The notes under the pieces were generated by a model, which worked only from the letters and a program-made list of their open reading frames with translations, made no database searches and was not told the origin of the DNA. From the IMG/VR virus record IMGVR_UViG_3300023180_000244, positions 1 to 31,547 of that record: a stretch of 31,547 nt of DNA; one strand, given 5' to 3'. Origin of the DNA: a virus. Both the position numbers and the translations under genes were made by a program. Of this stretch, positions 1 through 31,547 are shown piece after piece. Positions within the stretch are counted from its first letter, which is position 1. The number at the start of each line of letters is the position of its first letter.

Positions 1-14
1 ATGATGGCATTCAT
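1..14 (-). CDS. Start of a leftward gene cut by the window edge
   Basis: On the minus strand an ATG overlaps the TGA stop of the Cys-rich membrane protein gene in an ATGA arrangement and opens a frame (Met-Asn-Ala-Ile) that leaves the window after four codons. ATGA overlaps are used by several gene pairs elsewhere here (19102, 20591, 26586, 28433), so this is plausibly a translationally coupled gene. Nothing can be said about its product. Confidence 0.3.
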
Positions 15-346
15 TTAGCACTACCACACTTTAAATCTACTAGTAGACGCTTATAGCTATCTAGTGCATTCTTAACTTTATCAGCACATACGGACTCACA
101 AGTATTTATCTTGCACTCAGCTTGACATTTAATTAAATCACTAGTGCATATTTTTTGTTGCTCTGCTTTATCTTTTTTACACTGGGCTAGCATATCCATA
201 TTATCTTTACACTGTACATGCTTAGGTATAAAGCCCTCTTTAACGCCCATACTATACGCAAATACTAATGAGAGAAGCCACACGCCCCCTATTATCATAT
301 ATATTTTATTGCTTAATGATGATATGTTAAAAGTATCTAATGACAT
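11..346 (-). CDS. Small Cys-rich protein with one N-terminal membrane segment; spanin-like or unknown
   Basis: Predicted 111 residues from the ATG at 346. I prefer this start over the ATG at 358 because the bases between the two ATGs hold a TGAGG Shine-Dalgarno sequence correctly spaced for the inner one. Residues about 15-33 form one hydrophobic membrane segment; the rest is charged and probably extracytoplasmic. Eight cysteines lie at about residues 46, 56, 67, 74, 78, 83, 87 and 107 in a Lys/Gln/Glu-rich helical region, which suggests disulfides or lipid/metal binding. An N-terminal anchor plus helical periplasmic part and an ATGA-overlapping follow-on gene resembles an Rz/Rz1 spanin pair, but i-spanins are not normally this rich in cysteine and I see no diagnostic motif. 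Function is unassigned; the spanin idea is inference from architecture. Confidence 0.6.
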   Translation of the reverse strand: MSLDTFNISSLSNKIYMIIGGVWLLSLVFAYSMGVKEGFIPKHVQCKDNMDMLAQCKKDKAEQQKICTSDLIKCQAECKINTCESVCADKVKNALDSYKRLLVDLKCGSAK

Positions 347-375
347 AATAAACCTCATGATGTGGAGTTAGAAAG

Positions 376-612
376 ATGGACTATAATAGCTTAGCAAGCA
401 TAGCAAGCATAGCGGGTGTAATACTAGCTTACTTTTCTTTTATGAAAGATAAATTAGCTAACGCAGAGGAATTAGGCAAGCTAAAACAAAAGGTGGCTAG
501 CTTAGAAGAGCAGGCTAGGGCCAACGAATCAAGATTTCAAACGATAGAAAGCAAGCTAGATTTAATACAGCAATCTTTAACTAGATTAGAGACACTATTA
601 AAAAAAGACTAA
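376..612 (+). CDS. Small membrane-anchored coiled-coil protein (holin-accessory-like, unassigned)
   Basis: 78 residues. Residues about 7-24 form a hydrophobic segment (Ile/Ala/Leu rich), followed from about 28 to 76 by a heptad-like amphipathic helix (LGKLKQKVASLEEQ, then LIQQSLTRLETLL). This layout, a single TM helix followed by a coiled coil, occurs in phage lysis accessory proteins and in small virion or membrane scaffolds; there is no catalytic motif. The start has a GGAG about 8-10 bases upstream. It lies 29 bases from the divergently read Cys-rich membrane protein gene, so the two small membrane proteins may belong to one lysis or host-envelope module. It ends 74 bases before the ribonucleotide reductase gene. 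Function unknown. Confidence 0.65.
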   Translation: MDYNSLASIASIAGVILAYFSFMKDKLANAEELGKLKQKVASLEEQARANESRFQTIESKLDLIQQSLTRLETLLKKD

Positions 613-621
613 ATTTAATAA

Positions 622-658
622 TTGAATCTAAAGGGCTAATCTCATAGTCTAGCTAGAC
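622..658 (+). promoter_or_regulatory. Possible promoter and palindromic operator upstream of nrdJ
   Basis: A perfect 12-bp palindrome GTCTAGCTAGAC spans 647-658, 28 bases before the nrdJ start. A weak promoter-like pair overlaps it: TTGAAT at 622-627 and TAGTCT at 645-650 with a 17-base spacer; the -10 match is poor. The palindrome could bind a dimeric repressor. It is not the known NrdR box. The following AAGAGG just before the gene is the likely ribosome site. Confidence 0.3.
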
Positions 659-686
659 ACCCCTACAACATCAAGAGGTATCAACT

Positions 687-2702
687 ATGCAAAATGAGAT
701 TTTAGGCCGCGTATCTTTTGCGGCACAGTACGCTAAAGAAACAAGCACAGGGCGTGAGACGTGGGCAGAGGCGGTGGATAGAGTTAAAACTATGCACTTG
801 AATAAATTTAAATATAGTGATGAGGCACAAGACTCCATAGAGTGGGCCTTTGAATTCGTATATAATAAGCGTGTATTCCCATCTCAGCGGTCTATGCAAT
901 TTGGCGGGCGGGCTATTGAGCGTAACAACATGAGAATCTATAACTGTACTTACTCGACATGTAATAGAATAAGATTTTTTCCAGAGGCATTCTGGCTATT
1001 ACTTAGCGGATGTGGCACAGGCTTTAGCATACGTAAAAAGCACACTAATAAACTGCCATTCATGATCTCAGAGGAGACATTAAATAAACGCCCCCCGCAG
1101 ACTCATATAATAGCAGATAATATAGAGGGCTGGGCTAATGCAGTAGAGATGCTTATTAGTAGTTACTGCCTAGGCTCATACTATGATATACGATATGAGA
1201 CAGAGCCACATTTTGATTATAGTAAACTCAGGGCCAAAGGTGCTAAAATATCAAGTGGCGGGCGGTCACCAGGTTATAAGCCGCTTGAGACTGCTATAGA
1301 AAAGATACGGGCACATTTAAAAATGATGGTTAAACGAGATAGGAAATTTAGGCCTATTGACTGCTTAGACATTACCATGTTTTTATCTGAGGCAGTGCTT
1401 AGCGGGGGCGTGAGACGCTCAGCTAGTATAGCTATATTTGATAAAGATGATGAGGAAATGATTAACGCTAAGCGGGGGGAATGGTGGAAAAATAATGGGC
1501 AGCGGGCCTATGCGAATATTAGCGCAGGCATTAAGACAGATGGCAATGAAGATAAACATCTAGCTACTAAAATTTTAATGAGTGCTAAGGAATGGGGTGA
1601 GCCTGGTATAGCTTTTTTTAAGTCAGATCATCATGGTACTAATCCATGTGCTGAGATAGGACTTTTAGGCCTGTGCATTACAGATGGCAAGGGTGACCTT
1701 ATAGATGATGTAACTATAGATATGCTTGAGAATATGGAATATTACCAAAGCAAAAAAGGCTATTCATATCACCACGGGTGGCAGGCATGTAACTTAACTG
1801 AGATCAATATGGCTAGAAATAAAACTAGATATGATTTCTTAGAGGCGTGTAAGGCGGCATCCATCATAGGTACATTGCAAGCAAGCTATTTAAACGCGGG
1901 CTATCTAGCACATACGTCTAGACGCATCATAGCACAAGAGGCTCTAATAGGCGTAAGCCTAACGGGCATGTGTGAGAATCCTATTTCATTTGATGCTGAG
2001 ATTTTAAGGGCGGGGGCTGCTATAGTGAATGCTTTTAATACACAGTACTCTGATGTGTTTAGAGTTAACTATGCTAGCCGCACAACTTGCATAAAGCCCA
2101 GTGGTAATACATCCACAGTGGCGGGCGGTATATCTGCGGGCATCCATCCACATCACGCTAAGAAATATATAAGGCGTATGCGTCTTAGTAAAGTTAATCC
2201 TATCTGGGATGAGCTACTAGCCAAGGTGCCTGCGGCTTGTGTTGATTTAGATGAGCACACGGGTATAGTACAGTTTGCATGCTCTGCACCTGAGGGTAGC
2301 ATCACTAGAGAAGATGACACAGCACTTAATCACTTAGAACGCGTTAAGCTAGTCTATGAAAACTGGGTAGCACCTGGTAGTGTACAGAGTAGAGTAGAGG
2401 GCCTCACGCATAATGTTAGTAATACATGTACAGTTAAGGAGAATGAATGGCCAGAGGTAACGCAGTTCATATGGAATAATAGAGAGTCATTAAGAGGGGT
2501 GGCACTGCTTAGCTATGTAGGTGATCACATGTATAACATGGCCCCTTATCAGACGGTAGTAGATGGCACAGATAGTGCTAAGCTATGGAATGATCTAGCG
2601 GCTATTAACTGGGATGAGGTAGATTTAAATAAGCGGGGGGAGGGTGAAAGCCCTACACTAGAGCCCGCTTGTAGCGGTGGCAAGTGTGAATTAACTTTTT
2701 AA
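687..2702 (+). CDS. nrdJ: Class II (adenosylcobalamin-dependent) ribonucleotide reductase, monomeric NrdJ type
   Basis: 671 residues, slightly shorter than the about 740-residue Lactobacillus RTPR that typifies the family. It reduces ribonucleotides to deoxyribonucleotides in the cytoplasm using a thiyl radical generated from coenzyme B12. Visible active-site elements: C87 (in YNCTYSTCN), one of the reducing pair; N319-P-C321-A-E323, the radical cysteine and catalytic Glu; C368 in ACNLTEIN, the partner cysteine; the phosphate-binding KPSGNTS at about 470-476; GGVRRSAS at about 240-247; and a C-terminal C662-x4-C667 shuttle pair with the same spacing as the RTPR tail. C321 and C368 are 47 residues apart, much more than the 11 known for RTPR (C408/C419), indicating an insertion. 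The window holds no thioredoxin or B12 genes, so the phage would use host cofactor and reductant. Together with dCMP deaminase and ThyX it supplies DNA precursors. Confidence 0.95.
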   Translation: MQNEILGRVSFAAQYAKETSTGRETWAEAVDRVKTMHLNKFKYSDEAQDSIEWAFEFVYNKRVFPSQRSMQFGGRAIERNNMRIYNCTYSTCNRIRFFPEAFWLLLSGCGTGFSIRKKHTNKLPFMISEETLNKRPPQTHIIADNIEGWANAVEMLISSYCLGSYYDIRYETEPHFDYSKLRAKGAKISSGGRSPGYKPLETAIEKIRAHLKMMVKRDRKFRPIDCLDITMFLSEAVLSGGVRRSASIAIFDKDDEEMINAKRGEWWKNNGQRAYANISAGIKTDGNEDKHLATKILMSAKEWGEPGIAFFKSDHHGTNPCAEIGLLGLCITDGKGDLIDDVTIDMLENMEYYQSKKGYSYHHGWQACNLTEINMARNKTRYDFLEACKAASIIGTLQASYLNAGYLAHTSRRIIAQEALIGVSLTGMCENPISFDAEILRAGAAIVNAFNTQYSDVFRVNYASRTTCIKPSGNTSTVAGGISAGIHPHHAKKYIRRMRLSKVNPIWDELLAKVPAACVDLDEHTGIVQFACSAPEGSITREDDTALNHLERVKLVYENWVAPGSVQSRVEGLTHNVSNTCTVKENEWPEVTQFIWNNRESLRGVALLSYVGDHMYNMAPYQTVVDGTDSAKLWNDLAAINWDEVDLNKRGEGESPTLEPACSGGKCELTF

Positions 2703-2785
2703 TTGACAATCAATTAAAATAAGTTTATAAATGGCAATAAGATTAGATATGTCCTTTTGCCCTTGTTTCTCCTTTTAGCAAGGTG

Positions 2786-2857
2786 CCCCCAGCTAGTCAT
2801 AGGTAGGCCCTTATCTTTTAGATTTTGCTATGACTATAATGCAATTAAGCCAGGGGG
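2786..2857. other. Nested inverted repeats in convergent gap (possible structured RNA)
   Basis: An inner perfect inverted repeat AGTCATAG (2795-2802) and CTATGACT (2828-2835) is enclosed by an outer CCCCC (2786-2790) and GGGGG (2853-2857), separated by an asymmetric bulge on the right side. It follows nrdJ and could be an mRNA 3' structure or a small RNA. No promoter or known RNA family is recognised. Confidence 0.3.
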
Positions 2858-2871
2858 AGGCTAGTATACAC

Positions 2872-2914
2872 ATAGCGTGGGTGCTAGTTGTTTAGTAATG
2901 AAAGCCCACGCTAT
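2872..2914. terminator. Likely bidirectional terminator between nrdJ and the leftward early operon
   Basis: A 10-bp perfect inverted repeat, ATAGCGTGGG (2872-2881) and CCCACGCTAT (2905-2914), encloses a 23-base loop and sits immediately before the stop of the leftward recombinase-like gene. For rightward transcripts it is followed by TTAATT rather than a long U tract, so it is a moderate rather than perfect intrinsic terminator. Position in a convergent gap supports the call. Confidence 0.5.
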
Positions 2915-2918
2915 TTAA

Positions 2919-3857
2919 TTACATCTTAGATGCATGATACTGCATGATTAAATCAAATAGTGCCCAGTCGTTAGGATCACCCACAGCGATATATTCTTTA
3001 ATATCATTTAACGCATTAGCATTAGTAATGCCTTTAGCAGCTAAGCACGTACTATAAAATGCCTCGCATCTCATACGCTCTATAGCAGTCTCTAGATGTG
3101 CTAGTGTGTTATCTGCGTAAACAGTTTCTAGTAAGATGGTGTCTAACTCCTCAGCTAGTGCTATTTGTTTATCCTCACTTAAGGTGCCTACGTCTAAATC
3201 ATCTGCATTAGATGTAACGCTAATGAAGTAAGGCTTAGCCATCACTTGACGCTGTGCGGGTGCGGGTGCGGGTGCGGGTGGCACAGACGGCGGCGGGTTA
3301 CTTGGTACACGCTCACCCTCTACACTTTGAAATATGATTTTATCTTTCTCTGCGTCTGATAATTTATCATTCATTTCTGCGAGCTCATCAGGGCTATAAG
3401 TTTGGCCTATGATGTCTGAGTAAAAAGCACGTAGTAAAGCTGTTAAGCATCTCTTATGCAGCATATTTTTAGGCATAGTCTTCCATGCCCTATTATTCAA
3501 TAAGCCGCGTGCCTTAGCATCTGCAATAGTAAAAGACCATGTATGCTCTGGTATATCAAAGTCTAGTTCATCTCTACGCTTAGTGCCCAGTGTGCATACG
3601 TTATCATTAAGCTCAATAATGCGGATATAGCCACATACTTTAGTATTGTTATTATCACGATAGCCAAGTACGATACCCGCCATAGCATCTGCATTAAGTG
3701 CGGGCTTGCCACTAATTACATAAGTATGGGCTAGCGTGATAGCTACATTACCATTATAAAAGTGCCCAAAGGTAGCGAACGCCACTTTATTATCATGATA
3801 GTCTTTTTGATTTTTAGATAGTGCTGAGATTAAAGTCTCTTGATCTTGTGTAAACAT
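2919..3857 (-). CDS. Probable RecT-like single-strand annealing recombinase
   Basis: 312 residues. The region GKPALNADAMAGIVLGYR (about 51-68) and the region WKTMPKNMLHKRCLTALLRA (about 124-143), followed by a Y-S-P-D-E-L sequence near residue 157, resemble phage RecT-like annealing proteins in which a substrate-loop Gly-Lys-Pro segment is followed by a basic helix and a Y-T-P-E-E-type end. Such proteins bind single-stranded DNA and pair homologous strands during replication-linked recombination. After about residue 187 comes a Pro/Ala linker encoded by four TGCGGG repeats (minus-strand sense PAPAPAPA), then a helical C-terminal domain of about 110 residues of unknown role. The start at 3857 has a strong GGAG Shine-Dalgarno. 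It is the last gene of the leftward early operon that begins at 4978, fitting an early recombination function. The similarity is by motif recall only; no partner exonuclease is visible in the window. Confidence 0.55.
   Translation of the reverse strand: MFTQDQETLISALSKNQKDYHDNKVAFATFGHFYNGNVAITLAHTYVISGKPALNADAMAGIVLGYRDNNNTKVCGYIRIIELNDNVCTLGTKRRDELDFDIPEHTWSFTIADAKARGLLNNRAWKTMPKNMLHKRCLTALLRAFYSDIIGQTYSPDELAEMNDKLSDAEKDKIIFQSVEGERVPSNPPPSVPPAPAPAPAQRQVMAKPYFISVTSNADDLDVGTLSEDKQIALAEELDTILLETVYADNTLAHLETAIERMRCEAFYSTCLAAKGITNANALNDIKEYIAVGDPNDWALFDLIMQYHASKM
3255..3278. repeat. Short tandem repeat, 4 x TGCGGG
   Basis: Four perfect 6-base units encode the Pro-Ala linker of the RecT-like protein on the minus strand. 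The array is a possible length-variable site, with expansions or contractions keeping the reading frame and altering linker length. Confidence 0.8.
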
Positions 3858-3867
3858 AAGTTACTCC

Positions 3868-4248
3868 TTAGTGGTATAGTGTGTTAATTAAGTGTTTAAT
3901 GTAATCATCATCTGTGCCTCGCACGAATTCAGAATAGACATTAACAAGGTGTGAGAAGTCACGGGCATCTAAGTCTAGCTTCTCACCAGGGAATTCACCC
4001 CATGTAAAAAGTAGCTGCTCTGCTTGTTCTTCAATTTTAATTTTATTAAGTACATTCATGTTAATTAGGTGCTGTATATCCTCATCATGCACCCGCTCTA
4101 AATGTTGCATAGTTTTAAATAGTGCTAGCACTACATCATGTTGTAATTGCTTAGAATACTTGCTTACTTTTATAGTAGAATAATCAGTAACATCTTGATA
4201 GCTCATAAGAGCTAGGGCTATTAAAGCAATGATTAAAAGATATAGCAT
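3868..4248 (-). CDS. Small membrane-anchored protein of unknown function
   Basis: 126 residues. It starts with a strongly hydrophobic segment (residues 2-15, LYLLIIALIALALM), a membrane anchor or uncleaved signal sequence, followed by a soluble, His- and Asp-rich helical region ending in DDDYIKHLINTLYH. No enzyme motif is visible. The ATG shares a TAATG overlap with the stop of the upstream HTH gene, so translation is probably coupled; a GGAGA lies about 11 bases upstream. Belonging to the leftward early operon, it may act on the host membrane or be an early takeover factor, but that is speculation. Confidence 0.65.
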   Translation of the reverse strand: MLYLLIIALIALALMSYQDVTDYSTIKVSKYSKQLQHDVVLALFKTMQHLERVHDEDIQHLINMNVLNKIKIEEQAEQLLFTWGEFPGEKLDLDARDFSHLVNVYSEFVRGTDDDYIKHLINTLYH

Positions 4249-4445
4249 TATTTAAAGTCTCCTAGTGTAAGCTGTACGCCAGTTAAGGCATAGTGAGAGT
4301 TAGCTAGTCTTAACGCACTAGTCATTCTCATATCTCTTTTTAGTAAGTTAGTTAACTCGCTAGAAGTTAATCCCATATGCTCTGCTAGCTGAATCATGGT
4401 TAAGCCTTTAATAGCTAGCTCTGATTTGATTTTATTTTTTAACAT
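4248..4445 (-). CDS. Small XRE/Cro-like helix-turn-helix protein
   Basis: 65 residues, nearly all a single helix-turn-helix domain. The sequence GLTMIQLAEHMGLTSSELTN (residues about 14-33) has the two-helix pattern of XRE/Cro regulators: Q-L-A in helix 2, a Gly turn and S-S-E-L-T-N in the recognition helix. A DNA-binding regulator of early transcription is the natural reading, possibly acting on the palindromes at 5137-5160, but no binding data exist. The gene overlaps the end of the upstream small gene by 14 bases and is followed directly by the membrane protein gene. It is too short to carry a dimerisation or cleavage domain of the CI type. Confidence 0.65.
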   Translation of the reverse strand: MLKNKIKSELAIKGLTMIQLAEHMGLTSSELTNLLKRDMRMTSALRLANSHYALTGVQLTLGDFK

Positions 4446-4671
4446 TTTGTTTTCCCTTAGTAGCGATTAAATTGTCACTGTTAATAAGCTGGATGAGTTC
4501 GTAGTGAAATAGTTCCCTTACTGTGGCATGATTGCCTGAAAGAACATATAAATATGTCATTGCTTCGCAACTTGGATCTCCATTATATAATTTATATTCT
4601 AAAATCTGAGTAATCTCAAAGATCTCTTTTGTTGCTGGGTCCTCAAATGTATCAATTAATGAGAAGTTCAT
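4432..4671 (-). CDS. Small early protein of unknown function (leader-duplicated pair, second copy)
   Basis: 79 residues from the ATG at 4671. The frame is open further upstream to 4851, but I chose 4671 because it is preceded by AAGGAGAGACAAC, a strong Shine-Dalgarno that also precedes the neighbouring gene at 4978 within a 33-bp direct repeat. The protein is acidic at the N-terminus (IDTFEDPATKEIFEI) and mostly helical, with no known motif. It shares loose features with the upstream 93-residue protein (an aromatic-rich helix, a D-x-SCEAM/TCDSAI-type sequence and an LINxDxL-type end), suggesting ancient duplication. Small acidic early proteins are typical of host-takeover or anti-defence functions, which is only an inference here. 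Confidence 0.6.
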   Translation of the reverse strand: MNFSLIDTFEDPATKEIFEITQILEYKLYNGDPSCEAMTYLYVLSGNHATVRELFHYELIQLINSDNLIATKGKQNVKK

Positions 4672-4699
4672 GTTGTCTCTCCTTAGGGTGTTTGTGTTA
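4667..4699. repeat. 33-bp direct repeat, copy 2 (gene leader)
   Basis: Matches 4974-5006 with one mismatch (position 4687 versus 4994). It comprises the start codon, the Shine-Dalgarno GGAGA and about 15 bases of upstream leader, so both small genes share an identical translation-initiation region. Confidence 0.85.
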
Positions 4700-4978
4700 T
4701 TTTGTAAGTGCATCTCTAAAGCTAAGTCTAGCCCAAATGCATAGTTTATCAATATTGATAAGGCCACTCTCATTAACAATGAATAGCCAGTCGTTACTTG
4801 GAAATGAAAGCAAGAAATCAATAGCAGAGTCACAAGTAAAGTCTTGATCATAAAAAAAGCTTAAGTCTTGTAATACATCTTGATTAACAAAATCATTTAA
4901 TGAGAATGTAGGTCTTGATGATCTTAGAAAGTTAAGCATGCTAGATACTTCTTGATGTGTCGCTTCTCTGTTATTCAT
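4697..4978 (-). CDS. Small early protein of unknown function (first gene of leftward operon)
   Basis: 93 residues, start at 4978 supported by AAGGAGA 8 bases upstream. It is the promoter-proximal gene of the leftward operon, about 55 bases below the strong promoter at 5033-5062. The product is moderately acidic with an aromatic-rich middle (DLSFFYDQDFTCDSAIDFLL) and a C-terminal Trp/Arg region; no known domain or membrane segment is apparent. A weak resemblance in layout to the next gene's product, together with the duplicated 33-bp leader, suggests the two arose by tandem duplication. A promoter-proximal position is common for phage proteins that disarm host functions; the actual function is unknown. 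Confidence 0.6.
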   Translation of the reverse strand: MNNREATHQEVSSMLNFLRSSRPTFSLNDFVNQDVLQDLSFFYDQDFTCDSAIDFLLSFPSNDWLFIVNESGLINIDKLCIWARLSFRDALTK

Positions 4979-5006
4979 GTTGTCTCTCCTTAGAGTGTTT
5001 GTGTTA
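4974..5006. repeat. 33-bp direct repeat, copy 1 (gene leader)
   Basis: Matches 4667-4699 with a single mismatch. Contains the start codon and Shine-Dalgarno of the first leftward gene. Confidence 0.85.
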
Positions 5007-5032
5007 ATGACGTTGCCGCCTGGTGATGATTA

Positions 5033-5062
5033 ACTATAAACATAATCTTTTTTATATGTCAA
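5033..5062 (-). promoter_or_regulatory. Strong sigma70-type leftward early promoter
   Basis: Read on the minus strand: TTGACA (5057-5062), 18-base spacer, TATAGT (5033-5038). The -35 is a perfect consensus and the -10 has one mismatch. Transcription would start near 5026 and run into the leftward operon. A run of A/T just upstream of the -35 (5063-5100) looks like an UP element. Confidence 0.75.
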
Positions 5063-5107
5063 ATCTTTTTTTAAAAAAAATAAAAAACTTTTTTATAATA
5101 ATATTTC

Positions 5108-5136
5108 TTGACGCGATAATCACATATATATATATA
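5108..5136 (+). promoter_or_regulatory. Rightward early promoter for the replication operon
   Basis: TTGACG (5108-5113), 17-base spacer, TATATA (5131-5136), just downstream of an A/T-rich block shared with the leftward promoter. Transcription would start about 5143, inside the palindromes at 5137-5160, and read the initiator gene at 5190. Confidence 0.65.
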
Positions 5137-5160
5137 CATAGACTATGTGCTATGTAGCAC
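5137..5160. promoter_or_regulatory. Two abutting palindromes, candidate operator over the rightward start site
   Basis: CATAGACTATG (5137-5147) and GTGCTATGTAGCAC (5147-5160) are both perfect inverted repeats that share one base. They cover the expected transcription start of the rightward promoter, the position where a repressor would block it. The XRE-like protein of the leftward operon is one candidate ligand. Confidence 0.5.
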
Positions 5161-5189
5161 GCTTAACACACGCACCCATGGAGTAAAGC

Positions 5190-5936
5190 ATGGTTAATGA
5201 ATACGACTTACGCTATGCAGTAATGCAAGCGGATATAAAACCTACTGTTAAAGTAGTAATGCTAACTATACTCATGAAAGTAGACTGGCACACATGGACT
5301 AGAACAATAGCATTAAAGTCTATAGCTGATTTTGCTAAAGTCAGTTACCGCAGTGTACTAAGAGCACTAGATGAGTTAGAGCAGCTGGGGTGGATAAGTA
5401 AGGATACTAAACGCATTCAAGCTAAGAACACACCCACAAGCATAACAGTACATCATTTAGTAATCTTTCACAGTGAAGTAAAACAAATTAACGTAAATGA
5501 TAGTGACAAATTGTCATATGACAAAATGTCATCATGTCAAAATGTCACTAGGGGTAGTGACAAAATGTCACTAGGTATATGCCAGAATGTCACTATGGAT
5601 AGTGACAAATTGTCATACAATACAATATATAACAATATTAACAATAATAATAACAATACGGATAACTCAGATTATGAACATTACAGAGCTTACTATGCTA
5701 GTCATAATTTTAATATTGATGGCCCTTGTAATGCGGATGAGCTAAGGCCAGATGTATTAGAATATAGACTATCACAGGAGCCTACTTGGCAGCGTCTAAA
5801 TAAATTTACTAATTACTCACAAGCTAAAGCTGAGCTATTGAAGCGTGCCCAATGGTTTAACATCACACCAGGTGCACAGACTCAAAAGTTTATTAGATAC
5901 GAGATTGCTAACGAGGGGGTAACATGGAAAAATTAG
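5190..5936 (+). CDS. Replication initiator with N-terminal winged helix (lambda O-like role)
   Basis: 248 residues, start supported by GGAG. Residues about 15-85 form a helix-turn-helix/winged-helix domain (ALKSIADFAKVSYRSVLRAL, then ELEQLGWISK) of the type found in phage replication initiators and DnaD-like proteins. A low-complexity middle (residues about 100-165) is rich in Asp/Ser/Lys and then Asn; its DNA carries six palindromic iterons followed by an AT-rich stretch. The C-terminal 80 residues, ending next to the helicase loader gene, probably contact the loader. An initiator gene that contains its own origin and is followed by a loader is the lambda O/P arrangement, which strongly supports this role even though sequence similarity to O is not evident. 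The next gene overlaps by 13 bases. Confidence 0.8.
   Translation: MVNEYDLRYAVMQADIKPTVKVVMLTILMKVDWHTWTRTIALKSIADFAKVSYRSVLRALDELEQLGWISKDTKRIQAKNTPTSITVHHLVIFHSEVKQINVNDSDKLSYDKMSSCQNVTRGSDKMSLGICQNVTMDSDKLSYNTIYNNINNNNNNTDNSDYEHYRAYYASHNFNIDGPCNADELRPDVLEYRLSQEPTWQRLNKFTNYSQAKAELLKRAQWFNITPGAQTQKFIRYEIANEGVTWKN
5504..5615. repeat. Six palindromic iterons inside the initiator gene (replication origin)
   Basis: Consensus TGACAAAATGTCA. Copies start at 5504 and 5603 (both TGACAAATTGTCA), 5519 and 5558 (both TGACAAAATGTCA), 5535 (TGTCAAAATGTCA) and 5580 (TGCCAGAATGTCA). The copy at 5558 lies in a 19-bp perfect palindrome, 5555-5573. Start-to-start spacings are 15, 16, 23, 22 and 23. Each copy is an inverted repeat fit for a dimer or paired monomers of the winged-helix initiator. 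Confidence 0.85.
5616..5660. other. AT-rich tract next to iterons, likely DNA unwinding element
   Basis: Immediately after the last iteron the sequence becomes almost pure A/T with scattered C (ACAATATATAACAATATTAA and on), encoding the Asn run of the initiator. In lambda the origin has the same order, iterons followed by an AT-rich unwinding region inside gene O. The strong strand asymmetry (A-rich top strand) is also lambda-like. Confidence 0.65.
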
Positions 5937-6790
5937 GCACTGCACTTATAAGCATATTGGATGGCATCAACATAGCACCAGGTGCTAAGCCGCCCCCGCC
6001 TCCTGAATATCTCAAAACAGTTAATGCAGATTCATTGCATACATATGATTTAATTAAACGCGGCAAAGCACGCTACTTAGTAGCGGGTGAGGTCCCATGT
6101 AATTGTGCTAACGGTTATGTTTATAAGCGAGATGGCTTTAAGCCTATGGCTTTGCCATGTCCTACATGTTCTAATCTAGCACAGGCACTAAATAGATTAC
6201 AGAGGGCACACTTGCCTAATGATGCCTATGATGCCTCCTTAGCTAATTACATTTATGATAGCCCCGCACAGCAAGCTATGATTAGTGATATTCTAAGCAG
6301 CTACCTCCCCCATATACCGCCCTCGCTTTTTATGTATGGTAAAAGCGGTAATGGTAAAAGCACTATAAGCTATATCATTGCTAAGCACTTGAGCATGGCG
6401 GGCTATAAAGTTAAATATGTGCATCATCATCATGCTTTTCAAAATGAAAAGAAATCATGGGGCACTAATGATAGCTTCTTAGATTCTATGCTAGATAATG
6501 TTGATATTCTTTTATTGGATGAATTTGGCGGCCTGGGGGGACGTTCTAATTATAGTGAATGGTTTACTACTACCACTATAGAGCTTATAGGCATCATGTA
6601 TGAGAAGTACAGAGCAGGGCAGCTAAGCATAATATTAACTAGCAATCTTACGCCTAAGCAAATCTTTACTAAGCTTTTAGACCGTAACGAGATGGCACTT
6701 AGTAGACTTCAAAACATCTTTGGTAACCCACTGCACATGATAGGGCCAGATAGACGTGCTAAGGGTCAAGAGGTATCTAGATGGATATAA
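5924..6790 (+). CDS. DnaC/IstB-like AAA+ helicase loader with N-terminal zinc motif
   Basis: 288 residues; the start has a strong GAGGGG site and overlaps the initiator gene by 13 bases. The N-terminus has a Pro run at 23-27 and a putative zinc site C59-x-C61 with C79-x2-C82. The AAA+ core follows: Walker A GKSGNGKST at about 139-147, Walker B DILLLDEFG at about 194-202, a sensor-1-like ILTSN at about 237-241 and an arginine-finger region near LSRLQNI. Loaders of this family place the replicative helicase onto the origin opened by the initiator; no helicase gene is seen here, so the host DnaB is the likely cargo. The 3' end overlaps by 14 bases the end of the leftward dCMP deaminase gene. Zinc plus AAA+ fusion is common in phage DnaC-like loaders. 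Confidence 0.85.
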   Translation: MEKLGTALISILDGINIAPGAKPPPPPEYLKTVNADSLHTYDLIKRGKARYLVAGEVPCNCANGYVYKRDGFKPMALPCPTCSNLAQALNRLQRAHLPNDAYDASLANYIYDSPAQQAMISDILSSYLPHIPPSLFMYGKSGNGKSTISYIIAKHLSMAGYKVKYVHHHHAFQNEKKSWGTNDSFLDSMLDNVDILLLDEFGGLGGRSNYSEWFTTTTIELIGIMYEKYRAGQLSIILTSNLTPKQIFTKLLDRNEMALSRLQNIFGNPLHMIGPDRRAKGQEVSRWI

Positions 6791-7220
6791 CGCTTATATG
6801 GTGCCTCTCAAGATAGTCTAAGCCGTCTCTATTATATTTACTATCTGCACTCACTACCACTGTTTTAAGCCCCGCATGATGAATAAGGCGGGCACATGCT
6901 AAACATGGATTAGTACTTATCACCATAGTACACCCCTCTAAAGCTATGCCCGCACGGGCGGCATTAGCTATGGCGTTTTGCTCTGCATGATGACATCCCC
7001 ACTCTATACGGGTGCCACTCTCTATATGGTATCTATCCCTATCACAAGCCTCCCCACCGCATAGCAAGCCCACTGCTTTACGGGGGGCCCCGTTAAAGCC
7101 TGCACTTATGGGATTATTATTAGCATCAATTATAAAGGCCCCTACTTTACCACGTGGGCAGTATGAGGCACTAGCGAATAGTTTAGCATGCTCTAGCCAG
7201 TGTTTATGCCACTTATTCAT
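6777..7220 (-). CDS. dCMP deaminase (zinc-dependent cytidine/deoxycytidylate deaminase family)
   Basis: 147 residues from the ATG at 7220; the ATG at 7226 would add two residues, but a GGA lies 9 bases from the inner start and only 3 from the outer. The enzyme hydrolyses dCMP to dUMP and ammonia. The catalytic zinc site is visible: H-A-E (about 78-80) with the proton-shuttling Glu, and P-C-L-A-C (about 105-109). An N-terminal N-G-A-P-R motif (about 43-47) and a G-G-E-A-C-D segment (zinc-binding Cys/His in dCMP deaminases of the T4 and ComEB type) support dCMP rather than free cytidine as substrate. It follows thyX with a short overlap, so dUMP would feed ThyX directly. No obvious dCTP/dTTP allosteric signature can be judged by eye. 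Confidence 0.85.
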   Translation of the reverse strand: MNKWHKHWLEHAKLFASASYCPRGKVGAFIIDANNNPISAGFNGAPRKAVGLLCGGEACDRDRYHIESGTRIEWGCHHAEQNAIANAARAGIALEGCTMVISTNPCLACARLIHHAGLKTVVVSADSKYNRDGLDYLERHHISVISI

Positions 7221-7873
7221 AAGCATACATCCATTATAAACTTAAAGCTTTCGTCATTCTCTACTAGTGCCCTAATAGCCTGGGCATAATATCTGATTTC
7301 TGCCTGTGCATCCTTAGCTAGTCTTAGCTGTAAAAAGTGTATTACGGCATGCAGTGAGGCACTCCAATAGCACTCTGTAAACTGAGCCAAGGGCAATATC
7401 ATGCGGGCTTGCTCACGAGCTACCCCTTGCTTAAGCATCTCTTTATAAGCAGCATAACTATACTCACACGCTGATAAGTATAAGTCTGTGATAGCCTCTT
7501 GATTATTCACAGCACCCCCGCTGCCTTGCTTAACATCTTTAATGGACTTACGCCACACATCAGGGCAATAAATGCTATGATCTAGTTTAACATACCGCCC
7601 GCTTATCTCATTCCATGAACAGCCTACCTGGTGCTTTTGCCACTGCCTTATTACGAATATAGGGGCCTTAATATGGAATGTAAAAAACGCATGTCTAAAG
7701 GGGGAGGTGTGCTTATGCGTCCATAAGTATTTAATTAAATTCTTATCTTTATCTGTTAAGCCGCCCTCTACTCTTTTGCCAAAGCTCACACGGGCAGCAT
7801 TAACTACACTGGTAGCACTGCCCATGGTATCCACTAGCTCTATAAAGCCAAAGTCATCTATCTTTTTTTTCAT
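7217..7873 (-). CDS. thyX: Flavin-dependent thymidylate synthase ThyX
   Basis: 218 residues from the ATG at 7873, chosen over the ATG at 7951 because the upstream part is hydrophobic, unlike the family, and would overlap the divergent RHH gene and its promoter. ThyX methylates dUMP to dTMP using methylene-tetrahydrofolate, NADPH and FAD. The signature is present as KHQVGCSWNEISGRY at about 80-94, versus the textbook RHRxxSxNExSxRY; the RHR is KHQ and one extra residue precedes the Ser. Other family features are HTSPFRHAFFTFHIKAPIFV (about 55-74) and, near the end, the helix HAVIHFLQLRLAKDAQAEIR that carries the conserved Arg/Asp/Gln. Usual length is about 210-250. It heads a two-gene unit with dCMP deaminase. 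Confidence 0.92.
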   Translation of the reverse strand: MKKKIDDFGFIELVDTMGSATSVVNAARVSFGKRVEGGLTDKDKNLIKYLWTHKHTSPFRHAFFTFHIKAPIFVIRQWQKHQVGCSWNEISGRYVKLDHSIYCPDVWRKSIKDVKQGSGGAVNNQEAITDLYLSACEYSYAAYKEMLKQGVAREQARMILPLAQFTECYWSASLHAVIHFLQLRLAKDAQAEIRYYAQAIRALVENDESFKFIMDVCL

Positions 7874-7883
7874 AAACTTACTC

Positions 7884-7912
7884 TTGATTAAGTTAAAGTA
7901 ATTTATTATAAG
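7884..7912 (+). promoter_or_regulatory. Promoter for RHH-ssb-terS unit
   Basis: TTGATT (7884-7889), 17-base spacer, TATAAG (7907-7912), with expected start near 7919, just ahead of the AGAGGTGAT ribosome site. On the opposite strand a perfect TATAAT (7905-7910) is a possible -10 for thyX, but no -35 lies at the right distance. The two divergent units thus share a very short control region. Confidence 0.55.
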
Positions 7913-7930
7913 TAACATTAGAGGTGATAT

Positions 7931-8194
7931 ATGTCTAGTAATAAAACACAAGTAACAGTCTCCCTACTTTCAGAGCAAGTAGAATATTTAGATAGCATAG
8001 CAAGTGCCCAAGTTATAAGCAGAGGGCAAGCCGTTAGGCAGATCATACAAGAAATGATGGCCACGGGCGTACCCACTAACTTATCATTAAATGATAGGGT
8101 AACTTATTTAGAGAATGAGCGAGATAAGCTTTTTAACTCTATAAGAGATCTTGACTTCCAAATCACAACTATAAAGGGGCAGCTAGATGCTTAA
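7931..8194 (+). CDS. Ribbon-helix-helix (CopG-like) DNA-binding protein with coiled-coil tail
   Basis: 87 residues; start supported by AGAGGTGAT. Residues about 7-45 fit a ribbon-helix-helix: a short beta strand (QVTVSL), then EQVEYLDSIASAQVISRGQAVRQIIQEMM with the typical S/T-R-x-x-A-x-R-x-x-I turn and helix 2. Residues 53-87 form a heptad coiled coil (LNDRVTYLENERDKLFNSIRDL). Such proteins usually repress their own promoter as dimers. The divergent position opposite thyX, and the first place in the unit containing ssb and terS, suggest control of the shared promoter region. It overlaps ssb by 8 bases. Confidence 0.7.
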   Translation: MSSNKTQVTVSLLSEQVEYLDSIASAQVISRGQAVRQIIQEMMATGVPTNLSLNDRVTYLENERDKLFNSIRDLDFQITTIKGQLDA

Positions 8195-8600
8195 TAAAAT
8201 AATGTTAATAGGTAATGTGGGGGCAGATCCTGAGCAATCCCCTAGCTATAGTAAGCTAGTAACTTTTAATTTAGCCACTTCTGAATATATTAAAGATAAA
8301 GAAAGTGGAGAGTTTAAAGATCTTACTACCTGGCATAAAATTAAATGCTTTGGCTATGTAGCTGAGAAAGCACTTAAGCTGGGCAAGGGGTCTAAGGTTT
8401 ACATAGAGGGTAAATTTAGAAGTGATAGCTACGAAAACAAAGAGGGTAAGAAAGTAACCGCATACTATGTAATGTGTGATAAGATTACGCCCCTTAATAA
8501 GCTTACTACTGCTAAAGAAAGATGGGCATCTAATTTAGAAAAGAAGCCAGAGCTAGACTTAGATACTAATGATGGAGGCTTTATTCCATGGGATCAATAG
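8187..8600 (+). CDS. ssb: Single-stranded DNA-binding protein
   Basis: 137 residues. It begins with the family's N-terminal strand (NKIMLIGNVGADPE) and carries the OB fold to about residue 105: FNLATSEYIKDKESGEFKDLTTWHKIKCFGYVAEKALKLGKGSKVYIEGKF with the conserved W-H-K-I and G-x-x-V-Y-I-E-G-K sequences. The C-terminus is acidic and ends with a hydrophobic tip (DTNDGGFIPWDQ), a variation of the D-D-D-I-P-F tail that recruits partner proteins in host SSB. It protects single strands during replication and probably works with the RecT-like annealing protein. It overlaps the RHH gene by 8 bases and the small terminase gene by 13, pointing to coupled translation. Confidence 0.92.
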   Translation: MLNKIMLIGNVGADPEQSPSYSKLVTFNLATSEYIKDKESGEFKDLTTWHKIKCFGYVAEKALKLGKGSKVYIEGKFRSDSYENKEGKKVTAYYVMCDKITPLNKLTTAKERWASNLEKKPELDLDTNDGGFIPWDQ

Positions 8601-9058
8601 ATAACAAAGCTTTAGAGGGTCTAGCTAAACGTGAGGCAGCTAGTGCTAGAGGAGACTTGAGTATAACGCGTACATATAAACGTACTAAGTATTGTGCTGA
8701 GATAGTAGACGCCATATGCGATGGTCTAGTAGCGGGCTTATCCATTAAAGCTGTATGTGGTATTGTTAACATTAGTGAGCAGACCTATTATAATTGGATG
8801 GAAAAGTATCCAGACTTTAATGAAGCGGTTAATAGCACCCGACCAGCTTTTGAAGCACAGATGCTAGAGATCATTAAGCAACAAGCCCATGATGACTGGC
8901 GGGCGGCGGCATGGATACTAGACCGCCGCTATCCTAGAGAATGGGGAGCCCGCAAAGAATTAGATTTAAACGTCAATAAAACAGATGGCACTGAGCAAGT
9001 GCTATCGTTTATTAAGCAAGCACAGGATAAACTAAAAAGCTCAACTGGTAATAGCTGA
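8588..9058 (+). CDS. terS: Small terminase subunit
   Basis: 156 residues. A helix-turn-helix occupies about 36-72 (AICDGLVAGLSIKAVCGIV, then NISEQTYYNWMEKYPDFNEAV), the pack-site-binding part of small terminases. It is followed by a helical segment with the W-R-A-A-A-W-I-L-D-R-R-Y-P-R-E-W-G motif common in terS proteins, and a C-terminal helix. Small terminase binds the viral DNA and loads the large subunit to start packaging. It overlaps ssb by 13 bases and ends within a terminator hairpin. A gene for a nuclease-like protein separates it from terL, which is unusual. Identification rests on motif and position. Confidence 0.85.
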   Translation: MGSIDNKALEGLAKREAASARGDLSITRTYKRTKYCAEIVDAICDGLVAGLSIKAVCGIVNISEQTYYNWMEKYPDFNEAVNSTRPAFEAQMLEIIKQQAHDDWRAAAWILDRRYPREWGARKELDLNVNKTDGTEQVLSFIKQAQDKLKSSTGNS

Positions 9059-9067
9059 GCTTTTTAG
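9032..9067 (+). terminator. Intrinsic terminator overlapping the end of terS
   Basis: Perfect 12-bp stem CTAAAAAGCTCA (9032-9043) with TGAGCTTTTTAG (9056-9067) and a 12-base loop; the U-run lies inside the right arm. The terS stop codon lies inside the loop/right arm. It would end the RHH-ssb-terS transcript or act in both directions. Confidence 0.75.
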
Positions 9068-9117
9068 TCTTAACACAAAACACCCCTAAAAAAAGATAGG
9101 AGTAAATCATAGCTATC

Positions 9118-10110
9118 ATGAATACTAAACTAAGTAAAGAAGATTTAGAGGCACGTGCTTTAAATCTCAATATCCATAATCACTGCCTCTTTTTATTCGC
9201 ATCCATGATTAAGCGGTGCAATATGGGCAACTATTATAAGCAGCGTAATCCGTTTACATTTAGAGAATCCACAGGCGGTGAAATCCCTGTATGTGATGCT
9301 TTATACTATGATGAGTATGAGCAAGTGCTAGTAATTGAAGTTAAGACTAGGCTAGTTAAAGATAGCCAAGTTAATGTGAAAGACTCAGTTAAAAGTGCTA
9401 TTCTTAAAGAGTTAAAGAGTGAGCTATTTAATAATTATTTTATAGTGCCCGTCTTTATGTACACGGCCACTAATCGTGATGGGTGGAATTTTAGAGACGC
9501 TCAAGTCATGATGTACTATGGTGATAGTAATACTAAGGTATGGACTGAGCCCCGCCCCCTTGCATCTTATTATGAAGACATTAAGGATAGTGGTAGCATT
9601 CACGATTTATTTAATAACTTAGATAGGCCCCGATGTGTTAAACTTGAAATTATACCGCCCACACCGCAGTTAGAAACCATTCAAGAGAGGGACAATAAGC
9701 CCCCCATGATTTCAAGACGACTTAAGAGCAAATACTTTTATATTAGATATGATCAAAAGCCCTTAAGAGGATGGCAGCATTTACATGATATTATGATGGA
9801 CTCAGGCTTTTATGATAATTCTAAAAGAGCTACCTCTAATATTTTAAGATCATTAGCGGGGGCCGTGGGCACTGGGGCTATGAGCTTAGTTATAGAGTGG
9901 CGGGGTGATATGTTTGATTTAGATAAAAGTACACTAGAGGCTACTCTATATAAGAGCTCTATTAGATACGGCTTTAAACCAAGCTTTTTAGAGATGCTTA
10001 AAGAGTCTGACTTACTAATTATATTTATGAATGAGAAGTATATACCCGATGAGGATGATTTTAAACGATTCACTGAGCACATGGATAGTATAAGTGGTAA
10101 TATTAAATGA
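9118..10110 (+). CDS. PD-(D/E)XK-like nuclease-fold protein between terS and terL (putative)
   Basis: 330 residues. The segment CDALYYDEYEQVLVIEVKTR (about 59-78) has the pattern D60-x13-E74-V-K76 flanked by beta-strand-like hydrophobics, the catalytic motif of PD-(D/E)XK nucleases, with E55 or E50 a possible extra ligand. The rest is unrecognised: a mixed region with a Pro-rich linker (about 183-195) and a C-terminal helical part (about 205-330) with GWQHLHDIMMDSGFYD and repeated acidic/aromatic helices. The start at 9118 has an AGGAG unusually far upstream (about 14 bases), so another signal may govern it. It overlaps the terL start (10094) by 17 bases and lies after the terminator of terS. 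Possible roles: DNA processing in packaging, anti-host restriction, or pairing with the adjacent methyltransferase. All are inference. Confidence 0.55.
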   Translation: MNTKLSKEDLEARALNLNIHNHCLFLFASMIKRCNMGNYYKQRNPFTFRESTGGEIPVCDALYYDEYEQVLVIEVKTRLVKDSQVNVKDSVKSAILKELKSELFNNYFIVPVFMYTATNRDGWNFRDAQVMMYYGDSNTKVWTEPRPLASYYEDIKDSGSIHDLFNNLDRPRCVKLEIIPPTPQLETIQERDNKPPMISRRLKSKYFYIRYDQKPLRGWQHLHDIMMDSGFYDNSKRATSNILRSLAGAVGTGAMSLVIEWRGDMFDLDKSTLEATLYKSSIRYGFKPSFLEMLKESDLLIIFMNEKYIPDEDDFKRFTEHMDSISGNIK

Positions 10111-11452
10111 GCTACAATTATCTATCATTAGTGCTATTTTGCGTGAAGATAAAGTTATTAGTGCCCGCTGTGGCTGGGGAAGTGGCAAGACTAGTGCTTT
10201 AGTGTTTTCACTACTCACAGTGGCTAAGATGAGGCCAGGCACTAGCTCGCTCATAGTGACAGATACCACGCCCCGCTATAACTCAGTACTTATGCCAGAA
10301 ATAGAGAAGTGGCTAGCCCCTTTAGGGTGGTCTTATAATCACACTAATAAGGTGTGGCTAGATACACATACGGGGTCTAGTGTATGGTGTAGATCATACT
10401 ATAGGCCAGGTACGCGAGAGGCTACCCACAACCCATTAGAGGGACTTAACATAACAAGCGGGGTAGTATTCATAGATGAATGTCAGACGCTTACAGCGGA
10501 GGTGGCATATAAGGCTTTAGGCCGCTTGCGTAGCGGGCCATCCCCCATCATGGTTTTAGTAGGCTTGCCCGTGATAGATGCCTGGTGGTGTAAGCTTGCT
10601 GAGCAAGCTAACTGCACACCATTACTCTATACATCTTACGTAAATCAAGATAATCTATCAGATGAGTGGTTTAAGGCCACTGAGCTTTTACCTAATGATG
10701 AGCGTGAGGCCATGGTGCTAAATAAACCTAAGCCGCCTAGTGGGCTAGTGTATTCTGAGTTTAACCCAGATAGGCATGTGATAGATAACTTTAAGTATAG
10801 TCCATCCATGGGCGGGCGTATCGCTATAGACTGGGGCTTTAGGAAGCCTAGCGTACTAGTTATAGTCTATGATGAGGTTAGGGAAGCATCTATAGTGGTA
10901 CATGAGATTAACCCGCAAGAGGTCACTATAGAGCAGCTAAGTACAATGATCCTACAAGTAGCATGGCCACGGTCTATGCAGTCATCCGCACCAGGTAAAA
11001 GAATATGGATAGATACGGGCGTGGCAGATAAAGCGGGGCGGGCTAGGTCGGACCATACGGGGCTTAGTGCTTTTAGGCTTATCCGTAAAACGCCTAGTGA
11101 GGGTGGCATAGGCTTGCCCCTACGCTCTACGACTGACCCTGTAAGGATAGATATTTTAAACGGGGTGCAAAGATTAAAGCGGGCATTTAATAGTAATAAG
11201 TATCTTATCACTCGTGAGGTGTGGGAACGGGGGGAGCGGGCCACGGGCAATAGCTTAAGGAAAGCATTATTAAGTTACGCATGGGATACTAAAGAGCAAC
11301 CTAAGAAAGATGGGCGAGAGGACCCTTTAGACGCTTTGCGGTATGATTGCATATTTCATCACTGGACAGAGTCACACCGCAGCTACACACCACGGGCTAA
11401 ACGCATTAACAAAGATGTTAAAGTAGGCTCAGCTAAGACTAGGAGCTTTTAA
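10094..11452 (+). CDS. terL: Large terminase subunit (ATPase and nuclease)
   Basis: 452 residues from a GTG start at 10094; no in-frame ATG lies between it and the Walker A motif, and the ATG at 10107 is out of frame. The ATPase domain has Walker A CGWGSGKT (about 26-33), Walker B GVVFIDE (about 123-129) and a downstream coupling region (VLVGLP, about 153-158). The C-terminal RNase H-like nuclease has its first acidic residue in RIAIDWGF (D245) and the late acidic cluster DPLDALRYD (about 417-425), both standard for terL. The enzyme pumps DNA through the portal and cuts concatemers. It overlaps the upstream nuclease-like gene by 17 bases and the methyltransferase gene by one base (TAATG). Confidence 0.93.
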   Translation: MVILNELQLSIISAILREDKVISARCGWGSGKTSALVFSLLTVAKMRPGTSSLIVTDTTPRYNSVLMPEIEKWLAPLGWSYNHTNKVWLDTHTGSSVWCRSYYRPGTREATHNPLEGLNITSGVVFIDECQTLTAEVAYKALGRLRSGPSPIMVLVGLPVIDAWWCKLAEQANCTPLLYTSYVNQDNLSDEWFKATELLPNDEREAMVLNKPKPPSGLVYSEFNPDRHVIDNFKYSPSMGGRIAIDWGFRKPSVLVIVYDEVREASIVVHEINPQEVTIEQLSTMILQVAWPRSMQSSAPGKRIWIDTGVADKAGRARSDHTGLSAFRLIRKTPSEGGIGLPLRSTTDPVRIDILNGVQRLKRAFNSNKYLITREVWERGERATGNSLRKALLSYAWDTKEQPKKDGREDPLDALRYDCIFHHWTESHRSYTPRAKRINKDVKVGSAKTRSF

Positions 11453-12624
11453 TGATAATACATGGCGATAGCTTGCATGAGCTTACTAAGCTAGATGATA
11501 ACTCTATAGATGCTGTGGTGAGTGATCCGCCTTATGGATTATCCAATATCTCACATAGTGCCCTGATGTCATGTCTTAAAGAGTGGGCACTAGGTAACTA
11601 TAGTTACTTACCCGCTGCTAAAGGCTTCATGGGTAAATCATGGGATGGCTTCGTGCCACCGCCCGCCTTATGGCGTGAGGTATATAGGGTAATGAAGCCT
11701 GGGGCACATGCTCTAATCTTTGCGGGGTCACGTACTCAAGACTTAATGGGGCTATCTTTGAGGGTTGCGGGCTTTGAGATTAGAGATGTTTTACAGTGGC
11801 TATATGGTAGCGGTTTCCCTAAGTCTCATGATGTTAGTAAGGCTATTTATAAAATTAAAGGGGCTAATAAGTATGATGGATGGGGCACAGCATTAAAACC
11901 CGCTTATGAGCCTATCCTTTTAGTACGCAAGCAACTTATAGGCAGTGTAGCTGAGAATGTTTTAAAGCATGGTACAGGGGGCATAAATATAGATGCTTGT
12001 AGAAAGCAGACAGGGGAGGTTTTACATGAGGGGGGTAAAGCAAAGCCTCATCATATATTTCGACATACAAACTATGTACAAAACAATAAAGGCCGCTACC
12101 CCATGAATATTATACTAGATGAGCATGCAAGCAACCTGCTAGATATTCAAGCCCCTAGTGTAAACAGATTCTTTTATTGTGCCAAGGCGCAACCTAACGA
12201 ACGCCAGGCGGGGCTAGATGGGCTTAGAAAAAAAACAAATGCAGAGCTTACAGGCAGAAAAGAGGGATCTGCGGGCTTAGTTATGAAACATAAAGATGGT
12301 AGTAAGAAAGCTAACCCCTACGCAGGTATAAGCGGGCAGCAACCTAAAGCTAACATCCATCCTACGGTTAAGCCTATTGAGCTAATGAAGTACTTATGTA
12401 AGCTAATCACCCCGCCAGGTGGCACAATATTAGAGCCATTCTTAGGCAGTGGCACCACGGCTATAGCAGCTAACTTGCTAGGCTTTGAGTGCATAGGCAT
12501 AGAGCGTGAGTTAGAATATGTTAAGGTGGCTGAGGCTAGGCTTAAATATTGGACGCTAAACTATGAGCCTATCTATAGTGATGTTAAAGAAGATAAACAA
12601 GATACACAACTAGAGTTATTTTAA
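11452..12624 (+). CDS. DNA methyltransferase (N6-adenine or N4-cytosine, DPPY type)
   Basis: 390 residues. The motif order is DPPY first (25-28, VVSDPPYGL) and the AdoMet-binding E-P-F-L-G-S-G-T-T (about 328-336) last, the permuted order of beta-class amino-methyltransferases. A target-recognition insertion between about 115 and 300 includes an FYCAKAQPNERQAGL stretch and a HPTVKPIELM segment (about 303-312), both usual in phage and restriction-associated members. The target sequence cannot be read from the protein. It probably modifies phage DNA to escape restriction. The start is coupled to the terL stop (TAATG), and the sigma factor gene begins one base after the stop, so packaging, modification and sigma genes form one unit. 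Confidence 0.9.
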   Translation: MIIHGDSLHELTKLDDNSIDAVVSDPPYGLSNISHSALMSCLKEWALGNYSYLPAAKGFMGKSWDGFVPPPALWREVYRVMKPGAHALIFAGSRTQDLMGLSLRVAGFEIRDVLQWLYGSGFPKSHDVSKAIYKIKGANKYDGWGTALKPAYEPILLVRKQLIGSVAENVLKHGTGGINIDACRKQTGEVLHEGGKAKPHHIFRHTNYVQNNKGRYPMNIILDEHASNLLDIQAPSVNRFFYCAKAQPNERQAGLDGLRKKTNAELTGRKEGSAGLVMKHKDGSKKANPYAGISGQQPKANIHPTVKPIELMKYLCKLITPPGGTILEPFLGSGTTAIAANLLGFECIGIERELEYVKVAEARLKYWTLNYEPIYSDVKEDKQDTQLELF

Positions 12625-12625
12625 A

Positions 12626-13078
12626 ATGAATGATGAGATACTAAAACTATATGAAAACAAGTTTATGCTTAAGCAAGCTATGCGACTTACTAAGAACATA
12701 GATAAAGCACATGACCTGGTGCAAGACACACTAATTAAGATTATAGATAATGCTGATAAGTACACAGCTAGCAAGGGCACCCCCACGGGCTTTGTAACTG
12801 TAGTCATGCGGCGTATACATTTAAATAATGTGCGTCATGTTGGCATAGTTGCTAGAGCGTTAGAGACATATGCGGCTAGACAAGATGAGCCCATTCATGA
12901 TGCTACTCAGTATGTATATTGTAGGCAGCTCATAGCCCGCAGTAAATATAAAGAGATACTTAAGTTTAAAGCTTTAGGATATACCGCCCAAGATATAAGT
13001 AAAATTATAGGCATGAATCATAATACTATATTCTCACATACTAGAGTGATGCGTGAAGATCTGGCTAACTTAGGATAA
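12626..13078 (+). CDS. ECF-like RNA polymerase sigma factor
   Basis: 150 residues, typical for an ECF sigma. Region 2 occupies about 13-72 (KNIDKAHDLVQDTLIKIIDNADKY, then GFVTVVMRRIHLNNVR), with the A-x-D-L-V-Q-D-T core-binding/-10 helix pattern. Region 4 occupies about 104-147 (KYKEILKFKALGYTAQDISKIIGMNHNTIFSHTRVMREDL), a helix-turn-helix for -35 recognition. There is no region 1 or 3. It likely redirects host polymerase to phage promoters; its position before the head genes and just upstream of a terminator points to late transcription, which is inference. It is 1 base after the methyltransferase stop and has no strong Shine-Dalgarno. I could not see a repeated phage promoter for it. Confidence 0.75.
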   Translation: MNDEILKLYENKFMLKQAMRLTKNIDKAHDLVQDTLIKIIDNADKYTASKGTPTGFVTVVMRRIHLNNVRHVGIVARALETYAARQDEPIHDATQYVYCRQLIARSKYKEILKFKALGYTAQDISKIIGMNHNTIFSHTRVMREDLANLG

Positions 13079-13081
13079 AAA

Positions 13082-13120
13082 AAAAGAGCCATGACCGTAG
13101 GAAGTTTAGCTCTTTTCTTT
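13082..13120 (+). terminator. Intrinsic terminator after the sigma factor gene
   Basis: Stem AAAAGAGC (13082-13089) and GCTCTTTT (13109-13116), 19-base loop, followed by CTTT. It begins three bases after the sigma stop codon. It would end the packaging transcript before the head genes. Confidence 0.75.
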
Positions 13121-13147
13121 CGCCTCACAGGGAGACCTAATCTTATA

Positions 13148-13167
13148 TGTGATTATCTTTTATCACA
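13148..13167 (+). other. Inverted repeat in the gap between sigma and head genes
   Basis: TGTGAT (13148-13153) and ATCACA (13162-13167) form a 6-bp inverted repeat with an 8-base spacer, within the only region where a head-gene promoter could lie. It may be an operator or promoter-adjacent hairpin. No convincing sigma70 promoter is visible, which would be expected if the phage sigma uses its own motif. Confidence 0.3.
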
Positions 13168-13187
13168 CTTAAAGCATGGGGTCAAGC

Positions 13188-13370
13188 ATGAATATTAACA
13201 CAGCTAACACTATCACAGAGCTAGCACGCAAGATGCTAGTAGATGCTAAAGATAATTTTACTCAAGAGGAATACATAGACAGTGTTAAGCTGTTTTGTGA
13301 CATAGTGAGTAATTTATTACCCCCTAATATTGACAAAGCTTTAGAGGATAGTAATAATAGTCTTAAATAG
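13188..13370 (+). CDS. Small protein of unknown function ahead of portal
   Basis: 60 residues from the ATG at 13188, chosen because GGGGTC lies just upstream, better placed than for the ATG at 13176. The sequence is helical and mildly acidic (TITELARKMLVDAKDNFTQEEYIDSVKLF), without membrane segment or motif. It is the first gene after the sigma terminator and 35 bases before portal, and may be a leader gene for translational coupling or regulation. No function can be assigned. Confidence 0.6.
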   Translation: MNINTANTITELARKMLVDAKDNFTQEEYIDSVKLFCDIVSNLLPPNIDKALEDSNNSLK

Positions 13371-13371
13371 A

Positions 13372-13405
13372 GTGGGTAAAAAGTAACCCACGTTTAAGGG
13401 TTACT
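13372..13405 (+). promoter_or_regulatory. Overlapping alternative hairpins hiding the portal ribosome site
   Basis: GTGGGT (13372-13377) can pair with ACCCAC (13386-13391). Alternatively AGTAACCC (13382-13389) can pair with GGGTTACT (13398-13405), which locks the Shine-Dalgarno AAGGG (13396-13400) directly before the portal ATG at 13406. The two stems share bases 13386-13389 and cannot coexist, so this could be a simple RNA switch or coupling device. Confidence 0.45.
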
Positions 13406-14809
13406 ATGAATAATAGAAATACTAAACACTTAAAAGCACGCTATCCAAATTTTAGAACCTACGGAATCACGGGCACACAGCTAAGTGGCGGCAGTATTTC
13501 AGGCTATGAGAATAATACACGGTTAACGGGGCTTAACTGGGTTAATGAAGCTGAGGAGATGCTTAGGACTGACCCCGTAGTTAGAAGATCATGGCACATG
13601 TTACGTCAGACTTTACTAAGTGCCACATGGCGTTTTGAGCCTGGCATAGAACATGACCCCATGGCAGAGGAGCTAGCCCGCTACGCTAATGAGGCGTGGG
13701 GCTTTGATGGCTACGCGGGCCAAATGTCTATGTCATGGGAGGAGCAATTAGCTTATTTATTTGAATATGTACCACTAGGCTATAGATATGCTGAGGAAGT
13801 TTATAAAGTGGGGCTTGATAGTGAGGGCCGTACAAAGATATGGCTAGACTATTATGCGGACCGTGAACCCTCAGCACATAACGAGTGGCTTAGTAGAGAT
13901 GGGCAGCATTTAGACGGGGTGCTTCAAAATACGGTAGGCATCACTAAGATACCTAAGCCCATACCAGCTAATAAGCTACTACTTCTCACGCTTAATAAGA
14001 CGGGCTCTAATTTTGAGGGCGTAGGAATGTTACGCCCTGTATGGTGGTGGTGGCGTACTAAGCAACGTGTAAGTAATATGATGTGCGTGGGCTTAGATAG
14101 ATGGGCTATCCCTACACCCAAAGTAACTGTAGATAGATCAGTAGCAGAGCTACAAGGGCTTAATGATTCTGATATAGACGCCATGGTAAATGATGCGGAG
14201 GCACAGGCTCAAGCATTCTTAGCCGCTGAGCAAGCATATTTAATAGAGAATGCCGCCGTTAAGTTTGATAGCTATAGCACTACCCCTTATCTATATTCTC
14301 AGGGCCCGCTAGATATTATTAAAGAGTGTGACAATCAAATTAGTCAAGCATTCTTAGCACAGTTTGCTAACCTAGGTATAACAGATACAGGCTCACGCTC
14401 AGTGGGTGAAGTTCACTTATCCATGTTTAGACGTGCCGCTATTAACTTATGTGACATAGTAGCTAGTAGAGTAAGTGGCGTAGATAGAAGCGGGGCGGGC
14501 ACCATAGGCCGCTTGATTAAGTTTAACTATGGTGCGGTAGAAGCTAGCAAGTTACCCCGCTTAGTGCACACGGGGCTAGATACAGATGATTTGGCAGAGT
14601 CCTTGGGAATGTTAGGGCCGTTAGTTCAATATGGATTATTAACACCAGATGACGAATTAGAGCGGGCTATACGTGAAAGATTAGGGGCGGGTGACTTGCC
14701 AGAGGATGCCCAAAGATCAGCACTAGAGAGAACTGCCACAGCTAACGCCACAGGCGGGGGGGCGGCTTTACTCGCTGAGCAGCTTATTAGGAGGCGGCGT
14801 AATGGTTAA
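13406..14809 (+). CDS. Portal protein (DUF935/Mu gp29-like)
   Basis: 467 residues. The region around residues 45-80 (AEEMLRTDPVVRRSWHMLRQTLLSATWRFEPG) matches the N-terminus of Mu-type and related portals. The region about 300-350 (ISQAFLAQFANLGITDTGSRSVGEVHLSMF) matches the conserved stem/wing signature containing G-S-R-S-x-x-E-x-H. The portal is the dodecameric ring at the head vertex through which terminase pumps DNA and to which the tail attaches. Start at 13406 is preceded by AAGGG, partly hidden in a possible hairpin. It overlaps the next gene by 8 bases. The C-terminus is rich in Ala/Arg and Gly. No frameshift or truncation is seen. Confidence 0.85.
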   Translation: MNNRNTKHLKARYPNFRTYGITGTQLSGGSISGYENNTRLTGLNWVNEAEEMLRTDPVVRRSWHMLRQTLLSATWRFEPGIEHDPMAEELARYANEAWGFDGYAGQMSMSWEEQLAYLFEYVPLGYRYAEEVYKVGLDSEGRTKIWLDYYADREPSAHNEWLSRDGQHLDGVLQNTVGITKIPKPIPANKLLLLTLNKTGSNFEGVGMLRPVWWWWRTKQRVSNMMCVGLDRWAIPTPKVTVDRSVAELQGLNDSDIDAMVNDAEAQAQAFLAAEQAYLIENAAVKFDSYSTTPYLYSQGPLDIIKECDNQISQAFLAQFANLGITDTGSRSVGEVHLSMFRRAAINLCDIVASRVSGVDRSGAGTIGRLIKFNYGAVEASKLPRLVHTGLDTDDLAESLGMLGPLVQYGLLTPDDELERAIRERLGAGDLPEDAQRSALERTATANATGGGAALLAEQLIRRRRNG

Positions 14810-16760
14810 GCGTACACAGGCACAGACGCCCGCACCGCCTAAAGATAGAATTAAGGGCAGCACTAAAAACCCAGAGGGTAGTGCTAGTGGCTCACGTGGT
14901 GATATTAAAATATCAGAATCCACAGAGAAAGCCTTGGTTAATCTACGCAATAAGCATAACGATAAGTATAAGTCACCTAAAAAGCGTGTAGACATGGGCA
15001 AGCTTAAGGCAGTCTATAGACGTGGGGCGGGGGCTTATAGTGTATCTCATAGGCCTAATGTTACAAGCCGCGAGCAGTGGGCACTAGCCCGCGTTAAAGC
15101 ATTCCTAAAACTTGTGGGCACAGGTGAGAGAAAAAAAGCCTATACAGGTGATTTAGATTTATTACCCGCTGGCCATCCTCAAAAGTCAGACGCTAAGACA
15201 GAGGCCACGGCATTAGCTATGCCTCAAAAGTATTCACATATAAACTTCACCCCTCCCAAGGGGGCACAAGAGGCGGCGGCTAGGGCTCTAAAGAAAAGAG
15301 CAGAAAAGCCCCCCTCTCAGCGTGGCATGACCTCAGTAGGCTTAGCACGTGCCCGTGATCTAGCTAACGGCCGTGAGCTATCCCCAAATACAGTGCGTAG
15401 AATGCTTGCATACTTTACCCGCCATGAGGTGGATAAACAAGGTAGCACTTGGGATGAGTACGGCAAGGGCCGCCAGGCGTGGGATGGCTGGGGCGGTGAT
15501 GCGGGCTATTCTTTTGCTAAGAAAGTAGTTAAACAAATGAACGCAGCGGATAATAAAACGCAATCCCTTAGAGCGTATGGTGAGGCTATTCTTTTAAGTG
15601 ATAGCTCATCTTATGACGTGCCAGAGGGACTAACAGTAGGCAAGCCATTTAAGACATTATCACTGGGTCAAGTATCAAGCAGGCTCAGTGGTGACAAAGT
15701 AGGCAAGCCCATAGATCAAGATTTACTAACAGAGCTAGTGCGGGTATTCAATGAGCATAAAGCAGAGTCACCCGTGATTATTGACTGGCAGCATGCTACT
15801 AGCCCATTTCAAGGGGGCACACCCGCCCCGCCCGAAAGTGGGAACGCACTAGGCATGATAGTAGATTTAGAAATTAAAGAAGATGGCCTTTATGCTGTGC
15901 CCGCTTACAATGAGCGGGGCTTAGAGGTTGTTAAAAATGCGGGCGGAGTCTTGTGGTCAAGCCCTGAGTATATCCACGGCGACATATTCAGTAGGGGAGA
16001 TGGCAGCAAGCTAGGTGAGGCCCAGCTTTTAGCTATCACGCTCACACCCCGCCCCGCACAGTCACATAACACTATTGATCGTATTACATTAAGTGAGGAG
16101 CTAAATATGGATGATCAAGTAAAAGAGCTCATGGCTAAACTAGAGGCTAAGGATGCCCTAGTTAAGCAACTTGAAGCACAGCTCGCAGATATGAAAGCTG
16201 AGAATGAATCTAAGCTTATGGCTGAGGATGAGAAAAAAGAAGAGCTTAAAGAGCATTATGATGATGATAAGTCTAAGATGGCTGAGCATGATGATAATGA
16301 GAAAAAATCAGAGGATGAGAATGAGGATGAGGACAAAGTTAAAAAAATGTCTGAATCATTCAATACATCCAATGTAGCTCTACTTAATGAAGTGCAAGCA
16401 CTTAAAGAGCAGCTTAACACTGTAGTTAAAGAGAATAACGCTATTAAGTGTGATAAAGCGGTTAATCAACTTCTTAGTGAGGGCAAGATTACACCCGCTG
16501 AGCGTAAGTTTGCTGTAGATGCGTGGCACATGAAAGAACTACAACCCACATTTTGGCAGATGTTTAGCGAACGCCCCAGCGGTCAAGCTGTACCCCTACA
16601 AGAAGTGGGCCACGGTGCAAGCGGTCAAGAGATCTCTAAAGCTACTTTAAGTGAGAAGATCAAGACTTTAGCTACTGAGAAACAAATCACATTTAGTGAA
16701 GCTTTAAACATTGTGCGTGATCAAGATCCCGTATCTTATCGCAAAGCTTATGGAGTTTAA
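14802..16760 (+). CDS. Head maturation protease with extra N-terminal domain and C-terminal scaffold (Mu gpI/Z-like)
   Basis: 652 residues; start has AGGAGG spaced 8 bases. Residues about 60-130 (KLKAVYRRGAGAYSVSHRPNVTSREQWALARVKAF) and 170-240 (RGMTSVGLARARDLANGRELSPNTVRRMLAYFTRHE, then AWDGWGGDAGYSF) are phage-specific modules of unknown role found beside head proteases. The protease part spans about 255-430; candidate active residues lie in DWQHATSP (H331) and WSSPEYI (S386/S387). From about 436 the chain becomes an acidic coiled coil (EDEKKEELKEHYDDDKSKM) and then a small C-terminal helical domain, the scaffold. Protease cleaves scaffold and coat proteins during head maturation. An internal start at 16107 would give the scaffold alone. 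Confidence 0.8.
   Translation: MVKRTQAQTPAPPKDRIKGSTKNPEGSASGSRGDIKISESTEKALVNLRNKHNDKYKSPKKRVDMGKLKAVYRRGAGAYSVSHRPNVTSREQWALARVKAFLKLVGTGERKKAYTGDLDLLPAGHPQKSDAKTEATALAMPQKYSHINFTPPKGAQEAAARALKKRAEKPPSQRGMTSVGLARARDLANGRELSPNTVRRMLAYFTRHEVDKQGSTWDEYGKGRQAWDGWGGDAGYSFAKKVVKQMNAADNKTQSLRAYGEAILLSDSSSYDVPEGLTVGKPFKTLSLGQVSSRLSGDKVGKPIDQDLLTELVRVFNEHKAESPVIIDWQHATSPFQGGTPAPPESGNALGMIVDLEIKEDGLYAVPAYNERGLEVVKNAGGVLWSSPEYIHGDIFSRGDGSKLGEAQLLAITLTPRPAQSHNTIDRITLSEELNMDDQVKELMAKLEAKDALVKQLEAQLADMKAENESKLMAEDEKKEELKEHYDDDKSKMAEHDDNEKKSEDENEDEDKVKKMSESFNTSNVALLNEVQALKEQLNTVVKENNAIKCDKAVNQLLSEGKITPAERKFAVDAWHMKELQPTFWQMFSERPSGQAVPLQEVGHGASGQEISKATLSEKIKTLATEKQITFSEALNIVRDQDPVSYRKAYGV
16107..16760 (+). 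CDS. Nested scaffold protein from an internal start in the protease gene
   Basis: 217 residues, in frame with the protease gene. The ATG at 16107 is preceded by GAGGAG (16095-16100) with a 6-base spacer, among the best ribosome sites in the window and strange inside a coding region unless used. The product starts with MDDQVKELMAKLEAK, a coiled coil, continues into a very acidic stretch and ends in a C-terminal domain that in scaffolds binds coat protein. Lambda (C/Nu3) and Mu (I/Z) make scaffold from nested starts in the protease gene, giving excess scaffold over protease. The decoration and coat genes follow at once. The nested start is inference from sequence alone. Confidence 0.7.
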   Translation: MDDQVKELMAKLEAKDALVKQLEAQLADMKAENESKLMAEDEKKEELKEHYDDDKSKMAEHDDNEKKSEDENEDEDKVKKMSESFNTSNVALLNEVQALKEQLNTVVKENNAIKCDKAVNQLLSEGKITPAERKFAVDAWHMKELQPTFWQMFSERPSGQAVPLQEVGHGASGQEISKATLSEKIKTLATEKQITFSEALNIVRDQDPVSYRKAYGV

Positions 16761-16762
16761 TA

Positions 16763-17152
16763 ATGAATAATCAAGTACATTCTTTTATTTGTGCTAGTGC
16801 TGTCACTGAGTACTCACTAGTAAGTGTAGACAGTAACGGCAAAGTGGCTATTACTACTTTACCTACAGACGTGGCTTGCATTGGTGTAGCACAGCGTGCC
16901 GCATCTGCGGGTGAAGCTGTGGACGTGGTAACAAGCGGTGAAACTAAAGTAATCTCAGGTGAAGCGGTAGCAGACCTTAGTGCTACCCCTCGCTTCTCTG
17001 CGATGGCTGGCGGTAAGGTACAACCCGCAGAGGCTACGGACTCTACGTTTTTCCCTACATGCTTTGTCATTCCTAACGTAAATCAAACGGGCACATCTAT
17101 CAATGATCAAATCTTGGTAGAATTTAGACGCCCATCTATCCCATTAGCATAA
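16763..17152 (+). CDS. Capsid decoration protein (DUF2190-like)
   Basis: 129 residues, mostly beta. The chain reads as strands separated by Gly/Ser turns (YSLVSVDSNGKVAITTLPTDVACIGVAQRAASAGEAVDVVTSGETKVISGEAV), with the G-V-A-x-x-x-A-x-x-G-x-x-V-x-V pattern of small head-decoration proteins that trimerise on the capsid surface. It sits between the protease/scaffold and major capsid genes, the canonical place. The start is preceded by GGAG at short range, two bases after the protease stop. Catalytic residues are absent. A head-stabilising role is inferred from family and position. Confidence 0.7.
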   Translation: MNNQVHSFICASAVTEYSLVSVDSNGKVAITTLPTDVACIGVAQRAASAGEAVDVVTSGETKVISGEAVADLSATPRFSAMAGGKVQPAEATDSTFFPTCFVIPNVNQTGTSINDQILVEFRRPSIPLA

Positions 17153-17165
17153 GAGGAGTAGGATA

Positions 17166-18182
17166 ATGGCAAGTTCATATAGCAATATCCATCCAGTAGA
17201 CGAGATCTTAACAAGCCTTGTAAGTGAAGTAATCCCTAGTGATTCTCAGCTTATCGCGGGTCAAGTATTTGAGAATGTAAAAGTACCAGAGCGTAGCGGC
17301 ACATTCTTACTAGAAAACACACGTAACTTTATGGGCTCACCAGAGTTAGACTTAGAGCGTGCACCTGGTGCGGGCCGTGCTAATATTGGCTCATTTGATA
17401 GAACGTCTTTAACTTTCAAAGCTAAAATCTATAGTGCTCAAGATAGTATCGCTATGGAAGATATTATTGATAGTCAATACCCAGGCAGTGAAGAGCAACG
17501 CATCGCACGTAAAGTAAGACGTACTATGATGCTAGCTAAGGAGAAACGTGCGGCGGATTTATTATTTGATACCGCATCATTTACTAACGCGACATGCACA
17601 GCGGTTATGGGTGGTCAAGTTAACGCAGCGGGCACGGATGCACTTACAGGCTTAGATAAGCTTAAAGACTTAGTGTTTGCGGCGGCCCATGGCATTAACC
17701 CAGATACTATTGTTTTAGGCCGTGGTGTAGCACGTGCTTTAGCTCGTAACCCTGAGTTTAGATCTTACTTATCAGTGGGTGACTTTACAGGCGCGGGCGT
17801 AGGTATTGCTAGCGGCGGTAGCTTAGTGCTTAATGATAGTGCTGTGCAAGCAATCATTAGAGACGTGCTAGGAATTCCTAATGTCTATGTAGGTCAAGCA
17901 CGCCGTGAAACTGCGGTACCTGGTGCGACATCCTCAGAAGCTCAGATTTGGAATGATGCTTACATCTTCTGTGGTATCCTTAAAGGTAGTGATGCTATCG
18001 TACAAAAAAGCGGTAATGTCAAAGGTATGCCTGTGGCTGCTCTTAACTTTGACTTTGGCAACATGGTAGCGGGTCAATATGATTCACTAGACGCTACCCG
18101 CCGCTATGTCTACGCAGAGGAAGTACAACAGTTTAAAGCTATTGACTCTACCCTTGGTTACATCTTAACATCTTGCATTTAA
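17166..18182 (+). CDS. Major capsid protein (HK97-fold, E-type)
   Basis: 338 residues, preceded by GAGGAG, a very strong ribosome site that fits the most abundant virion protein. Visible family features: the N-terminal arm PVDEILTSLVSEVIPSDSQLIAGQVF, the E-loop area LTFKAKIYSAQDSIAMEDIIDSQYPGSEEQ, a spine-helix region (EQRIARKVRRTMMLAKEKRAADLLFD), and C-terminal strands DAYIFCGILKGSDAIVQKSGNVKGMPVAALNFDFG. It lies directly after the decoration gene, the usual order in Mu-like and related siphophages. No delta-domain is present at the N-terminus, consistent with the separate scaffold. Codon choice follows the neighbours but is richer in GGT/GCG/CGT, as often seen for highly expressed genes. 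Confidence 0.88.
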   Translation: MASSYSNIHPVDEILTSLVSEVIPSDSQLIAGQVFENVKVPERSGTFLLENTRNFMGSPELDLERAPGAGRANIGSFDRTSLTFKAKIYSAQDSIAMEDIIDSQYPGSEEQRIARKVRRTMMLAKEKRAADLLFDTASFTNATCTAVMGGQVNAAGTDALTGLDKLKDLVFAAAHGINPDTIVLGRGVARALARNPEFRSYLSVGDFTGAGVGIASGGSLVLNDSAVQAIIRDVLGIPNVYVGQARRETAVPGATSSEAQIWNDAYIFCGILKGSDAIVQKSGNVKGMPVAALNFDFGNMVAGQYDSLDATRRYVYAEEVQQFKAIDSTLGYILTSCI

Positions 18183-18196
18183 TGTAGTGAGTAACC

Positions 18197-19105
18197 ATGT
18201 GTGATAGTGCAACCCCCACATTATTAAGTGAAGTTGACGCAGATAAGAAAGCAATAGCAGACTTAAAAACGCAGCTATCTAACCAAAGTGGGGCACGTGC
18301 TGAAATCACGAAAGCTAAGATAAATGAGCTTAAAACAATTATCAAAGCTGAGAATACTATGAAAGCATCCCTAGCACGTGCTAGGGGTAGCTTTCTAAAA
18401 ACTTTAGAGACTGCTATAGATGCCACTAATCCTTTAACGCTACTATCTCTAAGTAGAGATCAGCTAGTAGACTTCATACTTAAGGGGGGCATGGGTATAG
18501 CAGTGGATGACTTTATTAACCAAGCTGATAAAATCACGCAGTCAGTTAATAAAACTATGAGAACAATACAGCCAGGGCTAGGCATCACAAGCACTATACA
18601 AAATGAGCTAGATATTATGCAGACCGCAGCGGTAGAGGGTGTGTTTGATGATGTCATACTCCCAACTATCACAGCGGGCGTGCGTGATGCACTTACAGCT
18701 ATAAGCGTAGATGTACCCGTTGGCTCTGCCATGTCTGCTTTAGCACTCAAGATGGAAAAAGCACAAGGTAGGCAGCTCACAGAGATTAACACTAAGCTTA
18801 GTATGTATGGGCGTAGTGTGACTGCGGCGGTGGCTGAGGATGCGGGCATTAAGTATTATTTATACACAGGCCCCATAGATGGGTTAACTCGTAAGTTTTG
18901 CTTACCGCTAGTAGATAAAGTGGTAAGTGATTCACAGATGAGACGCTTAAACAATAGGCAAGGTCTTAGCGTAAAGACTGCGGGCGGGGGTTATAATTGC
19001 CGCCATTCATGGAGCCCCGTAACAGAGGGCTTTATAAAAGCCGCACAGCTAGACAAAGCTACTACTAAAGATATATCTAACGCTAATAAGGGAGCTAGGA
19101 AATGA
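18197..19105 (+). CDS. Minor head protein (Mu gpF/SPP1 gp7-like)
   Basis: 302 residues. The N-terminal two thirds are helical and Lys/Asp/Ala rich (DLKTQLSNQSGARAEITKAKINELKTII). The C-terminal third has the family signature: YTGPIDGLTRKFCLPLVDKV (about 222-241), then RRLNNRQGLSVKTAGGGYNCRHSWSPV (about 249-275), the F-C and C-R-H residues forming a probable zinc or structural site. Minor head proteins of this family sit at the portal vertex and are ejected or stay with DNA. The gene lies after the capsid gene rather than next to portal, which is less common. It contains a strong palindrome at 18362-18394. Stop overlaps the next start (ATGA). Confidence 0.7.
   Translation: MCDSATPTLLSEVDADKKAIADLKTQLSNQSGARAEITKAKINELKTIIKAENTMKASLARARGSFLKTLETAIDATNPLTLLSLSRDQLVDFILKGGMGIAVDDFINQADKITQSVNKTMRTIQPGLGITSTIQNELDIMQTAAVEGVFDDVILPTITAGVRDALTAISVDVPVGSAMSALALKMEKAQGRQLTEINTKLSMYGRSVTAAVAEDAGIKYYLYTGPIDGLTRKFCLPLVDKVVSDSQMRRLNNRQGLSVKTAGGGYNCRHSWSPVTEGFIKAAQLDKATTKDISNANKGARK
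18362..18394. other. Strong palindromic hairpin inside the minor head gene
   Basis: Core is a perfect 18-bp palindrome CCCTAGCACGTGCTAGGG (18369-18386). Outer arms AAAGC (18362-18366) and GCTTT (18390-18394) extend it to a 33-base near-perfect stem. It lies about 165 bases inside the gene, 180 bases after the capsid gene stop. Confidence 0.6.
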
Positions 19106-20052
19106 AAAAAGCCGTTACGAGTCAAGACTACACTTTTACATGGAATAGCCCCGCCCCCATAAGTGGCACGCCTAGTGTAACTTTTAAAGCGTCTAGTACT
19201 GTCACTAGTAATCTGACTCACTCACGGGCAGATATTAGCGTGACTGCTATAGCTAATGATAGGCGTACACTCACTATAGCTAGTAGTACTAGTTTAGAAC
19301 GTGATCAAGAGCTATGCTTTTTAAAGACAGATGGGGATGCTTGGTATAGTGTAAAAGTAATAAGGATAGTGGGCACCACTGCTATATTAGCTGAGCCCTT
19401 ACCACGCGAGATAGACTTATCTAGCGCAGCGGCTTTAGAGTTTTCTACCTGGTATGTCACTGCCTCATCTGCTAATGTCACTAGTACAAGTGGCACTTAT
19501 CAATATGAGATTAGCTACACGGTAGACTACGGACAGAATACACAAAATAAGCTAGATAAAGGTGTGATTAAAGTCACCCCTAGGCCCTTTGACACTGGGC
19601 TAGATCATGAGTCACTAGTTAATAAGTTTGCTTCACTAGGTGACTTAGTGCCAAGGCGTCAAAGTGATTTTAGCCCACAGATTAAGGCGGCTCTAGATGA
19701 GCTATCTTTAATGCTTAGAAATAGGCTTATAGATTCAGATGTAACAGAGGATGAAATCTTTAACGCTACTGACTTTGAGTTATGCCACGCATACTGCACA
19801 GCGGCCCGTATCTATGAAATGAATTTACAGCTAGATGCCGCAGACGCTATGCGGGCACGTTGCATGGAATTATTAGACCTTGCTCTTAGAACTGTAGATT
19901 TAGATTTAAACGGGGATGGGGTGCTAGATGAGGGTGAGCTTAACCTAGAAAAGTCAGGCGGTAAAAGCACAGACTTTAGGGCATCATGGCGGGCTTATAA
20001 TAAATCTAGCTATGACTCTACCTTTAACCCCGCTAGGGCAATGAGGCACTAA
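19102..20052 (+). CDS. Neck or head-tail adaptor protein with an EF-hand-like calcium loop
   Basis: 316 residues. The N-terminal 160 residues are beta-rich (TFTWNSPAPISGTPSVTFKASSTVT and a YQYEISYTVDYG sequence), resembling phage head-tail accessory proteins. The rest is helical: IKAALDELSLMLRNRLIDSDVTEDEI and AYCTAARIYEMNLQLDAADAM, a pattern of head-completion/adaptor proteins. Residues 268-279 (DLNGDGVLDEGE) have all ligands of a canonical EF-hand loop: D268, N270, D272, G273, D276, E279, so it probably binds calcium. The start overlaps the previous stop by ATGA. The order after the minor head protein favours a neck role; this assignment is moderately sure. Confidence 0.6.
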   Translation: MKKAVTSQDYTFTWNSPAPISGTPSVTFKASSTVTSNLTHSRADISVTAIANDRRTLTIASSTSLERDQELCFLKTDGDAWYSVKVIRIVGTTAILAEPLPREIDLSSAAALEFSTWYVTASSANVTSTSGTYQYEISYTVDYGQNTQNKLDKGVIKVTPRPFDTGLDHESLVNKFASLGDLVPRRQSDFSPQIKAALDELSLMLRNRLIDSDVTEDEIFNATDFELCHAYCTAARIYEMNLQLDAADAMRARCMELLDLALRTVDLDLNGDGVLDEGELNLEKSGGKSTDFRASWRAYNKSSYDSTFNPARAMRH

Positions 20053-20054
20053 CC

Positions 20055-20594
20055 ATGGGCGTTAAAGTAAACCTAACCTTACCCGCCTCAGTGTGGGAAG
20101 TGCAAGACACTAAGCGAGTGGCTCTAAATACCGTAGCCACTGTTAAGCGGCGAACAGCAAGTGGCATAAGCTCAGAGGGTATCCCGTTTAAAGAATACTC
20201 TACAAAGCCGCTTTATGTGGCTTACAAGGGAGCACGCCTTAAGCCTAAGGGCGGGCGGGTATCTCGCACGGGTAAGAGTGTATATTATGCGGGGGGCTAT
20301 GAACAATATAAGCATGAGTCACGCAAGCGGTCTAAAACTAATCAAGATGTGGGGGGACGCACTCAGAGTGCAGAGGTAGACTTAGTACTTAGTGGGCAAC
20401 TTATAAATAATCTAGTAGTACTAGAGGCTAGCTTAACTAAGTTTAGGATAGGACTTACTAAGCACGTTAGACACTATGGTTATTTTGTACATGAGAAGCG
20501 GCCTTACATTGGCTTGACAGATGACGAAATAAATATTTTAGTAGATGCTGTGGCCTATGATATTAGCCAGAAGTTAAGGGGGCGTAAGATATGA
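20055..20594 (+). CDS. Tail completion/neck protein (HK97 gp10-like)
   Basis: 179 residues. The region FKEYSTKPLYVAYKGARLKPKG (about 46-67), then GKSVYYAGGYEQYKHESRK, resembles the basic N-terminal half of gp10/gpG-like proteins. In the second half LVLSGQLINNLVVLEASLTKFRIGL has the L-S-G-x-L segment typical of that family, and HYGYFVHEKRPYIGLTDDEINIL resembles its closing R-P-F/Y-x-G-L motif. Such proteins join the tail to the head. It is coupled to the next gene by ATGA. It lies in the expected position between adaptor and tail terminator. Assignment is by pattern, not alignment. Confidence 0.6.
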   Translation: MGVKVNLTLPASVWEVQDTKRVALNTVATVKRRTASGISSEGIPFKEYSTKPLYVAYKGARLKPKGGRVSRTGKSVYYAGGYEQYKHESRKRSKTNQDVGGRTQSAEVDLVLSGQLINNLVVLEASLTKFRIGLTKHVRHYGYFVHEKRPYIGLTDDEINILVDAVAYDISQKLRGRKI

Positions 20595-21055
20595 GCCGTG
20601 GCATATTTGAAGCTTTAGACTATATAAAAGATATGATTCAAGACATCTTGCCTAAAACAGATACGCACCACGGATTCATCTGTATAAATGATGGTAGCGG
20701 GCTAACCACGTCATTAAATGATAGATTTGAGGGGCAGAGGCAATTTACACTAGAGCTTTTAGGACTGCCTTTAGATGATGGGTCAAGCGGACTTAGTGGA
20801 CGTAAGCGGGTAACTGTAGAAGTGCATATTAGATATGCAATCCCTAAAGAAGAGGGCTTTAAAATTCGCATTATGACTGAAGATGCTAGTAAGATTATAG
20901 ACACAATAAAGGGCCCGCAGTATAATTTTAATACCACAGGCATTATAAGCGTAATACCTGGCACCTCACGTGCTGAGATAATTACTGATAATGTGGGAGA
21001 CACTATAGGCCACCTGCTTATAGTACCTTTTGATTTACTTTACTTGGAGGCTTAA
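20591..21055 (+). CDS. Probable tail terminator or minor tail protein
   Basis: 154 residues with alternating strands and helices (QFTLELLGLPLDDG, then KRVTVEVHIRYAIPKEEGFKIRIMTEDASKIID). The size, small alpha/beta character and position directly before the tail tube gene match tail terminator proteins (lambda gpU-like), which stop tail growth and join it to the head. No diagnostic motif is visible. The ATGA overlap with the previous gene points to coupled expression. A strong GGAGG at its end serves the following tube gene. Confidence 0.5.
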   Translation: MSRGIFEALDYIKDMIQDILPKTDTHHGFICINDGSGLTTSLNDRFEGQRQFTLELLGLPLDDGSSGLSGRKRVTVEVHIRYAIPKEEGFKIRIMTEDASKIIDTIKGPQYNFNTTGIISVIPGTSRAEIITDNVGDTIGHLLIVPFDLLYLEA

Positions 21056-21057
21056 AG

Positions 21058-22356
21058 ATGAGCGTTACACATAGAACACTGGGCGTAGCTCAAGAGTCAA
21101 GCTTTGGCTCACTATCTGCTACTACTAACTTACCCGACAATAGCGGATACACTTATATATCTATTCCATGTGAGATGGACCCCATTTTAATTTATGGTGA
21201 GCCTGTGGCTAGTGAGCGTAATGATGCTAGAGACGGTAATTACTTTAATCAACCTGAGCCAGACACCGTATGGAGTGGGGGCAATAGAGTACGCCGCCGC
21301 ACGGGTCAAGTACAGCTAAGAGTAGACTTAACTACTATAGGCACAGCGGCTAACACATACGATGCTAACTATCTAGGCTATCTTTTAAACGGTGGCTTTT
21401 TAAATAGAACTAGCGGCATTACAGAAGCCACAGTGGCAACTATTACAGATACTAATAGCTTCACGGTAGCAAGCGGGGGCCCTACAGCTAGTGACGTGGG
21501 TACACTCATTAGCACTATTCTCAATGGTAAAGTAGAATACTCAGCTATTACAGATGATAGTGATGCATCTAGTGATATTACAGTTAGCCCCGCCTTTAGC
21601 TCTGGCTTTAGCGGTACTCCTGTGATTAGAGGCACTCAGACATATTACCCTGGTAGCCGCACATTTACGGGCACATATACTAACTCACTCACCTTTAGAG
21701 TAGATGGCGTTAACTTTAGAAGCTATGCCTATGGATGCGTTTTAGAGTCCTTAGCTATTAGCTTAGATAATGGGCGACTTATGGGTGACTTCACCTATCA
21801 AGCGGCACTTATACAAGATGATCATGGTAGCGCGGTAGGTCCTATTGAGCCACTCTATAACACAGGTGCCCCGCCATTCTTTAGAAATAGCTACGTAGTA
21901 GTTTCAGACGCCGCCCCCTCATCTCGTGTAAATGCTAGCACAGGTGATAAGCTAGGGCGTATTGAGTTAGACTGTGAAGATTTTAGTTTAACTGTGACTA
22001 ATACATTAACACCACTAGGCACTAGTGAGAGTATTCTAGCTATGTCCAACATGGACATTAGCGGGGTAGATGTAGAATTAACGCTCACGCTATCCACTGT
22101 TAATACTACTATTGCTAATGATTATTTCAACAAAACACTACGTCAAGTGTTAATAGGTACAGGCCCTAGTGCAGATGGGGAGGGGTGTGCTATCATGTTA
22201 CCCGCCGCTATGCTTACTAATGATCCTAGTGCCTATGATGTGAGTGGTAACGATATTGTTAGACAAACACTTACATATAAACAAGCACGTTACGCGGGTG
22301 ACGTATCCGAGGTTAACGCTGCTAACTCACCCTTTAGATTAGCGTTAGGTATCTAG
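21058..22356 (+). CDS. Major tail (tube) protein, probable
   Basis: 432 residues, preceded by GGAGG with ideal spacing, a sign of strong expression. The chain is beta-rich and Thr/Ser/Gly heavy (YANYLGYLLNGGFLN-type segments and a TDTNSFTVASGGPTAS repeat), ending in DVSEVNAANSPFRLALGI. A beginning with GVAQESSFGS resembles tail-tube proteins of siphophages, and it directly precedes the frameshifted chaperone gene and tape measure. At 432 residues it is longer than a minimal tube subunit of about 200, suggesting an added surface domain (about 130-260). A conserved motif could not be confirmed. Confidence 0.65.
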   Translation: MSVTHRTLGVAQESSFGSLSATTNLPDNSGYTYISIPCEMDPILIYGEPVASERNDARDGNYFNQPEPDTVWSGGNRVRRRTGQVQLRVDLTTIGTAANTYDANYLGYLLNGGFLNRTSGITEATVATITDTNSFTVASGGPTASDVGTLISTILNGKVEYSAITDDSDASSDITVSPAFSSGFSGTPVIRGTQTYYPGSRTFTGTYTNSLTFRVDGVNFRSYAYGCVLESLAISLDNGRLMGDFTYQAALIQDDHGSAVGPIEPLYNTGAPPFFRNSYVVVSDAAPSSRVNASTGDKLGRIELDCEDFSLTVTNTLTPLGTSESILAMSNMDISGVDVELTLTLSTVNTTIANDYFNKTLRQVLIGTGPSADGEGCAIMLPAAMLTNDPSAYDVSGNDIVRQTLTYKQARYAGDVSEVNAANSPFRLALGI

Positions 22357-22357
22357 T

Positions 22358-22867
22358 ATGGCTTTGCACTTTTCCACATCTACAAATGATCTTTTTAAAA
22401 TAGTTGTCTCGTGTGATCCCGCCGTTAACTTTACAGATGAAAGTAAAGCGGCTTACTTTAACACGGGTGACTTATCACTATTAGATGTGGGTGAAGATGC
22501 AACAATCATAACATTAAAGCCCCTAGGGCCACAGGATAGAGAACGGGCAGAGATTAGGGCGGGGGCTTTTACTCGTAGCGAATTAGGCAAGCTCCTATGG
22601 ATAGAGGCACCCAATGACAGAGTAGAGCATGCTAGATGGCATCATGAGTTAACAGAGGATGAGCGTGAGGCACTAGCTAGCTATGAGTCTTACATATCTA
22701 AATCTTATGTAGAGTATGTGAGAGAAGCACTTGTTAGCATAAATGATGAGCCCGCCACTATTGACATGATCAATAGCATAAGGCCAGAGCATATGCGTAT
22801 AACTACTATCACAGAAATAGTGCTCCACTTACAACGGGTGAGTTTACTAGGTGATGTGGGAAAATAG
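22358..22867 (+). CDS. Tail assembly chaperone, short form (gpG-like)
   Basis: 169 residues, reading frame 0. The product is helical and acidic, with no membrane segment. It lies between the tail tube and tape-measure genes, the place of the tail assembly chaperone in almost all siphophages. The last sense codons lie within a canonical slippery heptamer GGGAAAA followed at once by a TAG stop, giving both this form and a longer -1 frameshift product. The chaperone wraps the tape measure during tail assembly and is absent from mature virions. Identity is mainly from position and the frameshift site. Confidence 0.75.
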   Translation: MALHFSTSTNDLFKIVVSCDPAVNFTDESKAAYFNTGDLSLLDVGEDATIITLKPLGPQDRERAEIRAGAFTRSELGKLLWIEAPNDRVEHARWHHELTEDEREALASYESYISKSYVEYVREALVSINDEPATIDMINSIRPEHMRITTITEIVLHLQRVSLLGDVGK

Positions 22868-23289
22868 CACTAGCCTCTGCCATATGGATACCGTTTAGTA
22901 GCGGTAGGGGCTGGGATTGCTCGCAGTGTACAAATAACAGAGGGTTAAGACGCTTGCGGGGTAACTGCGGGGGCACGTTTAAAAAAGGATTGCCACAGGC
23001 GTTAGAGGATGAGCAAGGGCTATACATGCCAGGCTATAGAATAGCCCCTAACAGTGGTGAGGCTTATAGTGATCTTAAAATTAGATCATGCCCCATAAGT
23101 AATATGAATAGACTAGCTCTCATAGTTAACAATTATTCTAAAATTAAAAACAAGCTCTTATCGTTTAGCGAACTATACCCGCATCCCACGTGTGCTATAG
23201 TTGAAAGCATAGAAATTTTAGACTATAATCATGAGCAGATGTTAAATAGAAAGCATAAGCAAGCTCTAGAGGAGGCTAATCATGGCTAA
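22358..23289 (+). CDS. Tail assembly chaperone, -1 frameshift fusion (gpGT-like)
   Basis: If ribosomes slip one base back at 22858-22864, the protein continues in the -1 frame from base 22864 to the TGA at 23287-23289, giving about 310 residues. The extension (141 residues) has no own start: its first Met is 23026, the only upstream initiator is a TTG at 22954 without a Shine-Dalgarno, and the frame is open from the slip site on. It includes a zinc-ribbon-like cluster, W-D-C-S-Q-C followed by R-G-N-C-G-G, and a later cysteine, which resembles T-domains of other chaperones. Lambda G/GT is the known precedent. Its stop overlaps the tape-measure start by 8 bases. Confidence 0.8.
22858..22912 (+). 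promoter_or_regulatory. Programmed -1 frameshift signal: slippery site plus stem-loops
   Basis: Slippery heptamer GGGAAAA at 22858-22864 in the right phase (G GGA AAA). A 7-base spacer follows, then stem AGCCTC (22872-22877)/GGGGCT (22907-22912), enclosing an inner stem TACCG (22889-22893)/CGGTA (22902-22906). The 0-frame stop TAG starts at 22865. All spacing rules of such signals are met. Confidence 0.85.
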
Positions 23290-25378
23290 AGGTGGCACTA
23301 TAGAAATAGAGGTAGAGCTTCAGGGCACACAAGACATAAAAGAGGGCTTAGGCTCTATAGGCACAGCGGGTAAAGCATTAGCAGCTAATATGGGCGTAGC
23401 TAATGAAAAGCTAGGCGAGGGGTTAGAGAGTGTGGGGGAGTCAGTTTTTAGCGTAGTAGATAGTTTTTCAGAATTAAAAAAAGGTATAAGTGCGGCATCT
23501 GGTGCGGGCATTAGTGGGTTTACAGCTTTAATAGGCCCTATCGGTATGGTAGTTACTGCGGGCTTTACACTATACGAAACATTTAAACTAATTAGCGGGG
23601 CAGCACAGGAAGCGGAAAAAGATGAGGTGGCCATGGCGGCGGCGGCTTCTGACTTACAAAGCAAGCTAGAGTCACTAAATGAAAAGGGGGTAATCCCATC
23701 TCAGCAAGAGATGGAAAAATTTACCATGGCCACTATAGAGGCTCAGTTTGCTAAAGAGAAATTGCAGGGCAGGCATGAGAAACTTACTAAGGTGGTTAGA
23801 AAGTCTTATCAAGCTACTCAAGATTTAAGAGAGGCTACTGAGAATTTAGTAGAGACAGAAAAAGAGGGCTTAGGTATAGAGCTCATTTTAGACGCTGCGG
23901 CACGTCAGTATAATAATGCTCTAGAGGCACAAAAGGAAGCTAAGGAAGCCCTAAGACTAGAAATAAAAAAGTACTTGGGTGAGCAAAAGGCACTAGCGGC
24001 CGCTATTAAAGAGGGGGCTAAACAAGAGAAAGAACTAGAGGAACAATCTGCGGAATCATTAAAAGCTAAAAATAAGGAGCTTATAGGCAAGCAAAAGGCT
24101 TTAAAATTGATGCAAGCAGAGACTAATCTATCTGAGAATCAATTTAAAATTAAAAAAGTAGAGATTGAGCAAGCGGCCCAGCTAGCACTTTTAAAAGTAG
24201 AAGAGAATGAAGAAAATCAAAAGTTTTTAGTGGGTCAAAAAAAAGCACTAGACGCTAGCATAAAGACATTTAATCAAGAAAGTCTATTAAGAAAAAAAGC
24301 CGCTAAAGATCAGGATAACATAAGAAAAGAGATTAAAAAGAAACGAGATCAAGAGGCCGCCCAGCTTAAAGCGGCTAGGGATAGGGCTAAGCGTGATGCT
24401 GAGATATTAGCTAAAACTGAGGAGGCGGCGGCACTGCGGGTGCTTGCTGAGAAGTCACGCATCACACAGCTAGAAATAGAGACACAAGAGGATAGCACAC
24501 AAAAAGAAATTAACCTCGCTACCCATAGGTATGTAACACAGTTACAACTTGCTAAAGATAATCTTAATCAACAAAAGATAGCTATCTTACAATTTAATGC
24601 AGAGCTTAAACGCATACGAGATAAAGAGACACAAGAAGAGATAGCGAGAGTAAAACAAGCTCAAGCACTCAAGATGGATGCGGCTAAGTTTGACGCTCAG
24701 CAAATAAAGAACGGTTTAAATCGTGAGCTAGAATTATTAAGATTGAATTATGAGGAGAAAGTAACGCAAGCGGAGGGCAATGAGGCACAGATAACAGAGC
24801 TCACTAGGCAGTATGGTATAGATAGACAAAAGCTTATGAGCTCACAAGCTGAGCATATGAAAGCTGTATTTAGTGACATGTTCGTTAGCTTAGGGCGGGG
24901 CATGGCTGCGGCGGCTTATAATGCTATCTTTTTTAGTGACTCATTAAAGGAAGCCACTGCTAATATCATCAGGGGCTTAGGTGAGCAAGCTGCGGTAGAA
25001 TCTTTAATGCAGACCGCTAAGGGGTTCGCTGCTTTAGCGAATCCGTTTACAGCTTTTCAAGCACCAGGCTTTTTTAAGTCTGCGGCTATCTTTGCGGGTG
25101 CCGCTACTATAGCGGGTGCCACATCTGCGGCTATGGGTGCGGGTGGCGGCGGTGGCGGTAGCATGGGCGGTGGCGGTGCATCTGTCATGGGTAGCCCTCA
25201 AACTGCACAGGCCCCACAGCGTGAGGAGGCTACTAGCTCAGCATTAACATTTAACATTAACTTTAGCGGGGCAGTTGTATACGATACACGCAAGGCGGCT
25301 GAGATGGCCCTAGCTGATAGGGTTACTAGAATAATGAACACTCAAAGACGCGGGGCCCCGCGTGCTAGGAGGGCTTAA
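23282..25378 (+). CDS. Tape measure protein
   Basis: 698 residues, starting 8 bases before the chaperone fusion stop. The N-terminus has GTIEIEVELQGTQDIKEGL, a typical tape-measure opening. A hydrophobic segment lies at about 75-106 (GISGFTALIGPIGMVVTAGFTLYETFKLI). A very long charged coiled coil runs about 110-520 (Glu/Lys/Ala/Gln heptads), then a second hydrophobic region about 560-620 (FAALANPFTAFQAPGFFKSA), then a Gly-rich linker (GGGGGGSMGGGG). The coiled coil sets tail length; by the common 1.5 A per residue rule a tail near 100 nm would follow, a rough estimate. The C-terminal tail is basic. The gene ends in a 16-bp GC palindrome next to the ribosome site of the next gene. Confidence 0.88.
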   Translation: MAKGGTIEIEVELQGTQDIKEGLGSIGTAGKALAANMGVANEKLGEGLESVGESVFSVVDSFSELKKGISAASGAGISGFTALIGPIGMVVTAGFTLYETFKLISGAAQEAEKDEVAMAAAASDLQSKLESLNEKGVIPSQQEMEKFTMATIEAQFAKEKLQGRHEKLTKVVRKSYQATQDLREATENLVETEKEGLGIELILDAAARQYNNALEAQKEAKEALRLEIKKYLGEQKALAAAIKEGAKQEKELEEQSAESLKAKNKELIGKQKALKLMQAETNLSENQFKIKKVEIEQAAQLALLKVEENEENQKFLVGQKKALDASIKTFNQESLLRKKAAKDQDNIRKEIKKKRDQEAAQLKAARDRAKRDAEILAKTEEAAALRVLAEKSRITQLEIETQEDSTQKEINLATHRYVTQLQLAKDNLNQQKIAILQFNAELKRIRDKETQEEIARVKQAQALKMDAAKFDAQQIKNGLNRELELLRLNYEEKVTQAEGNEAQITELTRQYGIDRQKLMSSQAEHMKAVFSDMFVSLGRGMAAAAYNAIFFSDSLKEATANIIRGLGEQAAVESLMQTAKGFAALANPFTAFQAPGFFKSAAIFAGAATIAGATSAAMGAGGGGGGSMGGGGASVMGSPQTAQAPQREEATSSALTFNINFSGAVVYDTRKAAEMALADRVTRIMNTQRRGAPRARRA
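25348..25363. other. Perfect 16-bp GC-rich palindrome at the end of the tape-measure gene
   Basis: ACGCGGGGCCCCGCGT is its own reverse complement. It lies 3 bases before AGGAGG (25367-25372), the ribosome site of the next gene. It codes for R-R-G-A-P-R in the tape measure. Confidence 0.7.
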
Positions 25379-26589
25379 TGAATCCATCCCCATCACCTGA
25401 CTTTGCCCTATTAAGTGCTGTAGACATTACCGCCTTTACGGGTAATTTATTTACTCGTACGGGCTCAATAAGTGCGGGCCTATTTACTAAAAAAGTATAT
25501 GAGGATATGATCACATTCCTTAATGGCCGTGGCATGTCAAGTGGCAATGATTTACCCGCCTTGCTTTTAGCTTCCTCTAACTTTGGTACAAACTGGCACA
25601 TTGGCATAGATGCTAATGATAAAGTGGAAATAAGTAGCACGCATAATTTTAGAATAAAATTTAATAGTGCATCTACCGCGGATGGCTTAACAGATGTTTT
25701 AGGCATTGGTACTAGCTTTGTGGCGTATAGTGGTAGCAGTGCGACAATAGGCAACCCGCTTTTAACATATGCAATTACAGCTCCTAATGACTGGCTAAGA
25801 GGTGAAGTGATTAGCTTCTCATATATTATAGAGGAAGTGGGCGGGGGTGCGTCTTCCTTTACGTGGAATTTTGCGGGCGGGGCTCAAGATTTAATCGTAG
25901 CATGTAGGGCTAGGGGTAATGCGGATATAGATGATAGTGCAGAGTGTTTAGAGTCTGAGGACTTATTTAAGCATGCGGGGGCAGATATAAGATGGTATTT
26001 AGATAACAATGGGCACGTTAAATGCTCATATGTGACAGCACCAGATATAACATGGAATAATAATGATTTTAGGAACCGCCTAGGCTTTACGGGTAGTGAG
26101 ACAGTAGAGACAGTGAACTTTTATTCTGTGATCACAGCGACACACCCCGCACCTGGTGTGCTAAAACCTACGCGGCCTTATCAAGCATCTCATTTATCAG
26201 TAGAGAATGCGAGCCAAGCTAGACGCAAGATAAGTGGGGGCTATACTGCTAATTATGTGGGTACATACATCACCACTAGCTTACTCTTTGACTTAGACGC
26301 TAGGCTAGACACAGTAGACTTATATAGGCACTTTACAGATAAATTTATTAACTTCATTAGCGAGGGTGAGAGAATTAACTTTTATCAGGTGTGGGGGGAC
26401 TCAAGACGCACGCTTATTAGTGAGAATGTTAATGATGATCAGCCCGCCCATGATTTAGTTTATACTTCCTCGCGTAATGGATACGAGGGACGCATAAGAG
26501 CTAGCTTGATTACTAAAGAATATGAGCTAGCATATCCAAGTAGCTTGCGGCGGCGGGTACCCGTAAGAATGAGGTTAGAGCACTTATGA
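25378..26589 (+). CDS. Tail protein of unknown function, first gene after tape measure
   Basis: 403 residues, start supported by AGGAGG. The sequence is beta-rich with many Ser/Thr/Asp/Asn and aromatic residues (WHIGIDANDKVEISSTHNFRIKF, then TSFTWNFAG). An internal cysteine-bearing IVACRARGNADIDDSAECLESEDLF segment stands out. It does not resemble known distal tail proteins by eye, but the position immediately after the tape measure is that of distal tail or tip-associated proteins. The downstream gene overlaps by ATGA, so four tail genes run as one unit. No enzyme or receptor motif is visible. Confidence 0.6.
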   Translation: MNPSPSPDFALLSAVDITAFTGNLFTRTGSISAGLFTKKVYEDMITFLNGRGMSSGNDLPALLLASSNFGTNWHIGIDANDKVEISSTHNFRIKFNSASTADGLTDVLGIGTSFVAYSGSSATIGNPLLTYAITAPNDWLRGEVISFSYIIEEVGGGASSFTWNFAGGAQDLIVACRARGNADIDDSAECLESEDLFKHAGADIRWYLDNNGHVKCSYVTAPDITWNNNDFRNRLGFTGSETVETVNFYSVITATHPAPGVLKPTRPYQASHLSVENASQARRKISGGYTANYVGTYITTSLLFDLDARLDTVDLYRHFTDKFINFISEGERINFYQVWGDSRRTLISENVNDDQPAHDLVYTSSRNGYEGRIRASLITKEYELAYPSSLRRRVPVRMRLEHL

Positions 26590-27731
26590 GTAATAGCTAT
26601 AATTCAAGTACTATTTTAGCGGACCCATCTAGCGTGGTAGCGGGTAGACAAGTAGATTATGAAACTATCCAACGTATAGCCAATGCTAATAACTATAGCT
26701 TTGGCGTGGGGGCTTGTCATAATGTGCTTAGTCAGTCATACGCAGATATTACATTTATACAAGATAGCGGCTCATTTACAGAGATGAGTGAGTGGCGTAT
26801 ACCATTGGCATCATTACAGCATAGCACACTAGAGATAGTAGTTAATTATAAAATACACGGTACGGCGGTAGGCTTAACATCTAATATTAAATTTACATTA
26901 GATGTGGATGGGGGCACCTCAAGTGTAACTATCAATCTGCCTAATTCTACTAACGGCATAGCTAATGATGATCTAGCTATCACTATGCCTAGCCCCAGTG
27001 CTACACAGGTCTACTACGGTACTCTTACATGTGAAGTGCAAGCGGACGCCGCTAATAATTCAGAGGTAGAAATTAAAAGTATCATGGCAAGATGGAAGCC
27101 CTTAACCTCACCACTATCTACAAGCATTTTATATCAGTATGATAGTAGCCCCGCATATTATCCTAAGGGTACTACCCGCACAGGGCATAACCAAGCACTC
27201 ACATCTAGATATGGGCACCAGGTAATAGACAATATAGAACTATTAAGGACTCGTTTAAAAAGTTATTTAACATGGTCACCCGTTTATAATGCGTCATCAT
27301 CTATATTTACTAATCCACAGGATGGGGCGGCTCCTGAGGTCTACCTTAGCATGGGGCATATAAATACGCTTATATCACAAATTTTGATAAGTAACGGGTG
27401 GGATAATATGACAAATAGAAAACTAGAGCTTCATGTAAGATATATCACAGACAGCATAGATAAGAGCATAGACTTTTTTAATAATAGTATTGAGCTAGTT
27501 ACAGGTGCGGGCGGGGCAGTGCGGTGGGATGAATACACACTAGAGCTAGACTATGGGGCTTTATCCACAATAGGCGATACTAATCTATCTTATTATACTG
27601 CTATGTTAGATAACACTGATAATAATTTTAGTATACTTGGTAATTTTAATAATATACCTGGCGTTAAGTATCCTGCAATAAATCCCAGTAATCATGGCTT
27701 TATTATTGGCTTAGGCTTAATGGGGGTGTAA
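26586..27731 (+). CDS. Tail-associated structural protein of unknown function (381 residues)
   Basis: Beta-rich, Ser/Thr/Asn/Asp heavy, with a sandwich-like run at about 85-170 (HSTLEIVVNYKIHGTAVGLTSNIKFTLDVDGGTSSVTINL) that suggests a carbohydrate-binding-module or lectin-like fold. The second half (about 230-381) has helix-strand alternation and a repeated DNTDNNF motif near the end. It starts by ATGA overlap with the previous gene and ends one base before the next gene. It may be exposed at the tail tip. No similarity to a known domain is recognised. Confidence 0.6.
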   Translation: MSNSYNSSTILADPSSVVAGRQVDYETIQRIANANNYSFGVGACHNVLSQSYADITFIQDSGSFTEMSEWRIPLASLQHSTLEIVVNYKIHGTAVGLTSNIKFTLDVDGGTSSVTINLPNSTNGIANDDLAITMPSPSATQVYYGTLTCEVQADAANNSEVEIKSIMARWKPLTSPLSTSILYQYDSSPAYYPKGTTRTGHNQALTSRYGHQVIDNIELLRTRLKSYLTWSPVYNASSSIFTNPQDGAAPEVYLSMGHINTLISQILISNGWDNMTNRKLELHVRYITDSIDKSIDFFNNSIELVTGAGGAVRWDEYTLELDYGALSTIGDTNLSYYTAMLDNTDNNFSILGNFNNIPGVKYPAINPSNHGFIIGLGLMGV

Positions 27732-28436
27732 ATGTTAATACAGACGGCTTATAATCCATTACCTAATAAGCAAGCATGCAATAATGGGGCAGTCCTAATG
27801 GGCTCATCTATTTCTAGCATGTGTGCCGCCCTATCTCAATTAACACATATTAAGTTTTTAGGTATGGCTAACTATCCTATTATGCGTAGTACCTATACGC
27901 CCTTTGGCGTAACCCCTAACACTGGCATACTATCCACTACTAGCCTAATTACTATGTCTAAGGGCTATACAGAGGGACATAAATTATTTTATGCTAGTAC
28001 ACCTATAAGTACTTATCTATGTGTTATCGTTGCGTATGAGAGTGGTACTAATGATAGTGACCCCTCAAGTAATACATTCTCACCTAAGATAGATATAGAA
28101 GTTAAAGCACTTAATGATAGCGGTAGTGGCTATGTAGAGGTAGCCACTGCGGACTATGGTATTAGCATGGATAGCACTAATAGTGTGCTTTTACAAAGTG
28201 CTTATTATGATGCGGGTAGACATGGCTATGTACATATTATAGACACTGGCATAAATATACCCCCCTCACCTCCTACAAACATTACCCCAGTGCCACCCCG
28301 CCCCCTCTATTTACCCGCCACAGCGGGGGGCTATAATGTAAGGGGGGAGGTGGTAGCTATAAATGTAGATGCTGAGGACTGTAAAATTAGACATGTGACA
28401 ATATTAGATATTTATACACCAGAGGTGGCACCATGA
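27732..28436 (+). CDS. Tail-associated protein of unknown function (234 residues)
   Basis: Starts one base after the previous stop. The chain is short, beta-rich and Ser/Thr/Pro heavy, with a Pro run near residues 177-197 (NIPPSPPTNITPVPPRP). Its layout, about 200 residues of strands ending in a VEAEDCKIRHVTILDIYTPEV-like segment, resembles the preceding protein's first half, so the two may share a fold; I could not align them convincingly. It overlaps the next, large gene by ATGA. Function unknown; a tail-tip accessory role follows from position only. Confidence 0.55.
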   Translation: MLIQTAYNPLPNKQACNNGAVLMGSSISSMCAALSQLTHIKFLGMANYPIMRSTYTPFGVTPNTGILSTTSLITMSKGYTEGHKLFYASTPISTYLCVIVAYESGTNDSDPSSNTFSPKIDIEVKALNDSGSGYVEVATADYGISMDSTNSVLLQSAYYDAGRHGYVHIIDTGINIPPSPPTNITPVPPRPLYLPATAGGYNVRGEVVAINVDAEDCKIRHVTILDIYTPEVAP

Positions 28437-31400
28437 TAACTAGTGATTTAGGGCGGCGTGTATTTTGCTTACAAGTGGCGGGCTTGCCATATCGTTATCA
28501 TAGCATCACCCCGCCAGCTAGCACTAATTTAGATGCTAATATAGCCACAGGTCTAGCCTATACAGACGTGCAGGGCATTATAAGTGTAGGAGCTTTTAAT
28601 AGTTCTATAGATCCCAGCGGGGGGCTAGCTAGTTACTCACCACTATCTATAGAACTATCTATAAATAAAGATGGCTCATCTAGTGACCCTGGTATTATAT
28701 TTGGCCGCGTGGGTAAAAGGTCTAGCGGAGTAACACAATGTAATTTAGATGAGGTGCTTAATTTTGATACACTACCGCAAACAATAGATATAGATAAAGA
28801 TTTATCGTCATTATCTACCCCCCGCTTAGTGCACATAGGAAGCGAGACATTTAGAGCTAGTGCATTTACATCTAGCACCGTTACTGTAGATGAGAGGGCG
28901 GTAGGCGGTAGTGAGTATCAATATCATGCTATAAGCTTGCAAGGTTCTAGCGTGCCTATCTTATCTACTGAGATAACTATATTTAGAGGGCGGCGGTGTA
29001 AGCTATTTATAGCCTATCAAGATAGTAGTGGTAATGTATCGGATTATGAATGTATTATCAATGGCTTTATAGAGTCATCACCTAGCATAGAAGATGGGGA
29101 CGCAGTGGCCTTAAGTATCTTGCCACTTGTAAGCTTAATAGATAGTGAGCTCGCAGATGCCAAAAAAGGTATCTCGTATTTATTACATGGCTTTCATTAC
29201 TTTCATACACAGTCTAATATCTTTGAGTATGGCAGTGCGTGGGGCAATGATTACTTTTTACAGTTAAGCAACCCCACGGCTATTAGTGGCACACAAACGA
29301 CTATAGAAGTAGATGCTCCTCAATTTTATTTAGATGACATCTTTGACATTAACAGACCTAATGGCGAGGGCTTTATAAATCCTCATCCACGTTACCCGCT
29401 GCTTTTAATTGGTGCTATAGAATATGCCACTTTTCCCATAGCGTTTAGTACAGTGGGCACACCTACAATAACTATAGATCACACTATAACGGGCTCAGTT
29501 AGTCAAGCTACTATATTAAGCTACTTTACGGGCACTAATAGAGGCTATGGCAAGATACCTAAGCGAGGCGAAATTAAGCGAGTTAAAATAGGTACTAATG
29601 AGCTTAAGGTATGGCCTGAATGTATAAATGATGCACTCTTTAGCCAAATCTCTACCACATCACATCAGGGCGTAGATGGCGTTAATCATGCTTTATCTTT
29701 TAGCGGTAGCTATTCAAATACTAGCCTACGGGCTACCCCGTTAGCAGATCAGCGGGGGCGGTCACCAGGTCACCAGGGTAAAGTGCATTTATGGTATAGT
29801 TCACACTGGTATAATCAAAGCCCTAATTTTAGGTATGCTTATTGGCCCACAGATAACAATGAGGATACAAGCCCCTTAAGCAATGAGAATAGATTATTTT
29901 ATCCGTTAGACTATTGGAATGATGGCACTAAGCCTAACTTTGCGGGTAGCTCTTTAAAAGTAAGGACTATAGAGCTGCCTAATAGGCGTTATGATAGTGC
30001 TGAGATCTCAATTAATGTAGCCCTTGCATATCATCAGGGTAACGAGACTAGCATATTATTAGAGCAGTCCTTAGGCTTGCCCATCTCTGCTACACCTGGC
30101 ATCTATTATGGCATCCAAGTACATACCTATGACTATTATCATAAACGTACTAAAACTTTATATTATCAAGCATCACATGAGGAGGCAATAAGCTACGGGG
30201 GAAGTACAGTAGGCTACCTATTAAAATTAAGAGGTAGCCACTATGAGTTAGATAACGGGCACTTTGGAGACTGGCAAGGTGAAGATAGAACACAAGTTAC
30301 CAGAGGTGTTTTAGCGTATGAAATTACACCAGGTGAGATGATGCTAAGAATTTTGCAGAGTGGCGACGGTGGCAATAATGGGGCTTATGATACACTAGGC
30401 GTGGGCTTGTCTATTCATCAAGATAATATAGACGTAAATTCTTTTTTAACTAATGGCACAAGCACTGTGGCTGCTTTAAATAGTAACTTTTCAATAGATG
30501 ACTTTAACCCACGTGACTTTATAGATGGCTTGTTAAAGTCCTTAGGCTGTATTATTACTATGAAGCGTACAGCTGGGGGCGTGCCTAAAATCACGTTAAC
30601 CCCTTTAGCATCTGAGAATGATAGATTTATTAGTGCTACGATAGATGCGGGAGACTTCCTTAGTGATAGGCCACCCACATGGTCTATCTATGAGGATATA
30701 GTAACACAGATAGAAATTAAATACGGGTGGGATAATGATAGTAATGAATTTAGGGATAGCGTTATTTATAATAATCAAGATGCTATTAACAGATATGGGG
30801 GGGAGAAAAGCAAGATAAGTTTAGAGCTCTACGGAATAAGTATTGATGAGATAGGGGCGGGTGCGGGTGATGCCTATAACTACTTCCTCCCCATAGCTGC
30901 CCGTGTGTTTAATGTGCTTTCTAATCCTATGCGACTATGGACAGGGGACATAGGAACGGGTAAAAGCATCTATTTAGATGTGGGCTCATATGTTAAATGC
31001 ACCTCACCACATCTAAAGGGCATGGGTGATGAGTATGGCATAACAGATGAAATAGGCATGATAAAGAGTATCAATCAAGAGCTTATGTCAGAGGGATGCA
31101 GTTTAGAAATTATTAAAACTGGCATCATATCTGTTAATTGGAATAGCACCCTAAAAGTAACTTTTGTCACATCTACCACAGAGTTAACAGTATCTACTAA
31201 TGAATTTAGTGATGATGATACAAGCTTCTTTAGCGTGGGGGATGTGGTAGACTTCTTACCCTATGGCAATGAGGATGGGGCAATAACGGGGCTTAAAATT
31301 TTAACTATAGTGGGGTCGCTTATAACTTTCACTAGTGCTCATGGCGTGAGTACACTAGGCACACTAGAGCCTACGGTCTACACATCTGCGAGCGATGCAC

Positions 31401-31471
31401 ATAAAAAAGATGCGTATCTAGCTAGCAGTGGTATACTAGGCATAGCAGATGATGCACAGGAGTATAACTAG
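28433..31471 (+). CDS. Large tail hub/tip protein (putative baseplate-hub-like)
   Basis: 1012 residues, the largest gene in the window. The N-terminal half is beta-rich. Residues about 675-800 (SNFSIDDFNPRDFIDGLLKS, KRTAGGVPKITLTPL, ISATIDAGDFLSDRPPTWSIYEDIVTQIEIKYGW) and then ARVFNVLSNPMRLWTGDIGTGKSIYLDVGSYV and GMIKSINQELMSEGCSLEII resemble the central hub domains of siphophage tail tips (a D-x-L-x-x-L head, a phage-hub body and an S-x-x-L-x-x-G-x-x-x-L end). A Walker-like GTGKS near 836 is in a beta context and is not an ATPase. The C-terminal 120 residues look like an appended beta domain. It overlaps the previous gene by ATGA. The hub role is inference. Confidence 0.6.
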   Translation: MITSDLGRRVFCLQVAGLPYRYHSITPPASTNLDANIATGLAYTDVQGIISVGAFNSSIDPSGGLASYSPLSIELSINKDGSSSDPGIIFGRVGKRSSGVTQCNLDEVLNFDTLPQTIDIDKDLSSLSTPRLVHIGSETFRASAFTSSTVTVDERAVGGSEYQYHAISLQGSSVPILSTEITIFRGRRCKLFIAYQDSSGNVSDYECIINGFIESSPSIEDGDAVALSILPLVSLIDSELADAKKGISYLLHGFHYFHTQSNIFEYGSAWGNDYFLQLSNPTAISGTQTTIEVDAPQFYLDDIFDINRPNGEGFINPHPRYPLLLIGAIEYATFPIAFSTVGTPTITIDHTITGSVSQATILSYFTGTNRGYGKIPKRGEIKRVKIGTNELKVWPECINDALFSQISTTSHQGVDGVNHALSFSGSYSNTSLRATPLADQRGRSPGHQGKVHLWYSSHWYNQSPNFRYAYWPTDNNEDTSPLSNENRLFYPLDYWNDGTKPNFAGSSLKVRTIELPNRRYDSAEISINVALAYHQGNETSILLEQSLGLPISATPGIYYGIQVHTYDYYHKRTKTLYYQASHEEAISYGGSTVGYLLKLRGSHYELDNGHFGDWQGEDRTQVTRGVLAYEITPGEMMLRILQSGDGGNNGAYDTLGVGLSIHQDNIDVNSFLTNGTSTVAALNSNFSIDDFNPRDFIDGLLKSLGCIITMKRTAGGVPKITLTPLASENDRFISATIDAGDFLSDRPPTWSIYEDIVTQIEIKYGWDNDSNEFRDSVIYNNQDAINRYGGEKSKISLELYGISIDEIGAGAGDAYNYFLPIAARVFNVLSNPMRLWTGDIGTGKSIYLDVGSYVKCTSPHLKGMGDEYGITDEIGMIKSINQELMSEGCSLEIIKTGIISVNWNSTLKVTFVTSTTELTVSTNEFSDDDTSFFSVGDVVDFLPYGNEDGAITGLKILTIVGSLITFTSAHGVSTLGTLEPTVYTSASDAHKKDAYLASSGILGIADDAQEYN

Positions 31472-31547
31472 ATGAAACATCTTACTAAAGCACAGCTTAT
31501 AGAGCGTTTAAATGATGTGAGTGATGACTTGAGAAGATCTAATAGAG
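31472..31547 (+). CDS. Start of next tail gene, cut by window end
   Basis: An ATG follows one base after the hub stop with AGGAG 12 bases upstream. The first 25 codons read MKHLTKAQLIERLNDVSDDL and then Arg/Ser/Asn, a charged amphipathic helix suggestive of a coiled coil. The product cannot be identified from this fragment. Confidence 0.6.
   Translation, partial: MKHLTKAQLIERLNDVSDDLRRSNR

Follow-up and report, generated by a model that had tools for sequence, protein, structure and literature searches.

A predicted -1 ribosomal frameshift site with an adjacent, selectively maintained stop codon in the tail chaperone genes of uncultivated tailed phages

The tail module of the virus record analysed here very probably contains a programmed -1 ribosomal frameshift like that of lambda G/GT, as predicted from the sequence of the window (the whole 31.5-kb stretch of DNA, 31,547 nucleotides, an IMG/VR virus record that carries a head and a tail module) and of its relatives. 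On these comparisons, the window belongs to a clade of uncultivated tailed phages that appear to be well-supported members of the lambda G/GT class, with one unusual trait: a 0-frame stop codon that directly adjoins the slippery heptamer and appears to be under selection. The -1 frameshift in tail chaperone genes is textbook knowledge for tailed phages; the addition made here is a large set of natural variants, in bacterial viruses, in which the stop is apparently held against the slip site by synonymous selection. The features of the region are as follows.

21058–22356, + strand: probable major tail protein gene, directly upstream of G (from position alone)
22358–22867, + strand: 0-frame ORF, putative tail assembly chaperone, short form (G-like), 169 aa (from predicted fold and gene position)
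22858–22864, + strand: slippery heptamer G_GGA_AAA (GGGAAAA in 73 of 76 loci; near-invariant codons)
22865–22867, + strand: 0-frame stop TAG adjoining the heptamer (synonymous choice of ATA)
22864–23289, + strand: -1-frame extension (T-like domain), 141 codons and a stop (invariant cysteines 19, 22, 35 and 76; AF2 model)
22870–22881, + strand: 5′ arm of a 12-bp stem (folding and covariation)
22903–22914, + strand: 3′ arm of the 12-bp stem (covariation in the window's register and in a second register of other relatives)
23282–25378, + strand: tape measure protein gene, 698 codons (phrog_1538, E = 5.9e-6)

G and the extension adjoin the tape measure gene on its 5′ side, both in the window and in relatives. 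The end of the extension overlaps the start of the tape measure gene by 8 nt in the window, and the same overlap, with the same gene order, is common in relatives. The tape measure protein of one relative (L012) also matches phrog_1538, tail length tape measure protein (E = 1.6e-6). The major tail candidate at 21058–22356 has no family match in the family profile search. Conservation and gene order support the -1 frameshift between a tail chaperone and an extension that an earlier note on this DNA had proposed.

Slip site, adjacent stop and downstream stem

The 169-codon 0-frame ORF (22358–22867) ends in GTG GGA AAA TAG. GGGAAAA, which occurs only once on the + strand of the 31.5-kb record, lies in the X_XXY_YYZ phase with the 0-frame TAG touching its 3′ end, in agreement with the phase and the neighbouring stop given in the earlier note. 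The -1 frame is open for 141 codons (22864 to 23286; stop at 23287–23289) and has no start of its own, again as the note had claimed: no ATG, GTG or TTG is present in the window between the upstream stop of this frame and the CxxC motif of the extension. Readthrough of the TAG would end one codon later (TAG CAC TAG) and the third frame shuts after 10–11 codons; with neither of these frames open for more than about a dozen codons, nothing useful would come of readthrough or of a +1 shift. In most loci the extension frame opens merely 6–9 nt upstream of the extension, which leaves no alternative route into it.

In IMG/VR, 74 loci were recovered that encode the extension, and L081 was added through its 0-frame protein. 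The window brings the set to 76 loci, among which 58 are distinct in the region of the site, and since the loci share kinship the counts that follow do not represent independent events. GGGAAAATAG is present in 72 of the 76 loci (54 of 58 distinct). GGGAAAA itself is found in 73 of the 76, 72 with the adjacent TAG and the remaining one being L065; at the three other loci, which are distant relatives (L074, L075 and L081), the heptamer is replaced, with the adjacent TAG and the frame relation kept. The adjacent stop, present in 57 of 58 distinct loci, is more widely conserved than the heptamer and is formed via four different -1-frame codons (ATA, GTA, CTA and TTA). L065, the only relative that lacks the adjacent stop, reads GGGAAAATCGCTTTAG (locus positions 2995–3010), with its -1-frame amino acids unchanged and its 0-frame stop two codons later, and constitutes a natural control for the role of stop adjacency. 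Besides family members, a scan of the collection for GGGAAAATAGCNNTNGC picked up unrelated chance matches, and none of these chance matches is flanked by long ORFs on both sides.

The loci with a replaced heptamer differ in kind. L074 and L075 carry A_AAA_AAC/T followed by TAG, with about ten A's directly before the TAG (around locus position 3000), and transcriptional slippage could replace ribosomal slippage there. L081 carries A_GCA_AAG and then TAG; only the lysine tRNA can re-pair at this site, and the -1 extension is kept. At a further locus, L078, the 0-frame is disrupted ∼20 nt upstream, probably by an indel introduced during sequencing or assembly.

Since the bases of the TAG fall within the first two codons of the -1 frame (ATA G..), synonymous alternatives provide a test of its retention. 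Where the -1 frame begins with isoleucine, this residue is encoded by ATA in 54 of 55 distinct loci, compared with ∼11.5 (∼21%) expected from the codon use of each locus; a naive probability for this excess is withheld because the loci are related. All 88 conserved degenerate codons across both ORFs served as a control with the same history. The dominant codon reaches at least 95% at only three of the 88, GGA, AAA and ATA, which together spell the slip site and the TAG, and accounts for 34–68% at the other conserved Ile and Gly codons of both ORFs. This codon pattern indicates that the TAG directly after the heptamer is maintained by selection on synonymous codons.

The 12-bp stem of the window (22870–22881 with 22903–22914) is extended by a 4-bp outer step (22866–22869/22918–22921), consistent with the two-step stem described earlier. 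The spacer of seven bases given with it was not recovered: the spacer is 5 nt long up to the 12-bp stem, and 8 nt long up to the core that relatives share. On its own, the window stem is unremarkable against dinucleotide shuffles (z = -1.37), and the stem is convincing only when relatives are included. In all 55 of 55 distinct loci the natural sequence folded better than synonymous versions of the extension, drawn from the codon usage of that locus, did on average (mean z = -2.0). The 5′ arm is located at a nearly fixed distance, and the 3′ arm mostly occupies one of three registers, three bases apart. One register group displays double-sided changes at nine of 12 pairs, with 88.9% of cells paired and a covariation score of 0.449 versus 0.184 in shuffles, none of 500 shuffles reaching the observed score. 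In the window's own register group 91.2% of cells pair, and three pairs have changed on both sides.

The sequence AGGTGAT (22849–22855, + strand), located immediately upstream of the slip site, is similar to the 3′ portion of a Shine–Dalgarno sequence. A Shine–Dalgarno-like stimulator, GGTGA(T/C), was considered as a family-wide element and rejected, as many loci carry it and others do not, and as it is barely above synonymous re-encodings (mean z = -0.53, 64% negative).

Predicted G protein and extension

The AlphaFold2 model of G has a pLDDT of 88.7. Its best VIA-align match is the HK97 tail assembly chaperone (2ob9; rmsd 3.1, 85 aligned, 8% identity) with a Z score of 6.0, a moderate value that is below the level safe by itself, and the next row has a Z score of 4.1. 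Weak Foldseek matches include several annotated phage tail assembly chaperones. Sequence searches of Pfam, PHROGs and the PDB gave no credible match to G. Cultured phages gave no DNA or protein match to G or T, and bacterial genomes no match to G. Synteny, frameshift anatomy and the moderate fold match together support the assignment of G as a putative tail assembly chaperone.

The best AF2 model of the extension (pLDDT 93.0, the five models ranging from 58 to 93) is mostly α-helical with short strands only. Neither a fold search of the PDB nor VIA-align identified a confident match to it, sequence searches of the PDB gave nothing credible, and family profile searches gave no family match. A search of Rfam also gave no match. 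The fold and structure search returned one short viral protein with 47% identity, and the bacterial genome search one short T piece in a Sphingomonadales MAG. Four cysteines (C19, C22, C35 and C76) are invariant among relatives (57 of 57 or 55 of 55) and plausibly form a metal or structural site. Of the cysteine motifs reported earlier, the CxxC is borne out; the second compact cluster is not, the conserved set being the four residues named above. The description of the extension as a zinc ribbon is likewise unsupported. Such a fold needs two CxxC-type knuckles on β-hairpins; the extension has one CxxC and two single invariant cysteines, its model is mostly helical, and it matched neither a PDB fold with confidence nor a known family. 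The family formed by G and T, which is missed by current libraries, is now available to annotators.

Known systems with related architecture

Slip-to-stop distances were read in the annotated phage records of lambda, HK97 and Gordonia phage Begonia. The window resembles lambda G/GT in its gene order (major tail protein, G, T in the -1 frame, tape measure), in its GGGAAAR-type heptamer, in the access to T via a -1 shift and in the overlap of T with the tape measure gene (PMC5009743). It differs in that the GGGAAAG of lambda lies 15 nt before the 0-frame stop, whereas the GGGAAAA of the window touches its stop; in addition, the G and T of the window have no sequence-family match, and its extension has four invariant cysteines. 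The HK97 proteins gp13 and gp13-14 are related to the present case through the fold match described above, and the HK97 record annotates a -1 frameshift product; in HK97, however, the 0-frame stop lies downstream of the GGGAAAA run without touching it, and the identity in the structural alignment is as low as stated above. Joined chaperone genes are also present in the actinobacteriophages of the SEA-PHAGES set, and Microbacterium phage Bush uses GGGAAAA (PMC11749239), but the mean slip-to-stop distance in this set is 26 nt (PMC10885494), compared with 0 in the window.

A 0-frame stop directly after the slip heptamer is found in BYDV, RCNMV and GRV (PMC4737148), and the stop likewise adjoins the heptamer in RSV and BYDV (PMC4373837). 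The polymerase sites of luteoviruses, dianthoviruses and umbraviruses and the site of Rous sarcoma virus share with the window the adjacent stop and a structure just downstream. They operate on eukaryotic ribosomes with other heptamers and structures, and the likeness is a geometric analogy, not homology. The effect of a nearby stop differs between systems. In pea enation mosaic virus (PEMV), a stop 3 nt downstream of the slip site stimulates frameshifting, which fell by 72% in vitro once a sense codon was put in place of the stop (PMC4737148), whereas a stop codon lowered frameshifting at the HIV slip site on bacterial ribosomes (PMC4373837). According to the earlier note, the short form should be the default by virtue of the adjacent stop. 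As adjacency is already known in plant and retroviral frameshift sites, this does not follow, and as the effect differs between systems, the argument is unsafe; in lambda the short form is the major product, at about 30:1 (PMC5009743), with the stop 15 nt away.

Proposed mechanism and alternatives

From the site, its phase, the reading frames, the gene order, the conservation, the synonymous constraint, the stem covariation and the predicted chaperone fold, we infer the following mechanism. Translation would mostly stay in the 0 frame and stop at the TAG, which yields the 169-aa short chaperone G. A minority of ribosomes, delayed at the stem, would slip back by one base on G_GGA_AAA, with tRNA-Gly and tRNA-Lys re-pairing on GGG AAA, and would continue in the -1 frame to yield a fusion of ∼310 aa that consists of G and the helical extension with its cysteines. 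If the roles are those of the lambda proteins, G would coat the tape measure protein and the extension would recruit the major tail protein. The adjacent TAG most likely either sets the balance between termination and slippage, the A site being occupied by the stop and the E and P sites by the two tRNAs, or trims the short form exactly.

Whether ribosomes slip to the -1 frame ahead of translocation, during it or afterwards is a matter of long debate. A natural site of the present kind in bacterial viruses, with its conserved neighbouring UAG, would together with L065 provide a test of competition between slippage and termination. An artificial stop placed after the HIV heptamer in bacteria argued for post-translocation slippage (work cited in PMC4373837). 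The strong form of this idea, in which slippage obligatorily follows translocation, the stop then occupying the A site and the tRNAs E and P, and competes with release factor 1, is in our view rather unlikely to hold for the present site. If it were true, the release-factor level would influence the ratio of G to GT and, through it, tail assembly.

A rival to the proposed role of the stop, although not to the frameshift itself, is that the TAG merely ends the short form cleanly and takes no part in slippage, the frameshift being otherwise of the ordinary lambda type. We give this reading serious weight, somewhat short of an even chance. Were the TAG absent, the next 0-frame stop would be a median of 27 codons away and the short form would acquire a long out-of-frame junk tail; L065 tolerates its stop two codons later, and in Rous sarcoma virus mutation of the adjacent stop left frameshifting unaltered (PMC4373837). 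On the other hand, any stop within the first few codons would then do, yet 57 of the 58 distinct loci place it at codon zero and reach this position through as many as four different -1-frame codons. Moreover, of the eight loci with a stop two codons further downstream, seven retain the first stop as well, which leans slightly towards a stop that tunes slippage via release-factor competition and away from avoidance of a junk tail.

The fusion itself could in principle be dispensed with if the extension were translated from its own internal start as an independent protein. Weak starts (TTG or GTG) do occur in the -1 frame of some loci, but the first of these in the window, TTG 22954, falls 3′ of the invariant CxxC, no -1-frame start is conserved among relatives, and few codons of either ORF are as constrained as those of the slip site; we consider two separate proteins highly improbable. 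Even less credence is given to a fusion made by transcriptional rather than ribosomal slippage. The A runs of L074 and L075 are of sufficient length for polymerase slippage, but the window and most other loci have AAAA only, and the conserved GGG, the codon phase and the covarying stem are consistent with slippage by the ribosome. A programmed -1 ribosomal frameshift is retained as the preferred explanation for the fusion.

Several genes upstream of the tail module could also be assigned. The 150-aa ORF at 12626–13078 (+ strand), located between a DNA methylase gene and the portal gene, contains a sigma-70 region 2 domain (PF04542, E = 5.2e-11), by which its predicted product is a phage-encoded sigma-factor-like protein. 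The portal gene (13406–14809, + strand) encodes a protein that matches a Mu family (PF06074, Portal_Mu, E = 8.1e-24), as does the protease/scaffold gene (14802–16760, + strand; PF10123, Mu-like_Pro, E = 2.9e-14). The best cultured relatives of the portal, at ∼25% identity, are in Gordonia and Arthrobacter phages.
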